A stretch of DNA of 60,452 bases, taken from the NCBI GenBank assembly GCA_003218975.1, contig QHPD01000109.1, forward strand, positions 1-60,452. Direction: 5' to 3'. The DNA comes from Verrucomicrobiota bacterium. GTDB lineage: Bacteria > Verrucomicrobiota > Verrucomicrobiia > Chthoniobacterales > UBA10450. A program made the translations under genes and the position numbers. The notes beneath the pieces are model-generated. The model saw only the letters and a program-made list of their open reading frames with translations, did no database searches and had not been told where the DNA came from. This document shows, piece by piece, positions 1-60,452 of this stretch; the first letter of the stretch is position 1, and each line of letters begins with the position of its first letter.

Positions 1-44
1 TATCTCTTACAGAGCTACCCATGAAAACAAATGCCCACACAAAA

Positions 45-66
45 TTGGGGAACCACGGTTCCCCAA
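45..66. terminator. hairpin, possible terminator
   Basis: A perfect 10-bp inverted repeat with a 2-base loop lies just past the 3' end of the minus-strand oxidoreductase. A weaker G/C hairpin follows at about 68-83. There is no strong T-run, so termination is only a guess. A 13-bp direct repeat (ACCCATGAAAACA) occurs at 17-29 and 90-102. No gene is seen in 1-166. Confidence 0.3.
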
Positions 67-166
67 ACCCCTCCTCTAAGGGGAACAGAACCCATGAAAA
101 CACAAGCAATGACAATGAACTTGACCTAACCACATGTCTGCAGCGCATGGTTAGCCACTTTCATTG

Positions 167-1300
167 CTACAATCCAAACCAGCGGGCGCGGCGGCTCGAA
201 CCAAAGTGCTCCTTATCGGCGCGCATGGCGACTGACGGCTCGTGATAGGTGCCCGTCGGATGATCGGGATTGGAGAAGAAGTCAACGTCAACGCGACCGA
301 CCAGCCCCGCGCCAAACTCGATGTAGCACGAGCCCGTTCCCGCGTGGGTCACCGGGGCTTCTTTGTTCTGCAGGCGCGCGATCAGTGCGGTGGCGACGGC
401 GCGCGCGGCGCCCTCGGCGAAGTAGCCGGCTTTCGCCGTGCCCTGTCGCGCGCAATCGCCGACGGCGTAAACGTCTGGGAAGCGCGTCTCGAGCGTCTTG
501 GGCTTGACCGGCACATACCCGTCCTCGGTCATGCCGCTATCTTCGAGGATTTTCGGGGCGCGGTGTGCTGGCACGCCAAGGAAGAGGTCGTAGGGAAACT
601 CGCGGCCGTCGTCGATGGTGGCGACCCGGCGCTGGGTGTCGATCGACCTGACTTCGCGGTCGGCGACGAAGGTGATGTTCCGCTCCGCGAACGCGGCCAG
701 CAACGCCCGCGAGGTTTCGGGTGACGGAGGCACCGGGGTTTCGAGCGGGAGGATGAGCGTGATCTCGCAGGCGCCCCGGAGGCCTCGGGTAGTGAGGTAA
801 TCGTGCATCATCAGCGCCGCTTCGCTGGGTGCCGGCGGGCATTTGAACGGTGCCCCGCAGACGCCGACGAGAACGTGGCCCTTGGTGAACGTGGGAAGAA
901 TCTTACCCAGCCGCGCCGCGCCCGCCACGGTGTAGAACTCGGTGGCGTCCGCCAGACCCGGCGTCGCATCGAAATCGTAGTCGGCGCCGAGCGCGACGAC
1001 CAGGAAATCCGCCTCGTGAGTTCCGCGATCAGTCGTCACGCGCCTGGCGACGGGATCGACCAACGTGATCGTTTCCTGGAGCAGACGCACGCCGGGCTTC
1101 ACGAAATTCTTATACGGCAGTCGCACCGCGTCGAGCGTCGTGCGCCCGAACATCACGTCGAGCTTCGAGTAGCCGAAGGTAAAGGCGTCGCCTTTGTCGA
1201 TCAGCGTCACATCGACGCCATCGCCGAACGCCTCCGAGAGCACGGTGCTGAGTTCGAGCCCACCGAAGCCAGCTCCGAGAACGAGGATGTGTTTTTTCAT
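167..1300 (-). CDS. FAD/NAD(P)-dependent oxidoreductase, sulfide:quinone reductase-like
   Basis: This 377-residue protein has the two-dinucleotide-binding-domain flavoprotein fold. Residues 4-15 (HILVLGAGFGGL) form the GxGxxG FAD-binding loop. A second FAD contact, YAVGDCAR, lies at about residue 285. The stretch around VCGAPFKCPPAPSE carries two cysteines where sulfide:quinone reductases and flavocytochrome c sulfide dehydrogenases have a redox cysteine. The family passes electrons from sulfide or NADH to membrane quinone at the inner face of the membrane. The third SQR cysteine is not obvious, so the substrate is uncertain. No operon partner is visible. Confidence 0.8.
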   Translation of the reverse strand: MKKHILVLGAGFGGLELSTVLSEAFGDGVDVTLIDKGDAFTFGYSKLDVMFGRTTLDAVRLPYKNFVKPGVRLLQETITLVDPVARRVTTDRGTHEADFLVVALGADYDFDATPGLADATEFYTVAGAARLGKILPTFTKGHVLVGVCGAPFKCPPAPSEAALMMHDYLTTRGLRGACEITLILPLETPVPPSPETSRALLAAFAERNITFVADREVRSIDTQRRVATIDDGREFPYDLFLGVPAHRAPKILEDSGMTEDGYVPVKPKTLETRFPDVYAVGDCARQGTAKAGYFAEGAARAVATALIARLQNKEAPVTHAGTGSCYIEFGAGLVGRVDVDFFSNPDHPTGTYHEPSVAMRADKEHFGSSRRARWFGL

Positions 1301-1713
1301 AGGATTGTTGAATTGATAGTCATTTGCTCTTACCGCTCCGCGGCTAACTAAGGATTAGACTGAATTTCGCAGCCTATTTCACGTATGGACTGCATTTTCT
1401 TGGTTATTTCTAACATCGGCGGGAAATGCAGAAAATTCGTCGGGCATTCAGCAGGCGATAAGAAGGCCAGAATAGGCAGTTGCCAAGCGACGGACAATCA
1501 ATTTTAACGATGTTTGATCCGCCTTCGCCAAGGCTACGGCGCGACGGGTGTCTGATGTTGGTGACCGCGGATGACGCGGATCGACCGTGGTCCGGAGTCA
1601 AAGATTGTTTCAGCGAGACGCTGAAACCAGCACGCGAGGCGCGTGCGCTCCCCAGAGACACGCCGCAGAAATTTCTTGCGCAAGACGCGGCGCGGTTACA
1701 AGCTCGCAGCGCA
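1301..1713. other. 413-bp stretch without a convincing gene
   Basis: An open frame runs through 1480-1713 in phase with the next gene, but its translation is low-complexity and arginine-rich, with no family resemblance. A perfect 8-bp hairpin with a 5-base loop sits at 1607-1627, and a 6-bp stem follows near 1633-1649. This probably holds the promoter region of the downstream metal-uptake group. Confidence 0.5.
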
Positions 1714-2037
1714 ATGAGCACGTTTGCGCGTTCAAATAATCGCGGGCGTGCATTCATTGCCATTTTCGTTTCCGCGGCATTTTTCTGGACGCTCGCGCTG
1801 AGTGTTTGCCCGCAACTGCACCAGTTTGTTCACGCGGACGCCAATCGCGTTGAGCACAGCTGCGCGGCGACGATGATCGCATCGGGCAGTTACGATCATG
1901 CTGCTCATCCGCCACTGGTCAGCGCGCCCGATTTTGCTCTGCAATTTTCCAAGATCCTGGCGCTGAGCTCCACTTGGGTTCAGCCGCTCTTTCTTGGTGC
2001 GCACATCTTCGCGCACGCGCCGCCTGCGCACTCCTGA
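1714..2037 (+). CDS. small exported His-rich protein, DUF2946-like
   Basis: This 107-residue protein opens with basic residues and a hydrophobic segment (about residues 13-32). A short His/Cys/Asp-rich core follows: CPQLHQFVHADANRVEHSC, then a histidine in SYDHAAH. I chose the ATG at 1714 because the upstream extension is not protein-like. Small exported proteins with this C..LH..VH..H.C pattern occur beside metal-uptake genes. The sequence suggests periplasmic metal binding, but no function is established. It precedes the porin by 140 bp and is probably the first gene of the zinc-type uptake group. The family name is a tentative recognition. Confidence 0.55.
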   Translation: MSTFARSNNRGRAFIAIFVSAAFFWTLALSVCPQLHQFVHADANRVEHSCAATMIASGSYDHAAHPPLVSAPDFALQFSKILALSSTWVQPLFLGAHIFAHAPPAHS

Positions 2038-2137
2038 TCCGTTGATTCCTCCCGCGTCGTGCGGGCAGCGGCGTTCAGTGCGTTCCTCACGCCGCTGGAT
2101 CAACGCGCGCCGAACGCAGCATGGTTGAATGAATTGT

Positions 2138-2155
2138 TCGGGCGTTGACGCCCGA
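2138..2155 (+). terminator. hairpin 22 bp upstream of the porin ATG
   Basis: A perfect 7-bp G/C stem with a TTGA loop is followed by GGTTTTAAG and then the AGGAG ribosome-binding site of the porin at 2178. It could be a weak terminator for the small gene upstream or an attenuator or mRNA-stability stem for the porin message. Confidence 0.4.
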
Positions 2156-2177
2156 GGTTTTAAGTCAGGAGTTTTGA

Positions 2178-3800
2178 ATGAAAAAGATTATTTTGATAAC
2201 GCTGTCGGTTTTCCCACTGACTGTCGCTTCTGCGCAGGATGCGACTCCGAGTCCGAACTCGTCACCAACGCCGGCGGTTTCAAAATCAACGCCTGCCGCA
2301 GCGAGTGATGTCGAGGCGCTGCGCCAGCAAGTGCAATCCCTCACCGAAACGGTGAAGGCGTTGCAACAACAAGTGAAAGATCAGCAAGCAGTGCTCGAAA
2401 AAGCAAACCTCGTGGGTGAGACGGGGCTTCCAGCAAATCCGGAGCCATCTCCGATCGCCGGCACGGAGAGTTCGCCGACGCCGGAAGCAAGCGCGCAGCC
2501 GCGCTTTCCAACTGAGGACACGTCCGTCGTTACATCAGCAACTGCGCCTGCTGTAAGCGGCACTCCCGCACCAGGAGGTTTTCCGACCGCCGATACCTCA
2601 GTCGTGACATCGGCACCGGAAACGATCTCAAGCACCGGTGCCGGCGCACCGTTAACGCAGCCAATTACTATCGGCGGCGGCAGAAATTACATGAACATCT
2701 CCTTCGACGGCCTGTTCGCGCTCGCCTATTCCAGCGCACGCGACCTCGATAACATCGAGGTCGGCGACCACGATCCGCAGCAGCGAGGATTCAACGCGCG
2801 CAACATCGAGCTCGCGCTCGACGGCGCGGTTGACCCGTACTTCGAAGGATTCGCGAACATCGTTTTCAAGCTGGACAACGACAACGAAACCGAGGTCGAA
2901 GTAGAGGAAGCATTCATGCAAACGACGAACCTGCCGTTCAATCTCCAGTTGAAAGGCGGGCAATTCTTTGCCGCCTTCGGCCGGCTCAATCCGGTTCATC
3001 CGCATGCTTGGGATTTTGTCGATGATCCGCTGGTCAACGGCCTCTTTCTGGGACCGGATGGATTGCGCGGCGTTGGCGCGCAAACTTCCTGGACGCTGCC
3101 TCTGCCGTGGTATTCGCAATTGATCTTTGCGTCGCAAAACGGACGCGGCAGCACGGGATTTTCGTTCCGGAATCCTGGTGACGACGGAATGTTTTTCGAC
3201 CGCATAACGACCGATCGTGAGGCGCGCGGTTTGCAAGATTTCGTCTGGATCCCCCGCTGGGAAAATTCTGTCGACCTTAGTCCGACCCAGGTAGTGTTGG
3301 CTGGCGTTTCGGGCGCGTTTGGCTCCAATGAGACAGGGGCGAATTCGCGAACGCAGATTTACGGCGCGGACCTTCTTTACAAATGGAAGAGCTCCCACGC
3401 TGAAGGCGGTTTTCCGTTTGTGAAATGGCAGACAGAGTTCATGTATCGCCGTTTCCAAGCCGGCCATGGCGCAAATGATTCTTTTCCTGTGGCGGAAACG
3501 TTTCACGATTGGGGACTGTATTCGCAGGTGCTTTGGGGGTTCAAGAAAGGATGGGTCGCTGGCATTCGTGGCGACTACGTCGACATGCAGGATTCCAAGT
3601 TTACCGACGACTTAGATCGACAATCGCGTTGGCGGCTCAGCGCGAATCTCACCTGGTATCCGACTGAGTTTTCAAAAATCCGATTGCAGTACAATCAGGA
3701 TTTTCTGGAGGAGAACTTTTTTCTCTCGGCACGACAAGTCGAGTCGATCTTTCTCCAGTGGGAATTCATCCTTGGCTCTCACGGTGCCCACAAATTTTAA
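2178..3800 (+). CDS. outer-membrane porin-like beta-barrel protein of a metal-uptake group
   Basis: This 540-residue protein starts with a signal peptide (residues 1-19, cleavage after VASAQ). A coiled coil follows (about 45-75, heptad LRQQVQSLTETVKALQQQV), then a Pro/Ser/Thr-rich linker (about 80-155) containing a twice-occurring TEDTSVVTSA / TADTSVVTSA motif. The remainder is a beta-barrel in the phosphate-selective porin superfamily style, ending in phenylalanine (GSHGAHKF). The coiled coil would trimerise or span the periplasm, as in other verrucomicrobial porins. A clear AGGAG lies 8 bases before the ATG. It ends 3 bp before znuA, so it is almost certainly co-transcribed and probably passes metal ions or chelates. 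Confidence 0.75.
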   Translation: MKKIILITLSVFPLTVASAQDATPSPNSSPTPAVSKSTPAAASDVEALRQQVQSLTETVKALQQQVKDQQAVLEKANLVGETGLPANPEPSPIAGTESSPTPEASAQPRFPTEDTSVVTSATAPAVSGTPAPGGFPTADTSVVTSAPETISSTGAGAPLTQPITIGGGRNYMNISFDGLFALAYSSARDLDNIEVGDHDPQQRGFNARNIELALDGAVDPYFEGFANIVFKLDNDNETEVEVEEAFMQTTNLPFNLQLKGGQFFAAFGRLNPVHPHAWDFVDDPLVNGLFLGPDGLRGVGAQTSWTLPLPWYSQLIFASQNGRGSTGFSFRNPGDDGMFFDRITTDREARGLQDFVWIPRWENSVDLSPTQVVLAGVSGAFGSNETGANSRTQIYGADLLYKWKSSHAEGGFPFVKWQTEFMYRRFQAGHGANDSFPVAETFHDWGLYSQVLWGFKKGWVAGIRGDYVDMQDSKFTDDLDRQSRWRLSANLTWYPTEFSKIRLQYNQDFLEENFFLSARQVESIFLQWEFILGSHGAHKF

Positions 3801-3803
3801 CTC

Positions 3804-4703
3804 ATGAAAAGAATTCTTTTACTCCTGGCTGCAACTCTCACCTGCTCTTTCTCAGCGCATGCAAAATTAAACGTCGTTTCGACGCTGCCCGATTTTGGAT
3901 GGCTCGCCCGCGAAATCGGCGGCGATAAAGTCAATGTAACCATTCTGGCGAAACCTACGGAAGATCCGCACTTCGTTGATGCGCGGCCAAGCTTCGTGGT
4001 TTCAATGCGCAATGCTGATGTCTTGATCGACGGCGGCGCGGAGCTTGAGCTCGGCTGGTTGCCTCCACTCCTTCAAAACGCGCGGAACCCGAAGATCGAG
4101 ATCGGCAAACCGGGACGCGTGCAGGCTTCGCAGGGAATTCGCCTCATGAACGTGCCCGCAAATGTCACACGTGCGGCCGGTGACGTGCATGCGCTTGGCA
4201 ACCCGCACTTCACGGTTGATCCAATTATTGCTAAGGCGGTCGCTCAGCACATTGCGCAATCGTTTTCCGCTCTCGATCCAGCCAACGCCGCTTTCTACGA
4301 GGCGAACTACAAGAAATTCGAGGCCACCATCAACGCGAAGTTGCAGGAATGGGGCGCGGCCATGCTGCCGTTCAAAGGCCAGCATGTTGTCGCTTATCAT
4401 GACTCATGGCCCTACTTTGCGCATCGCTTCGGTGTTAACATTGACATCTTCCTGGAACCGAAGCCCGGAATCCCGCCCTCGCCGTCGCATCTCACCGAAG
4501 TGATCGCGCAAATGAAGGCGCAAAAAGTTAAGGCAATTATTGTCGAACCGTTTCACGATCGCCGAATCGCCGAAAAAGTGGCGAGCGCGACGGGCGCCAA
4601 GGTAGTGGAGTTTTCGCAATTCCCGGGAGGCCTCCCGGGCACGGACAGTTATGTGAAGCTGATCGATACCCTCATCTCGCGGCTGGCGGCGGGGCTCAAA
4701 TGA
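3804..4703 (+). CDS. znuA: zinc/manganese ABC transporter substrate-binding protein
   Basis: This 299-residue periplasmic protein belongs to the cluster A-I metal-binding family (ZnuA/TroA/AztC). Its signal peptide ends near residue 20 (SAHA|KLN). The expected metal-ligand histidines fall at H56 (DPHFVD), H135 (NPHFTVDP) and H199 (YHDSWPYF), and a VEPFHDRR motif sits near 248. There is no long His/Asp-rich loop of the classical ZnuA kind, so it is closer to TroA/AztC-type proteins. It would deliver Zn or Mn to the permease at 4811. Three bases separate it from the porin stop. Confidence 0.9.
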   Translation: MKRILLLLAATLTCSFSAHAKLNVVSTLPDFGWLAREIGGDKVNVTILAKPTEDPHFVDARPSFVVSMRNADVLIDGGAELELGWLPPLLQNARNPKIEIGKPGRVQASQGIRLMNVPANVTRAAGDVHALGNPHFTVDPIIAKAVAQHIAQSFSALDPANAAFYEANYKKFEATINAKLQEWGAAMLPFKGQHVVAYHDSWPYFAHRFGVNIDIFLEPKPGIPPSPSHLTEVIAQMKAQKVKAIIVEPFHDRRIAEKVASATGAKVVEFSQFPGGLPGTDSYVKLIDTLISRLAAGLK

Positions 4704-4711
4704 ACAAGAGT

Positions 4712-4800
4712 GGTAGGGCGCGACCGGTCCGAACGGGACTGGCGTTTGGCGCGCCGATTAATCGCACACAAGAACGAATGGCGCGGCGATCCGCGCCTAC
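4712..4800. repeat. palindromic intergenic repeat (GTAGG family) between znuA and znuB
   Basis: The ends pair (GTAGGGCGCG near the left end, CCGCGCCTAC at the right end, one bulge), and an inner hairpin forms near 4724-4740. The 13-mer GGTAGGGCGCGAC at 4712-4724 recurs exactly at 44815-44827. The element fills nearly all of the 107-bp gap between the two transporter genes, where the ATPase gene of such operons normally lies. Confidence 0.7.
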
Positions 4801-4810
4801 ATTCTAATTT

Positions 4811-5653
4811 ATGTGGGAAGTAATGTTTTGGCCGATCGTGGCCTGCGTCCTGTTACCATGGTTGCTCGTTTATCTCGGCCTGCATGTCGTCCAGCGCGGC
4901 ATCATCTTCATCGACATCGCCATGGCGCAGATGGCTGCGCTCGGGATCTGTCTCGCCGTGCTGTTACATATAGAGCTGGAAAGTTGGACAACATTCGGGA
5001 TCGCGCTCGGTTTCACACTGGCCGGTGCCGCGATTTTTTCCGTGACCGGAAAACGGGCGAGCCAAATTCCGCAGGAAGCGGTCATCGGAATCTCGTACGT
5101 GGTCGCGGCAGCCGCCGCCGTGTTGTTGCTCAGTCGCGCGGCCGAGGGCGATGAAGAAATCAAGAACATGCTCGTCGGAAATATTTTGCTGGTTACGCCG
5201 CGCGAAGTTTGGGAGCGCTTCGCGCTGTTTCTCGCCGTTGGAGTTTTGCATTTTGTCCTGCGCAGAAATTTCCTGCTTGTCTCGTTCGATCGTGATGCCG
5301 CTTATGCAAAAGGTCTGCGAGTGCGCTGGTGGGATTTTCTTTTCTATGTCGTCTTTGGCTTGGTTGTGACAAGCTTTGTCCGCATCGCCGGCGTCCTGCT
5401 CGTGTTCAGTTATTTGATCGTCCCGGCGGTTTGCGGAATCAACCTGGCTCGTCGAACGGCGAATCGCTTACTCATCGGCTGGTTCATCGCGCTTCTCGGC
5501 GGCATCGCAGGATTGTTTCTTTCTTTCTGGTGGGACTTGCCTTCCGGTGCGGCAATCGTCTGCACGTTCGGCGCATTGCTAATCCTCATTTCGCTTTTTG
5601 CGTTGTGGCACCATCGCCGAGTCTCTTCTGTCGGGGCGCGGGATTCACAATAA
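4811..5653 (+). CDS. znuB: zinc/manganese ABC transporter permease
   Basis: This 280-residue polytopic protein of the ABC-3 family (ZnuB/TroC) has about eight hydrophobic segments. It carries the family signature FIDIAMAQMAALG near residue 35 and the late FSYLIVPAVCG segment. It would form the membrane channel for metal delivered by the binding protein upstream. No ATP-binding partner is encoded here: the gap to znuA is only 107 bp and holds a repeat, and the next gene is a P-type ATPase. The ATPase must be supplied from elsewhere or the system is inactive. Confidence 0.88.
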   Translation: MWEVMFWPIVACVLLPWLLVYLGLHVVQRGIIFIDIAMAQMAALGICLAVLLHIELESWTTFGIALGFTLAGAAIFSVTGKRASQIPQEAVIGISYVVAAAAAVLLLSRAAEGDEEIKNMLVGNILLVTPREVWERFALFLAVGVLHFVLRRNFLLVSFDRDAAYAKGLRVRWWDFLFYVVFGLVVTSFVRIAGVLLVFSYLIVPAVCGINLARRTANRLLIGWFIALLGGIAGLFLSFWWDLPSGAAIVCTFGALLILISLFALWHHRRVSSVGARDSQ

Positions 5654-5676
5654 CAGTATGTGTCGCACCGCAATTC

Positions 5677-5721
5677 GGCCAGCGCCGCGGCTTTTACGGC
5701 ACCGTCGCGTACGACTTTTAA
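5677..5721 (+). pseudogene. orphan ORF tail, copy 1 (ends GFYGTVAYDF)
   Basis: Translated in one frame, this 45-base stretch reads GQRRGFYGTVAYDF and stops. It matches copy 2 at 7885-7926 except for one codon and a few third-position changes. An aromatic-ended tail of this type is typical of TonB-dependent receptors and other beta-barrels. No upstream coding region is preserved. The rest of the gap 5654-5953 holds no gene that I can see. Confidence 0.45.
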
Positions 5722-5953
5722 GAACTGACAACTTCCCAGTCGAAGGGTTTCGCTATACGTAACGAATATTCCTATAACTCTTGTTAGATGCTGAGTTGCC
5801 GCAGAATGGTCGCATTCCTCGCCGTTGGATCTTCGTCGGTCCGGAAGAACTACGTGCACGTCGGCGTTAAGGAACGGAGTTGCGACCTGGTTTGTTTTGT
5901 CCGGCCGCCGACGTTCTTGGCCTGATCTTTCGAGACCTGCTATCTTTTTCGGA

Positions 5954-7810
5954 ATGGAGCCCTTAGATCATTCCGAGTCTCCTGCCCCCGCAGCCGAATA
6001 CGTCCGAATCGGGCTGATGGGTCTCGTCATCGTAGCCAGCCTGACCGGATGGTGGCGGCATTGGATGTTGCGCGACTGGCTTGCATTTACGGCCACACTT
6101 GTCGGTGGATTCTCCATTTTCAAAGAGGCGTGGCAGAACCTGTGTAAGCGGCGCATGACGATGGAGCTGTCGATGACGCTGGCGCTCGTCGCCGCGCTTT
6201 GCATCGGCCAGTTTCTCACCGCGCTCGTCATCACGTTTTTCGTGCTCTTCGCTGAGATGGTCGAAGGTTACACGGTTGGCAGTGGGCGGCGCGCGATCCA
6301 AACCTTGATCGACGCCCTGCCGCGTCAAGTGAGAGTGCGGCGTGGCGGTGAGGAACGTGAGTTGGGTACGAACGAAGTTGTCGCAGGCGAGACCATCATC
6401 ATTCGGCCTGGCGAACGCATTCCGGCCGATGGCTTGGTGATCAAAGGCCACAGTTTTGTAGATCAATCTTCGATTACGGGCGAGTCGTTGCCGGTTGAGA
6501 AAGTCGAACAGAGCAAGGTATTCGCCGGCACGATTAACAAGGACGGCGTGCTCGAAGTGACCGTCGAGAAAATCGGGCGTGACACCACGTTTGGAAAAAT
6601 CATCGAAATCGTCGAGCAGGCGGAAAAGTCTCGCGCGCCGGTGCAGCGGGTCGCCGACCGGCTCGCGGCGGGACTGGTCTACTTCGCGTTCGGCGCGGCG
6701 GCGTTCACACTTATTGTCACGCGCAATTTCACTTCGACTATCGCGGTGATCATCGTCGCTGGCGCGTGCGGAGTAGCGGCTGGTACGCCGCTCGCCATCC
6801 TTGCGGGAATCGGAAGCGCTGCGCGGCGCGGCATTATCACGAAGGGTGGGCTTTACCTTGAGCAGCTGAGCCGCATCGACACTATCGTTCTGGACAAAAC
6901 CGGCACGCTCACGCTCGGAATTCCCGAAGTGACCGCCGTCCGAGCGATCAATAACGCGACAGAGAATGACGTGCTCCAAGCCGCTGCCATCGCCGAGCAA
7001 CATTCCGAGCACCCGCTCGGAGAAGCGATCGTCCGTTGCGCCCACGAGCGCAATTTGCCGCTGCGCGAGTATTCGCAACTGCATTACTTGCCGGGAAAAG
7101 GGATCGTTTGTGAAGAGTCGAGCACACGAATCTTCGTCGGAACGCGCGCGCTTTTTGAAGAGAATGGCGTGCCAGTTCCTGCAGACGCACTTTCCGAAGT
7201 TGACGGTGGTAACGGCGCGGGCAAAACCGTTGTGCTGGTCGGGCGCGACCGCCGCGTTCTCGGCGCCGTCACGCTGGCCGACCAGCTTCGGACTGAGGCG
7301 AAGCGAGCGGTGAACGATCTCAAAGTGCAAGGCTATCGGGTCATCTTGCTAACGGGTGACAGCTCCGACACGGCAAAAACGATCGGTCGTGAACTGGGCG
7401 TCGATGAATCGATCGGCGATCTTTTGCCCGAGCAGAAACTGGAAAAAATTCGCGAGTTGCTCCACGTAGGTCGGAAAGTGGCGATGGTTGGCGATGGCGT
7501 GAACGACGCGCCGGCGCTGGCCGAAGCAACAGTCGGTATTGCAATGGGTCAGGGCACCGACGTGGCGCTCGAAACCGCGGATGTGACCCTGATGACCAAC
7601 GAGCTCTCGCGCCTAGTGGAAGTGCTCGCGATCAGCAAACGCTGCTATCGCGTGATCATGTTCAACTTCTGGGGCACGATTGGTGTGGACACCGTGGGCA
7701 TCGTGCTCGCCTTTTTTGGAATGCTCGCCCCGATCACCGCCGCGCTCATCCATGTTGGCTCGGAATTGGCGTTCATTCTAAACTCCGCTCGCCTATTTCG
7801 GAAAAGCTGA
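5954..7810 (+). CDS. P1B-like heavy-metal-translocating P-type ATPase with non-canonical membrane motif
   Basis: The protein is 618 residues from the ATG at 5954; the frame stays open upstream, but that extension is not protein-like. All catalytic parts of a P-type ATPase are present: TGES (175-178, actuator), D314 in DKTGT (phosphorylated Asp), the HP dipeptide at 353-354 that marks heavy-metal ATPases, and GDGVNDAP (513-520). There is no N-terminal metal-binding domain. The transmembrane CPC/SPC/CPH motif before the P-domain is replaced by AGACGVAAGTPLA (C272-G273). The last helix contains HVGSELAFILNSARL, like the Zn/Cd/Co subgroups. It probably exports a transition metal; which one cannot be read. 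Near-identical short ORF tails flank it. Confidence 0.85.
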   Translation: MEPLDHSESPAPAAEYVRIGLMGLVIVASLTGWWRHWMLRDWLAFTATLVGGFSIFKEAWQNLCKRRMTMELSMTLALVAALCIGQFLTALVITFFVLFAEMVEGYTVGSGRRAIQTLIDALPRQVRVRRGGEERELGTNEVVAGETIIIRPGERIPADGLVIKGHSFVDQSSITGESLPVEKVEQSKVFAGTINKDGVLEVTVEKIGRDTTFGKIIEIVEQAEKSRAPVQRVADRLAAGLVYFAFGAAAFTLIVTRNFTSTIAVIIVAGACGVAAGTPLAILAGIGSAARRGIITKGGLYLEQLSRIDTIVLDKTGTLTLGIPEVTAVRAINNATENDVLQAAAIAEQHSEHPLGEAIVRCAHERNLPLREYSQLHYLPGKGIVCEESSTRIFVGTRALFEENGVPVPADALSEVDGGNGAGKTVVLVGRDRRVLGAVTLADQLRTEAKRAVNDLKVQGYRVILLTGDSSDTAKTIGRELGVDESIGDLLPEQKLEKIRELLHVGRKVAMVGDGVNDAPALAEATVGIAMGQGTDVALETADVTLMTNELSRLVEVLAISKRCYRVIMFNFWGTIGVDTVGIVLAFFGMLAPITAALIHVGSELAFILNSARLFRKS

Positions 7811-7884
7811 GTGCCTCGCGAATTGTTTGCAAGCCGAGCGCAGATCTGCGGGAAAGGTCACAACCGCTCATTGCCAGCGTCGAA

Positions 7885-7926
7885 GGCCAGCGCGGGTTTT
7901 ACGGCACCGTCGCTTACGATTTTTAA
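7885..7926 (+). pseudogene. orphan ORF tail, copy 2 (ends GFYGTVAYDF)
   Basis: The frame reads SVEGQRGFYGTVAYDF and stops. It is the second copy of the tail at 5677-5721, lying about 75 bp after the ATPase stop codon. The frame is open back to at least 7801 but shows no recognisable domain. The remainder of 7811-8028 holds no other visible gene. Confidence 0.45.
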
Positions 7927-8028
7927 TAGAGCTCTGCGGCTGATGCGCCTGTTGCCGACCGAAGCGAATCAGATGAAAGTTCCTAGCGTAAAGCGAAGAG
8001 ATTCTAATTCGGCTCACTAGCGAAACCA

Positions 8029-10431
8029 ATGCCTACCGTTCTCCAGGAACCAACAACGTTAGCATCTGCGCCGCGGCGGGGTTCACGATCGACTTGGGTA
8101 CGCCGCGTGGCGGTAAACGTCGCGCGGCTCGTAATTCTTGCGGGAATCCTGGTCGCTCTCGGCGGCGGCTGGTATCTGGCGAAAAGAGGGTTCGGCCGCC
8201 AATGGCGGTATCGGGTGGTCGAGGAATTGCACAAGCGCGGCGTGGAAGCTTCCATCGGCCGGGTGACACTGAAGCCGTTTCGCGGCCTGGTCGCGAACAA
8301 TGTGCGGATTTTCGACTACAAGAACCGGGAAAAGACGCTCGCCCTCATTAGTGAAGTCTCGCTGGACGTCAATTACGCGGCGCTGATTCACCACGAGCCG
8401 TTTCTTAACGCGCTCGATGTGCGCGACGCGGAGATCACTCTCCCATTCAAAGCAGCCGCCGGACAGACCGAGAAAGCGCAGCTCACCGATTTCCGCGCCC
8501 ATGTTTATTTTCCGCCGGAGCGAATTTACGTCAGTCAGGCAGAAGGAATTTTTTGCGGTGTTCGGATTTCGGCGTCCGGTCAGCTCATCAAACGCGCGAA
8601 TTACAAGCCGTCCCCGCCGTTGTCACAAGAGGAGTGGCAAGAGCGGTTGTCGATGGTGCAACGCATCGTGAGCGAGCTGCAAAAGTTCAATTTCCCTGGG
8701 GCGCCTCCTTCGTTGCAGGTAAAATTCGCCGGAGACGTTGCCGAACTCGAGGACGCGCGAGTGGAAGCGACGTTGCACGGCGAGCGGTTACAACGAGGCA
8801 ATTACGAGATGAAGAATCTGTCCGCCGTCGCGGAGTGGAACAACCAGCGCCTCGACGTCGCCCACTGCGAATGGAGCGACGGCATGGGCAGTTTCGTCGG
8901 TCACGCCGAGTGGGATCGGCAGCGGAACCTCGCCAGTTTTCAAATGCGTAGCAGCCTCGATCTCAAAAAATTTCTGGATACCTTCGGCTGGGGCGGCCCG
9001 CTCGCGGACACCACATTTCAATCGGCGCCTTCGGTCGAAATCTCCGGGTCGGCAAACCTTGGAGCGAATCCATTTCGGCCGCAGATCATCGGCCACGCCG
9101 CTTTTGGCCAGTTCACTTACAGGGGCATGCCGTTCTCCGATTTCACTGCGGATTTTTCCTGGGACGGCGAGCGAACATTTCTTCGAGGTGTTCAGATTCG
9201 AAACCAAACGGGCCAGCTCGGCGCCGAGCTTTTCGATGCACCGGGCGACTTTCGCCTAAATATCGAGAGCACAATGGCTCCACGCGCAGCGCGCGCGCTG
9301 GCGTCTCAGGACCTGGCTGAATTTCTGCGACAATGGGACTGGCAACATTCGCCCACGGTTCGTCTGGCGATTCGGGGCCCGGATCGCCACCCGGAGAATT
9401 GGCGAGGCAATGGCACAGTCGCCTTTGATCGGGCGCGGTTCCGCGGCGTCTGGATGAATAGCGCCACCAGCAGAATCCATTTCGCCGACGGCGCACTGAC
9501 TTTCGAAGATTTTCACGTGGCGCGGGACGAGGGCGTCGGCACCGGCACTTTTACTTATGATTTTAAGAAACACGAAGTCCGTGTCTCGAACATCAAAAGC
9601 TCGTTGCATCCGGCGGAGGCCATCTTTTGGATCGAGCCGAAGCTTTGGAAAACCGTTTCGCCTTACAAATTTCGGCGCCCGCCCATCCTCACGGCCAACG
9701 GCCTCTATCAATTTCGCGGCGGCAAGAATACCCGTCTCGAGATTAAAGTCGATGGCGGCAACGGCATGGATTATGAGTTTCTCGGAAAGACGCTGCCGTT
9801 CGACCGGATCTCCGGCCGATTGCTCCTTACCAATGACCGCTTGCAAATCGTCGATCTTCGCGGCGCGCTTTTTTCTGGAATCGTGAGCGGCAACGCCAAC
9901 ATCTCCCTGGCGAAAGGCAATCCGCGTTATCACGCCAGCCTGGCCCTGACGGGCGTCGACTTTCCTCGTCTAACAAACCTTTATTTCAGCTACTATCACT
10001 ACCGGAATGTGCGTGGGCAGCTCAGCGGCACATATGATTTCGATGGCTTCGCAACGGATACACGCCAGATGTATGGCACGGGAAAGGTCGGAGTCACCAA
10101 CGGCGATGTCTTCGCCATTCCCGTTTTCGGGCCGATTTCAGAAATCCTCAATCACATCCTGCCCGGCGCTGGTTACAGCATTGCGCGCGACGCCGGCGCG
10201 AAATTTACGATCAAGGATGGAATCATTCACAGTGACAATTTCAATGTGTCTGGACAACTTTTCAGCATCCTGGGAAATGGCGACATTTATTTTCTCGACG
10301 ATAAACTCGATCTCGACGTGCGCATCAATGCCAAAGGCCCCGGAATCGTGCTCGCGCCGGTTTATAAACTTTTTGAATACAAAGCCGAAGGAAGTTTAAA
10401 GAAACCGGACTGGCATCCGAAGCGATTTTAG
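8029..10431 (+). CDS. AsmA/TamB-like envelope protein
   Basis: This 800-residue protein has one N-terminal membrane anchor (about residues 30-50, VARLVILAGILVALGGGWYLA) and a large periplasmic part of repeating beta-strands. The C-terminal region is AsmA-like, with a YDFDGFATDTRQMYGTGKV stretch and an ending of GSLKKPDWHPKRF. Family members (AsmA, TamB, YhdP, YicH) form long bridge-like grooves that help move phospholipids or assemble outer-membrane proteins. The order here (anchor, strand repeats, AsmA C-terminus) fits a lipid-bridge role at the inner membrane. Its TAG stop is the first base of the palindrome at 10431-10518. Confidence 0.7.
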   Translation: MPTVLQEPTTLASAPRRGSRSTWVRRVAVNVARLVILAGILVALGGGWYLAKRGFGRQWRYRVVEELHKRGVEASIGRVTLKPFRGLVANNVRIFDYKNREKTLALISEVSLDVNYAALIHHEPFLNALDVRDAEITLPFKAAAGQTEKAQLTDFRAHVYFPPERIYVSQAEGIFCGVRISASGQLIKRANYKPSPPLSQEEWQERLSMVQRIVSELQKFNFPGAPPSLQVKFAGDVAELEDARVEATLHGERLQRGNYEMKNLSAVAEWNNQRLDVAHCEWSDGMGSFVGHAEWDRQRNLASFQMRSSLDLKKFLDTFGWGGPLADTTFQSAPSVEISGSANLGANPFRPQIIGHAAFGQFTYRGMPFSDFTADFSWDGERTFLRGVQIRNQTGQLGAELFDAPGDFRLNIESTMAPRAARALASQDLAEFLRQWDWQHSPTVRLAIRGPDRHPENWRGNGTVAFDRARFRGVWMNSATSRIHFADGALTFEDFHVARDEGVGTGTFTYDFKKHEVRVSNIKSSLHPAEAIFWIEPKLWKTVSPYKFRRPPILTANGLYQFRGGKNTRLEIKVDGGNGMDYEFLGKTLPFDRISGRLLLTNDRLQIVDLRGALFSGIVSGNANISLAKGNPRYHASLALTGVDFPRLTNLYFSYYHYRNVRGQLSGTYDFDGFATDTRQMYGTGKVGVTNGDVFAIPVFGPISEILNHILPGAGYSIARDAGAKFTIKDGIIHSDNFNVSGQLFSILGNGDIYFLDDKLDLDVRINAKGPGIVLAPVYKLFEYKAEGSLKKPDWHPKRF

Positions 10432-10518
10432 ATTTTCGATTGAATGAACCCAGCGACGCCTGCGTCGTTTTCCCGCACCTTTTCCCGATCGGAAATTGAA
10501 AATCGCCAGTCGAAAATC
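10431..10518. repeat. palindromic repeat (GATTTTCGATTG family) covering the nfo start
   Basis: The ends GATTTTCGATTG and CAGTCGAAAATC are inverted repeats (11 of 12 pairs), with an inner 6-bp hairpin (CGACGC/GCGTCG). The element begins at the last base of the upstream TAG stop and contains the only plausible ATG of nfo plus its first 25 codons. A related half-element lies near 39118-39150. Confidence 0.6.
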
Positions 10519-11364
10519 CTGCTCGGCGCACACATGTCGATCAGCGGCGGTGTCCACATAGCCATCGAACGGGCGCGTTCGATCGACTGCACCGCGATGC
10601 AAATGTTTGTGAAGAACAACATGCAATGGTTCGCGCGGCCGCTAACTCGCGACGAAGTCCGCGCTTTTGTGGAACATCGACAACGCGCCGAGCTATTGTC
10701 GATCTTTGCCCACGCGAATTACCTGATCAATCTCGCCGCCACGAATCCGCTATTTCATGCCAATTCGATACGGGCGCTCTCAAAGGAACTCGCGAGCGCG
10801 AACCAACTCGAATTGCCCTTTCTCGTTTTGCATCCCGGGGCGCACCGCGGCGCCGGCGAGGAAGCCGCTTTGGCGAAGATTATCGCTTCAATCAACAAGG
10901 TGTTTCGCAAAATTCCGAAGGTGAAAACGAAGATCGCGCTCGAGACAACCGCCGGACAAGGTTCATGCGTCGGTCATCGCTTCGAGCATCTCGCGCACAT
11001 CATCGACAACGTCCGTGAACCGGAGCGCCTCTGCATTTGTCTGGATACTGCGCACCTTTTCGCGGCGGGTTACGACATCGGCACCGAATCCGGCATTCGA
11101 AAAACATTTCGCGAATTCGATCGGAAAATCGGACTGGATCGTCTCGTTGCGATTCATCTCAACGATTCCAAAACTGGGCGCGGCTCGCGAGTGGACCGAC
11201 ACGAACACATCGGCAAGGGCAAAATAGGACTCGTCGCGTTCCGCTTCATCATGCGCGACCGGCGTTTGAATAAAATCCCGAAAGTCCTGGAAACGCCAAA
11301 GGGGAAAGACCTGCGCGAAGACGTGATGAATCTACAGACCTTGCGAGCCCTAGTGCTGGCCTGA
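10444..11364 (+). CDS. nfo: deoxyribonuclease IV (AP endonuclease)
   Basis: This 306-residue TIM-barrel endonuclease cleaves DNA at abasic sites in base-excision repair, using three zinc ions. The zinc ligands are all recognisable in order: H in FAHANYL, H in LVLHPGAH, E in IALETTAG, D and H in CLDTAHLFAAGYD, H in AIHLNDSK, D and H in VDRHEHIGKG, and E in VLETP. Homologues begin at about the LLGAHMSISGG segment (residue 27). The first 25 residues are encoded by a palindromic repeat, so the true start is uncertain. It stands alone, 12 bp after the AsmA-like gene and convergent with the next one. Confidence 0.93.
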   Translation: MNPATPASFSRTFSRSEIENRQSKILLGAHMSISGGVHIAIERARSIDCTAMQMFVKNNMQWFARPLTRDEVRAFVEHRQRAELLSIFAHANYLINLAATNPLFHANSIRALSKELASANQLELPFLVLHPGAHRGAGEEAALAKIIASINKVFRKIPKVKTKIALETTAGQGSCVGHRFEHLAHIIDNVREPERLCICLDTAHLFAAGYDIGTESGIRKTFREFDRKIGLDRLVAIHLNDSKTGRGSRVDRHEHIGKGKIGLVAFRFIMRDRRLNKIPKVLETPKGKDLREDVMNLQTLRALVLA

Positions 11365-11373
11365 ATCCAAGCG

Positions 11374-13086
11374 CTACAGCTTTTTCCCAGGGCCCCACAA
11401 TGCACGGCCAGGCTTGGCACCGGTATGCTCGCCGTCTCTAAGAACCTGCACGCCGTTCACGAAAACGTGTTTTACACCGACGGCGTATTGGTGCGGTTTC
11501 TCGAACGTCGCCCGATCGGCGATGGTCGCCGGATCGAAGAGAACGACATCAGCGAACATTCCTTCTTTAATGAAACCGCGGTGATCAAGACTGAGATTGG
11601 TGGCGGGCAACCCGCTCAATCGTCGGATCGCCTCAGTCATAGGGATTACCTTCTCGTCACGCACATATTTGCCGAGAACGCGCGCAAAATTCCCGTAGGC
11701 GCGCGGATGCGGATTCGATTTTAGGAACACTCCCTCGGGCGCTTGCGACGCTTCATCGGAGCCGAACGAAATCCACGGCTTGGCCAGTTCTTTTTTAATG
11801 TTCTCCTCCGACATTTCAAAATAAATCGTGCCGATGCGCGACTCGTCTTCCGAAATCAAGTCCATGATCGTGCTGATTGGATCTTTGCCGCGCATTTCCG
11901 CCACTGCGGCGAGCGTCTTTCCCGTGAGCGGTTTCAATTTTTCGGATTTAAAACCGACTAGTAAAATTCGGTCCGGACCGCCGGCTGCGATATAAACATT
12001 TTCCCATTCGTCAGTTGGCGTTTTCACCTGCGCCGCGATCTTTTCGCGCGTCGCCGGATCGCGCAATCTTTTGAACAACGCCGGATAACCGCCGTCCTCC
12101 GTCCAGGGCGGCAAACACGCATCCAGTCCGGTGCCGGAGGCGGTGTACATATACATGTTCGCCCTGATTTTGAGTCCCTCCTTCTGGGCGACCTCGATGT
12201 GCGAAAGAAGCTGATCCATCTTCGACCAATTTTGCTGGCCCGCCGCTTTGATGTGATAGAGTTCCGCTGGAATTCCTGCTTCGCGACTGATGCGAATCAG
12301 TTCATCGAGCGATTCGAGTAATCGATTTCCTTCGCTGCGGATGTGCGAGATGTATTTGCCCTGATATTTTGCCGCAACTTTGCACAGCTCGGTCAGCTCC
12401 TCGGTTTTCGCAAAAAAAGCCGGCGGATACATCAACGCTGTGCCGATGCCGAGCGCGCCGGCTTCCATTTCTTTCCGCACGAGCTCGCGCATTTGATCGA
12501 GCTGTTGCCGCGTTGGCGCTTTGTCTTCGAACCCAATCACGTATTCGCGAAGCGTGGCCGCGCCGATGAACGACGCGACGTTGCACGAAATGCCGCGCGT
12601 TTCGAGATAATGCAGATATTCCGCGAGCGTGTTCCATTTGATCTCGTATTTGATGTCGCTCTGTTCGCGCAGCATGTGTTCGCGCACGCGATCGTTCACC
12701 GGGCCCATCGATTCGCCTTCGCCCATGATCTCAGTCGTGACGCCCTGCCGAATCTCGCTTTGCGACCGGCCATCCTGAATCAACGATTCGTTGGACCAGG
12801 AAAGCATATTGATGAAACCGGGCGCGACGGCGAGATCGGTGGCGTCGATGATTGTTTTCGCCTTCGCTGTTTTGAAATCCCCGACACCTGCGATTCGATC
12901 ACCGCGGATTGCAAGATCGACATGTCGCGGTTGAGCGCCGGTCCCGTCGTAAACCGTGCCGCCTTTGATGATGACGTCGAAGCCGGCAGATTTCGGCGAT
13001 CGCGTCGAAGGCTCTGTAGCGAGCGCAGAGGAAAGCATCGACAAAATGGTAACCGCTAAAGTGAGGACTTGAGTTGGGAAGACCAT
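11374..13086 (-). CDS. D-aminoacylase/N-acyl-D-amino-acid deacylase family amidohydrolase
   Basis: This 570-residue exported protein has a signal peptide (residues 1-23, cleavage near ALATE). It has the composite beta-sandwich plus TIM-barrel layout of the amidohydrolase superfamily: IIKGGTVYDGTGAQP and VAPGFINMLSW at the N-terminus, HIRSEG near residue 235, and AGIPAELYHIKAAGQQNW mid-protein. The usual PGFID.H.H metal motif is replaced by PGFINMLSW, so the HxH zinc ligands are missing. A subset of the family shares this change. Active-site chemistry therefore probably differs from classical D-aminoacylase, and substrates cannot be inferred. It is convergent with nfo. Confidence 0.8.
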   Translation of the reverse strand: MVFPTQVLTLAVTILSMLSSALATEPSTRSPKSAGFDVIIKGGTVYDGTGAQPRHVDLAIRGDRIAGVGDFKTAKAKTIIDATDLAVAPGFINMLSWSNESLIQDGRSQSEIRQGVTTEIMGEGESMGPVNDRVREHMLREQSDIKYEIKWNTLAEYLHYLETRGISCNVASFIGAATLREYVIGFEDKAPTRQQLDQMRELVRKEMEAGALGIGTALMYPPAFFAKTEELTELCKVAAKYQGKYISHIRSEGNRLLESLDELIRISREAGIPAELYHIKAAGQQNWSKMDQLLSHIEVAQKEGLKIRANMYMYTASGTGLDACLPPWTEDGGYPALFKRLRDPATREKIAAQVKTPTDEWENVYIAAGGPDRILLVGFKSEKLKPLTGKTLAAVAEMRGKDPISTIMDLISEDESRIGTIYFEMSEENIKKELAKPWISFGSDEASQAPEGVFLKSNPHPRAYGNFARVLGKYVRDEKVIPMTEAIRRLSGLPATNLSLDHRGFIKEGMFADVVLFDPATIADRATFEKPHQYAVGVKHVFVNGVQVLRDGEHTGAKPGRALWGPGKKL

Positions 13087-13220
13087 AAATTAAGCGACGA
13101 GCCTACCGAAGGACACTTCCACGGTCAAAACCTCACCCGGCCCTCTACGGCAGTTTTTGCCACCGAAACATTTGCCTGGCGCGATTGTTAAATATAAGAT
13201 TCCACGAAAGGGTATTGCTG

Positions 13221-13496
13221 ATGAAAACAAAAATTAAACATCCCAAGCGAGGGCTTCTGCTCTCATTGCTCTGCGCAGGCGTCGTCGCAACTTTTATGAG
13301 CGGATGTGCAGAGGCTCCTCCCGTCACCGCATATGACAGCGCTTACTATTCTCCGACGGGGAATCCCGTGCGTGATTACTGGGGCTACTACCAATCCTAC
13401 CCCTATTCGGATACGTACAACGGCCCGCGCTACCGTATAATCGACGGCGAGCACGTTTACGAGCCGTACCCCTACCCCCCGTACGCGGGTCACTGA
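13221..13496 (+). CDS. small Tyr/Pro-rich lipoprotein, copy A
   Basis: This 91-residue protein has a basic start (MKTKIKHPKRG), a hydrophobic stretch and a lipobox, TFMSGC, with the lipidated cysteine at about residue 29. The mature part is rich in Tyr, Pro and Gly. The first 40 codons and part of the upstream leader are nearly identical to copy B at 13926, then the two diverge completely. I chose the ATG at 13221 because it matches the start of copy B. No function is known. Confidence 0.65.
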   Translation: MKTKIKHPKRGLLLSLLCAGVVATFMSGCAEAPPVTAYDSAYYSPTGNPVRDYWGYYQSYPYSDTYNGPRYRIIDGEHVYEPYPYPPYAGH

Positions 13497-13524
13497 TATA
13501 GGGTTACGACGCAGGCTTGGTTAA

Positions 13525-13554
13525 CGCATCGGCGCGCACGAGTGTGCTGATGCG
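13525..13554 (+). terminator. hairpin after lipoprotein A
   Basis: An 11-bp stem (two G-U pairs) lies 28 bp after the stop of copy A. Its sequence (GCATCGGC...GCTGATGC) is shared with the hairpin after copy B, so the duplication included the 3' region. No T-run follows. Confidence 0.45.
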
Positions 13555-13925
13555 CTCAAGTGCGTCGCTATTGGTCGCGTCTTATTCTTAGCAGACGCAC
13601 AACGCTAGATCGCGCAATGATTGCATCGCCGCATAATAACATGCGCCCTTTTGCGTGCAGAGCTGCAGTGCGCCATTCGCATCCTGGGACGCCAGCGCTA
13701 AATCGGGCAATCCCCACGACCGAAAGAGTGACGCAAAGCGATTCTTATTAGTGAGAACCTGTTCTGTGCCAGCAGGCGGCAAGAGGATGTTCCGGCTGGA
13801 AGTCGTAAAGGCGGGAAGTGCGGGGTCAACGCGATCTGCCTTTTCCGTGGCTGACTTTCAGTTGAAGACAGAGCGCGGTCCTGGCAAAGCAGGGAAATCA
13901 GAAGGAAATGAAAGGGTATTATCTG
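13555..13925. other. 371-bp spacer between the two lipoprotein copies
   Basis: I see no gene here on either strand. The last 20 bases (GAAAGGGTATT before the ATG) match the leader of copy A, so the promoter or ribosome-binding region was duplicated with the gene. Confidence 0.4.
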
Positions 13926-14147
13926 ATGAAAACAAAAACAAAACATCGCAAACGAGGGCTTTTGCTCTCATTGCTCTGCGCAGGCGTCGTCGCAACTTTT
14001 TTGGGCGGATGTGCAGAGACTCCTTACGTAACCGCGTATGACACCGGTTATTATTATCCGACTGCGTATTATACGCCTTCCTACTACGGCTATTACCCGT
14101 ACAGGAGCTATTACTATTACCCGCATAACTACTATTACGGCTACTAG
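13926..14147 (+). CDS. small Tyr-rich lipoprotein, copy B
   Basis: This 73-residue paralogue of the protein at 13221 has a near-identical signal peptide and lipobox (TFLGGC). The mature part is almost entirely Tyr with Pro, Ser and Gly (runs such as YYYYPHNYYYGY). Such Tyr-rich repeats suggest an extended, surface-packed or cross-linkable segment. The export signal is conserved while the body is free to change. The start was chosen by alignment with copy A. Confidence 0.62.
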   Translation: MKTKTKHRKRGLLLSLLCAGVVATFLGGCAETPYVTAYDTGYYYPTAYYTPSYYGYYPYRSYYYYPHNYYYGY

Positions 14148-14211
14148 CCTGCTTTCGGCAGGGTTGTACGTTCGCTAACTATCGGTACTGATTTGCGACA
14201 GGCGCTTGGCT

Positions 14212-14244
14212 GCGCATCGGCGCACGCAACGTGCGCTGATGCGC
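14212..14244 (+). terminator. strong hairpin after lipoprotein B
   Basis: A 14-bp stem with one G-U pair and a 5-base loop (GCAAC) lies 65 bp after the stop of copy B and 35 bp before the convergent DUF6428 gene. It probably ends both transcripts. Confidence 0.55.
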
Positions 14245-14278
14245 TTCACTGCGCAGAGATGCCGCGTCTTATTCTCGC

Positions 14279-14761
14279 TTAGGCCACGCAACACGATTGC
14301 GTTTTTGCAGCACAACAGCAACCGGCCGTTTGCCGGTTCGCAGCACGGCGATCGCGGGCTTTGCAGGTAGTTGCTGGCGGTTCCAGCAACACACGCATCA
14401 CATTTCCATCACCCGTGACTGAACGCACGTGATATATCGATGGGAAAAAATTCTGGTCGCCGTACTCGACGCGAATTTCGGTATCGAAATTAATCGGGAT
14501 CATGCCGCGCACTTGGTCGAAGATTTTTACAAACTTCGCTGCTGTCATGTAATCGTCCGCAGGGTCAGGCGGCACCCAGAGCTGGACGATCGTTTCCTGC
14601 CACCGGTTCACTTGACCGGCACAATCTACCGTGTCGAACGATGTAGCTTTTAGCTCAGTGAGATGATAGCCACCGGGCACTGCCTGGCCGTCCATGTCGG
14701 TGAAGACCAACTGATTTTGCGGCGCGGCACGGAGCGCTGAGATGAATTCATTTGTTTTCAT
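14279..14761 (-). CDS. DUF6428 family protein with Cys-rich tail
   Basis: This 160-residue cytoplasmic-looking protein carries the DUF6428 core: GYHLTELKATSFDTVDCAG near residue 31, then W.ETIVQLWV. It ends in a cysteine cluster (GCCCAAKTQSCCVA) that could bind soft metals or arsenite; that is an inference. It overlaps the ArsR gene by four bases (ATGA), so the two are translationally coupled. Members of this family are typically found beside ArsR repressors and arsenic-resistance genes. No arsenate reductase or efflux gene is present here. Confidence 0.7.
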   Translation of the reverse strand: MKTNEFISALRAAPQNQLVFTDMDGQAVPGGYHLTELKATSFDTVDCAGQVNRWQETIVQLWVPPDPADDYMTAAKFVKIFDQVRGMIPINFDTEIRVEYGDQNFFPSIYHVRSVTGDGNVMRVLLEPPATTCKARDRRAANRQTAGCCCAAKTQSCCVA

Positions 14762-15117
14762 TTTTTTCGTCGGCTAACTCGGCAGCAAACTTTCCGTCGC
14801 CGCTGTCGTTCGCCATTCATTCGATCGTCTTTGCCCATCCACTCGCGCAATCCACCGAGCAGGTGGCGGACCAGCGGATCGCCAGGCTGCGCCCAGCGAT
14901 AATGCATCCATTTGCCGTCGCGACGTGCATCGACCAAACCGGCTCGCTTCAGGCGCGCGAGATGCCGGGAGACTTTCGGCTGGACCACACGGAGCGTGTC
15001 AGTCAGCTCGCAAACGCACGTTTCGCCCTCGGCGAGGAGATTCAACAGGCGCAGCCGCGTTGGATCGGACAACGTCTTGAAGAGAAAAGCCGGCTCGCTC
15101 GTTTGGCATCGTTTCAT
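14758..15117 (-). CDS. ArsR/SmtB family metal-sensing repressor
   Basis: From the ATG at 15117 this is a 119-residue winged-helix protein. FKTLSDPTRLRLLNLLAEGETCVCELTDTL contains the ELCVCDL-type metal site (ETCVCEL), and the recognition helix is in QPKVSRHLARLKRAGLV. Members dissociate from DNA when arsenite or another soft metal binds the cysteines. An ATG at 15126 would add three residues, but the predicted -10 box overlaps it, so 15117 is preferred. It is the first gene of a two-gene operon with DUF6428 and would autoregulate through the palindrome at 15123-15148. Confidence 0.88.
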   Translation of the reverse strand: MKRCQTSEPAFLFKTLSDPTRLRLLNLLAEGETCVCELTDTLRVVQPKVSRHLARLKRAGLVDARRDGKWMHYRWAQPGDPLVRHLLGGLREWMGKDDRMNGERQRRRKVCCRVSRRKK

Positions 15118-15151
15118 TCCATACATATACGGACAAGCGTATATATGTCAA
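15118..15151 (-). promoter_or_regulatory. ArsR promoter with overlapping operator
   Basis: Reading the minus strand, TTGACA (15151-15146) is followed after 16 bases by TATATG (15129-15124). An inverted repeat, ACATATACG / CGTATATATGT (15123-15148), overlaps both boxes and resembles ArsR-type operators. Transcription would start at about 15117-15119, at or next to the ATG, so the message may be leaderless. Confidence 0.65.
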
Positions 15152-15177
15152 CAAGAGCCACCGCGAATGGCGGTGCA

Positions 15178-15208
15178 AAGCCCGCCGAATCGCTCGCCGG
15201 GCGGGCTT
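15178..15208 (-). terminator. hairpin terminator, near copy of the porin terminator
   Basis: A perfect 9-bp stem (AAGCCCGCC/GGCGGGCTT) lies downstream of the minus-strand LpxH-like gene. Its arms and flanks closely match the hairpin at 16267-16293. Confidence 0.6.
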
Positions 15209-15252
15209 GCGTTAACGGAACCGCGCTGCGCTTATCGGAGCGGAACAACTCC

Positions 15253-15336
15253 TCAGAACATAAGCTGGACACGACCCGCCGCGTTTGGTGGCCATGGCGT
15301 TGCCAACCATGCCTGAAGCGAGAACTGCGATCTCAT
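15253..15336 (-). CDS. 27-codon ORF coupled to the LpxH-like gene, or ORF tail
   Basis: An ATG overlaps the LpxH-like stop (ATGA), and 27 codons follow, ending GRVQLMF. The porin at 16340 ends GRVQVMF, and both are followed by near-identical terminators. This may be a transplanted porin 3' end rather than a real peptide gene. A ribosome-binding site is not evident. Confidence 0.25.
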   Translation of the reverse strand: MRSQFSLQAWLATPWPPNAAGRVQLMF

Positions 15337-16217
15337 AAGTAATTGCTTCCTTGCTTTGAAGCAGCATTCCTTGCACGGACCTTAGCACACGTCTGCGGCT
15401 GATTTTGTCGTCTGCAGACCGTAGAAAACGGATGGTAATTGATTATCCCGATGACGCCGTCCTCACCTTCGATCAGCGCGGAACAGCTTTCCACCCAATC
15501 ACCGCAGTTGTAATAGGTGACGGCACCGAATTGTCGGATCGCTGGGCTGTGGATGTGGCCACAGAGGACAGCGTCGACCGAAAATTTCTTTGCATAACGA
15601 ACGATCTCTTCCTCGAACCGACCGATAAAACTGACCGCGTCCTTGACTCGTTTTTTCGCGTAGGCGCTCAGCGACCAATAGCCGAGACCGAATCGACGGC
15701 GCACGAAATTGATCGCCGGATTAAGCGAGAGCAAGAACTGGTAACCAACGTCACCCGCGAACGCGAGCCACTTCACGTTTTGCACTACTGTATCGAGCTC
15801 GTGCCCATGAATTACGAGCATCCGGCGGCCATCGGCCAGGCGATGAATGGCATGCTTCTGCACCGTGATGTTGCCATAGGCGCCGTAAAATTTGGCGAGC
15901 AGATCATCGTGATTGCCCGGGATATAGACGGTCCGCGTGCCTTTGCGCGATTTCCTGAGAATCTTTTGAATGACATCGTTATGCTGTTGCGGCCAGTAAA
16001 TCCCGCGGCGCAACTGCCAGATGTCGATCAAGTCGCCCACCACATAAAGAGTCTCAAATTCGTACTCGCGCAGAAAATCGAGCAGCGCGCCCGCGTTCGC
16101 GCCACGCGTGCCCAGATGCACGTCCGAGATCCACACCGCCCGAACACGACGGACGAAATCTGATTCCCGCCCGAACGGTGGCTCAATGGAAAATCGAGGT
16201 GCGGTGAAGATCGGCAT
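15333..16217 (-). CDS. LpxH-like metallophosphoesterase (UDP-2,3-diacylglucosamine diphosphatase family)
   Basis: This 294-residue calcineurin-like phosphoesterase has the full dimetal site: DVHLG (about 32-36), GDLIDIW (about 61-67), GNHDD (about 101), HGHE (about 136) and GHIHSPAIR (about 220). The arrangement, including the YWPQQHNDVIQKILRKSRKGT stretch, matches the LpxH-like group that removes UMP from UDP-2,3-diacylglucosamine in lipid A synthesis. Some relatives act on other nucleotide sugars. It is separated from the porin upstream by a terminator, so it probably has its own promoter in 16218-16266. Confidence 0.82.
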   Translation of the reverse strand: MPIFTAPRFSIEPPFGRESDFVRRVRAVWISDVHLGTRGANAGALLDFLREYEFETLYVVGDLIDIWQLRRGIYWPQQHNDVIQKILRKSRKGTRTVYIPGNHDDLLAKFYGAYGNITVQKHAIHRLADGRRMLVIHGHELDTVVQNVKWLAFAGDVGYQFLLSLNPAINFVRRRFGLGYWSLSAYAKKRVKDAVSFIGRFEEEIVRYAKKFSVDAVLCGHIHSPAIRQFGAVTYYNCGDWVESCSALIEGEDGVIGIINYHPFSTVCRRQNQPQTCAKVRARNAASKQGSNYL

Positions 16218-16266
16218 TGTGCGTTTAAAAAATCAGCGCTTTCGCGAGGCCATTATTTGGCGCAAA

Positions 16267-16293
16267 GCCCGCCGAGGCGCTCTCCCGGCGGGC
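16267..16293 (-). terminator. terminator of the phosphate-type porin
   Basis: An 8-bp G/C stem (GCCCGCCG/CGGCGGGC) with an 11-base loop lies 46 bp beyond the porin stop, in the porin direction. Confidence 0.6.
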
Positions 16294-16339
16294 CTTCGCT
16301 AACCTAACCGCGTCGTCCTCATTCAGTTGAAAGTGCGCT

Positions 16340-17613
16340 TTAGAACATCACCTGCACGCGACCGATGACTTCATCGAATTGATCATCGCCAAACTCCGGA
16401 TGCGCTTGGCGGAAATCCGACCAGGTATGAATGTAGTTGACCATTAGCTTCAGACCGTCGCCGTGGATGTAATAATTGAGTCCACCGAGGATCGAATAAA
16501 GCCCATCGTTTCCCTTTTGTCCGGGATTTAAGTACTGCCATTGAACTACAGCCTGCAGCTTCTTCGGAAGGAGGAAATAAGCGCCCGTTACATAGAAGCC
16601 GTCCGTCGTAAAGTTGGAAAACGTCGGCGGCACGCCGTTAACGGTGCGACCCTGGACGTGTTCCTGGAGGTATTCACCGATTAATGATCGTCGCGGCTGT
16701 TGAGCACGTCGCCGCCCAGTTTCAGACTGGAAGCCTGACCGAAGACTTTGCCTTTGAACGGCATCAACTCAAGGCGGCCGACATACATGAAATTGTTATT
16801 GTCGTTATTGTTGATGTTGCGTCCGTTCCCGTTGAAGATCCCGGCGTAATAGGTCAGCAAATCCTTCTGCGCTGGCCAAAGGGTCGTGAACGGTTTTCCC
16901 CAAAGTTCAACACCGATCTGCCGTTCCGGGGTGATTGCGCCGGTCGGAAGACTACGCTCGATAATGAAAAGGGCTGTGTCAGGAGTCAGCTGCTCCAAAC
17001 CGAATGGCGCTTTGTATTGGCCGATCTTAATTTGCGCCGCAGGAAACCGATGCCAGTTGAGCCAAATGTCGGTTCCCGAAAAGTCGGTGCGGTTGGATGG
17101 AGAAGTGCCATCGCTATTCTCGAAATCGCCTTCCATTTTGAAATCGAATTGCTCGGCAAATTCGCCGGTCAGGCTGATCCGTGCCCGGCGCAGGCGGAAA
17201 CGATCTTTCAACGCTGTTTGACCGAAGCGCCCTTCGAACGCGGACACGTCGCCGTCTTCAAAATTCGCCTGGATGAATCCGCCCAGCACCAGCTTCAGTT
17301 CCGGCCCACGCTGCTGCACGGAAACCGGCGGTTTCTCTTCTTCGACAACGGCTTTCTCGACATACGTTTTTCCGTCGTAAGCGACTTTCTTTTTCAATTT
17401 CCCCTCAGGCGGATACGCAGCTTGTCTGGTTTTCAAGTTGTTGATTTCTGCTTGCAGATCAGCGTTGCGTTTCTGCAGCAGCTCCACTGCGCGCTCGAGT
17501 TTTTCGATTCGCGCAGTCTCAGACGATGACTCCGCGCGAAGCGGCTGCGCGGTTAGTAAAATAACAGCCAGGCTTGCGCCCGCTGCCCGTAAGACGAATT
17601 TCTTAATGAACAT
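16340..17613 (-). pseudogene. OprP/OprO-type (phosphate-selective) porin with a single-base frameshift
   Basis: The 5' part (16681-17613, 310 codons) has a signal peptide ending near RAES, a coiled coil (about 33-62), and a porin barrel with FRLRRARISLTGEFAEQFDFKMEGDFEN and IGQYKAPFGLEQLTPDT. It stops at 16681 just after DDH. One frame over, reading continues without a break as IGEYLQEHVQG and then PPTFSNFTTDGFYVTGAY to the barrel end GRVQVMF at 16340. Adding one base near 16681-16686 restores a protein of about 424 residues. An AAGGAGAAACTT ribosome-binding site precedes the ATG. A candidate PHO box lies upstream and phoB is divergent, which fits phosphate uptake. Confidence 0.8.
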
Positions 17614-17708
17614 AAGTTTCTCCTTGGTTTTTGATGGTTGGATCGAGAGGCAAGAGCCAGCTCGGTCAGCAGCTGCCTAATCGAACGCGAACGAAACTAA
17701 AAGCCGAT

Positions 17709-17737
17709 TGTTACAAGCGTATGACGAGAAAGTAACG
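17709..17737. promoter_or_regulatory. candidate PHO box between porin and phoB
   Basis: On the minus strand three 7-base half-sites, CGTTACT, CGTCATA and TGTAACA, are spaced exactly 11 bases apart. They resemble the PhoB consensus (C/T)TGTCAT(A/T). The site lies about 96 bp from the porin ATG and 95-125 bp from phoB, so it could serve either or both. Confidence 0.65.
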
Positions 17738-17832
17738 ATTTGGCAAACTTTCCCACAAAAGGCCGAAGCGATTCTATAAATTCGTGCAGAAATATTGGAA
17801 TTTAAGGCGCGGGCGAGTTGATTTGCTATTCC

Positions 17833-18525
17833 ATGGAGATCGGCTCTGGCAGGAATATCCTGATCATCGAAGATGAGAGCGATGTTGCCGACCTTCTCAC
17901 GCTGAATTTGCGCAAGGCGGGCTTCAGGATTTCGACAGCCGCCGACGGCGCGAGCGGTTTGCAGAAGGCGCGCGACGACAGACCTGATTTCATTGTTCTT
18001 GATCTGATGTTGCCAAAAATGTTGGGACTCGAAGTCTGCAGAATTTTGAAGAGCGACACGGCGACGCGTCACATTCCGATTTTGATGTTAACGGCGAAAG
18101 CAGAAGAGATTGATCGCATTGTCGGTCTGGAATTCGGCGGCGACGATTACGTGACGAAGCCGTTCAGCCCGCGGGAAGTCGTCTTGCGGATCAAGGCCAT
18201 CTTGCGCCGTGCCGAGGGCGGGGCAGAAGACGAATGTCTGAGCGCCGGTTCGATCGTGATTGATCCGGCGCGGCACGAAGTTTCTGTCCATGGCAAACGC
18301 GTCAATCTCACCAGCCTCGAATTTAAACTTTTGCGCACGCTCATGCAGCGGCGCGGTCGCGTCCAGGCGCGCGATCGGTTGCTTAACGACGTTTGGGGTT
18401 ACGAAAGCGTCATCGATACGCGCACCGTGGATACGCATGTACGACGGCTGCGTAAAAAACTCGGCAAAGCCGCCGATGCAATCGAAAGCGTGCGCGGGTT
18501 CGGCTATCGCCTGAGGGAAAATTAG
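17833..18525 (+). CDS. phoB: phosphate regulon response regulator
   Basis: This 230-residue OmpR-family regulator has a receiver domain (7-123) with D57 as phosphoacceptor (IVLDLMLP), T87 and K109 in YVTKPFS. A winged-helix DNA-binding domain (about 132-228) follows, ending HVRRLRKKLGKAADAIESVRGFGYRLREN. A TTG at 17818 would add five residues; I prefer the ATG at 17833. It lies 6 bp before phoR and is followed by the pst genes, which identifies it as PhoB rather than another OmpR-type regulator. It would bind the sites at 17709 and 19884. Confidence 0.92.
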   Translation: MEIGSGRNILIIEDESDVADLLTLNLRKAGFRISTAADGASGLQKARDDRPDFIVLDLMLPKMLGLEVCRILKSDTATRHIPILMLTAKAEEIDRIVGLEFGGDDYVTKPFSPREVVLRIKAILRRAEGGAEDECLSAGSIVIDPARHEVSVHGKRVNLTSLEFKLLRTLMQRRGRVQARDRLLNDVWGYESVIDTRTVDTHVRRLRKKLGKAADAIESVRGFGYRLREN

Positions 18526-18531
18526 GCCCAG

Positions 18532-19803
18532 ATGTGGTGGCTAATCCTGGCCATAATCTGCGGCATAGTCGCAGTGACAGTACTGGTGTTCTGGCGAAAA
18601 TGGGCTGCGCCGTGGCGACAAATTGAAGAGCTCGTGACGCAAATCGGGCGCGGCGAGCGGCCGCCCACTTTCCTGGTCGATGGCGGAGCAGACGCGCAAC
18701 GGGTTGGCCTGGCGCTGGAGAGTATTTTTGCGCGCCAGCAGGAACTCGATCGCCAGATGGCCGGGCGCGAATCCGGCACCCAAACGATTCTTGGCGCGGT
18801 GCAGGATGGCCTGCTGGTGGTTGACGCGCGCCGCCGCATTACGCTCACGAATCGAACGTTCGAGGAACTGTTCGGGCTGCGAGGCCCAGCCGCCGGCGTC
18901 CCTTTGCTTGAGACCGTCCGCCACGCAACGCTGGATTGGCTGATTGCGGAAACGCTGCGCACCGGCGAAGCAATGCGCAGCGAGTTGAGCCTTGCCGATT
19001 CACAAACCCACAGCGAGCGGCACATCGAAGTCAATGCTGTCCCAATCAAGAATGCTCTCGATGAAACGACCGGCGCGGTATTACTTTTTCATGATATCAC
19101 AGAATTGAAGCGGCTGGATCAAATCCGAAGCGATTTCGTCGCGAATGTTTCACACGAGTTGCGAACCCCGTTGTCGATTCTGCGCGGCTACGTCGAGACG
19201 TTGCTCGATAATCCGAAACCTTCGCGAGAGGAACTGGCACGGATCCTTGCGATCATGGAACGGCATTCCAAACGGCTAGGACTTCTGGTCGAAGATCTGC
19301 TGAGCCTTGCCCAGTTGGAATCATCAAACGCAACGCTGGCGCTCAGCGTTGTACGAGTGGAGGAGTTGTTTAATAACGTCGTCCGTGACTGGAGAGAAAA
19401 ACTCGCGGCAAAGAACCTAAAAGTGATTGTCGATGTTTCGCCGGACGCATCGACACTTCGCGCGGATGAAACCCGGCTACAGGAAGTCCTCTACAATCTG
19501 CTGGAAAACGCGGTGAAATATTCGCGTGAGAAAGGCCAGATTCAGCTGCAAGCAGGACGGCGCGGTCCCGAAACCGTGCTCAGCGTGAGCGATGATGGCA
19601 CCGGCATCTCAAAAGAGGATTTGCCACGCATTTTCGAGCGATTTTATCGCGCTGACAAAGCGCGCAGTCGGGAGCTCGGCGGCACTGGTCTCGGGCTGGC
19701 GATTGTGAAACATATTGCCCAATTGCATGGTGGTCGCGTGGAAGCCGAGAGTGAGCTTGGCAAAGGAACCACGATTCGCGTGGTCTTGCCGACGCATCCG
19801 TAG
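18532..19803 (+). CDS. phoR: phosphate regulon sensor histidine kinase
   Basis: This 423-residue kinase has one N-terminal transmembrane helix (1-22), a basic linker, and a PAS domain (about 84-190, starting TILGAVQDGLLVVDARRR). HisKA has the phosphorylated H208 in FVANVSHELRTPLS, and HATPase_c carries ENAVKYS, DDGTGISKEDLPRIFERFYR and GGTGLGLAIVKH. PhoR has no large periplasmic domain; it reads phosphate status through PstSCAB-PhoU. It autophosphorylates when phosphate is scarce and activates PhoB. Confidence 0.92.
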   Translation: MWWLILAIICGIVAVTVLVFWRKWAAPWRQIEELVTQIGRGERPPTFLVDGGADAQRVGLALESIFARQQELDRQMAGRESGTQTILGAVQDGLLVVDARRRITLTNRTFEELFGLRGPAAGVPLLETVRHATLDWLIAETLRTGEAMRSELSLADSQTHSERHIEVNAVPIKNALDETTGAVLLFHDITELKRLDQIRSDFVANVSHELRTPLSILRGYVETLLDNPKPSREELARILAIMERHSKRLGLLVEDLLSLAQLESSNATLALSVVRVEELFNNVVRDWREKLAAKNLKVIVDVSPDASTLRADETRLQEVLYNLLENAVKYSREKGQIQLQAGRRGPETVLSVSDDGTGISKEDLPRIFERFYRADKARSRELGGTGLGLAIVKHIAQLHGGRVEAESELGKGTTIRVVLPTHP

Positions 19804-19883
19804 CTTCCACTGCATCGCGCCAGTCGTAGGCCCTGTCTTCTGTAGCGGTTCTTGCGAGCGACGCAGGTAGAGAGCGCTCTCCC

Positions 19884-19901
19884 CTGTCACACAAAAGTAA
19901 C
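19884..19901 (+). promoter_or_regulatory. candidate PHO box upstream of pstS
   Basis: CTGTCAC and AAGTAAC are placed 11 bases apart, 50 bp before the pstS ATG. The first half-site is a near-perfect PhoB half-site and the second is degenerate. The position is right for PhoB-dependent activation. Confidence 0.55.
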
Positions 19902-19950
19902 ATTAAACTTTTTGACGCTTCCGCGCGCGCTGCGGCAGGCTGGAACACGC

Positions 19951-20970
19951 ATGAAACCTTTAAAATTTAGGCGCAAAACTTTAGCGTTGGTGCTGTTAGC
20001 GGGAATGAGTGCGACCGCCTCGGCGCAGATGATGATTAACGGCGCAGGTGCAACATTCCCGTATCCGATCTACTCGAAGTGGTTCGATGAGTACGCAAAA
20101 GTGGACCCTTCTGTCCGATTTAATTATCAATCGATCGGATCCGGCGGAGGCCAAAAACAAATCCTCGCGCAAACGGTCGATTTCGGCGCATCGGATGGTC
20201 CGATGAGCGATGAGAATCTCGCGAAGGCGCCGGGCAAACTCTTGCACATTCCAACGGTCGCGGGAGCGGATGTGGTTGCTTATAACCTGCCCGGAAATCC
20301 GGCGTTAAAGTTCGATGCTGATACGATTGCGGGAATTTTTCTTGGCCAAATCAAGAAGTGGAACGACCCGAAAATCACCACGCTCAATCCGGGAGTGAGC
20401 TTACCCGATCAGGAGATCGTGGTTGTGCACCGCTCCGATGGCAGCGGAACGACTTACATTTGGACCGATTACCTAAGCAAGATCAGCCCGGAATGGAAAA
20501 GCAAGGTCGGGACGAATACTTCTGTAAACTGGCCGACCGGAATCGGCGGTAAAGGAAACGAAGGCGTGGCCGGGCAAATCAAGCAGACGCCGGGCGCGCT
20601 CGGCTATGTGGAATTGATCTACGCGGTGCAAAACAAGATGCCGTACGCCGAGGTCAAGAACGCAGCCGGCGAATTTGTGAAGCCGAATATTCAATCGGTC
20701 ACTGCCGCGCTCGCGACGGCGGATATTCCGGAGGATTTCCGTTTCTCCATCACCAACGCACCAGGCAAAGATGCGTATCCGATCTGCGGTGCCACCTGGT
20801 TGCTGGTCTATGAGCAACAGAAGGATGCGACCAAAGGAAAGAAGCTGGTGGAATTTCTAAAATGGGCCGTGAAAGACGGCGAGAAAATGGCCAGGGACCT
20901 CCAATACGCACCCCTGCCGGAGAACCTTCAGGAACGTGTCCTGAAGCGAATCCACGAAATCAAAATATAG
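19951..20970 (+). CDS. pstS: phosphate ABC transporter substrate-binding protein
   Basis: This 339-residue periplasmic protein has a signal peptide cleaved after TASAQ (about residue 26). Phosphate-binding motifs are present: INGAGATFPYPIYSKWFDEY, YQSIGSGGGQKQI, VDFGASDGPMSDE and HRSDGSGTTYIWTDYLS. The upstream frame is open back to 19852, but the signal peptide fixes the start at 19951. It captures inorganic phosphate at high affinity for PstCAB. It ends 11 bp before pstC. Confidence 0.96.
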   Translation: MKPLKFRRKTLALVLLAGMSATASAQMMINGAGATFPYPIYSKWFDEYAKVDPSVRFNYQSIGSGGGQKQILAQTVDFGASDGPMSDENLAKAPGKLLHIPTVAGADVVAYNLPGNPALKFDADTIAGIFLGQIKKWNDPKITTLNPGVSLPDQEIVVVHRSDGSGTTYIWTDYLSKISPEWKSKVGTNTSVNWPTGIGGKGNEGVAGQIKQTPGALGYVELIYAVQNKMPYAEVKNAAGEFVKPNIQSVTAALATADIPEDFRFSITNAPGKDAYPICGATWLLVYEQQKDATKGKKLVEFLKWAVKDGEKMARDLQYAPLPENLQERVLKRIHEIKI

Positions 20971-20981
20971 TATAAAGGGGC

Positions 20982-21974
20982 ATGGAGATTGCCACACCTC
21001 CAGCAGCCGCTTCGCTTGCGCCGCGCTCAGCGGCGCAAGCGATGGTCCCGCCCTCGCGCTTTGGCGATAAAGCATTCGAGTGGCTTACCCTCGCCATGGC
21101 GATGGCGGTGGTTCTGCTCGTCATTTTAATCGGCTGGCAACTGTGGCGTGGATCTTCGCTCGCGGTTCAAAAATTTGGGTTTCATTTTCTCACCACCTCG
21201 ACCTGGGACCCGGTCACGGAGCAATTTGGCGCGCTGCCATTTATTTACGGAACGCTGGTTTCTTCCTTTATTGCGTTGCTCATCGCTGTGCCGTTGAGCG
21301 TCGCGACTGCGGTTTACCTTACGGAACTTGCGCCGCTCTGGATTCGGCAGCCGATTGTTTCGTTGATCGAGATGCTGGCGGCGATACCGAGTGTAATCCT
21401 CGGATTGTGGGGCATTTTCGTCATGATTCCGTGGTTGCGCGATTATCCGTTTCCGCTGCTGAAACGATTCTTTGGGTGGACGCCATTCTTCAGCGGGCCG
21501 ATCTACGGGACCAGCATGCTCGCGGGCGGAATCATTATCGCCATTATGATTCTGCCAATCATCACCTCAGTCTCGCGCGAGATTCTGCGCAGCGTTCCGA
21601 ACTTGCAGCGCGAGGCAGCCTACGCACTCGGTGCGACACGCTGGGAGGTGACGCGGATCGCGGTCCTGAGCTATGCGAGGAAAGGCTTGTTCGGTGCCGT
21701 GATTCTTGGCCTCGGGCGCGCGCTTGGCGAAACGATGGCGGTGACAATGGTGATCGGCAACACGCCGCAGATCGCGGCGTCGCTTTTTAAGCCCGGCTAC
21801 ACCCTTGCCAGCGTTATCGCGAATGAGTTCACCGAAGCAACTACGGACATTTATTTGCAGGCGCTGTTCGAGATTGGGCTGGTGCTCTTCGGAGTCACGA
21901 TTCTGGTGAACCTGATCGCGCAACTTCTTCTCAAAACCTTGACGACAACATCAACAACGCGCGCCGTGCAATGA
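20982..21974 (+). CDS. pstC: phosphate ABC transporter permease PstC
   Basis: This 330-residue protein has six predicted membrane helices. A cytoplasmic N-terminal extension of about 30 residues, rich in Ala and Pro, precedes them. The coupling loop is ILRSVPNLQREAAYALGATRWEVTRIAVL, followed by GLGRALGETMAVTMVIGN, the classical PstC signature. It pairs with PstA to form the channel. It overlaps pstA by four bases (ATGA). Confidence 0.95.
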   Translation: MEIATPPAAASLAPRSAAQAMVPPSRFGDKAFEWLTLAMAMAVVLLVILIGWQLWRGSSLAVQKFGFHFLTTSTWDPVTEQFGALPFIYGTLVSSFIALLIAVPLSVATAVYLTELAPLWIRQPIVSLIEMLAAIPSVILGLWGIFVMIPWLRDYPFPLLKRFFGWTPFFSGPIYGTSMLAGGIIIAIMILPIITSVSREILRSVPNLQREAAYALGATRWEVTRIAVLSYARKGLFGAVILGLGRALGETMAVTMVIGNTPQIAASLFKPGYTLASVIANEFTEATTDIYLQALFEIGLVLFGVTILVNLIAQLLLKTLTTTSTTRAVQ

Positions 21975-22837
21975 CGATGCATTCCAGCCGAGCAGACAAT
22001 CACACTTGGCGCAAGATCATGAATGCGCTGGCCTCGGCCACTACGTTTGTCTCCGCGCTCCTGGTGATCGCCCCGCTAGGTCTGATCTTTTTTCATCTTC
22101 TTGCTAACGGCGCGAGTTCGGTGAACTGGGCTTTTTTCACGCATTTGCCAAAGCCGGTCGGTGAGGCTGGCGGCGGAATGGTGAACGCAATTGTTGGCTC
22201 GCTAGAATTGCTCGCGTTCGCCTCTGCGATCGGTATTCCAATCGGAGTTCTGGGCGGCGTTTACCTGGCCGAATACGGAACTGCGCGCGCGAATGCGCTG
22301 CTGCGTTTTGTCGCCGACGTACTCAACGGTGTGCCGTCAATCACGTTTGGTGTTGTCGTTTACGGGCTGGTCGTGTTGCGTTTCAAAGGCTTCTCCGCCT
22401 ATGCTGGCGGCCTCGCGCTTGGCTTGATCATGGTCCCACTCATTCTGCGCACGACTGAGGAAGTGATTCTGCTGGTGCCGAATGGTTATCGCGAGGCTGC
22501 CCTCGCGCTCGGCGTCGCTCGTTGGAAAACGATCGTTTACATCGTAATGAAGACTGCTTCCAAGGGAATCATCACTGGCATTCTGCTGGCGTTGGCAAGA
22601 GTCGGCGGCGAGACTGCACCGCTCCTCTTCACCGCCTTCGGCAATCGGTTTTGGAACCATAACTTGAGCGAACCGATCGCTGCGCTTCCATTGCAGATTT
22701 TTACTTACGCAATCTCTCCCTACGACGATTGGCATCGCCAAGCCTGGGCCGGCGCCCTGGTGCTCGTCACGGGAATTTTTTGCGTTAATGTACTGGTGAG
22801 AATCCTGACGCGCGGACGAACGACATCCGCCGTCTAG
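21971..22837 (+). CDS. pstA: phosphate ABC transporter permease PstA
   Basis: This 288-residue six-helix permease carries the coupling loop ILLVPNGYREAALALGVARWKTIVYIV and the PstA signature LALARVGGETAPLLFTAFGN. It forms the transmembrane pore with PstC. Its stop lies 12 bp before the most likely pstB start, so the genes are tightly packed. Confidence 0.95.
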   Translation: MTMHSSRADNHTWRKIMNALASATTFVSALLVIAPLGLIFFHLLANGASSVNWAFFTHLPKPVGEAGGGMVNAIVGSLELLAFASAIGIPIGVLGGVYLAEYGTARANALLRFVADVLNGVPSITFGVVVYGLVVLRFKGFSAYAGGLALGLIMVPLILRTTEEVILLVPNGYREAALALGVARWKTIVYIVMKTASKGIITGILLALARVGGETAPLLFTAFGNRFWNHNLSEPIAALPLQIFTYAISPYDDWHRQAWAGALVLVTGIFCVNVLVRILTRGRTTSAV

Positions 22838-22849
22838 CGTTTGTTGCGA

Positions 22850-23698
22850 ATGGTTAATTTAATTATGGCAAGTCCGGATCCTGCGGTTGTCGAACATGTC
22901 GAACGGCCGGCCGAGCTGTCCCCCACCACCGAGCCTGCGCCACCGTTAACTTTCCAGGTGAAGAATGTATCGATCTGGTACGGCGAGAAGCGTGCCATTG
23001 ATGATGTGACGCTCGACATCGCATCGAATGCGGTGACTGCTATTATCGGGCCGAGCGGTTGCGGGAAATCAACGTTTCTCCGCTGTCTCAACCGTATGCA
23101 CGAGCTCGTGCCGAAGACGCGTGTCGAAGGAAGAGTCCTCCTTCAAGGCGAGGATCTCTATTCGAGCACTGTCGATCCCGCGATCGTTCGCCGCCGGGTC
23201 GGCATGGTCTTCCAAAAATCGAATCCGTTTCCGACGATGTCGATTGGCGAGAATGTTATCATTGGTTTGCGATTGAACGGAGTGCGCAACCAAAAATTTC
23301 TCAATGAACGTCTGGAAAAATCGCTCCGCATGGCTGCTCTTTGGGATGAGGTGAAAGATGATTTGCACAAGTCCGGCACCAGCCTTTCCGGTGGCCAGCA
23401 GCAAAGGCTTTGCATTGCCCGCGCGCTCGCGGTGGAACCGGAAGTGCTTTTAATGGACGAACCCTGTTCGGCGCTTGATCCGATCGCCACAGCCAAGATT
23501 GAGGAATTGATCTATGAGCTCAAAGCCCAATACACGATCGTAACGGTAACGCACAACATGCAACAGGCCGGCCGCATCTCTGATTTTACCGCGTTCCTTT
23601 ACATGGGCCGCCTGATTGAGTTTGGATCGACAACGAAGATCTTCACCAACCCGAGCCAGAAACAGACGGAGGATTACATCACCGGTCGGTTCGGCTAA
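22850..23698 (+). CDS. pstB: phosphate ABC transporter ATP-binding protein
   Basis: From the ATG at 22850 this is a 282-residue ATPase; an ATG at 22865 or a TTG at 22841 are alternatives, and no strong ribosome-binding site decides. Walker A is GPSGCGKST, the Q-loop is in [11 protein letters not shown], the ABC signature is [14 protein letters not shown], Walker B is [13 protein letters not shown], and the H-loop is VTHN. The first 30 residues are a low-complexity extension before the usual PstB start. It powers phosphate import and helps signal to PhoR. Confidence 0.95.
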
Positions 23699-23727
23699 TT
23701 ACTATGACTAAAACGCGTCCAACAAAT

Positions 23728-23808
23728 GCTGTAGCGTCCGCTATCCTCAGCGGATTTCGCACTGCCACGCCGAGTGCCCGGTGCGCTCATGAGAGCGCAC
23801 GCTATAGC
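23728..23808. repeat. palindromic repeat (GTAGC family) between pstB and phoU
   Basis: The outer stem GCTGTAGCG/CGCTATAGC encloses two hairpins: a 6-bp stem (TCCGCT/AGCGGA) and a perfect 8-bp stem at 23781-23800. This three-way layout is shared by the elements at 34525, 47683 and 49179. Confidence 0.65.
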
Positions 23809-23825
23809 CTGATGCTGATGATGTG

Positions 23826-24512
23826 ATGATCACACCAAAACACATTCTTGGGACATTCGACGAAGCGCTCGCTTCTCTGCGCAACAACGTCCTGATGATG
23901 TCGAGCCTGACCGAGCGCAGCTTGGAGCGAGCGATGAAGGGCTTGTTCAATCGCGATGACGATCTTTGCGCACATGCAATCGCCGATGATGAAGAGATCG
24001 ATCAACTCGAGATACAGATCGACAAGGATGGCGTGGCAATTTTGTTGCGGTTTCAGCCGGTAGCCTCCGATCTGCGCCGCGTTGTTTCCGCCATGAAACT
24101 TTCATCGAATCTGGAGCGCATGGCTGATCAGGCGACGACGATTGCGCGACGCGCGCGGAAGTTAAATCAACATCCGCCGTTAGCCGAGGTCGAATTGATC
24201 CGACCGATGTACGAGCAGGCCGTGTCGATGTTTAAGGACAGTGTGGATGCCTTCGCGCGCGAGGATGTCGATCTTGCGCGCGCGGTCGTTCCACGCGATC
24301 AAAAGCTGGATGATTTGAATCGCGCTGCTAGTCGCAAATTAATCGAGCGCATGGCGCACGACCCCGAGCAATTGCGAGGCTACTTGAATCTGATTTTCAT
24401 TGGCCGTTGCCTCGAACGCGTAGGCGATCATGCCACTAATATTGCCGAAGATGCTGTCTATGCGGCCGCCGCTGAAGATATCCGGCATCAGCCTGTGGTG
24501 GCCACGACGTGA
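23826..24512 (+). CDS. phoU: phosphate signalling protein PhoU
   Basis: This 228-residue helical protein has two PhoU repeats (about 10-105 and 115-215). Each carries the metal-binding pattern: SSNLERMADQATTIARRA in the first and CLERVGDHATNIAEDAVY in the second. It links transporter state to PhoR and restrains PhoB when phosphate is plentiful. ATG at 23826 is preferred over the GTG one codon earlier. A near-identical 3' fragment of a second phoU lies at 30614-30724. Confidence 0.95.
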   Translation: MITPKHILGTFDEALASLRNNVLMMSSLTERSLERAMKGLFNRDDDLCAHAIADDEEIDQLEIQIDKDGVAILLRFQPVASDLRRVVSAMKLSSNLERMADQATTIARRARKLNQHPPLAEVELIRPMYEQAVSMFKDSVDAFAREDVDLARAVVPRDQKLDDLNRAASRKLIERMAHDPEQLRGYLNLIFIGRCLERVGDHATNIAEDAVYAAAAEDIRHQPVVATT

Positions 24513-24620
24513 CGCGGCCAGTCGCGGCGTGTCCAGCTCTTGCCTAATTTCCCAAGCAGTGGTTGCGTGAATTAACGCGCGAGCTCGTTTTTCGGCCCGA
24601 GGATTCCAAGAAAGCGATAA

Positions 24621-26921
24621 ATGCCAACAGCCGTTGCCAAGACCAGTATTGCCGAGGACCCCTCCGCAGGGGTGGAAGTCCTGCAGGAGGACGTTCCTCA
24701 AGAAAAGCGTTTTTCTGATCCTCAAAATTTTATCAATCGCGAGCTGAGCTGGCTCGAGTTCAATCGCCGCGTTCTGGAAGAAGCGCAGGATCCCACCCAG
24801 CCCCTCATCGAACGCGTCAAGTTCCTTACCATTTTCAGCTCGAACCTGGATGAGTTTTTTGAGATTCGCGTCGCCGGGATCAAGCAGCAGATACAAAGCG
24901 AGACCAGCGACGTGGGGCCGGACGGTTTGAGTGCAACCGAGACATTTAACAGTATCCAGCGCGTGGTGCGCGAACTCGTGGCGACGCAGTACGCGCTGTG
25001 GAAGAACGAATTGGTGCCCGAGCTGGCAAAGAACGGCATTTGCGTGCGCGAGATCGCGGAATTGCCGGCGAAACGGGCGGCGTGGGCGCATCGTTATTTT
25101 CAGCAGGAAGTCCTTCCAATGCTCACCCCTCTGGCTGTGGATGCCAGCCATCCGTTCCCGCATCTTTTGAATCGAAGCCATAATCTGCTGGTGCGTGCAA
25201 AAATGCAGCGCGGTGCAGAGCCGCTGCATGCCATCGTGCAAGTGCCCAGGGCGGTATCGCGCCTGATCGCCTTGCCGCGCGGCAAAAGCGCCGACGAGCC
25301 GTGGGAGTACATCTATCTTGCCTCACTCATCAAACAACACATCGGCGAATTGTTTCCCGGTTTGATCCTAGAGGAGGTGCACGCGTTTCGGGTCACTCGC
25401 AACAGCGATCTCTACATCGACGAGGAAGAAGCAGAAAATCTTCTGCGCACCATTGAACAGGAGCTGCGGCGCTCCAGTCGCGGCAATGCCGTCCGCCTCG
25501 AAGTGGAAACTGATTGCCCGAAAGATGTTCTCGAATTGCTGCTCAGATTTTTCGACCTGACAGAGGCCGACGCCTACAAGCTGGACGGCCCGCTTTCCAT
25601 GACGCATCTCATGCCTCTCGTGACTAATGATGCATTCGCCAAGCTGAAGGACCGGCCATTTCAGCCGGCGCGCGATCCGGCGCTGCCGCCGCATGTCGAT
25701 TTTTTTGAAGTACTGCGACGTCAGGACGTGCTGCTTCACCATCCTTACGACAGCTTTGATCAAATTGTCGAATGGATCGAGGCCGCAGCGCGGGACCCGC
25801 AAGTGCTGGCGATCAAAATCACGCTGTATCGCACAAGCGGTGATTCGCCCATCGTTGAGGCGTTGATCGATGCGGCGAATGCAGGAAAACAAGTCACTGC
25901 CATTGTCGAGCTGCGTGCGCGCTTCGACGAGGCAAGCAACATTCAATGGGCCCGGCGTCTGGAAGAAGCCGGCGCCCATGTCATCTATGGCGTAGTCGGT
26001 CTAAAGACACATTCTAAGTCGCTGCTGATCGTTCGCCGCGACGCGGATCAACTCCGGCGCTATGTACAGCTGGGTACTGGCAACTATCACCCGCGCACGG
26101 CCCGCATCTACACCGACTTCAGTTTGCTCACTAGCGAACCGAAATTGACCGAGGAAGTAGCAATTGTTTTTAATACCCTTACCGGCCTCGCTGGTTATCC
26201 TGGCCTGAAAAAATTGATGGTCGCGCCGTTCGAAATGCACAGCCGCTTCGTGCGACTGATTGAACGGGAGCGTGATAACGCCCGAGCGGGCAAGCCGGGC
26301 CGCATTGTTGCGAAGTTAAACGCACTGGTCGATCAGGAGATTATTGAGAAACTGTATGAAGCTTCCTGCGCAGATGTGAGCATCGATTTGATCGTCCGCG
26401 GCATCTGTTGCTTACGGCCAAAAATCCCCGGCTTGAGCGAGAATATTCGTGTCATCAGCATTGTCGGTCGCTTTCTTGAGCACAGCCGGATTTTTTATTT
26501 TGAGAATGCCGGACAGCCCAAGGTTTTCCTCTCCAGTGCAGATTGGATGCCGCGAAATTTTTACCGGCGCATTGAACTGGCGTTCCCCGTCGAAAATTCG
26601 GCGTTGCGCGATCGGATCATCAATGAAGTGCTTCCGAGCTTTTTGCACGATCGCGTCAAGGCCCGGGAGTTGCAGCCCGATGGAAAGTACAAGCGTTTGA
26701 AACCCGAAGGCGCGGAGCCGCGTGCCCAGGCGCAGTGGCATTTTCGTGAGGTCTCTCGCGAGCGCACAAAAAAATTGACCGGCTCGAAGAAGAAATTGCG
26801 CGCCGACAAATTAATTCCGATCACCGTTCCTGAGGAAAAATCTGCCGCCCCAAGCACATCGGGAACCGACCGCCACCCAAGCTCAACGCCCTCGGCTACA
26901 ACGTCGAAAGAGCCGTCGTGA
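24621..26921 (+). CDS. ppk1: polyphosphate kinase 1
   Basis: This 766-residue PPK1 reversibly polymerises the gamma-phosphate of ATP into polyphosphate. The N domain begins FINRELSWLEFNRRVLEEAQD (about residue 37). The head domain follows, then two phospholipase-D-like C domains: TLYRTSGDSPIVEALIDAANAGKQVTAIVELRARFDE, then GLKTHSKSLLIVRRD with the catalytic histidine, and GTGNYHPRTARIYTDFSLLT. The C-terminal 50 residues after GSKKKLRADKL form a Ser/Thr/Pro-rich tail. Its stop overlaps the ppgK start (GTGA), so storage and use of polyphosphate are coupled in one message. Confidence 0.96.
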   Translation: MPTAVAKTSIAEDPSAGVEVLQEDVPQEKRFSDPQNFINRELSWLEFNRRVLEEAQDPTQPLIERVKFLTIFSSNLDEFFEIRVAGIKQQIQSETSDVGPDGLSATETFNSIQRVVRELVATQYALWKNELVPELAKNGICVREIAELPAKRAAWAHRYFQQEVLPMLTPLAVDASHPFPHLLNRSHNLLVRAKMQRGAEPLHAIVQVPRAVSRLIALPRGKSADEPWEYIYLASLIKQHIGELFPGLILEEVHAFRVTRNSDLYIDEEEAENLLRTIEQELRRSSRGNAVRLEVETDCPKDVLELLLRFFDLTEADAYKLDGPLSMTHLMPLVTNDAFAKLKDRPFQPARDPALPPHVDFFEVLRRQDVLLHHPYDSFDQIVEWIEAAARDPQVLAIKITLYRTSGDSPIVEALIDAANAGKQVTAIVELRARFDEASNIQWARRLEEAGAHVIYGVVGLKTHSKSLLIVRRDADQLRRYVQLGTGNYHPRTARIYTDFSLLTSEPKLTEEVAIVFNTLTGLAGYPGLKKLMVAPFEMHSRFVRLIERERDNARAGKPGRIVAKLNALVDQEIIEKLYEASCADVSIDLIVRGICCLRPKIPGLSENIRVISIVGRFLEHSRIFYFENAGQPKVFLSSADWMPRNFYRRIELAFPVENSALRDRIINEVLPSFLHDRVKARELQPDGKYKRLKPEGAEPRAQAQWHFREVSRERTKKLTGSKKKLRADKLIPITVPEEKSAAPSTSGTDRHPSSTPSATTSKEPS

Positions 26922-27607
26922 ATAAAAAGATCCTGGTCATCGACATCGGCGGAACGCACGTCAAACTGATGATGTCGCGCCGTGACAAACGAAAATTCAA
27001 ATCCGGGCCGCAGTTTACGCCGCGCGAGATGATCGGGCAAATGAATCCATTGATTAGCGATTGGAAATTTGACGCGATCTCGATGGGATTTCCCTCGCCT
27101 GTGCGTGATGGGTGGATCATGAGCGAGCCAAAACACCTGGGCAAAGGCTGGGTGAGATTTGATTTCGAAAAAGCCTTCGGCAAGCCGGTTCGCATCATCA
27201 ACGACGCGGCAATGCAAGCGCTTGGCAGCTATCGAGGCGGCCGGATGCTTTTCCTCGGGCTTGGTACAGGACTCGGATCGGCTCTTGTGTGGGCCAATTA
27301 CGTGCTCCCGCTCGAATTGGGGAATCTCCCCTACCGAAACGGCAGCATCATTGAAGATTATCTGGGCAAACCCGGCCTGGCACAGCTTGGCGAAAAAGAT
27401 TGGAAGCGCGACGTCGAGCACGCAATCGTGCAGTTGAAGAAATCCCTCATCGCCGATTACGTTGTTTTAGGCGGAGGCAACGCCAAAAAATTGGAGAAGC
27501 TCCCGAAAGGAGTCGAGCGCGGGCATAATCGGAACGCGTTTCTGGGTGGGACGCGGCTGTGGCAAATCAATCCACGCACCCGCCACCCAAAATGGCAGAT
27601 CCTATGA
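26918..27607 (+). CDS. ppgK: polyphosphate glucokinase, ROK family
   Basis: This 229-residue ROK-family kinase starts at a GTG overlapping the ppk1 stop. VIDIGGTHVKL (residues 7-17) is the phosphate-binding loop, IINDAAMQALGSY supplies the catalytic Asp, and FLGLGTGLGSALV is the second phosphate loop. The specific length and the ELGNLPYRNGSIIEDYLG segment fit PpgK, which phosphorylates glucose with polyphosphate in place of ATP. Direct adjacency to ppk1 supports polyphosphate as donor. Confidence 0.9.
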   Translation: MNKKILVIDIGGTHVKLMMSRRDKRKFKSGPQFTPREMIGQMNPLISDWKFDAISMGFPSPVRDGWIMSEPKHLGKGWVRFDFEKAFGKPVRIINDAAMQALGSYRGGRMLFLGLGTGLGSALVWANYVLPLELGNLPYRNGSIIEDYLGKPGLAQLGEKDWKRDVEHAIVQLKKSLIADYVVLGGGNAKKLEKLPKGVERGHNRNAFLGGTRLWQINPRTRHPKWQIL

Positions 27608-27636
27608 GGAAGGGTAAGAACAAGAGGTAAATTGAC

Positions 27637-28098
27637 ATGGAACTTTATTTTCTAAGACACGGCGAAGCCGATTGGCCCGATTGGAAAAAACCTGACGACG
27701 AACGTCCGCTGACTAAACGCGGTAAAAAAGAAATGCGCGACGTCGCGAAATTTCTTGGGCGTCTAAAAGTGCGGCCCGACTTGATCGTGACCAGCCCGTT
27801 GCCACGCGCGGCGCAGACTGCCGAAATCGCAGCCGACCATCTGAAAGCGAAGTTGCGGAACGATGAATCGCTCGCGCCGGGATTCGGAATGAACAAATTG
27901 CGAACGGTGCTAAAGCGGCATCGCGCCAAAGCCTTGATGCTAGTCGGTCACGAACCGGACTTCACCCAAACTATTTCAGAATTGACCGGGGCCTCACTCA
28001 AACTTTCCAAGGCCGGTGTCGCCTTGCTCGATGTCGATCCTGAATCCGAAGAAGGAAAGCTGCTCTGGCTTTTTCCGCCAAAACTGGCGAAGAAATAA
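27637..28098 (+). CDS. sixA: SixA-type phosphohistidine phosphatase
   Basis: This 153-residue histidine-phosphatase-superfamily protein has LRHGEADW (catalytic H8), SPLPRAAQTAEI near residue 53, and LVGHEPDF, the second active-site histidine. SixA removes phosphate from phosphohistidine on signalling proteins, in Escherichia coli from a PTS component. Here it is 29 bp after ppgK and convergent with the CHAD gene. Its substrate could be a PTS protein (two IIA-like proteins lie in this window) or a phosphohistidine linked to polyphosphate metabolism; both are guesses. Confidence 0.85.
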   Translation: MELYFLRHGEADWPDWKKPDDERPLTKRGKKEMRDVAKFLGRLKVRPDLIVTSPLPRAAQTAEIAADHLKAKLRNDESLAPGFGMNKLRTVLKRHRAKALMLVGHEPDFTQTISELTGASLKLSKAGVALLDVDPESEEGKLLWLFPPKLAKK

Positions 28099-28103
28099 CC
28101 GCA

Positions 28104-29018
28104 TTATCCCCGGCGCTTTTTCTTTTTGGACGCCCAATCTTCGAGGAAGATCGAGATTCGTTTTGCAAACGCCTTCGGCGGCTCTGCGTAAAAGCGCCGC
28201 CCGAGTTCTAGCGCATCGCGACGCAATCGGTTACCACGCTTGCGAATGCGCTTCTGGAGTTGCGCCAGTTCATCACGCAGCGCCTCATCGCCACGTTCGT
28301 TCTCCAGGCGCGCCAGAAGAAAGTCGAAATCGTGGTCCAGACCCAATAGTTCGCCCAAAATTTTTGCGTCGGCGGCAATCTCTTCCAGAACCACCCCGTT
28401 AAGCGGCTGCAAAATGCGCAACTGATACCAGATATCTTTCACCCGCTTACGCCAGGCATGAAAATTCTCCGGGACGGGTTTTTTGATCGTTTTCGCGAGT
28501 CCGCGCTGGCCGCGTTTGTACGTTTTCCCGACCGCGCCGCAAATTTGCTTCCAGTTAATGCCGGCCAGCGGCCATTTCGAGAGGCGCTTTTCTACGCGTT
28601 CCAGCTTCGGAATCGCTTGTTTTTGCCAGCCGGCAAACGCCGCCGAGAAACTTTCCCGTTCCAGCGACAATAATTCTTCAATGCGCGGGAAGTGGTTTTC
28701 TCCGGAGCCCTTTGCCGTGTCGCCGCGCAGGTGAATCAGCGTTTGCAACCGCACCTGCGCGTCGCGCAAATCGGAGACGAGTCCTCCGATTTCGCGCACG
28801 CAGCGATCCTCGCGCGCATGCCGATTTTTTCCGACTTCGCCCACGGCAAGGCGCATGGCCGCGCGCAGTTTTTTAAGGTACTTGCGAACTTCGTGCACGG
28901 TGACGCCTCGTTGCTTTGCCGGGTGCCGGCACAATTCGAGTGCTGACTGGATTTGTTCGCAAAAAACTCTCGTCAGTCCGTCCGATAACGGTTCGCGCAA
29001 TTTCAAACGGTAGCCCAT
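28104..29018 (-). CDS. CHAD domain protein (polyphosphate-binding)
   Basis: This 304-residue helical protein consists of two repeats of the conserved-histidine alpha-helical domain. Visible motifs are TVHEVRKYLKKLRAAMRLA near residue 40, RDAQVRLQTL near 85, and FHAWRKRVKDIWYQLRILQPL with LLGLDHDFDFLLARL in the second half. The many surface Lys and Arg residues form a basic pocket that in studied members binds inorganic polyphosphate. It lies 9 bp downstream of the CYTH gene in the same direction and is convergent with the ppk1 operon, supporting a polyphosphate role. An RGS-rich KKKKRRG tail ends it. Confidence 0.85.
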   Translation of the reverse strand: MGYRLKLREPLSDGLTRVFCEQIQSALELCRHPAKQRGVTVHEVRKYLKKLRAAMRLAVGEVGKNRHAREDRCVREIGGLVSDLRDAQVRLQTLIHLRGDTAKGSGENHFPRIEELLSLERESFSAAFAGWQKQAIPKLERVEKRLSKWPLAGINWKQICGAVGKTYKRGQRGLAKTIKKPVPENFHAWRKRVKDIWYQLRILQPLNGVVLEEIAADAKILGELLGLDHDFDFLLARLENERGDEALRDELAQLQKRIRKRGNRLRRDALELGRRFYAEPPKAFAKRISIFLEDWASKKKKRRG

Positions 29019-29027
29019 ACGGTCTGT

Positions 29028-29504
29028 TTACTCGTTAGCCAGTCTCACGTTGCTATAACGTTTTTCTCCCGTCACCTCCCTGCCAAACCAGGAAGGCGGC
29101 TTGAATTTGCGGCACGTTACATGGTCGGAGAATTCTACTTCGGCCACTACCAAACCGGAATGTCTGCCGCGATAAATATCAATCTCGATTAGTAGATTTC
29201 TCCAGGGAATTTCGTAGCGCAACTTGCGCAGTCTTCTACCCGCCGTGGCGGGCCAAAGCGCGGCGAACTGCTTCGGGCTAAGCCTGATCTCGCGTTCCTC
29301 CCGACTTCTGCTGCGACCTACCTTGAAAGTTAGCGATGCGGTCTTGCCTTTTTTACGGAGACGAACCTGCCTGCCTGCGGATTCTGTCGCCAGATAACCT
29401 TGCTCGATAATGTAATGCCGCGAGCGCTTGAGTTTCTCAGGCAGTCGCCTAAGCAAAAACTTACGTTCTATCTCACGCGACGAGACATGGTGAGGCCGGC
29501 GCAT
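29028..29504 (-). CDS. CYTH domain protein (triphosphate tunnel metalloenzyme)
   Basis: This 158-residue protein opens with the signature EIERKFLLRRLP (residues 11-22). The alternating charged strands of the tunnel follow: RQVRLRKKGKTASLTFKVG, REEREIRL, KLRYEIPW, LLIEIDIYRG and VVAEVEFSD. This family hydrolyses inorganic triphosphate or binds polyphosphate, and is often fused or adjacent to CHAD, as here. It is probably the promoter-proximal gene of the CYTH-CHAD pair. Confidence 0.88.
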   Translation of the reverse strand: MRRPHHVSSREIERKFLLRRLPEKLKRSRHYIIEQGYLATESAGRQVRLRKKGKTASLTFKVGRSRSREEREIRLSPKQFAALWPATAGRRLRKLRYEIPWRNLLIEIDIYRGRHSGLVVAEVEFSDHVTCRKFKPPSWFGREVTGEKRYSNVRLANE

Positions 29505-29601
29505 CTCATCGACTCAAACGTTTCTTAAGCGAATCGCCAAGAATTATTCGCAAGAGAATTCAGATCTGACGGATGCGACCGTAGATTACGCTACTTTTTA
29601 T

Positions 29602-30015
29602 TCAGCGCATCGGCTGCAGGATCAAAAGCGCAGATGGCTTAACTGCTATTTCAATTTCGCTCGGACTTTTCACCTTTTGATTTTTGCGCGGCCAAAGTTT
29701 GCCGTCGAAGTGAAGCGTCGAGGTTTCCCAAACAAATTTTAACTGGCGAAACCTGCGAAGGGGCAGTGGGAACTTGATTCTCCCTCCCGCCAGGCGCGCG
29801 TCGAGATACTCCATGAAGATGGAACGGTCCTCTTCCTGTACACACACGAAATCCAATCGGCCATCTTTGGTCGCGGCCTGCGATGCGAGATAAAGTACGG
29901 GGCCGACTGAGCGAATGTTCATCGCTTCCCAGAGAATGTAGCGATCCGAAATTTCTTCGCCGTCGATGTCGATCTTCCATTTCTGTGGTGGATAGTCGTG
30001 CAACATTCGGCGCAA
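29602..30015 (-). pseudogene. 3' half of a diacylglycerol-kinase-like gene, 5' end deleted
   Basis: 137 codons match the C-terminal beta-rich half of the YegS/DagK lipid kinase family: [19 protein letters not shown], the AMNIRSVGPVLYLA motif, DGRLDFVCV, and ...TLHFDGKLW. The N-terminal nucleotide-binding half (GGDGT motif) is absent. The frame is closed by a stop just past 30040, and the reading there meets a surE fragment on the other strand. It ends near the CYTH start and is unlikely to be functional. Confidence 0.75.
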
Positions 30016-30031
30016 AAGCGAAACGCAATCT

Positions 30032-30265
30032 GTGCGCCACTACGACGGCAAAGTTGTTCCGAGCAAGGACCCGATGGGTCGCGCGATTTTTTGGTTCACC
30101 ATCACGCCTCTGGAAGGAGCCGAGGAAGGGACTGACCGCTGGGCGATCGAGCATAACTGGGTCTCAATCACTCCCCTGCGGCTCGATCTCACCGACGAAA
30201 AGGATCTCGCGCGCGCCTTATCGCTTCGGCAAACACCGCCAGTGCGCGCGGTTAAAAAATGGTAA
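30032..30265 (+). pseudogene. 3' end of surE (5'/3'-nucleotidase), 5' end deleted
   Basis: About 77 codons read [21 protein letters not shown], then [24 protein letters not shown]. This is the C-terminal third of SurE, including the conserved GTD.WA...G/N-VSITPL segment. The N-terminal DDG metal site is missing. It is joined head-to-head to the diacylglycerol-kinase-like fragment at about 30015-30030. Confidence 0.75.
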
Positions 30266-30307
30266 AACAGTTTTCCCCGCAAGATTCGATAGCGCCACAT
30301 GCCGCGG

Positions 30308-30538
30308 TTATGAACCCGTGGTGCGCTGGAGAAATTCGTTCAGCGCATCGGCAGCAGCGAATATCGGCCAGGCCGATATGGCCACAATGATGGAAAAGAG
30401 CAGCCCTTCGATGCCCAATTCCCAACTCTTTTCGCTCGCGAAATAACTCCGGGTTAATTCGCGGAACGACCTCAGAACCAATGATCGCCTGTCTGGCGTC
30501 CGTTTGATCATCCTTCTTCTCACTGTAATCACGCTCAT
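30308..30538 (-). CDS. small membrane protein
   Basis: A 76-residue frame begins at an ATG (MSVITVRRRMIKRT), is basic for 40 residues, then has one clear transmembrane helix (GLLFSIIVAISAWPIFAAADAL). The frame is open further upstream to 30736, but there it only shadows the phoU fragment on the other strand, so I trimmed it. The tail ...WELGIEGLLF... looks like a conserved small membrane protein, but I do not recognise a function. Confidence 0.45.
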   Translation of the reverse strand: MSVITVRRRMIKRTPDRRSLVLRSFRELTRSYFASEKSWELGIEGLLFSIIVAISAWPIFAAADALNEFLQRTTGS

Positions 30539-30613
30539 AGTTGAGCGTTCGATAAACCCGGGCACGCGCCGCGTCAGGTTACGAATTGTCAAGATCGCGT
30601 GACGATCCAGTGA

Positions 30614-30724
30614 CAGCGCTGCCTCGAACGCGTCGGCGATCATGCTACCAACATTGCCGAGGACGCTGTTTACACCGCCGCAGCGGAAGGCATCAGGCAT
30701 GGCTCTTCCGTCAAAGCAACCTGA
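30614..30724 (+). pseudogene. 3' fragment of a second phoU
   Basis: 36 codons read RCLERVGDHATNIAEDAVY, then TAAAEGIRHG to a stop. The first 19 residues are identical to residues in the intact phoU at 23826. An in-frame stop lies directly upstream, so only the last helix is left. Confidence 0.8.
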
Positions 30725-30766
30725 TCCGCTCCGCAATTGCGACGAATTTCTCCGAAAGGCCGAGCC

Positions 30767-31198
30767 TTACGGTTTCGCGGAAGCTGCTGGCGAGGCGGTT
30801 GGTGGTGGGGCGCTACCGGCTGGCAAAACGCCGGCCCCAGAGTTCGGCGCAGCAGAAGCTACCGGCGATGGAGAAGTCTGCGGAGCCGCAGGCGCCGGCG
30901 AACTTTGTGGCGCCCCCTCCGACTTCATCAGTTCGCGCCGGAATGCACTGTTGGCCGTACCTTTGTGAGCATTGAGAATCGATAAGGCAAGCGTCAGCGC
31001 GAAGAAAATACCGGCCAGCCAGGCCGTGAACTTCACCAGCACGTTGGTCGTTTGCGCGCCGAAAATATTTTCCGTCACCCCGGCGCCAAACGCCGCGCCC
31101 AGGCCCTCGCTCTTTGGCCGCTGCATCAGGATCACGAGCACCATGAGCAGCGACACCAGCACGAAGAGCGCTAGGCAGAAATTGATCAGCAAATTCAT
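30767..31198 (-). CDS. secG: preprotein translocase subunit SecG
   Basis: This 143-residue protein starts at MNLLINF (the frame is open upstream to 31291 but not protein-like). It has two transmembrane helices (about 2-24 and 52-75) separated by the conserved SecG loop LMQRPKSEGLGAAFGAG. A long Ala/Pro/Ser-rich cytoplasmic or periplasmic tail (about 90-143) follows. SecG joins SecY and SecE and speeds protein export. No other sec genes are near. Confidence 0.88.
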   Translation of the reverse strand: MNLLINFCLALFVLVSLLMVLVILMQRPKSEGLGAAFGAGVTENIFGAQTTNVLVKFTAWLAGIFFALTLALSILNAHKGTANSAFRRELMKSEGAPQSSPAPAAPQTSPSPVASAAPNSGAGVLPAGSAPPPTASPAASAKP

Positions 31199-31303
31199 CG
31201 GGACGCGAAATATCGCCCAAGCAGAACCGGAAGCAAACCCGCTTGCGCTAGATGCCCGATGCTGGACGGACAGTCGCGTAGTGGAAATCAAGTATCCAGT
31301 TGT

Positions 31304-32092
31304 TTAGCATCCAGCATCTTTCTTAATCTCATTCCAAATCGCGTCCATCTCTGCGAGATCGACATCGCCCAGTTTTTTCCCACGCGCTTTAAGTTCGTCC
31401 TCCAATCGATTGAATCGCGCGACAAATTTGTCCGTCGCTTTCTGCAGCGCGCTTTCCGCATCGATTTTGCATTTCCGCGCCAGATTGACGACCGCAAACA
31501 GCAAATCGCCAGTCTCGTCTTCGATCATCTCTCGATCTTGCGACGCGCCCGCCTCTTTGATCTCGCGAAGTTCTTCTTCCACTTTCGCGATCACGTCGCG
31601 CACCTCGGTCCAGTCGAAATTCACGCGTGCGGCTTTGGATTGCGCTTTTTGCGCGCGTATCAGTGCGGGCAGCGCCTTGGGCAAACTGGCCAGATAATGT
31701 GGGTCGGCCTGTTTCTCTTCGCGCTTGATCGCTTCCCATTGCTTGAGCACGGCGCCGGAATCACGCATGTCGCTCGTTCCAAACACATGCGGGTGTCGCC
31801 GCACCAGTTTGTCAGAAACTTCCCGGACGACCTTATCGATATCGAAGCGCCCTGCTTCGTGGGCGATCTCCGCATGCATGATTACCAGCAGCAGAAGATC
31901 GCCCAGTTCCTCGCAAAAATGTGCGTCATTTTCCGCGCGCGCGGCCTCCGCCACTTCGTAAGCTTCTTCAAGTAATGCCGGCAGAAGAGACTCGTGCGTT
32001 TGCTCGCGGTCCCACGGGCAACCGCCGGGTGCGCGCAGCTTTGCCACAATGTCGCAGAGCTTCGCAAAGTGAACGCCCGTCGATTGATCCAT
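31304..32092 (-). CDS. mazG: nucleoside triphosphate pyrophosphohydrolase MazG
   Basis: From MDQSTGVHF this is a 262-residue protein with tandem MazG domains. GGCPWDREQTHESLLPALLEEAYEV and the EELGD metal site (first domain) are followed by DETGDLLFAVVNLAR (second domain). MazG cleans damaged or non-canonical NTPs. A start at 32113 would add seven residues encoded by a repeat of AAACATC units at 32102-32132, so 32092 is preferred. The gene is upstream of secG on the same strand. Confidence 0.92.
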   Translation of the reverse strand: MDQSTGVHFAKLCDIVAKLRAPGGCPWDREQTHESLLPALLEEAYEVAEAARAENDAHFCEELGDLLLLVIMHAEIAHEAGRFDIDKVVREVSDKLVRRHPHVFGTSDMRDSGAVLKQWEAIKREEKQADPHYLASLPKALPALIRAQKAQSKAARVNFDWTEVRDVIAKVEEELREIKEAGASQDREMIEDETGDLLFAVVNLARKCKIDAESALQKATDKFVARFNRLEDELKARGKKLGDVDLAEMDAIWNEIKKDAGC

Positions 32093-32134
32093 TTCGAACC
32101 AATCAAACATCAAACCTCAAACATCAAACATCCG

Positions 32135-32854
32135 TTAAATTCGCCAGAGCGAACGATGCGTACCGAACTCTGAAATCTCGCCGGAGGATTTCTTGCTAAC
32201 GTAAATCGTGATCGTGATCACGATGAGGAACGTTCCGACAAGAATGAACGCCACGAGCCAGGAGGGAATATGTCCCACGCGCAGCGCATGATAAAACCCA
32301 ACCAGGCTGTCCATGGCCATCGGCGCGTGCAGGAAAATTTTCGTGATCCACGCCACCAAAATGAGAATGAAAATGAACATGTAATTCCGTTTCAGGCGGC
32401 GTCCCACTGCTTCCAGCTTGCTGATTTTGAAGCAGGGCAAGATCAAATCTTCGCAGACGAGTTTTTTCCATTCGCCCTGAAGCATCTCGCGATTTTCCAT
32501 CACCATCGGCACCAGGAAATGCGCTTCGAGCATACGCACGCGCGCGCGGAATGCGTCGTAGAAACGGTAACGGCGCGCCTCGATCCAGAGCAGCACCCAA
32601 ACAATGGCCAGATTAAAAAAGAAGATGATGTGCGGCACTTCGCGGGTGGAAAAGGCAATGGTAATAATGGCGGTGCTGCTGGTGATGGCCCAGTTCGTGG
32701 TTACATCTAGCCGCTGCCGCCACACCATGATCCGCCCCATTTCGCCCCGATAAAAATGCGACATCGCATTGACATAGCCTGGGTCGTAAATGCTGCGCTG
32801 GAAGGAGATCGTCCTCTCTTCCTTTTCAGCTAATGCTGTATTTTGAGTTGCCAC
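32135..32854 (-). CDS. DUF2270 integral membrane protein
   Basis: This 239-residue protein has four predicted helices in two pairs (about 52-90 and 163-222). The conserved stretch FYRGEMGRIMVWRQRLDVTTNWAI is near residue 35, and the motif EARRYRFYDAFRARVRMLE follows the second helix. The family is widespread but uncharacterised; nothing nearby points to a role. Confidence 0.8.
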   Translation of the reverse strand: MATQNTALAEKEERTISFQRSIYDPGYVNAMSHFYRGEMGRIMVWRQRLDVTTNWAITSSTAIITIAFSTREVPHIIFFFNLAIVWVLLWIEARRYRFYDAFRARVRMLEAHFLVPMVMENREMLQGEWKKLVCEDLILPCFKISKLEAVGRRLKRNYMFIFILILVAWITKIFLHAPMAMDSLVGFYHALRVGHIPSWLVAFILVGTFLIVITITIYVSKKSSGEISEFGTHRSLWRI

Positions 32855-32917
32855 GGCGCGCTACTTAACTGGATAACTGGCTTTGCCGGATAATCCAATA
32901 AATCTCTCCACTCCTTA

Positions 32918-33388
32918 ATGGCTATCGCGCTCGCTGACCTTCTCGATGAAAAGCAGGTGATCCTGCGGCTGCGCTCGCGAAAACCGGCGAACGCGATCCG
33001 CGAGATCGTTCAGGTGCTCGCACACAACGGCAAGATCGACATGCCGGAGACTTTTCTCGAACAAGTGTTCGCGCGCGAGCGGGCGCATCCGAGTGTCGTT
33101 GAAAACGGTGTCGCGTTTCCACACGCGCGCACCGATTTAGTGAACCAAATCGTCCTCGGCATCGGGCGGAGTCGCGCCGGCATTCCATTTGGACAAAGCG
33201 GGACGCGTGCGCATCTGATTTTCGTGATCGGCGTGCCGCAGCAATTAGTGAATGATTATCTTATCTGTGTCGGCACACTGGCGCGCTTGGCAAAGGATGA
33301 GGCGATACGATCGACCCTGCTCCATGCGGAAACGCCGCGCGAATTTTTGGACGCGCTCGCCGTGGAAACTCTGTACCCGGGTCCGTGA
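32918..33388 (+). CDS. PTS IIA-type (PtsN-like) protein, first copy
   Basis: This 156-residue PTS EIIA type-2 domain has the phosphorylatable histidine at H69 in NGVAFPHAR. HPSVVENGVAFPHAR and FVIGVP are family segments. No EIIB or EIIC is present, so a regulatory (nitrogen-PTS-like) role is more likely than sugar uptake. A second, divergent paralogue lies at 47228 with its histidine also at residue 69. Confidence 0.85.
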   Translation: MAIALADLLDEKQVILRLRSRKPANAIREIVQVLAHNGKIDMPETFLEQVFARERAHPSVVENGVAFPHARTDLVNQIVLGIGRSRAGIPFGQSGTRAHLIFVIGVPQQLVNDYLICVGTLARLAKDEAIRSTLLHAETPREFLDALAVETLYPGP

Positions 33389-33675
33389 CGCCAGTTTGGC
33401 TAGCATCATGGGTGCCGCCTGCAGCTACACCGCGACGCGCTGGCCTTCTATTTCGCCCGCCGGAGCAACGCTGGATTTGCTCTTGCCATATCGCCAGACC
33501 GCGAACCCGACGAATAAAAGATCGAGCGTCGCAATTGACCGTGGGCGGATGCGAACTGCGCGTCTGTCTGACCGACTCTAACCCCTCGGCGCATCCTCTC
33601 GAGTAAGTGAGAAATGTTGGGTTCTTCGCCATTTCCGTTTGCGTAAGATGAAATGGCGCGGATAACTTAAAACCC
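33389..33675. other. 287-bp spacer with no convincing gene
   Basis: Two overlapping short frames exist here but neither looks like a protein, and both shadow the neighbouring genes. No hairpin stands out. Confidence 0.4.
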
Positions 33676-34530
33676 GTGTTCAGCTTGACGATGCTCGGCA
33701 GCGGCAGCGCGGGCAACAGCGCACTGGTCGCCACGGATCATTGCAGGATTCTTGTCGATAGCGGCCTGAGCGCGCGACAATTGGTGTTGCGTCTGGCGGA
33801 GTGCGGCGTCGCGCCGGAACAGCTTGATGGCGTGCTTCTCACTCATGAACACACCGACCACATCTGCGGACTTGAAGTGTTTTGCCGAAAATTTGATGTA
33901 CCGATTTATTGTAATCGACTCACGGCTGAAGCACTTCGTTGCAATGGTCTCTTAAATCGGCACCGAAATTGGCGAATTTTTGCGACTGGTTCCGAGTTCT
34001 CGATCTGCGACATCACGGTGCAAACATTTCCCGTACCGCACGACGCCGTCGATCCGCTTGGGTTGGCATTTCACGCCGGCTCGGGTGTGCTGGGTTTCAT
34101 CACCGATCTTGGCTACGCGACGAAGATGATCATCGAACGCTTGCGCCAAGCGCAAACGCTCGTGATCGAAACCAATCACGACGAAAAACTCTTGCAGAAC
34201 GATACGCATCGGCCGTGGCCGGTGAAACAACGAATCCAATCGCGACATGGTCACCTCTCGAACAGGGCGGCAGCAACCGTGATTGAAGAATTGCTGCGGG
34301 GAAAAATCGAGCGCGTCGTGTTGGGTCACCTCAGCCGCGATTGCAACACGCCCGAGCTCGCTCTGGCTGCCGTGCGCGCATCCCTGGGAAAGTGCGGGAA
34401 GATCGACATGGAAATCCATATCGCCGCCCAATCCGAACTCAGTCCCCGATTTCGAATCGGTGAAACAAAACCAGGCGCGTTTCAGCCAAGTTTCGAGAAT
34501 GCGTTTTTTCAAACCGCGCCCGTTCTGTAG
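33676..34530 (+). CDS. metallo-beta-lactamase-fold hydrolase (YycJ/WalJ-like)
   Basis: This 284-residue protein starts at GTG. LGSGSAGNSALVA and LVDSGLSARQL are YycJ signatures, and the zinc motif HEHTDH is at 57-62. Further metal ligands are in VPHDAVDP and ITDLGYA, with H in LGHLSRDCNTPELA. Relatives are exonuclease-like DNA or RNA processing enzymes. The TAG stop is inside the palindromic repeat at 34525-34588, which also contains the next gene's ATG. The C-terminal 35 residues vary among homologues. Confidence 0.85.
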   Translation: MFSLTMLGSGSAGNSALVATDHCRILVDSGLSARQLVLRLAECGVAPEQLDGVLLTHEHTDHICGLEVFCRKFDVPIYCNRLTAEALRCNGLLNRHRNWRIFATGSEFSICDITVQTFPVPHDAVDPLGLAFHAGSGVLGFITDLGYATKMIIERLRQAQTLVIETNHDEKLLQNDTHRPWPVKQRIQSRHGHLSNRAAATVIEELLRGKIERVVLGHLSRDCNTPELALAAVRASLGKCGKIDMEIHIAAQSELSPRFRIGETKPGAFQPSFENAFFQTAPVL

Positions 34531-34588
34531 CGGCTGTCTATGACTGCCGCAATATCAGAGGATTGTCGGCCGCAGACCGCCGCTACAG
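34525..34588. repeat. palindromic repeat (GTAGC family) spanning a stop and a start codon
   Basis: The ends pair over 15 bases with one mismatch (CTGTAGCGGC... and ...GCCGCTACAG), and inner G/C hairpins follow. The TAG of the left arm is the stop of the hydrolase, and the ATG at 34540 starts the next gene. Confidence 0.75.
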
Positions 34589-35808
34589 ATCTGACCATTC
34601 GCGACGCGGTCGAGGCGGACCTCCCGGCAATCATCGCAATTTATAACGCCGCGATCGCAACGCGAATTGCCACGGCGCAACTCGAGCGGGTCAACATCGA
34701 GGAAGGACACCATTGGTTGAGCGACCATTCAACGGATGGTTATCCGTTCTGGGTCGCGGAAATTGAGGGGCGCGTGGCTGGTTGGCTCAGTTTCAAACGG
34801 TTCCTGCCGCGTTGTGCGTATCGCGGTACGGCCGAGATCAGCGTTTACGTCGATGAAAAATTGCGGCGCCGCGGCGTGGCCCGGCGTCTGGTGCGGGAAG
34901 CAATCGCCCGTGCGCCATCGCTCGGGATCAACGCACTCGTCGGTCTGATCTTTGGGCACAACGAACCGAGTTTGAAATTGTTCGAGCAACTCGGCTTTCA
35001 ACGCTGGGGACATCTGCCGGGCGTTGCGCAACTCGAAGCCGTGGAACGAGACTTGATCGTGATGGGCCAACATTGTCCCGCGCGGCGTGACGCGATTGTA
35101 AAAGAAACGACTTACGCCGACACGCTGCAGCCGCATAGCTACAAGGACTGCCTGAATTTGATGCGAACGCTGATGGATTACCGGCAGCAGCCGATTCATT
35201 CGACGCTCCTCAAAATCCGCGACAAATATTCCATGCTGCATCTGGACGTGCTGATCCTGATCTATCATTTTGCGAAAATTTGTTCCGGATCGGTTCTCGA
35301 GATCGGCGCGTTTGTTGGCGGGGCCACCATCGCTGCGGCATCCGGCGTGCGCGATTCGCGCGGGCAAAAGAAGCTCATCGCAATCGAACCTGGGGGCAGC
35401 GTGAAACACAAGCGGCTCGGCACGCGCAACATATTCCGCGACTTGGAACGCAATCTTTCCCGGCACCGCGTCTCGGAAATGGTCACCCTGGTCAAGGGTC
35501 GCTCGTTTGAGCGGGCAACGATCGCCGCAGTTCATCGAGCACTCGGCTCGGATAAAATCGGTCTGCTGATCCTCGACGCCGATGCCGGGAAACGGCGCGA
35601 CATCGAGTGTTATCGCGATAAATTTGCTGAGGGCTGTTGGATGGTCATCGACGATTACTGCCGAGCCGATTCAAACGCAAAGAGCGCACCGAGCCGCGCG
35701 GACGTGGACGCGCTGGTTGCCGCGGGCGCGTTGGAACCGCTGGGGTTCTACGGCTGGAGCACGTGGGTTGGCCGATCGCGCAGCAGCGCCACCACCGTAA
35801 AAACTTAA
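34540..35808 (+). CDS. fusion of GNAT acetyltransferase and class I methyltransferase-like domain
   Basis: This 422-residue protein has two domains. Residues about 18-185 are a GNAT N-acetyltransferase of the phosphinothricin/methionine-sulfone type (LTIRDAVEADLPAIIAIYN, RGTAEISVYVDEKLRRRGVARRLV, GHNEPSLKLFEQLGF). Residues about 235-415 resemble a SAM-dependent methyltransferase (SVLEIGAFVGGATIAAASG, then LLILDADAGKRRDIECY and WMVIDDYC). The first 16 codons are encoded by a palindrome, so the natural start may be elsewhere; no other ATG is in phase nearby. Substrates are unknown. The fusion could be two functions acting on the same small molecule. Confidence 0.75.
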   Translation: MTAAISEDCRPQTAATDLTIRDAVEADLPAIIAIYNAAIATRIATAQLERVNIEEGHHWLSDHSTDGYPFWVAEIEGRVAGWLSFKRFLPRCAYRGTAEISVYVDEKLRRRGVARRLVREAIARAPSLGINALVGLIFGHNEPSLKLFEQLGFQRWGHLPGVAQLEAVERDLIVMGQHCPARRDAIVKETTYADTLQPHSYKDCLNLMRTLMDYRQQPIHSTLLKIRDKYSMLHLDVLILIYHFAKICSGSVLEIGAFVGGATIAAASGVRDSRGQKKLIAIEPGGSVKHKRLGTRNIFRDLERNLSRHRVSEMVTLVKGRSFERATIAAVHRALGSDKIGLLILDADAGKRRDIECYRDKFAEGCWMVIDDYCRADSNAKSAPSRADVDALVAAGALEPLGFYGWSTWVGRSRSSATTVKT

Positions 35809-35924
35809 TCACTCTATCAGGGCCAAAGCCCGCGGCGAAACAGAAGCGTGAAGCGTCGCCAGCTATTCCGGCAACACTTCACCATTGAAATGCAAGGCAA
35901 GACGTTGAAGCGTTTCGCTCCCAC

Positions 35925-36575
35925 ATGAGAAACTGGAAAGGTATTCAGTTATTTGTGCTTGTTAGCACCGGAGCGGTTCTAACGGCGTGCGCGTCAAACA
36001 AGAAAATAGGTTGGCTCGCCGGCACGGAGCAACACTCCAAATGGGGTTACTACAGCGGTGAACCGGTGACGCGATGGAATCCGGATGGACGAACCATGAC
36101 GCTGGAAAGCGAATTGCGGTACACTGATCCGGAGGGCGTCGTCTGGATCGCGCCAGCAGGATCGGTTGTCGATGGCGCTTCCATCCCACGCTACCTCTGG
36201 TCGATCATGGGCGGGCCTTTCGAAGGAAAATATCGGAACGCCTCGGTCTTGCACGATGTCGCTTACGGGCAGCGCAATCGCCCGTGGCAAGATTGCGACC
36301 GCATGTTTTACAACGCGATGCGCTGCGGCGGCGTGAGCGCCGTTGAAGCCAAGACGATGTATTACACGCTCTACAAGTTCGGACACCATTGGAAATTCCC
36401 AATCAAACGCGCGAAACCCGTGAAGTATGAGGGGGGGCTGGTCGCAAGGGCGCAAGAGATCCCACGCGCCATTCCTGTGAATCCGGCTGAAATCAATCAA
36501 GCGCGCGAATGGATTCGGAGCGCCGATCCCACTCTTGATCAAATCGAGCAACGAGCCGACACCGAAGCGTGGTGA
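35925..36575 (+). CDS. DUF1353 lipoprotein
   Basis: This 216-residue protein has a signal sequence and lipobox (VLTAC, lipidated Cys at about residue 23). The DUF1353 core follows: VDGASIPRYLWSIMGGPFEGKYRNASVLHDVAYGQR near residue 83. Conserved Asp, His and aromatic positions suggest a peptidase- or phage-tail-like fold, but the family has no assigned activity. It stands alone between spacers. Confidence 0.75.
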   Translation: MRNWKGIQLFVLVSTGAVLTACASNKKIGWLAGTEQHSKWGYYSGEPVTRWNPDGRTMTLESELRYTDPEGVVWIAPAGSVVDGASIPRYLWSIMGGPFEGKYRNASVLHDVAYGQRNRPWQDCDRMFYNAMRCGGVSAVEAKTMYYTLYKFGHHWKFPIKRAKPVKYEGGLVARAQEIPRAIPVNPAEINQAREWIRSADPTLDQIEQRADTEAW

Positions 36576-36664
36576 CGTCCGACTTCAGTGGAACGCGTTG
36601 CCCTCAATGCGTTCGCAGCTTGCTTGCGGCGACCGCGTGCGCTAAGCGTACGCCATGCATTTTT

Positions 36665-36702
36665 GCCGGCATAGCTCAGCTGGTAGAGCAGCTGATTTGT
36701 AA
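36665..36702 (+). pseudogene. 5' half of tRNA-Thr(UGU)
   Basis: 38 bases match the start of a bacterial tRNA-Thr: acceptor GCCGGCA, D-arm GCTC...GAGC, and anticodon loop TTTGTAA after GCTGA. After the loop the expected TCAGC and T-arm are replaced by TTCAAGAAAG. No matching 3' half or acceptor (TGCCGGC) with T-arm is found downstream. It is a truncated tRNA or an element boundary. Confidence 0.8.
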
Positions 36703-37066
36703 TTCAAGAAAGAGTTTTGCCTGCGTTTTCAGCGGCTTGCGCACCCTTGCGGACGCTAGGTGTTTCGACAATGCGACGTTTGCCGCGCGTAGCGCGGAAT
36801 TGCGCCGTTTTGCGGCAAAAAATTCTCAGGCCATAGAAAACGACCGTGAATGGCAAGTGAGTCCTCGCGCGTGCGCGCGTGCGCGAGGGTTAGTCGGGTC
36901 GGCCGGAAATACGATTCCCGGAAAGGGTAAACCTCGAAAGCGTGCTGCGGGTTCGCGAGTTTAGGCTCGCGGTGTTTTCTTTTCCTATAGTAATTTGCCG
37001 GAACCAGCGAAAGTTCGCTGATAAACTCAGCATGTAGGATGGATAATTTCCTGGCGATATCGAGAT
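36703..37066. other. 364-bp structured spacer without a gene
   Basis: Several strong inverted repeats occur: CCGCGC/GCGCGG at 36783-36797, nested in an outer TTTGCCGC/GCGGCAAA pair, and CCTCGCGC/GCGCGAGG at 36863-36888. I see no reading frame. The foldable sequence directly after the half tRNA may be an RNA or a remnant of an integrated element. Confidence 0.4.
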
Positions 37067-37925
37067 ATGCCCACTGATTCTCAGTCCGAGCTTCAATTGG
37101 AGATTGGCCACGTTCTTTTCATGGACGTGGTCGGTTACTCGAAATTGCTCCTCGACGAACAGCGCGAACTCCAAGAACAACTCACCCAAATCGTCACAAA
37201 TACCGAGCAGGTTCACGTTGCAGAAGCGGCAGGGAAACTGATTCGGGTTCCCACTGGCGATGGAATGGCGCTCGTCTTCTTCAACAGTCCAGAAGCTCCG
37301 GTGCAATGCGCGATTGAGGTCAGCAAGGAATTACGCAATTATGCTCGGAAGAGCAGGAAGGACTGGCGAGGCGATACAGGAGTTTCAAATGGCTCTGCAA
37401 CTGGCTCCGGGCGCGGCAACCACTCACTTTAATCTGGCCAATCTCTTGGTGAAACAGCACGCCTATGACGAAGCGATGGCGCACTATTCGGAAGCGCTGC
37501 GTCTTGATCCCGTGTTTGTGGAGGCTCATTGTAATATCGCTTCGCTCCTGCTGGAAACGGGCAGGACAAAAGATGCAGCGGCTCACTACGTTGCCGCATT
37601 GCAGACGAAGGCCGACCATCTGCCAGCAATCGTGAGTCTCGCATGGATTTACGCCACCGCCAGCAGCGAGGCGGGAAGTCAACATGCTACTGAGGCTGTG
37701 CGCCTGGCGGAGCAAGCCTGCCGGATCTCAGGCTGCAAGCAAAGCGGAGTGCTCGATACGCTCGCCGCTGCTTATGCGAATGCGGGACGATTTCAGGACG
37801 CTATAAAGATCGGCAAAGAGGCGTTTTCCATCGCAAAAGCCGCTGGGGAAGATGATTTCGCGGATTCCATCCGTGCAAGGATTGCTCTGTATGAAAATGG
37901 ATCGCCTTTTCGTGGCGATAAATAA
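37067..37925 (+). pseudogene. class III nucleotide cyclase-TPR gene with internal deletion and frameshift
   Basis: The first frame (from 37067) is the start of a class III adenylate/guanylate cyclase domain: HVLFMDVVGYSKLLLDEQ with one metal Asp, then GKLIRVPTGDGMALVFF with the second. It breaks off after SKEL, near 37330. From there the -1 frame reads a TPR array (NYAIMLGRAGRTGEAIQEFQ, then LANLLVKQHAYDEAMAHYSEALRLDP) with three to four repeats to 37925. The cyclase dimerisation and catalytic core (Asn/Arg transition-state residues) and any linker are missing. A deletion has joined the two ends out of frame. Confidence 0.75.
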
Positions 37926-38267
37926 TCGCACCACAAAAAATGGATAATCAGCGCATGCGGTGATCAGGAGTGAGCCTAAGTCCGACCCCCGTAAACAACT
38001 TCGTCGGCGAGCCGAGACCGACCTGAAAAAAAGGGTTTGTTCGGTCGGCGAATTTTTGGCTGTAAAAACGGCGGCACCGCCGCGATCTCCATGCTGTTCC
38101 ACAATGGCAACTGGATTGCGCTATTCCCAGAGAGGATCTCGATCTTTCAGGAACGCTGTAGAACGTGCAATTCGTGTCGACCGTTCCGGATGCCCGGGCA
38201 ACGCGGATTGTGAAAAATGATCATCGACGTTGCAAGGTGGCGCTCGAACGCATATTCGACTACAACG
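37926..38267. other. 342-bp spacer without a convincing gene
   Basis: A frame at 37960-38220 is open but rich in Arg, Ser and Pro and matches no family I know. I see no hairpin or repeat. The promoter of the downstream glycosyltransferase may lie here. Confidence 0.35.
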
Positions 38268-39005
38268 ATGCTAAACGGCCAGAAGATTGTCGTAGTGATG
38301 CCCGCTTACAATGCGGCGCGCACGTTGCGACAGACTTATGAGGAGGTGATGGCGCAAGGTATTGTCGATCTTGTTATCGTTGTGGACGACGCCAGCCAAG
38401 ATGAGACCGTCGCGGTGGCGCGCACCCTTGACCGAGTGGAAGTGGAGGTTCATCCCATGAATCGCGGCTATGGCGCGAACCAGAAGACATGCTATCGCCA
38501 CGCGCTTGCCGCCGGGGGAGACATCATCATCATGATTCATCCGGATTACCAGTACACGCCACGACTCATTCCAGCGATGGCGGCGCTGGTGGCGAGCGGC
38601 GTCTATCCGTGTGTCCTTGCTTCCCGCATTCTTGGTGGCGGCGCACTTCGCGGCGGCATGCCTTGGTGGAAATATATCTCGAACCGTTTTCTTACCTTTG
38701 TCGAGAATCTTCTCCTTGGCGCGAAGCTGTCGGAGTACCACACCGGCTACCGTGCCTTCTCGCGCCGACTGCTGGAACGGCTACCGCTCGAGGCAAATTC
38801 AGATGACTTTGTTTTCGACAACCAGGTTCTTGCCCAAGTGATCTCGTTGGGCTGCTCGATTGGGGAAGTGACCTGCCCAGCGCGGTATTTGCCCGAATCC
38901 TCGTCGATCAACTTCCGAAGAAGCGTCCGCTACGGATTAGGTTGTCTCGCCACCGCCTTTCGTTACCGCTTGGCGCGTTGGGGAGTCGTCCGTCCGATTG
39001 CTTAA
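38268..39005 (+). CDS. family 2 glycosyltransferase (DPM1-like)
   Basis: This 245-residue GT-A glycosyltransferase has the nucleotide-sugar fold: VVVMPAYNAARTL, VVDDASQDETVAVA, HPMNRGYGANQKTCYRHA and an acid pair in IHPDYQYTP. YHTGYRAFSRRLLERLP is typical of polyprenyl-phosphate mannose/glucose synthase-like enzymes without a membrane anchor. ATG at 38268 is preferred because the residues upstream are not family-like. It would transfer a sugar to an isoprenoid phosphate or a glycan; the acceptor is unknown. Confidence 0.82.
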   Translation: MLNGQKIVVVMPAYNAARTLRQTYEEVMAQGIVDLVIVVDDASQDETVAVARTLDRVEVEVHPMNRGYGANQKTCYRHALAAGGDIIIMIHPDYQYTPRLIPAMAALVASGVYPCVLASRILGGGALRGGMPWWKYISNRFLTFVENLLLGAKLSEYHTGYRAFSRRLLERLPLEANSDDFVFDNQVLAQVISLGCSIGEVTCPARYLPESSSINFRRSVRYGLGCLATAFRYRLARWGVVRPIA

Positions 39006-39061
39006 AGGACGGTCGATGCGACGGCCTATGGCTCCAACGTGCAGCACCCCGATTATCCTAC

Positions 39062-39511
39062 TCAACACGTGGTGGCCACCAATCCAGACTCTTCGACTCC
39101 GACTGCCAGCTCTCCCCATTTTCGATTTTCGATCGACAATTTTCGACTTACACCGCCGTTTTCACCTACGCGCAGGGTCATGCCCATCACCCGGAAAATA
39201 CGGTCGCGTTTTACCAGGTAACCGGGCGAATCGAGATCGCGCGGGCGAGGGAGATCGACATCGACGATTTTCTGAATCGTCGCAGGACGATTGCTCACCA
39301 CCAGCACGCGATAGGCAAGCTGGATGGCTTCTTCGATGTCGTGGGTGACAAAAAGAATAGTTTTCTTTTCGCTTTGCCAGATCCGCACCGGATCACTGCG
39401 CATTTTTAATTGCGTCAAAAAATCGAGCGCGCCGAACGGGTCGTCCATGCAAATGATGGATGGATACGCCGAAAAAGCACGGGCGATCTCGAACAGAGCC
39501 AGACGGGTTCG
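39062..39511 (-). pseudogene. 3' end of a second NrtD/SsuB-type ABC ATPase
   Basis: The frame starts directly after the stop of the ATPase upstream and reads TRLALFEIARAF, then Walker B-like CMDDPFGALDFLT, the H-loop TILFVTHDIEEAI, and the family tail VVSNRPATIQKIVDVDLPRPRDL. Walker A and the signature motif are missing. The last 40 residues run through a GATTTTCGAT-type repeat (39118-39150). Its Walker B is MDDP rather than MDEP. Confidence 0.8.
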
Positions 39512-40312
39512 TTAGGCTGAAACGTCGGCGGCTGTGCCCGCAAAATGGAGATGTTCGAGAATCTGGCTGCGCAGGCGGAGGAATGGTTCGCTGGTGCGAT
39601 CGCGTGGACGGAGGAGGTCGATGTCGATCTTGCGATCGACGCGTCCGGGCGCCGGGGTCATGACAAGGATGCGATCGCTCATGTAAATTGCCTCGTCTAT
39701 GTCATGCGTGACGAGAAGCATGGTGGTGCGGCGATTTTCCCACAGGCGCAGTACTTCGTCCTGCATGCGCATGCGAGTGAACGCGTCGAGCGCGCCGAGT
39801 GGTTCATCGAGCAGAAGCACTTTGGGATGATTGATGAGCGCGCGGGCGAGGGCGACGCGCTGCGACATGCCACCGGAAAGGTGATGCGGATATGAATTGG
39901 CGAACGCTTCGAGTCCGACCAGTCGCATGAAATCGGAAACCTCATGACGCTGCGCCTCGAGTACACCCCGCGCAACCAGGCCTGCTTCGATATTCCGTCG
40001 CACGGTGAGCCATGGAAAAAGATTCGGATCTTGAAAAACGAGACCGCGCGCTGCGCTCGGTCCAAGAATTTTTTCCTCGCCCACAAGCAGCTCGCCGGCA
40101 TCAGGAAAATCGAGACCGGCAATGAGTCGAAGCAATGTCGATTTTCCGCAACCGCTCGGCCCGACTAACGACACGAGTTCGCCGGCGGCGATGGAAAACG
40201 AAATGCCGTCGAGGGCAAGGCGGGTTGTGCCCGGCGCGTCCGGGACCGCAAAACTTTTGTGGACTTCGTGAACGCGAAGCGCTGACCCGACCGCGATATT
40301 GGTCGTTACCAC
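39512..40312 (-). CDS. NrtD/SsuB/TauB-type ABC transporter ATPase
   Basis: From the GTG at 40312 (overlapping the permease stop) this is a 266-residue ATPase. Walker A is GPSGCGKST, the Q-loop is LVFQDPNLFPWLTV, the signature is LSGGMSQRVALARA, Walker B is VLLLDEPLGALD, and the H-loop is LVTHDIDEAIYMSDRI. The tail MTPAPGRVDRKIDIDLLRPRDR is typical of nitrate, sulfonate and pyrimidine-precursor transporters. The frame extends upstream to 40753, but only as a shadow of the permease. Confidence 0.9.
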   Translation of the reverse strand: MVTTNIAVGSALRVHEVHKSFAVPDAPGTTRLALDGISFSIAAGELVSLVGPSGCGKSTLLRLIAGLDFPDAGELLVGEEKILGPSAARGLVFQDPNLFPWLTVRRNIEAGLVARGVLEAQRHEVSDFMRLVGLEAFANSYPHHLSGGMSQRVALARALINHPKVLLLDEPLGALDAFTRMRMQDEVLRLWENRRTTMLLVTHDIDEAIYMSDRILVMTPAPGRVDRKIDIDLLRPRDRTSEPFLRLRSQILEHLHFAGTAADVSA

Positions 40313-41280
40313 TTGATCATTCCCTTCTGCCAAACGAGGACTCGATCGCGCAATTTGAAGAGCAAAGTCATGATGGTGGAGAAGAAGGCCGCCATGATGA
40401 TTAGCGCGGCAAAAACTTTTCCGTACTCGGCCCAGCCTTGCGCCCAGCTCACATACCAACCCAGCCCAGATTTTACGCCTACACTTTCGGCGACCACGAG
40501 AGTCAGAAACGATGCGCCGAGGCCCATGAACAGACCGACAAATATGCTCGGTAACGCCGCCGGAATGGCGACGCGAAAAATGAGGTAACGCTGATTGGCA
40601 CCCAGCGTGCGCGCAACATCGAGATAGGAAGCGCGCGTGTTCGAAATGCCGGACGAGGTGAGCATCGTGACCGGGAACCAAACCGCGAGCGCAATGAGCG
40701 CGGCGGCGGAAATTGTCGCCGACGGCGATACCACCATGGCGAGCGGAATCCACGCCGTCGCCGGCACGGGACCAATCACTTTAAGCAACGGCATTCCCCA
40801 GTAGCGCGCCGAGTTCGACCAGCCAATGCAAACGCCGCTCACAAAGGCTGCGAGCGCGCCGAGGACATAACCGGCGAGCAGCAAGACTAACGAATGCCAG
40901 GTGCTGTCGAATAACAGCGCGCGATCGCTGATCATGCTTTGCAAGACCGCGGCTGGGCTCGGGAAATACGGCAGCGGCAACCAATGCCAGCCCGCAGTGA
41001 TGAGTTCCCACGCGCAAAGAAGCAACACCGCCGCCGTGAACAACGGCCGCATTCGCCACACCGCCACGCGCAGCCGGCGCCAGCGATGCTGGCCTACAGC
41101 AATTAAGATCGACACTATCAAAAACGTCGCGAGGAAATTCGTGTAGGTGCGCGCTTCCATCGGCGTTTCGTTTTTGTAAACGGCGAGGTGCGCGGCAAAG
41201 GCGATCGCGCCGGCCAACGGCACCGCCAGCAATGCCGTGTTCCAAAAATTTTCGGATGCAGCGTTGTTAGGCGCCTTCAA
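40306..41280 (-). CDS. NrtB/SsuC-type ABC transporter permease
   Basis: This 324-residue inner-membrane protein has about seven helices and the binding-protein-dependent coupling loop SYLDVARTLGANQRYLIFRVAIPAALPSIFVGL. An extra N-terminal membrane stretch of about 80 residues precedes the standard permease core, which starts near LITAGWHWLPLPYFPSP. A TTG start directly follows the stop of the binding-protein gene; the alternative is MEARTYTN at residue 41. It works with the ATPase downstream and the binding protein upstream. Confidence 0.85.
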   Translation of the reverse strand: MKAPNNAASENFWNTALLAVPLAGAIAFAAHLAVYKNETPMEARTYTNFLATFLIVSILIAVGQHRWRRLRVAVWRMRPLFTAAVLLLCAWELITAGWHWLPLPYFPSPAAVLQSMISDRALLFDSTWHSLVLLLAGYVLGALAAFVSGVCIGWSNSARYWGMPLLKVIGPVPATAWIPLAMVVSPSATISAAALIALAVWFPVTMLTSSGISNTRASYLDVARTLGANQRYLIFRVAIPAALPSIFVGLFMGLGASFLTLVVAESVGVKSGLGWYVSWAQGWAEYGKVFAALIIMAAFFSTIMTLLFKLRDRVLVWQKGMIKW

Positions 41281-42408
41281 TCACTTCGTCGTTGCGATGG
41301 CTTTCTTCGCTTTGCAGCAGGACTCTTCCTTGTCCTGCAAAATCAATTCCGCGTACACGCGGATGTCCTGGTTCGGCGGGACCTGGCCCCCAGCGACTTT
41401 TTCAACTTGCAAATTCTGTAGCCATTCGTCCGTCACGCCGTCGAGATGCGCGAAGGCGCGCTTGCCCAATTCCGCCACGTTCGTCGACGGGCTCAACATT
41501 CCCGCCACCTTCATCTCCGCCGCTGCCGAATTCACCGCCGCTTCTGCTCCCGAAACGCTGGGGACATAACGCAAATGTGAGATCGCCACCGTGTTCAACT
41601 CGGGATTCGACGCGAGATATTTTTTCTCAACTGACAGCCGCGCTGCCGCCGCCGGATTTGCTTCGACCCACTTCGCGCCTTTGAGCAACGCGCGCGTCGC
41701 CGCCGCCGCCGCTTTCGGATTCGCCGCGAGAAATTTTCCATTCACGATCACAGCGCAGCAATACTCATCCTTGTACGGCGCATCTTGCGCTTGATCGGCA
41801 ACGTTCTTCACTTTGCCCTGCGCAACTAACAGACTGCCGATCGGTTCCGAATCCGCCACCGCGTCCACCTCTCCCTTGTCCAGCGCAAGTCCAAGTTCGC
41901 CTGCGGGAAAAACGCGCCATGTAATTTCCTTTGCGGGATCAATTCCGTGCGCGCCAAGCACGCGATTGGCGAAAATGAACGGCGGCGTGCCCATTCCGGG
42001 AACACCGATGCGTTTGCCACGAAGATCGCCAACGGTGTTGATCTTTCCGTTGACCGGCGCCTGCACGCGCAGACAGCCGCGATGAATTCCGCCGGTAAAT
42101 TTGACATCGAGGCCCTGCTCGATCGGCTTGAGAAAATACATTACCAGGTGGTGCGTTATGTCGAACCCGCCGAGCGCGAGCACGTCCTTGTAATTCGCCC
42201 ATTCGCATTTCACCAGCTTAACGTCGAGCCCTTCCTCTTTGAAAAATCCGTTCTCAACCGCGCTGAAAATCGGCGCTTCGCACGTGATGCCGACGTAGCC
42301 GACGCGGACGGTATTGGAAAGACGGGGCGTTGAACCGCGATTTTTGTTGCAACCAGCCATGATCAGCACACTCAGCGTGGCTGCTGTGATGAGTTTGGGA
42401 TACACCAT
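41281..42408 (-). CDS. ABC transporter substrate-binding lipoprotein (NMT1/SsuA family)
   Basis: The 375-residue mature-type protein starts at MVYPKLITAATLSVLIMAGC, with the lipidated Cys at about residue 20. The type-II periplasmic fold is seen in VRVGYVGITCEAPIFSAVENGFFKEEGLDVKLV, DLRGKRIGVPGMGTPPFIFANRVL and GEVDAVADSEPIGSLL. The substrate cannot be read: nitrate, taurine/sulfonate and thiamine-precursor carriers share this fold. The C-terminal 30 residues are Lys- and Cys-rich (SCCKAKKA). It is the first gene of the importer operon. Confidence 0.85.
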   Translation of the reverse strand: MVYPKLITAATLSVLIMAGCNKNRGSTPRLSNTVRVGYVGITCEAPIFSAVENGFFKEEGLDVKLVKCEWANYKDVLALGGFDITHHLVMYFLKPIEQGLDVKFTGGIHRGCLRVQAPVNGKINTVGDLRGKRIGVPGMGTPPFIFANRVLGAHGIDPAKEITWRVFPAGELGLALDKGEVDAVADSEPIGSLLVAQGKVKNVADQAQDAPYKDEYCCAVIVNGKFLAANPKAAAAATRALLKGAKWVEANPAAAARLSVEKKYLASNPELNTVAISHLRYVPSVSGAEAAVNSAAAEMKVAGMLSPSTNVAELGKRAFAHLDGVTDEWLQNLQVEKVAGGQVPPNQDIRVYAELILQDKEESCCKAKKAIATTK

Positions 42409-42609
42409 TTTCAATATTCGGCGGTTTCGAAAACAGAGCAATCAAGCTTTAGCGAAGAACCACAAGCCGCGCGCATCAAGAGATCCGCAACGAATCGAAA
42501 GGCGAACTATTAAGCCTGCCAGCCATGCCTTCAACGATTGTTTGGTGCGGCAGAGTAATGGGTTGATTTCGTCTGCAACACTTCAATAATCCATCATTCA
42601 CTTCGACCC

Positions 42610-43374
42610 ATGCGCAGGAAAATCGTCGCCGCCAATTGGAAGATGAACATGACGCAGGCCGAGTCGGCGCGGTTTGTTGAGTCGTTGCTACTCGATCTGG
42701 GCGACATTACTGATGTCGAAGTTGTGATCGTGCCGCCCTTCACCGCAATTGCCAAGGTGATGGAAGCCCTCGGTAAATCGCAAAACATCAAGGTCGGCGC
42801 GCAAAACATGCATTGGGAGCGGAGCGGCGCTCTCACGGGCGAGATCAGCGCCGCGCTGCTACGCGATTTATTTGTCCATTACGTCGTGCTTGGGCATAGC
42901 GAGCGCCGCACCCTGTTCGGTGAGACGGACGAAATCGTGAACCTCAAAGTGCGCGCCGCGCACGAAGCAACGTTGCGCCCCATCGTTTGCATTGGCGAAA
43001 CGCTCGAACAGCGCGACAAAGGCAACGTCGAAAAAATATTGGCGATCCAACTGCGCGGCAGCCTCAAGGAATTGAGCGAAAAGGAACTTCAGGAAACGGT
43101 GATTGCCTACGAACCTGTATGGGCGATTGGCACTGGTCGCAACGCCACGCCCGAGCAAGCGCAGGAAGCGCACGCGTTCATTCGGCACATCCTGCGTGAA
43201 ATGGCCAGTGACGCGACGGCAGAGCGCGTCCGCATTCAATATGGCGGCAGCGTGAAACCGGAGAACGCGCACGAGCTCATGAGCCAGCCCGATATCGATG
43301 GCGCGCTCGTCGGCGGCGCCAGCCTTGACCCCCGCAGCTTCGCACAAATCGTCAAGGGCTCGCGCGAGAGGTAG
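42610..43374 (+). CDS. tpiA: triosephosphate isomerase
   Basis: This 254-residue TIM-barrel enzyme interconverts glyceraldehyde-3-phosphate and dihydroxyacetone phosphate in glycolysis. Catalytic residues are K11 (ANWKMN), H96 (LGHSERR) and E168 (AYEPVWAIGTG), with the phosphate-binding IQYGGSVKPEN and GALVGGASL loops. It stands alone; gapA and pgk are not in the window. The 164 bp upstream show nothing that I can assign. Confidence 0.97.
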   Translation: MRRKIVAANWKMNMTQAESARFVESLLLDLGDITDVEVVIVPPFTAIAKVMEALGKSQNIKVGAQNMHWERSGALTGEISAALLRDLFVHYVVLGHSERRTLFGETDEIVNLKVRAAHEATLRPIVCIGETLEQRDKGNVEKILAIQLRGSLKELSEKELQETVIAYEPVWAIGTGRNATPEQAQEAHAFIRHILREMASDATAERVRIQYGGSVKPENAHELMSQPDIDGALVGGASLDPRSFAQIVKGSRER

Positions 43375-43432
43375 GCTGCGACAGCCTTACGGTCAGCCCG
43401 TAGCGCCAATCGGATTCCGCAGCGCGACGTCC

Positions 43433-44098
43433 TTAGCGCTTAATCTCCAGATATGCCCGGGCCTGGGCATGATTGGTGCCAGGCTGGAGTTCTTCGATGC
43501 GCATTTGTTTCAGGAACCAGCGGTTTTCGATTTTTTGCGCGGAGACGACTTCGAAGCGTTTGGCGAGTTGTGCGTTCCAGTCGAAGCCTTCCATCCGCAT
43601 CAATGCGCCACTGATCTTATCGACCCACAACAGCACATTCGAATATTGCGACTCGCGCGAAGGCGCGCGCAATTGCAGTTTCCAGCAGGCGCGGGTGCGG
43701 ACATTTTCCTCGCCCAAAACACGCGCGCTCGGCCAGTAGAGAAATTTAAATGCCAGATCCTCGTAGGTCAGAATCGTGCCCCGGATCGTTTGGTGAAGCT
43801 TCGAAGCAGCAAACTTTTCGGCTCCACTATCTGTGACCAGATCAAGTCGCGAACTGTTTTCGCCCAATCGCAATTGCAGCACTTCGTCTGGATTAGAGAA
43901 TGAATACCGAATGAGTGGTCCGTTTTGCGTGAGGCGAAATGGGGCAACCACATCGTTTTGCCGAAGCTGTCCCTGTAGATCGATTTGCTGCCGGGCCTCC
44001 ATCATCCGAACCGAAGCGAGAATGTCTTTCGCAGAAGGCGCGGGCTGAGCGAAGCTCGAGAACGAAAACACGAAGAGAACCGCGGCAATTTTTCGCAT
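43433..44098 (-). CDS. LolA-like outer-membrane lipoprotein-sorting protein
   Basis: This 221-residue exported protein has a signal peptide ending near FAQPAPS. The half-barrel LolA/LppX fold is indicated by AKDILASVRMMEARQQIDLQGQL, TYEDLAFKFLYWPSARVLGEE and ...VLLWVDKISGALMRMEGFDW. It resembles the uncharacterised LolA-like group (often beside transporters) rather than LolA itself. It would carry a lipid or lipoprotein in the periplasm. It is convergent with tpiA and divergent from the PAP2 gene. Confidence 0.75.
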   Translation of the reverse strand: MRKIAAVLFVFSFSSFAQPAPSAKDILASVRMMEARQQIDLQGQLRQNDVVAPFRLTQNGPLIRYSFSNPDEVLQLRLGENSSRLDLVTDSGAEKFAASKLHQTIRGTILTYEDLAFKFLYWPSARVLGEENVRTRACWKLQLRAPSRESQYSNVLLWVDKISGALMRMEGFDWNAQLAKRFEVVSAQKIENRWFLKQMRIEELQPGTNHAQARAYLEIKR

Positions 44099-44169
44099 GA
44101 CTCAGTTTTGGTTTTAAGTGTTAACCTTCAAACCGATGAAGTTCGCGAACAACACTTAAAGCTTACAAG

Positions 44170-44856
44170 TTGGACCAAAGTCTCTTTCATCTCATTAACG
44201 AACGCTGGACGAATCCGGTGTTCGACTTGCTGATGGCCGCGCTCAGCAATGGCGCAATTTGGAAGCCATTGTTCATTGCTGTCGCGCTCGGCGCGCTTTT
44301 TTTTGGCGGATTCAAGGGACGCGCGTTCGTTATCTGCTTGCTTCTGGCCCTCACGGTGGCGGAGCTGTTTACAGGAATATTGAAGACTGCATTTGATCGT
44401 CATCGGCCCAAGCAGGTAGAAAGCGTCCGGATGGTGCAACTGCAAAGGACGCGTCCCGAGTTTCTGACGCTTTTCAAGAGACCGGGCATCCGTTTTTCTG
44501 ATCAATCGGACCGTAACCGTTCGGGGCCTTCGTTTCCGTCCGGGCACGTTGTAACCAACACGATCATTGCCACGTACTGCACACTTTTTTACCGGCGGCG
44601 CGGCTGGCTCTACTGGATCGTTACCGCAGCGGTCGGCTACTCGCGAATCTATCTTGGGGCACATTGGCCCAGCGACGTCGTCGGGACGCTATTTCTGGCC
44701 ATTGGCGAAGCGCTGCTCTTGTTGGGATTGTTCGAGCTGATCTGGAGAACAGTGACGCGAAAATGGATGCCGTGGCTGCTTGCGCAGCATCCGGGTTTGA
44801 TTGGTGATTTTCGCGGTAGGGCGCGACGGCCGGGCGCGCCGCAACGATCCATATGA
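44170..44856 (+). CDS. PAP2 superfamily lipid phosphatase
   Basis: This 228-residue membrane protein has five to six helices and the three PAP2 motifs: KTAFDRHRP (KX6RP), FPSGHVV (PSGH) and SRIYLGAHWPSDV (SRX5HX3D). It starts at TTG (MDQSLFHLINERW). It would dephosphorylate undecaprenyl pyrophosphate or lipid A. The tail GRARRPGAPQRSI is encoded by a palindromic repeat half-copy (44815-44840). It overlaps the next gene by ATGA, and all three genes to 47140 are coupled. Confidence 0.85.
   Translation: MDQSLFHLINERWTNPVFDLLMAALSNGAIWKPLFIAVALGALFFGGFKGRAFVICLLLALTVAELFTGILKTAFDRHRPKQVESVRMVQLQRTRPEFLTLFKRPGIRFSDQSDRNRSGPSFPSGHVVTNTIIATYCTLFYRRRGWLYWIVTAAVGYSRIYLGAHWPSDVVGTLFLAIGEALLLLGLFELIWRTVTRKWMPWLLAQHPGLIGDFRGRARRPGAPQRSI
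44815..44840. repeat. half palindromic repeat (GTAGG family) at the PAP2 3' end
   Basis: The 13-mer GGTAGGGCGCGAC is identical to 4712-4724, and a GGCGCG/CGCGCC hairpin follows. It codes for the last residues of the PAP2 protein and sits 12 bp before the next start codon. Confidence 0.55.
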
Positions 44857-46430
44857 GCACCACGCGCGCGGTCTGGCTTTTCATCATTGCGCTGACGGCG
44901 ATTCGATTGTCGATGTTAGCGACGACCGATCTCGAATTTGACGAAGCGCATTACTGGATGTGGTCGGAGCACCTGGCGCCGGCGTACTTCAGCAAGGGGC
45001 CGGGCATTGCCTTTGCCATGCGCGCCAGCACCGCCATTTTTGGGGCGAATGAGTTCGGGGTGCGCTTTTTCAGTCCAGTCCTGGCGGCCGGCACGAGCCT
45101 GCTTCTGTTTTATTTTGCGCGACGCTTGTTCAGTGCAACCGCCGGCTGGTGGGCAATGGTCGCCTTAAATGTCACGCCGATTTTTAACATCGGCGCGTTC
45201 GTTATGACGATTGATTCGCTGTCGGTTTTTTTCTGGCTGGCGGCGATGTTCACATTCTGGCTGGCGGTGGAGAAGAGTCCGCGTTTCTCCTGGCATTGGC
45301 CGCTCACTGGATTGCTAATTGGACTTGGGTTTCTCTGCAAATACACGAACGCATTTGAGCTTATTTCAATTTTGCTCGTGCTCGCCCTAGCTCCCCGGCT
45401 CCGGCAGGAATTTGCGCGTCCCGGCTTATATTTGCTGCTTGGCGTGTTCGCTTTGTGCAGTGTCCCGCCGATCATCTGGAACGCGCAGCACGCCTGGATC
45501 ACGCTCGCGCATCTGCAGTCACGCGGCGGCGTTGAGCACGGTTTTGGCTTCCATCCCGGTGAGGTGATCAAGTTTCTCGGCGAGCATTTCCTGGCCTATT
45601 CGCCATTCCTGTTTCTTGCACTCGCCTTGGGCGTGATTGGAAGCTGGCGACGGGTGAACCAGCAATTCAAGGTCCTGTTTCTGATGTGGTTTGGGTTGCC
45701 AGTATTCGTTTTTTATTTGCTGTTGTCGATTAACAAAAGCGCCGCGCCTAACTGGGACGGACTCGCCTTCTTTGGCTTCGGTTTGCTGGCAATTTATTTC
45801 TGGTGGGAGCGGCTCGAAGCGAGCCTCATCCTGCGCCTCTGCGCGGGCGCGGCGTTGCTGATTGGATTAGTCATGAGCATCATCGCGTTAGACACTGACT
45901 TGCTGCACTCAGCGGGCTACGAATTGTGGCGGAAGGATCCGAGCAATCGAATGCGGGGATGGAAAAGTGCTACCAGCGCAGTTGAAGAAATCCGGGGCGA
46001 TCTGGAAGCGAAACTGGGCGAGAAACTTTTCCTCATTGCCGACGCGCGCGATCGCGCGTCGGAAATCTCCTTTTATTTGCGCGACAAACGAACGGAGGGC
46101 CCTGGGCATCCGCCCGTTTATATCACCGAATCGCAGGACCTGGAGAATCAGTTCTCATTTTGGCCGCGTTACGATGAATTTGTCGAAATAAAGCCGGGTA
46201 TGCCGCGCCCTGACGGCGAAGTTTACACGGAGGAGAACGGCATCAATCCCTTCGTTGGACGCGACGCGCTGTTCATTCGAGAAGGAGAAAACGAACATGT
46301 GCCTCACAATATTCGAGTCGCCTTTCAATCGGCCGAGCCGGTGGGAACCATCGAAGTGCGGCGTTACGGCAAGTTGTTGCGCTCGTGGAAAGTGTTTCTT
46401 TGCCGAAACTATCGGACACTTCCGTTATGA
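44853..46430 (+). CDS. ArnT-like family 39/83 glycosyltransferase
   Basis: This 525-residue integral membrane glycosyltransferase has about eleven hydrophobic segments. The first periplasmic loop holds the catalytic acidic pair, LEFDEAHYWMWSEHLAPAYFSKGPGIA (D/E near residue 29). A soluble C-terminal domain starts near residue 360. Such enzymes use polyprenyl-phosphate sugars to modify lipid A or glycans. Immediate coupling to a DPM1-like enzyme downstream (46427), which makes the donor, and to PAP2 upstream, which recycles the lipid, supports that role. Confidence 0.85.
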   Translation: MSTTRAVWLFIIALTAIRLSMLATTDLEFDEAHYWMWSEHLAPAYFSKGPGIAFAMRASTAIFGANEFGVRFFSPVLAAGTSLLLFYFARRLFSATAGWWAMVALNVTPIFNIGAFVMTIDSLSVFFWLAAMFTFWLAVEKSPRFSWHWPLTGLLIGLGFLCKYTNAFELISILLVLALAPRLRQEFARPGLYLLLGVFALCSVPPIIWNAQHAWITLAHLQSRGGVEHGFGFHPGEVIKFLGEHFLAYSPFLFLALALGVIGSWRRVNQQFKVLFLMWFGLPVFVFYLLLSINKSAAPNWDGLAFFGFGLLAIYFWWERLEASLILRLCAGAALLIGLVMSIIALDTDLLHSAGYELWRKDPSNRMRGWKSATSAVEEIRGDLEAKLGEKLFLIADARDRASEISFYLRDKRTEGPGHPPVYITESQDLENQFSFWPRYDEFVEIKPGMPRPDGEVYTEENGINPFVGRDALFIREGENEHVPHNIRVAFQSAEPVGTIEVRRYGKLLRSWKVFLCRNYRTLPL

Positions 46431-47140
46431 GCGACCCGTCCCACGCACCCGCAGTTTCCGTGGTAGTGCCGCTTTTTAACGAGGAAGCGAATATTTCGAT
46501 CTTGCAATCGGAACTGCGCCAAGCTCTGGGCGGACTCGATCATGAGATCGTTTTTGTGGACGACGGATCAACGGATCGCACGGCGGAGCGAATCGAAGCC
46601 GCTCCGAACGTTCGATTGATCCAGTTTGAAAAGAATGCGGGACAAAGCGCGGCCATTTATGCCGGGCTCAAGGCCGCCTGTGGCGTGACCGTGGTTCTTA
46701 TCGATGGCGATCTGCAAAATGATCCGGCCGATATCCCGAGGCTTCTCGGCGAGGTCGCGTGCGGGGCCGATCTTGTCTGTGGTTATCGCGCCCAGCGCAA
46801 AGACACGCTGGTAAAGCGACTGACTAGTTGGATCGCCAACGCCGTTCGCAGCCGGTACGCGAAAGACGGAGTGCGCGACACAGGTTGCACACTAAAAGCG
46901 ATGCGGTGCGAATGTGTCGGCGCGCTCGTTCCGTTCAAGGGAATGCATCGATTCATCCCCGCGCTGATCAAAGGCGCAGGCTACACGCTCGTTGAAATTC
47001 CAGTCAATCATCGGCCCCGTCGGTTTGGTCATAGCAAATACGGTTTGGCTAATCGCGCGTTGCGCGCCACCATCGATATGTTCGGCGTGCGCTGGCTGCT
47101 CTCGCGGCGATTGAATTACAAAGCGCGAGACAGAATGTGA
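46427..47140 (+). CDS. polyprenyl-phosphate sugar synthase-like glycosyltransferase
   Basis: This 237-residue GT2 protein starts at an ATG overlapping the previous stop (ATGA). SVVVPLFNEEANISIL, VFVDDGSTDRTAERI, EKNAGQSAAIYAGLKAA and DGDLQNDPADIPRLL are the GT-A motifs, and CTLKAMR and HRPRRFGHSKYGLANR are ArnC/DPM1 markers. The membrane helices of ArnC are absent, so it is a shorter, cytoplasmic or peripheral form. It probably loads a sugar on undecaprenyl phosphate for the enzyme upstream. Confidence 0.88.
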   Translation: MSDPSHAPAVSVVVPLFNEEANISILQSELRQALGGLDHEIVFVDDGSTDRTAERIEAAPNVRLIQFEKNAGQSAAIYAGLKAACGVTVVLIDGDLQNDPADIPRLLGEVACGADLVCGYRAQRKDTLVKRLTSWIANAVRSRYAKDGVRDTGCTLKAMRCECVGALVPFKGMHRFIPALIKGAGYTLVEIPVNHRPRRFGHSKYGLANRALRATIDMFGVRWLLSRRLNYKARDRM

Positions 47141-47227
47141 CGACTGGCCGAATGTGACCTATGCCAAAACGCGCTTGTCAACCTAAAGGCTCCCGCTAAG
47201 GTTCCCCTCCCGTCCTCGGGAATTCGC

Positions 47228-47686
47228 ATGTCCTTGGCCAACTTACTTTCTGCCGAGCAAATCATCCCGGAGATGAACGCGACCGAGCGTTGGCCTGCCA
47301 TCGTCGAACTAATCGATCTGCTTGTTCAGCTGGGCAAAATTAAAGAGCCGGATCGCGATCCCGTTCTTGCGGCACTCAAGCAGCGCGAGGAAACCATGAG
47401 CACTGGGATTGGGTTCGGCATTGCCATTCCACATTGCTCCTCTGACCGGCTCGACGAAGTGGTGGCCGCGTTTGGGAGATCGACAAGTGGAATCGAGTTC
47501 GACGCGTTGGATAACGCGCCGGTAAAGTTCGTTGTTCTTTTTATTGTCCCGAAAAATCAATTTCAAACGCACCTGCGCACGCTGGCTTCGATCGCAAAGT
47601 TTCTGAACGACCGGTCCGTGCGCGAGAGCCTGGCCAGCGCGAAATCTGCCGACGAAATCTTGTCGATCTTTCGCGATCGCTCGTAG
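47228..47686 (+). CDS. PTS IIA-type (PtsN-like) protein, second copy
   Basis: This 152-residue EIIA type-2 protein has the active histidine at H69 (FGIAIPHCS). The shared pattern with the protein at 32918 is clear (LVQLGKIKEPD, REETMSTGIGFGIAIPHC), but identity is modest. No EIIB/EIIC is nearby, so a regulatory role is likely. Its TAG stop lies in the left arm of the repeat at 47683-47748. Confidence 0.85.
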   Translation: MSLANLLSAEQIIPEMNATERWPAIVELIDLLVQLGKIKEPDRDPVLAALKQREETMSTGIGFGIAIPHCSSDRLDEVVAAFGRSTSGIEFDALDNAPVKFVVLFIVPKNQFQTHLRTLASIAKFLNDRSVRESLASAKSADEILSIFRDRS

Positions 47687-47748
47687 CTGCAGCGGCGGTC
47701 TATGGCCGCCGAGGGAATGTCGATGCGGCGCTCACAGAGCGCAGCTAC
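47683..47748. repeat. palindromic repeat (GTAGC family) spanning the PTS IIA stop
   Basis: The ends GTAGCTGC and GCAGCTAC form a perfect 8-bp outer stem enclosing GCGGC/GCCGC and GCGCT/AGCGC hairpins. The stop codon TAG of the PTS gene is inside the left arm. Possible upstream starts of argS (from 47702) lie inside it and are not used in my call. Confidence 0.72.
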
Positions 47749-47764
47749 AGTTCCGAGTCTCCTA

Positions 47765-49516
47765 ATGGAAACCTTCCAGTCACTTCTCGCAAAGAAGCTT
47801 TCGGATGCTTTAGCAAACGCCGGTTTGCCAGACGCTGGCGAACTAGCGCAGGCGACTGATCCGCGCTTCGGCGATTATCAGACCAATGCTGCTCTCGTGC
47901 TGGCAAAGCAACGGGACGAAAATCCGCGAGATCTCGCGGAGAAAATCGTCGCGCGCCTCGATGTTGGTGATCTTTGCGAACCGCCGGTGGTCGCCGGCGT
48001 GGGTTTTATCAATTTCACATTGCGTACTGGCGCGATGGCGGAAAAGACGGTCGAAGTCCTGAGAGATGAACGGCTGGGCGTTGCAGAGGAAAGATCGACT
48101 CGGCGAATCGTGATTGATTTCGGATCGCCTAACGTGGCCAAGCCGATGCATGTCGGTCATATCCGCAGCACCGTGGTCGGCGACGCGCTGGCGCGCATCG
48201 CGGCGTTTCTTGGGCACGAAGTCGTCCGCGACAATCACATTGGCGACTGGGGGACACAGTTTGGGATGGTCATTTACGGGTGGAAAAATCTGCTGGATCA
48301 GCAAGCGCTTCAGCGCAATCCGCTGGCCGAGATCGTGCGCGTTTACAAGGAGACAAACGAAAGAGCGAACAGCAATCCGCAAGTCCGCGAAGCCTGTCGC
48401 CAGGAGTTGGTGAAGTTGCAAGCCGGCGACAAGGAAAACACCGACATCTGGAACGAGTGCGTCGCGTTTTCGATGCAGGATTTCGAGCACGTTTACAAAT
48501 TGCTCGACGTCCATTACGACCTCCAATGCGGCGAAAGTTTTTACCACGCTCGGCTGCCCGGCGTGGTCGAACGCCTGCTCAAATCCGGTATAGCTGAGAT
48601 CAGCGAAGGCGCGGTAGTCGTTTTCTTCCGCGATAATCCTGAGCTGGCCGATAAACCGCTCATCATTCGCAAGCGGGATGGCGGATTTAATTACGCAACG
48701 ACGGACCTCGCCACAGTCGATTATCGCGTCAACGATTTGAAAGCCGATGCGATTTGGTACGTGGTCGGCGCGCCGCAGATTTTGCATTTCAAACAAATTT
48801 TCGAGATCGCGCGGCGCGAAGGTTACGCGGCTGATCTGCGTCATATCACCTTTGGCAGCATCCTCGGCGAGGATCGCAAACTGATGAAGACGCGCTCCGG
48901 CGAAAATGTGCCGTTGCGCGACCTTCTCGATGAAGCGTGCAAGCGCGCACGAAAAATCATCGAAGAAAAAAATCCGCACCTGAGCGAGGACGACAAGATC
49001 GATATCGCGGAAAAGATCGGGATTGGCGCCGTCAAATATGCTGATCTGTCGCAGTACCGGATGACTGATTACGTTTTTTCATGGGAGAAAATGCTCTCTC
49101 TGCACGGGAACACAGCGCCCTATTTACAGAACGCCTACGTGCGCGTTCGCTCGATTTTCCGTAAGGCGGGCGAATCCGCTGTAGCCACGCCCCTGTGGGG
49201 CGTTAAGGAGGAGACGGGCCACAGGCCCGTGGCTACAGAACTCACGCTAAACGATTCGGCCGAAATCAATCTCGCCAAACGCCTGTGTCAGTTCGCGGAG
49301 ATCGTTCCGCAGGTGTTGAACGACTTTCGCCCAAATATTCTGGCAAATTATCTGTTCGAGCTGGCCAACAGCTTTCACACATTTTATGAAGCCTGCCCGG
49401 TCTTGAAATCAGATGAACCAGCCCGCAGTTCCCGCCTCGCCTTGTGCGTTCTTACTGGTCGGGTTCTTTATCGCGGCTTGGATTTGTTAGGCATCAAAGT
49501 GCCGGAGAAAATGTAA
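47765..49516 (+). CDS. argS: arginyl-tRNA synthetase with in-frame palindrome
   Basis: This 583-residue class I synthetase attaches arginine to tRNA-Arg. METFQSLLAKKLSDALANAG begins the ArgS N-terminal domain; the HIGH-like motif is in DFGSPNVAKPMHVGHIRST, and the KMSKS-like loop is GEDRKLMKTRSGENV. NAYVRVRSIFRKAG begins the DALR anticodon-binding domain. Codons about 472-491 (49179-49238) are a 60-bp palindromic repeat translated as VATPLWGVKEETGHRPVATE, lying in a variable loop before LAKRLCQFAEIVPQVL. The upstream frame from 47702 is repeat DNA, so 47765 is the start. Confidence 0.95.
   Translation: METFQSLLAKKLSDALANAGLPDAGELAQATDPRFGDYQTNAALVLAKQRDENPRDLAEKIVARLDVGDLCEPPVVAGVGFINFTLRTGAMAEKTVEVLRDERLGVAEERSTRRIVIDFGSPNVAKPMHVGHIRSTVVGDALARIAAFLGHEVVRDNHIGDWGTQFGMVIYGWKNLLDQQALQRNPLAEIVRVYKETNERANSNPQVREACRQELVKLQAGDKENTDIWNECVAFSMQDFEHVYKLLDVHYDLQCGESFYHARLPGVVERLLKSGIAEISEGAVVVFFRDNPELADKPLIIRKRDGGFNYATTDLATVDYRVNDLKADAIWYVVGAPQILHFKQIFEIARREGYAADLRHITFGSILGEDRKLMKTRSGENVPLRDLLDEACKRARKIIEEKNPHLSEDDKIDIAEKIGIGAVKYADLSQYRMTDYVFSWEKMLSLHGNTAPYLQNAYVRVRSIFRKAGESAVATPLWGVKEETGHRPVATELTLNDSAEINLAKRLCQFAEIVPQVLNDFRPNILANYLFELANSFHTFYEACPVLKSDEPARSSRLALCVLTGRVLYRGLDLLGIKVPEKM
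49179..49238. repeat. 60-bp palindromic repeat inserted in frame in argS
   Basis: The ends CTGTAGCCACG and CGTGGCTACAG pair over 11 bases perfectly. They enclose hairpins CGCCCC/GGGGCG and ACGGGCC/GGCCCGT. The length is an exact multiple of three, and neither strand's stop codon (TAG in the arm) is in the argS frame. Confidence 0.85.
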
Positions 49517-49521
49517 CTGCA

Positions 49522-49645
49522 AAATGACGAAGCACGAATGTCGAATGATGAAGCTCAAATGGGAAGGTGTCGCGGTAAGCGGCCAAGTGTTCGGATTTCG
49601 TCATTCGGATTTGTTTCGGCATTCGTCATTCGGATTTCGTCATTT
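49522..49645. repeat. palindromic repeat (AATGACGAA family) between argS and treY
   Basis: The ends AAATGACGAA and TTCGTCATTT pair perfectly, and the interior is built from repeated GAATGACGAA / TTCGTCATTCGGATT words. It fills almost the whole 160-bp gap. It is unlike the GTAGC family in base composition (A/T-rich). Confidence 0.7.
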
Positions 49646-49676
49646 GAGATGAAGTCTCCACTCCACACGGCATGAG

Positions 49677-52532
49677 ATGACCAAAGAGCAGCGCCCTCGC
49701 ATTCCCGGTTGCACCTACCGATTGCAGTTCAATCGCTGGTTCACTTTTCTCCAGGCGCGCGAAATCATGCCGTATCTACACGCGCTCGGCGTGACCGATG
49801 TTTATGCGTCGCCCTATTCCCAGGCGAGCGCGGAGAGTTTGCACGGCTACGACATTACCGACCACAATAAACTAAACGCGGCAATCGGTTCGCGCGCCGA
49901 TTATGACTCCTGGATCGAAGAATTGCATGCGCACTCGATGGGGCAGGTGCTCGACTTTGTCCCGAACCACGTCGGAATCGCCGAGTCGCTGAATGCGTGG
50001 TGGATGGATGTGCTCGAAAACGGGCCCAGCTCCAGATACGCCCCCTATTTCGACATCGACTGGCATCCGCTGAAGTTTGATCTGCGCGACAAGGTTCTTC
50101 TGCCAATTCTGAGCGACCAATATGGGCGCGTTCTTGAGCGCGGCGAGCTGCAGCTGCGTTTTGAGGAGGGAACATTTTATTTGCTTTACGGCGAGCGGAG
50201 ACTGCCGATCGCGCCGGGAACTTACCGTTACGTTTTGCAAATCGCGTTGGAAAACCTCGCCGAGCACAAGGAGGAAGACTTTTACGCGGAATTACAAAGT
50301 ATCCTGACCGCTCTCGAATATTTGCCGAAACGCACCGAAACCGATCCGAAGCGGATCGCAGAACGCATTCGCGAGAAGGAAGTCATCAAGCGACGTCTGG
50401 AGCGGCGTTGCGCGGAAGCGCCACAAGTCCAGCGAGCAATCGAAAAAGCGCTAGCGCAGATCAACGGAAAGCCGGGCGACCCCCGCAGCTTCGACGCACT
50501 GGATGAGTTGCTTAACGCGCAATCTTATCGGCTAGCGTTCTGGCGTGTCGCCGCCGAAGAAATCAATTATCGCCGCTTTTTCGACGTGAATGATTTAGCG
50601 GCGATTCGCGTCGAGTTGCCAAAAGTTTTCGACGCCGTTCACCGGCTGGCTCTCGATTTGGTAAGCGCTGGCGCGGTGACAGGCCTTCGCATCGATCATC
50701 CGGATGGTCTGTACTTGCCCCGGGAGTATTTCGAAAAACTCCAGCAGCGCTGCGCAAAAGCGCTCGGGATCGGATTACCGCAGGATGGACGCGCCATTTA
50801 TATGCTGGCGGAAAAAATTCTCACCGCCTCTGAAGCGTTGCGGAAGGACTGGCTCATGCATGGAACGACTGGCTACGATTTTGCGAATCAAGTGACGCAA
50901 TTGCTGGTCGATTCCTCGGCCGAAACGGCGATTACAAAAACCTTCCATCGTTTCATCGGCCACTCGATGCCTTTTGGGCATCTGTTGTATGCAAAGAAAC
51001 TGCAGGTGATGAAACTCGCCTTGGCCAACGATGTCGATGTTCTGAGCAACATGCTCGATCGTTTGTCCGAGCAGAACCGCTGGTATCGCGATTTCACGCT
51101 CGAGTCGCTCTCGCGCGCGGTGCGCGAAACCATCGCCTGCTTTCCCGTTTATCGAACTTATCTCACGCCCGGCCAGCCCGTGAGCGAAGAAGATCGACAA
51201 ATCGTCGAGCGCGCAATCACCGCGGCCAAGCGCCGCAACCCAGCGATGGAAGAATCGATTTTCAATTTTCTGCGTGACGTGTTGCTTTTCCGTTTTCCGC
51301 CAAATCTCGATGATGCTGGGCGCACCGCGCACACGCATTTCGTTTTGAAGTTTCAACAAACCACAGGACCGGTCATGGCCAAGGGCCTGGAGGATACGGT
51401 GTTTTACATTTACAACCGGCTAGCGGCCTTAAATGAAGTGGGCGGTGAGCCACAACAATTTGGATTAACCGCTGAGGCGTTTCACGAGCGCAATATTGAT
51501 CGACAACGCAATTGGCCAGCGACGTTGCTCGCCACTTCGACGCACGACACAAAACGCAGCGAAGATGTGCGTGCGCGAATGGTTGCTATTTCCGAAATCC
51601 CCGAGCTGTGGCGACGTTCGTTGCAGCGCTGGCGTGTGGCCAATCACCGCTGGAAAGGGACCATCAACGACGTGGAAGCGCCGGACGCGAACGAAGAATA
51701 TTTGCTCTACCAAACTCTGCTCGGGACGTGGCCTATCGAGGCGAACGGCGAACCGCAACCCGCGGCAACGCCGGAGTACATCGAACGGATTCAACGCTAC
51801 ATGGCCAAGGCGCTTCATGAAGCGAAGATCAATACGAGCTGGATCCAACCAAATGAAGAATGGGACACAGCGATGCGCGATTTCGTCGCGAATATTTTGG
51901 ATTCGTCTCCGCGAAACAAGTTTCTGCCGATTTTCCTTCCGGTTGCACAGGAAATTGCACGTCTGGGAGCGATCAATTCACTCACGCAAACGCTGCTGAA
52001 GCTGACTTCGCCTGGCGTACCAGACGTTTATCAAGGCAACGAGATTTGGGATTACAGCCTGGTCGATCCCGACAATCGGCGTCGGGTCGATTACAACCGG
52101 CGTCGCGAAATGCTCGAAACATTGTCGACCGCGACTCCCCACGAACTCATACAGACTTGGCCGGATGGCCGGATTAAAATGTTTCTGACCCAGCGGGTGC
52201 TGCGATTTCATCGCGAACACGCCGATCTTTTCCAGCACGGCGAATATTTGCCGCTTCGCGCGAGTGGAACCTTTGCTGAATGCTGTGTCAGTTTCACCCG
52301 GCAGCTGGCAGACAAATGGATCCTCGTGATCGTGCCGCGGCTCTCGTCGCGGGTCGGCTTTCCACCGATAGGTGAGGCGTGGAAGGACACGGCAATCCAA
52401 TTACCCGAAGCGCTTCCGGTTGCGCAGGCGCACGATCTCTTCACTTGTCGCCCCGTTCCTCTCCAAGATCGACAAGTGAACCTCGCCGATCCGCTGTCGA
52501 TTGTGCCCTTTGCGGTGATTACCGATCTGTAA
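49677..52532 (+). CDS. treY: maltooligosyl trehalose synthase
   Basis: This 951-residue GH13 enzyme converts the reducing end of maltooligosaccharides into a trehalosyl unit. [35 protein letters not shown] is the family start, [12 protein letters not shown] is GH13 region I, and [14 protein letters not shown] holds the nucleophile Asp. [14 protein letters not shown] and [17 protein letters not shown] follow, and [27 protein letters not shown] is near the end. TreZ, the partner that releases trehalose, is not in this window. The start follows a repeat by 32 bp. Confidence 0.96.
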
Positions 52533-52600
52533 GTGTAGCGGCGGTTTGCGACCGACGAACAAACGCTTGTGCGGAATATAGACGGACAGTCGTGGCTCAG
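52533..52600. repeat. partial GTAGC-family repeat after treY
   Basis: GTGTAGCGGCGGTTTGCGACCG (first 20 bases, 52536 on) resembles a left arm of the GTAGC family, but the matching right arm is not present. It is a degenerate or half copy in the short gap before the DUF4105 fragment. Confidence 0.4.
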
Positions 52601-53115
52601 CTAGTCGCGTTCAAACCCTGGAAGCCTTGCACGTACAAGGCGCGCGAAGTCTGGGTCTTTGTCGGCCGCGCGTGCGCGTTCGTTGATGTGGCTGCGCTGC
52701 TTAAGTTCGGCAAAAGGGAGACCGCCGGTGGCGATGAGGTGGCGCTCATACAACACTTCGTCACCCTTGCCATTGAGCAGGATGCGCCAATCCCTAGGCA
52801 TTCGCTCGTTGGTGGGACGCTGGGCGCGGATGCTCGTGGTGCAGTTGGTGGTGATGGCGTTATACCAGCGTGAATGAGTGCGCAGGGCGTTGAGCGCATG
52901 TGTACGTATTAGAGGAATCGCTCACGGGCTTGCGCTTGCGAAGTCAGGACGCGGTAGAGATAGACATCTTCACCTTGACGGTAGTTTGTGCACGCGGATT
53001 GAGGCGCGCTCGTCCGCGACGACATAGATGAGTTCATACTGCCGATAGATACCGCCGATGGCAGAGTAGTTTTCGCCCATTTCCATGCGCGCCTCGCAGC
53101 AAAGCGAGCGTTCGC
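52601..53115 (-). pseudogene. 3' half of a second DUF4105 (Lnb N-terminal domain) gene
   Basis: Three frames together give MEMGENYSAIGGIYRQYELIYV, ADERASIRVHK; then TNYRQGEDVYLYR; then LNALRTHSRWYNAITTNCTT and MPRDWRILLNGKGDEVLYERHLIATGGLPFAELKQRSHINERARAADKDPDFARL. These match the protein at 54875 piece by piece. Frameshifts lie near 52985 and 52915. The 5' half is missing. Part of it is read through as the C-terminus of the lipase-like gene. Confidence 0.75.
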
Positions 53116-54789
53116 AGCCAACGGCAGCGATCTTTCACATTCCGACGTGTTTCTAAGAATTCTGGCGACTTCGGCGATCCCCTGCGGATTCTGATTTGCG
53201 TCGTGACTCGACGGCACAATCTTTTCCGATCTGGTCCCGTCGAGATGCGAGCTCCAGTAGGCGACGACGCCGTCACTGCTGTTCGGTGTATCGCCACGTC
53301 CGCGATCACCGATGATCGAATGATAGGGAACGTTTTTTGGCAGCGGCAGCGTGTTCATGATTTTCACGAAACGGTTGTTGGGCGAAAGCGTGTCGATGCT
53401 GTTAGGCATCCGTTTCATCCGCATAACAGTTGAATCCTCCTGGGTCGCCGCCGCCCGCAACACGTCAGGGCCGATCGTTGCCAATTGCACCGGGATGCGA
53501 ATAATGCTCGATGCAATTCGGCCCACCCAGTTTGAAGCGGTAACGCTTCCACGATGCGGCGTGGAGATGAAAACGACCCGTGCAACCTCAGGCCGACGCT
53601 TGAAGATCAGTCCCTCGGTCAGCAGCGCCTTAGTTTTCGGAGAGAGATTTGTCTGGTCAGGCGATTTGCCGAAATAGATCCGCCAAACTTTGTCGCCGTT
53701 AGTGTCGGTGATCATGAGCCGACTAATGATTCCACCCATGCTGTGGCCGACGAGGACAATTGGGCGGTGACCGGGGAAGACTTTGTTCAGCGCGTCGAGT
53801 TCGCGCCGAAGCAGCAGCGCCGAGTACGGCACCGGATATCCGCTCGGGTAACTGAAAACCCAGAGCTGATAATTTCGGCGCACGACTGGATCAGCCCACA
53901 GCTCGTTGACCATCGGTGCCCAGGTGGCTGGCGTGGACTGAAGGCCGTGAATAAAGAGGACAGGAATCTTTCCGGGATCGTAAGGCTGGAGTCGCGTAAG
54001 CCGCGCCTTCTCTGCGAATTTCTCCGGGTTCAGCATGGCCCGCAAACCAATCCGCTCAGGCCGCTCGCGAGATAGTCCCAAGGCCAGCGGTGCGGTGAAA
54101 TCCGCGGCCGACGGTAGCCTGCGACCGGAAACGTTCGTGGTCTCGACGGCCAGCGGATCCATGAATTCGATCTCGCACCTCCGCTCGCTGAAATGCGCCA
54201 CCGCAGTAACGGCAAAATAGATACGTGCCGCGAGGAATCGCTGCCGAGTCTCCGGGGACTGCTCGGCCTGCACGGCGACGAGCGACGCGCCCGCCCCTTG
54301 CCGAGTATTCCGAGGGAGGACAAATTTGCCACGCACATCGAGTTCGTCCGCCGGGATCAGGTCGAACTCCTGTGGTTTCCAAAGCCGGTTGGCATGTGGA
54401 TGATGGGTGAGCACGTATTCGCCGCCGCCAGGTGCGGGCACGCGCAACGGATGCGTCCACGGATCGAGACGAGCGTCTCGGATTACCGCAAACACGCGCG
54501 ATAAGGCGAAGTTATAATCACGCACGGCGAGGCGATCCTTGGCATCTCTCCGCAGTTCCCTTGTTGCTGTTTCTACTCCGCTGAGATAAAAGCCGATCGC
54601 TCTCCTTGGATCGCTTTGCTCCAACTGGCGGCCATCGGCGATTGCCTGCTCCGACCGACGCAGCTCGGGAATTGTTGCCGGCGGTGGGCCCAAACCGGGC
54701 TTGGTCTCGCCCACCTTTGCCAACGGCGTGCAAGCACTCAGTGTCGCGAGTGTCGCGAGAAGGAAAAACTGACGATGATTTATTTTCAT
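52909..54789 (-). CDS. lipase-like alpha/beta-hydrolase lipoprotein
   Basis: This 626-codon frame has a lipobox (LATLSAC, Cys about residue 20). The N-terminal region is uncharacterised. The hydrolase core has the oxyanion loop PVLFIHGLQSTPATW, the nucleophile VLVGHSMGGIISRL, an acid likely in VVAYWSSHLDGTRSEKIVPSSHDANQ, and the catalytic His in SSHD. Typical relatives end near GIAEVARILR, about residue 560. The last 60-70 residues come from read-through into the DUF4105 remnant, so the natural C-terminus is uncertain. It would cleave an ester at the cell envelope. Confidence 0.7.
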   Translation of the reverse strand: MKINHRQFFLLATLATLSACTPLAKVGETKPGLGPPPATIPELRRSEQAIADGRQLEQSDPRRAIGFYLSGVETATRELRRDAKDRLAVRDYNFALSRVFAVIRDARLDPWTHPLRVPAPGGGEYVLTHHPHANRLWKPQEFDLIPADELDVRGKFVLPRNTRQGAGASLVAVQAEQSPETRQRFLAARIYFAVTAVAHFSERRCEIEFMDPLAVETTNVSGRRLPSAADFTAPLALGLSRERPERIGLRAMLNPEKFAEKARLTRLQPYDPGKIPVLFIHGLQSTPATWAPMVNELWADPVVRRNYQLWVFSYPSGYPVPYSALLLRRELDALNKVFPGHRPIVLVGHSMGGIISRLMITDTNGDKVWRIYFGKSPDQTNLSPKTKALLTEGLIFKRRPEVARVVFISTPHRGSVTASNWVGRIASSIIRIPVQLATIGPDVLRAAATQEDSTVMRMKRMPNSIDTLSPNNRFVKIMNTLPLPKNVPYHSIIGDRGRGDTPNSSDGVVAYWSSHLDGTRSEKIVPSSHDANQNPQGIAEVARILRNTSECERSLPLAANARFAARRAWKWAKTTLPSAVSIGSMNSSMSSRTSAPQSACTNYRQGEDVYLYRVLTSQAQARERFL

Positions 54790-54874
54790 TTCCTCGTTCC
54801 CTTACTACCTGATTACTGCCGAACCAATCATTTAGTGCTGAGCGTAAGACTAAGGTCCAATTGGAACCCGCCCG

Positions 54875-55801
54875 CTAGTCGCCCTTCGGTAGTTCTTCGC
54901 GAATCACGCGCGAGAAATCCGGATCCTCGTCTGCGGCGCGCGCACGCTTGTTGATCAGGCTGCGCTGCTTGAGTTCGCTGAACGGCTGGCCAGCGGTGGC
55001 GATCAGGTGATGCTGATACAACATTTCGTCGGCTTTTCCATTAACGAGCATTCGCCAATCCCATGGCGCGCGCTCGTTCACTGAGCGCTGGGTGCGTATG
55101 TTTGTGGTGCAATTGGTGGTAATGGCATTGCACCATTGTGGGTGATCGCGAAGCGTATTGATCGCGTTCACGTATTCGAGAAATCGCGCGCGGGCTTGTG
55201 CGGGTGAAGCCATCGTCCGGTAAAGATAAACATCTTCGCCATGGCGATAATTGCTGCGTACGCGGATCGAATCGCGCTCATCGGCCACGATGTAAATGAG
55301 CGTGTATTGCCTGTAGAGCCCGCGCAGAGCGGAGTAACTTTGCCCAATTGCCTTGCGCGTTTCGATGGAGAAGCAGAGCGGGAGCGCGTCCGCAAATCGA
55401 AAGCTCACGATGGGTGTGCCATCCACGGTGAACCCCAATACATAACGGCCAGGTCCATTCCCGTGATCTGCGACAGCCGATAAGTGCGTGACTCCCAGCG
55501 CGGGGTGAAATCGGTTTCTGTGCGGTACTCGCAATTCCGCACATTGTGAACTGTGACCTCGTCGCCTTTAATCTCTGCCCAGGCCGTCTGTGCAACATCC
55601 GACTGCCACGCGCGATCGTTGCTCGGCTCTTCCGCGAACAAATATCACGACCACCAGCAGCACAAGCACAAACACAATCGCCGCTGGCGCGCGAAGAGTT
55701 ACAACGGGGAAATCAAAAAATAGCGCGCCAAATGCCCATGCTGCACAAAGGACTCCAGCAATCCAGGCCAGTGCCCGGGCGATGAATCGCAACACTTTCA
55801 T
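54875..55801 (-). pseudogene. DUF4105 (Lnb N-terminal periplasmic domain) gene with two frameshifts
   Basis: Three overlapping frames give one protein: N-terminal membrane helices (MKVLRFIARALAWIAGVL, then VFVLVLLVVVIFV), then EEPSNDRAWQSDVAQTAWAEI to YWGSPWMAHPS, and then GTPIVSFRFADALPLCFSIETRKAIGQSYSALRGLYRQYTLIYIVADERDSIRV to the end. The breaks are near 55630 and near 55410; at the latter, adding one base restores WMAHTIVSF. Intact relatives are around 300 residues. Its gene product would be envelope-localised, function unknown. Confidence 0.75.
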
Positions 55802-55998
55802 CGCTGCCATTACTCAAAACGCAAACAGCACGATCGTGCGGTGTATTCAGAAACGACGTAGCCGGCCAGCGCGATTAATCCAAACTCGGACGACAGCTGG
55901 GGGGCAGTGCGAATTGCAGAAATAGGGCGACTCAGTGCCGCCCAGCTAAGCTCACTGGCCGATCGTTAGGCGACTTCTTGTTCTTCCGGTTCGGGTCC

Positions 55999-57006
55999 CT
56001 AATCTTGTGAGTCGTCTTCCACATCATCCTGAGTTACTTTCCAGGTTTTGTCGGGGTTGTACCGGTCCATGCTCTGAAACAGTTTTAGTGTATCTGGTCC
56101 AAGATCTTTCTCGTAGACGATTCCGTCGGGGCCGACGATGAACGTCTGCACTCCGGTCACCCGGTATTCAGCGGGCGCAGCGGCGAGGGCGAATCCGCCG
56201 ATCATGGCCCCGCCAACTACGAAGTCCATCTCTCCCATCGGTGCCGCAGGTCCTCGTCCTTTTAGCACCTTGAAATAATAGCCATGATATGGCTGAGGTT
56301 GACTTTGCTGCGTGTAGCCTTGCTCTAGCGCTTTGGCGACTTCTTCTCCAACAGGACCGCCCCACGTTCCGTCCGCGTTCTGCCACGCCAGCCCGTCATG
56401 TTTTCCCGGCGAGCTGATGATTCGTTGCGCGTATTGGTTGACCTTCGAATCATCGTGCTTTTCCTGGGCATACTCGTGTTGTGCCTCGTCGAAACCACGA
56501 CAAATCTCAATGGCGTTCAGCTCGTTGGCACCGATACGTCGATTTAATATTTCCTCACGGCCTACCTTTGTATCAAATAACCACTTGCCTTTGCGCTTCA
56601 CGATCGGAATGGGAAGCGGAAAATCATCGTTGCCCACCAAGAGAATGGCCCGTTTTGGATCTTTCTTGTCTATTTGAATCGAGTTCTTTTCCTTTGCCTT
56701 TGCCGCGAATGCCAGCGCGCGGTTTTTGTCCATTACGGGATCTTCGGAACTGACAATATCCTCGCTGTCCGGACCCAGAATTTCCTTTGCTGCGGCGACA
56801 TCGAAATTCGCCGCTACCTGAACAAGGGCGTCGGCAGCCTGCTTTGGTGTGTCGAATGTTTTTTGCTGTGGCTGCGATGTCGCAGGCGCATCCGTTTTGG
56901 CCGGTGGCGCCGCGTGCACTGCGAGGCTTAACAAACAAGAGATAACGATCGCAGAAGCGACCAGAGAAATTTTTGGCGAAGTCATAATATCTAGTTTTGT
57001 TTTCAT
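55999..57006 (-). CDS. DUF2950 periplasmic protein
   Basis: The gene runs from 57006 down to 55999. The 335-residue protein starts MKTKLDIMTSPKIS, followed by a signal peptide (hydrophobic VASAIVISCLLSLAVHAAP). The DUF2950 body follows, with FDTPKQAADALVQVAANFD, LVGNDDFPLPIPIVKRKGKWLFDT, RRIGANELNAIEICRGFDEAQHEYA and YHGYYFKVLKGRGPAAPMGEMDFVVGGAMIGGFALAAAPAEYRVTGVQTFIV. It lies 25 bp after the DUF3300 gene, and the pair recurs in many Gram-negatives. Function is unknown; the fold suggests an envelope accessory protein. Confidence 0.8.
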   Translation of the reverse strand: MKTKLDIMTSPKISLVASAIVISCLLSLAVHAAPPAKTDAPATSQPQQKTFDTPKQAADALVQVAANFDVAAAKEILGPDSEDIVSSEDPVMDKNRALAFAAKAKEKNSIQIDKKDPKRAILLVGNDDFPLPIPIVKRKGKWLFDTKVGREEILNRRIGANELNAIEICRGFDEAQHEYAQEKHDDSKVNQYAQRIISSPGKHDGLAWQNADGTWGGPVGEEVAKALEQGYTQQSQPQPYHGYYFKVLKGRGPAAPMGEMDFVVGGAMIGGFALAAAPAEYRVTGVQTFIVGPDGIVYEKDLGPDTLKLFQSMDRYNPDKTWKVTQDDVEDDSQD

Positions 57007-57031
57007 TGGTTTTTCCAAATCAATGGTTTGC

Positions 57032-58480
57032 TTATCTGCGACGCCCTCCGCCTCCTCCGCCACGACCGCCGCCTCCTCCGCCGCGACTCATTCCGCCACC
57101 TCCCATGCTATGACCGCCTCTGCTGCTGCTGGCTCGCGCGTAGTTTCCGCTACCGCCGCCAAATCCTCCTCCGCCTCGAGAAGCGGAACTAGGTCGGGAC
57201 GATGCGCTGCGGTTACCGACTTGGTTCTTAGCGCTACCGCCAGCTGGGCGATTAGCGGCACCAGCCCCACCACCTGGCCGTGCACCTGCTCCAGCGCCAC
57301 CACCGGGTCGTGCTCCAGCTCCAGCGCCACCACCTGCTCGAGCACCTGCTCCAGCGCCACCACCGGGTCGTGCTCCAGCTCCAGCCCCACCACCGGGTCG
57401 CGCTCCAGCTCCGGCTCCACCTGGACGAGCTCCCGCTCCCGCGCCGCCGGCTCCGCCGGGCTTTCCGACACCACCGACGCCGCCCGCACCGCCGACACCG
57501 CCGGGTCTTCCGACACCACCAACGCCACCCGCACCACCGGGACGACCGGCGCCACCGGGGCCACGTCCGCCAAACTTATTGGCTGTTTGCCTGTTTCCAT
57601 ACGGAGCATTTCCGCGGTGTTGCGGATTGTGCTGCCAATTACCTTGTCCCTGGCGGCTGACATTGCGGTTGAAATTGTTGTTGCGATTGTAATTATAATT
57701 GTTGTTGATCTTAACGTTGCCACCGTTCCAATCGCAATCGCCCCAGTGGCCGCCCCAAGCGCCCCAAGCTGCGGCACCTAGCGCGACTCCCGCGCCCCAC
57801 GCCAGAGCCGTCCCTGGCACATAGCCCGGATAGGTATAAGGGTAGTAAGGATACTCGGGCGCGGGCGGACCATAAACGACCTGCGGGTCGTACGACGGGA
57901 CGTAAACTACGTCCGGGTTGGCTGGTTCAACTACAATAACCTGCTTGCCGCCCGCGACTGTCTGAGTTTCCACTTTCTGTTGCGCGCTGGTCTTTAGGTT
58001 TCCTGTGCCTTGAGCCTTTGCACGCATGCGCTGGACTGCGTCCATCACGTCAGATTGCTGCGCCAGGAATGCGTTTCCCAAGTCCGTCGTCCATTGGACA
58101 TTGCCGGCCATACGCTGCACCACGTCTGGAAACTCTACCAGTCCCTGTACGCTTGGGTCCCACGGCTGCTTTGCCACGGCGTCAGCCAGCGCTTTGCCTT
58201 TCAAATTCTTGTTCCGATCCATCCACTGCTGCAGTTGGATGATTTCAAGTGGATAAGTGGAAGCGGCGAGCGTTTGAGCCAGAAGTGGATCCGAATAAAG
58301 AGCAATCGGCGCGACGAGAGAGTCCAATTCACCATTCGGAAGCTTGGGCGCTTCCTCCGTGGTTGTCATGACCTGCGATTCGGCTTGCTGCGCCAGGGCT
58401 GCGGAGGAGCCCGCTGAGAGCAATGTGACACCTGCGATGGCAATCCCAATATGAAATATTTTACGGTTTTGTGACTTCAT
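57032..58480 (-). CDS. DUF3300 protein with Gly/Ala/Arg-Pro repeats
   Basis: This 482-residue exported protein starts MKSQNRKIFH with a signal peptide cleaved near ALAQQ. The DUF3300 domain follows (LDSLVAPIALYSDPLLAQTLAASTYPLEIIQLQQWMDRN, WDPSVQGLVEFPDVVQRMAGN). Then come a Pro/Tyr segment (PEYPYYPYTYPGY), an Asn/Arg-rich stretch and a Gly-rich tail with tandem GGGAGAGARP decapeptides. Long upstream extension to 58780 is not protein-like. The first half is probably folded, while the tail would be flexible and sticky. It forms an operon with DUF2950. Confidence 0.82.
   Translation of the reverse strand: MKSQNRKIFHIGIAIAGVTLLSAGSSAALAQQAESQVMTTTEEAPKLPNGELDSLVAPIALYSDPLLAQTLAASTYPLEIIQLQQWMDRNKNLKGKALADAVAKQPWDPSVQGLVEFPDVVQRMAGNVQWTTDLGNAFLAQQSDVMDAVQRMRAKAQGTGNLKTSAQQKVETQTVAGGKQVIVVEPANPDVVYVPSYDPQVVYGPPAPEYPYYPYTYPGYVPGTALAWGAGVALGAAAWGAWGGHWGDCDWNGGNVKINNNYNYNRNNNFNRNVSRQGQGNWQHNPQHRGNAPYGNRQTANKFGGRGPGGAGRPGGAGGVGGVGRPGGVGGAGGVGGVGKPGGAGGAGAGARPGGAGAGARPGGGAGAGARPGGGAGAGARAGGGAGAGARPGGGAGAGARPGGGAGAANRPAGGSAKNQVGNRSASSRPSSASRGGGGFGGGSGNYARASSSRGGHSMGGGGMSRGGGGGGRGGGGGGRRR
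57271..57420. repeat. five tandem 30-bp units in the DUF3300 gene
   Basis: Five exact 30-bp units (each starting CACC) run head-to-tail, with an alternating pattern so that every second unit is most alike (a 60-bp higher-order unit). They encode repeats of GGGAGAGARP on the minus strand. Confidence 0.85.
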
Positions 58481-58619
58481 AAATTTTTGCTTTCCATCCG
58501 TTGGCCGTTGCCCGTAAATATAGAACAATTCCGTCGATCGACACAGAGGACTTTCGTCCAATGGAAGCCGTCGGACAGAAACCTTATTGTTACGGAAACA
58601 AATCGAACGAGATACAACT

Positions 58620-59003
58620 ATGAATAATGTTAAGAAACTCGCAACTCTACTGCTTGTCCTCGGCACGATGACGGGATTCGCGTGGGCGGCTGGCACGGAA
58701 AAGCCGGATGCAACCTTGCAGCTGAGCGGGGGATCGTTCGCAGCCGGCATCGGCTTTAGCTGGGGGTCAGGGACACTCACCTACAAGGGGAAAGATTATC
58801 CTGTCTCCGTGAATGGACTGTCGTTAGGCAAAGTTGGAATTACGGGTGGTTCGGCCACCGGCGAAGTCTATAATCTGAAGAGGCTGCAAGATTTCGACGG
58901 TCATTATGTCGCGAGTGGTCGGGGTGGCCGAGGCGTGATACTTGCCGGCGGGGGTTCGGCCGTCACCATGAGAAATCAAAACGGTGTGCGCGTGCTTGTT
59001 TGA
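58620..59003 (+). CDS. EipA-like (DUF1134) envelope protein
   Basis: This 127-residue exported protein starts MNNVKKLATLLLVL with a signal peptide cleaved near WAAGT. The mature part matches the DUF1134/EipA pattern in GFSWGSGTLTYKGKDYPVSVNGLSLGKVG, then GEVYNLKRLQDFDGHY and a Gly-rich strand pair with MRNQNGV. EipA-type proteins are small periplasmic beta-barrels linked to envelope integrity in alphaproteobacteria. The assignment is moderate. It is divergent from the DUF3300 operon. Confidence 0.6.
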   Translation: MNNVKKLATLLLVLGTMTGFAWAAGTEKPDATLQLSGGSFAAGIGFSWGSGTLTYKGKDYPVSVNGLSLGKVGITGGSATGEVYNLKRLQDFDGHYVASGRGGRGVILAGGGSAVTMRNQNGVRVLV

Positions 59004-59138
59004 GTCTCACACGAGAGGAGTGGACCTGACAATCGCGGCCGCCGGGGTCGAGATGCACATTAAAAGATAAACAGGCGAAGCCGCGATCGGCCCGGCGGAT
59101 CAAACAGACGTTCGCTACAGGATTGCATAACAAACACA

Positions 59139-59169
59139 TAAGCGCGCCGTTGACCAGGCGGCGCGCTTA
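59139..59169 (+). terminator. strong hairpin just before the ATG at 59181
   Basis: An 11-bp stem (TAAGCGCGCCG / CGGCGCGCTTA) with a 9-base loop ends 11 bases before the ATG. No T-run follows. It could terminate the EipA-like message or cover the ribosome-binding region of the next gene. Confidence 0.55.
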
Positions 59170-59180
59170 GCAACCGTCTG

Positions 59181-60392
59181 ATGGCTAGCTATTCCTCATC
59201 GGCTGCTGCAGTTGAAATCGCCGATGCAGCGCCATGGGTTTCGAAATCGTCGTCGCCTTGGGTGCGCGGACCGCTTTGGGACGGATTCTGGATGCTGAGT
59301 GCGCTCTGGCTTGCGCCCATCGTGCTATGGCTTGCCCATGGCTATTCCAACCCGGAGTCGAGTCCACTCGATCTGCTTTACTTCGGTTTAACCGCGCTTT
59401 TTTGGATTGGTCACCGGTTATCCAGCACCTATCTCGCGTACTGCACGGAAGCGTACCGACCGCTTCTTCGAGCACAGCCGATCCGGTTCGTATTGCTCCC
59501 GCTTCTCGTAACCGCGGGATGCTTTGCTCTATTTCTCCCTGCGGACTCGGCGCTGCCATGGACGCGCGAGGAGCGACTTATTGGACTGGCGATTATCGAT
59601 TATGCCTGCGTGACATATCATTTCGCGGCGCAGCATTTCGGTGCCCTTTCACTCTACCGTACACGCGCCGAGCGCGGCTGGTGCATTCGGACTAGACGCC
59701 TGGATCGTTTTTTCGCGCTGATTGTAGGCGGCGTGCTTGTTTTTGTGGCGGATATCCTCGCAGGGGCGGTCGCCTATCAGGATCACTGGATCGATCGCTG
59801 GTCTTTCGCCACTCGGATTGTGTCAGCGCAGGATGGAATCCGCGGCGGCGCAATCCTGGCGCTGTTTATCGCGACAGCAGTAATGTTGTTTGCAGAGGCG
59901 CGTGCGCGGCGGTGGTCATTGCCACGCGTGTTGTACATTGTTGGAATCGCGGTTATGGTTGGCCTCGCTCTACGTCCTCGGAGTTTGTTTCTCTTCCTGG
60001 TGCTCTGGACCTCGCAGCACTGGATTCTGGCTACGGGTCTGGCATCGCGAACATCGTGTGCGGCGGCCGCTCCAACGCGCGGCATTGTGCGCCGAGTTCT
60101 GCATAGGCTGAACGTTCGCCCGTGGGCGGTCATGCTTTTCCTGATGGTGTTGTCGGTGGTTTTGTTACCTCTGTTCGAGGTAGAAGCAAACCGAGAGACA
60201 GGCACATACTATGGCGACCGGATCTTCGGCGCCATTGCGACGCAATTACGGACTTCTTCCTGGGTACCTGTGCTCGTAGCTCTCGGTTTCGCAACGGGAT
60301 TCATTCACTACCTGCTCGATCGAAGCGTCTATCGAATGTCGGACCCGCAAGTGCGCGCGGCAGCGTCTGGGCTAGCTGACCGACCGCGGTAG
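59181..60392 (+). CDS. polytopic membrane protein of unknown function
   Basis: This 403-residue protein has eight or more hydrophobic helices. Histidines sit within or next to helices: GHRLSSTYLAYC near residue 77, YHFAAQHFGALSLYR near 147, SQHWILATGL near 281 and GFIHYLLDR near 380. The repeated H.....H spacing could bind heme or metal, but I do not recognise a family. The C-terminus (SGLADRPR) is short. The ribosome-binding site is unclear because the hairpin at 59139-59169 precedes the ATG. The 60 bases after the stop hold no gene. Confidence 0.65.
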   Translation: MASYSSSAAAVEIADAAPWVSKSSSPWVRGPLWDGFWMLSALWLAPIVLWLAHGYSNPESSPLDLLYFGLTALFWIGHRLSSTYLAYCTEAYRPLLRAQPIRFVLLPLLVTAGCFALFLPADSALPWTREERLIGLAIIDYACVTYHFAAQHFGALSLYRTRAERGWCIRTRRLDRFFALIVGGVLVFVADILAGAVAYQDHWIDRWSFATRIVSAQDGIRGGAILALFIATAVMLFAEARARRWSLPRVLYIVGIAVMVGLALRPRSLFLFLVLWTSQHWILATGLASRTSCAAAAPTRGIVRRVLHRLNVRPWAVMLFLMVLSVVLLPLFEVEANRETGTYYGDRIFGAIATQLRTSSWVPVLVALGFATGFIHYLLDRSVYRMSDPQVRAAASGLADRPR

Positions 60393-60452
60393 CAATGGAA
60401 ACTGCCTGATTTGCTAAGGTACGTTAATGGCGTGTGCGCCATCTTACAACGG

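Follow-up and report, generated by a model that had tools for sequence, protein, structure and literature searches.

The 60,452-nucleotide stretch of DNA analysed here (the window), from a soil bacterium of the Candidatus Udaeobacter group, contains argS, encoding arginyl-tRNA synthetase, on the plus strand at 47765–49516, with Pfam matches to Arg_tRNA_synt_N, tRNA-synt_1d and DALR_1. Homologues align from the ATG at 47765 and support it as the start codon in place of the listed start at 47702; the revised position is the most likely one because the listed start falls within a palindromic element just upstream of the gene (47683–47748). Inside the gene, at 49179–49238, lies a 60-bp palindrome (CTGTAGCCACGCCCCTGTGGGGCGTTAAGGAGGAGACGGGCCACAGGCCCGTGGCTACAG), and the argS reading frame stays open through the whole of it. 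The perfect 11-bp outer stem (CTGTAGCCACG/CGTGGCTACAG) and two inner hairpins described in an earlier note on this DNA were confirmed at these coordinates. In each arm, GTAGCC leads into a stretch that can fold on its own as a hairpin of 7 bp and a 3-nt loop: the 5′ arm (49179–49203, plus strand) comprises CTGTAGCC and the hairpin ACGCCCC-TGT-GGGGCGT, and the inverted 3′ arm (49214–49238, minus strand) comprises GTAGCC and the hairpin ACGGGCC-TGT-GGCCCGT (ACGGGCC-ACA-GGCCCGT on the plus strand). The lowest-energy fold is a single long interrupted hairpin (−21.3 kcal/mol, z = −5.1 for DNA; −37.4, z = −5.0 for RNA). None of 200 shuffles reached this stability, and the palindrome ranks among the strongest inverted repeats in the window.

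The palindrome is a REPIN: two GTAG-REPs in inverted orientation, separated by a short spacer. Both arms show the unpaired GTAG head beside a short hairpin that characterizes GTAG REPs, the perfect outer stem joins them as an inverted doublet, and the arms are more conserved than the spacer (0/47 arm differences against 1–5/10 spacer differences among three related species, L025, L026 and L028). REPINs, defined by Bertels and Rainey in 2011 as elements mobilised by REP-associated tyrosine transposases (RAYTs; PMC3116915), share the inverted doublet, the conserved arms and the variable spacer; they were described there as extragenic, whereas the argS copy is coding. Membership in the GTAG REP dimers is unaffected by the coding location, since intragenic GTAG REPs are an accepted subset (PMC3733652). 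Rfam gave zero matches at gathering thresholds across the whole window, and the REP arms differ too strongly among palindrome families for one covariance model.

The palindrome had been described as exactly 20 codons of the argS frame. It is indeed in frame, but its 60 bp are not codon-aligned, running from the second base of codon 472 to the first base of codon 492, and the net gain relative to homologues without the insert is 15 residues rather than 20, because five linker residues (PKIDK) are missing beside it. Its assignment to a region before the DALR domain had to be corrected: Pfam DALR_1 covers residues 455–584, and the insert lies within it, between its first two helices. An AlphaFold model built on 32 ArgS sequences (mean pLDDT 87) places the insert as an unstructured loop between helices 451–467 and 498–520, with residues 471–486 below 50 and the rest of the fold intact.

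Three further palindromes of the window had been likened to the argS copy. The design is shared by the second REPIN just upstream of argS (47683–47748), whose GTAG gives the TAG stop of a PTS EIIA-like ORF (47228–47686), and by a related REPIN at 34525–34588, whose GTAG gives the TAG stop (34528–34530) of a metallo-beta-lactamase-fold ORF; supplying TAG stop codons is a known habit of GTAG REPs (PMC3733652). The likeness does not extend to the intergenic REPIN-like palindrome at 23729–23806, whose outer stem is imperfect and whose REP family is a different one (GTAGCGTCCGCTATCCTCAGCGGA). Downstream of argS, at 49520–49650, degenerate repeats of the GACGAA/CGAATG type form an inverted stretch whose 31-nt arms are 81% complementary.

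Inserts in the ArgS loop of related bacteria

The best ArgS matches are from soil Verrucomicrobia MAGs in Chthoniobacterales, some of them named Candidatus Udaeobacter. We compared 85 different ArgS sequences (one genome per species, all genomes MAGs), 83 of which cover the insert region. This alignment, proposed as a check in the earlier note, bore out the expectation that the insert residues are absent from homologues: 58 of the 83 have no insert, and 25 have one of 5–35 residues. Across the full alignment, all insertions of at least 4 residues fall at core positions 467–477 of 568, except for one of 6 residues near the N-terminus; two of the loop insertions (L160 and L162) are natural 6-residue length variants.

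Several palindrome families occupy the loop. The type A insert (GTAGCCACG..CGTGGCTAC) has a single common junction in ten species; type A sits at a different junction in one further ArgS (L038), and a similar palindrome is translated in another frame in L105. Type C (GTAGCCGG..) is found in one ArgS, type D in three, a single REP in one, a GTGG-headed palindrome whose arm is repeated through the genus in three, and further palindromes or hairpins in five. At one of these five (L126), the loop holds a longer repeat, in frame and translated as PSPQPSPASGRG..SPGEKVRMRG, which looks like a widespread repeat family. One type A copy (L027, G032:C36) carries a 30-nt hairpin (CCGCCTTCGCCCGGCTACGGCGAGGCAAGC) within its second arm, still in frame, giving a palindrome nested in a palindrome nested in argS.

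Counted by family and junction, at least 8–9 separate insertion events have occurred in the ArgS loop. On an ArgS tree calculated with the loop left out (quick method, SH-aLRT only), carriers and non-carriers interleave, and the label "no insert" requires at least 13 changes. Ancestral insertion followed by clean excision was rejected as the origin of the insert-free sequences, because these retain the PKIDK linker that the insert replaces. Comparison with homologues without the insert revealed no evident target-site duplication, the mark of one class of MITEs, beside it, although the site had lost five codons and provides no clean empty site.

The ten type A carriers have an identical left junction (GC|TGTAGCC) and identical missing linker codons, as would be expected if their inserts derived from one ancestral insertion that was lost, or overwritten by recombination with insert-free alleles, in other species. 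We consider this possible but somewhat doubtful. Not only do carriers and non-carriers interleave on the tree, but in their gene flanks the carriers are not clearly closer to one another than to non-carriers; shared recombination tracts around the type A insert gave no clear sign, with one of six segments (301–410) at p = 0.044, uncorrected. The arms are also too similar for the divergence of their hosts: they are identical at 47/47 nt in L025, L026 and L028, while the argS genes of these species differ at 32–33% of third codon positions and the 10-nt spacers differ as well. In L031 and L033 the palindrome has eroded heavily, with 10 and 12 changes in its arms, and the frame is preserved. We take this pattern of arms and flanks as probably the product of elements that arrived repeatedly, or were converted by other REPINs, and then decayed. 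Whether or not type A had a single origin, the other families and junctions still require separate events.

Palindromes elsewhere in the genomes and candidate RAYTs

In the source genome, the loose pattern TGTAGC-N25-54-GCTACA occurs at 26 places, nearly all with nested hairpins; this count by itself proves nothing, since a reversed-pattern control was as high (33). The stricter pattern TGTAGCC..GGCTACA was therefore adopted for counting and gave 269 palindromes against 22 for the reversed control, summed over 35 congeneric genomes. With about 24–25 strong TGTAGC/GTAGC palindromes dispersed in the source genome, the element is multi-copy both there and throughout the genus, rather than being confined to argS.

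The further in-frame copies anticipated by the earlier note were found: seven of the approximately 25 strong palindromes of the source genome lie in frame inside conserved proteins (ArgS, IleS, UvrB, MiaA, RarA/MgsA, an FAD/Fe-S oxidase and a PAS histidine kinase), and several others, located at the ends of proteins (ThiC, ScpB, PlsC, DinB-like), may or may not be translated. In congeners, about nine of 29 sampled palindromes are inside recognisable proteins, including LplA, a pyridoxal decarboxylase, a SIS-domain protein, a family B DNA polymerase and a sortilin-like protein; two ABC transporters have a palindrome at the same linker and two CbiX proteins at the same site. Overall, in-frame positions within conserved proteins account for about a quarter to a third of the REPINs sampled. 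Among MiaA, UvrB and IleS orthologues in the genus, the same loops hold different palindromes or repeats, or none. Nearly all in-frame copies are read as Val-Ala (GTA GCC). The TAG-reading frame is closed immediately; the remaining frame, Cys-Ser, runs into a TGA in type C and is open in some others (for example L105 and L294).

The UvrB loop is occupied by simple repeats as well as palindromes, as seen from the degenerate AACGCCCAACGC-type repeats that it contains, in frame, at five loci from several species. At four IleS loci, the loop holds longer repeats, in frame and translated as SSRAQRSGVEGA..RDSSTSLGMT, which look like a widespread repeat family. Genome G000 has two ileS copies about 91% alike (contigs C137 and C116), one complete with a REPIN and one fragmented; either the gene is present twice or the MAG includes DNA of a contaminating strain. 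In an ORF at L274:1208-1750, a type C REPIN links the beginning of a 3′-5′ exonuclease domain to sequence that matches a pyridoxal decarboxylase in its C-terminal part; the ORF looks like a chimera, formed by recombination at the REPIN or during assembly.

Genes for RAYTs are present in most of these genomes: the curated model NF047646 scored over its cut-off in 30 of 35, including the source genome (two hits). At about 12 of the 30 RAYT loci examined, GTAG REPs belonging to these palindrome families lie on or close to the flanks, as is typical of REPINs and their cognate RAYTs. The flanking REPs are mostly type C; type A occurs at one locus (G006:C111), and at another (G030:C67) the RAYT gene is flanked by a REP near-identical to that of the 23729 copy in the window. 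The RAYT on contig C51 of the source genome, an assembly of 165 contigs, has no REPs of these families beside it. The two strongest PF01797 hits in the source genome were first read as RAYTs and then discarded: that on C129 is an IS200-like TnpA by NCBIfam, and that on C159 is its close homologue.

Origin and persistence of the argS insert

Among type A carriers, pN/pS is 0.74 in the insert and 0.146 in the remaining argS; the insert codons evolve nearly free of protein-level constraint. This low constraint, together with the disorder of the insert in an otherwise intact fold, points to a RAYT-mobilised element kept where it is harmless. In the reading that we favor, with a probability of roughly 0.87, a non-autonomous REPIN, most likely mobilised in trans by RAYTs encoded in these genomes, landed in ArgS, in the flexible loop that links helices one and two of its anticodon-binding (DALR) domain, and has persisted as a tolerated, disordered insert, making the loop a permissive landing place. 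Its persistence would come from having one open frame (GTA GCC, Val-Ala), from not shifting the frame downstream and from contributing nothing to the protein beyond a disordered loop. Different palindrome families would have entered the loop independently in related species, each copy afterwards decaying or being replaced. The insert peptide is probably translated and harmless, and selection against bad insertions may explain why one loop is always hit. The earlier proposal that the repeat moves or is copied into essential genes without breaking them is supported by the in-frame copies and the insert-free relatives, with movement itself deduced from comparison.

A bolder version, which we regard as unlikely, is that the loops of Ca. 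Udaeobacter housekeeping enzymes are standing landing pads, at which palindromes are exchanged by targeted insertion or by cassette-like REPIN conversion; the linkers of essential enzymes would then be continually rewritten, and the hairpin might also serve a purpose such as pacing translation.

Much less probable is that the hairpin is retained for a function of its own, for instance delaying ribosomes where the DALR domain begins or regulating the argS mRNA, with its arms selected as RNA or DNA. The identical arms of L025, L026 and L028 would fit such selection, as would the lower synonymous divergence in the insert (0.31 versus 0.54); however, conserved arms with a variable spacer are also typical of REPINs (PMC3116915), and the arm identity is accounted for if the elements arrived or were converted recently. 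The majority of the ArgS sequences compared do without any insert, the decayed palindromes of L031 and L033 remain in frame, and the same loop holds inserts that differ in sequence and fold. It is scarcely credible that the loop is simply loose and varies in length in the ordinary way, the palindrome having been produced by a local duplication rather than by a mobile element: loop length varies in other bacteria too (alignment with solved ArgS), but members of these palindrome families are scattered over many unrelated sites in the genus, a fact that already contradicts this explanation, and unrelated families occupy the same loop. Misjoining of a repeat into argS during metagenome assembly or binning is just as implausible. 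All genomes are MAGs, and the L274 ORF has the appearance of a chimera with a REPIN at its joint; against this, ArgS stays colinear and in frame to either side of the insert, and about ten genomes that were assembled separately carry the type A insert at one and the same site.

Relation to known palindromic elements

GTAG REPs, their dimers, their RAYTs and their occurrence inside genes have been described (Di Nocera et al. 2013, PMC3733652), with intragenic copies most numerous in another member of the Verrucomicrobia, Opitutus terrae. The in-frame copies reported there encode 20–30 residues, with targets that include recB and tRNA synthetases of other bacteria, argS being unmentioned in the text; in two Xanthomonas, different REPs are at about the same recB site. 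The elements described here match them in the GTAG head, short stem, inverted dimers, in-frame copies and supply of TAG stops. They differ in that a single ArgS loop (and likewise the MiaA, UvrB and IleS loops) holds several palindrome families across a genus, and in that at least a quarter of the sampled REPINs are in conserved coding sequence.

The analogy with rickettsial palindromic elements (RPEs) drawn in the earlier note captures the behavior of the argS palindrome but not its kinship. RPEs are likewise palindromes in frame in conserved proteins of Rickettsia, and an RPE-bearing guanylate kinase is translated and active (PMC2229807). However, RPEs are 105–146 bp long (PMC2229807), and the short rickettsial palindromes are assigned to CGTC-tagged repeats, for which a dedicated transposase is not known (PMC3733652), whereas the argS palindrome is a 60-bp, GTAG-tagged REP doublet of the REPIN/RAYT type. 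It works like an RPE without being a member of that family.

In the literature consulted, we found no description of palindromic repeats in Udaeobacter, nor of a single loop that palindromes of several families have filled anew in different species of a genus; a recurrent, multi-family landing site of this kind appears to be undescribed. Judged by sequence comparison, the ArgS loop would offer an unusually clear record of a known type of element repeatedly entering a permissive site in a housekeeping enzyme. The common view of small mobile palindromes places them outside genes and treats coding copies as a peculiarity of rickettsiae with a few parallels elsewhere. The lineage studied here lives free in soil and bears in-frame mobile palindromes in several housekeeping proteins. 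As insert-free homologues, decayed copies and replacements occur side by side at one loop, the neutrality of insertion, the rate at which the loop is refilled and the supply of protein linkers by mobile DNA become directly testable.
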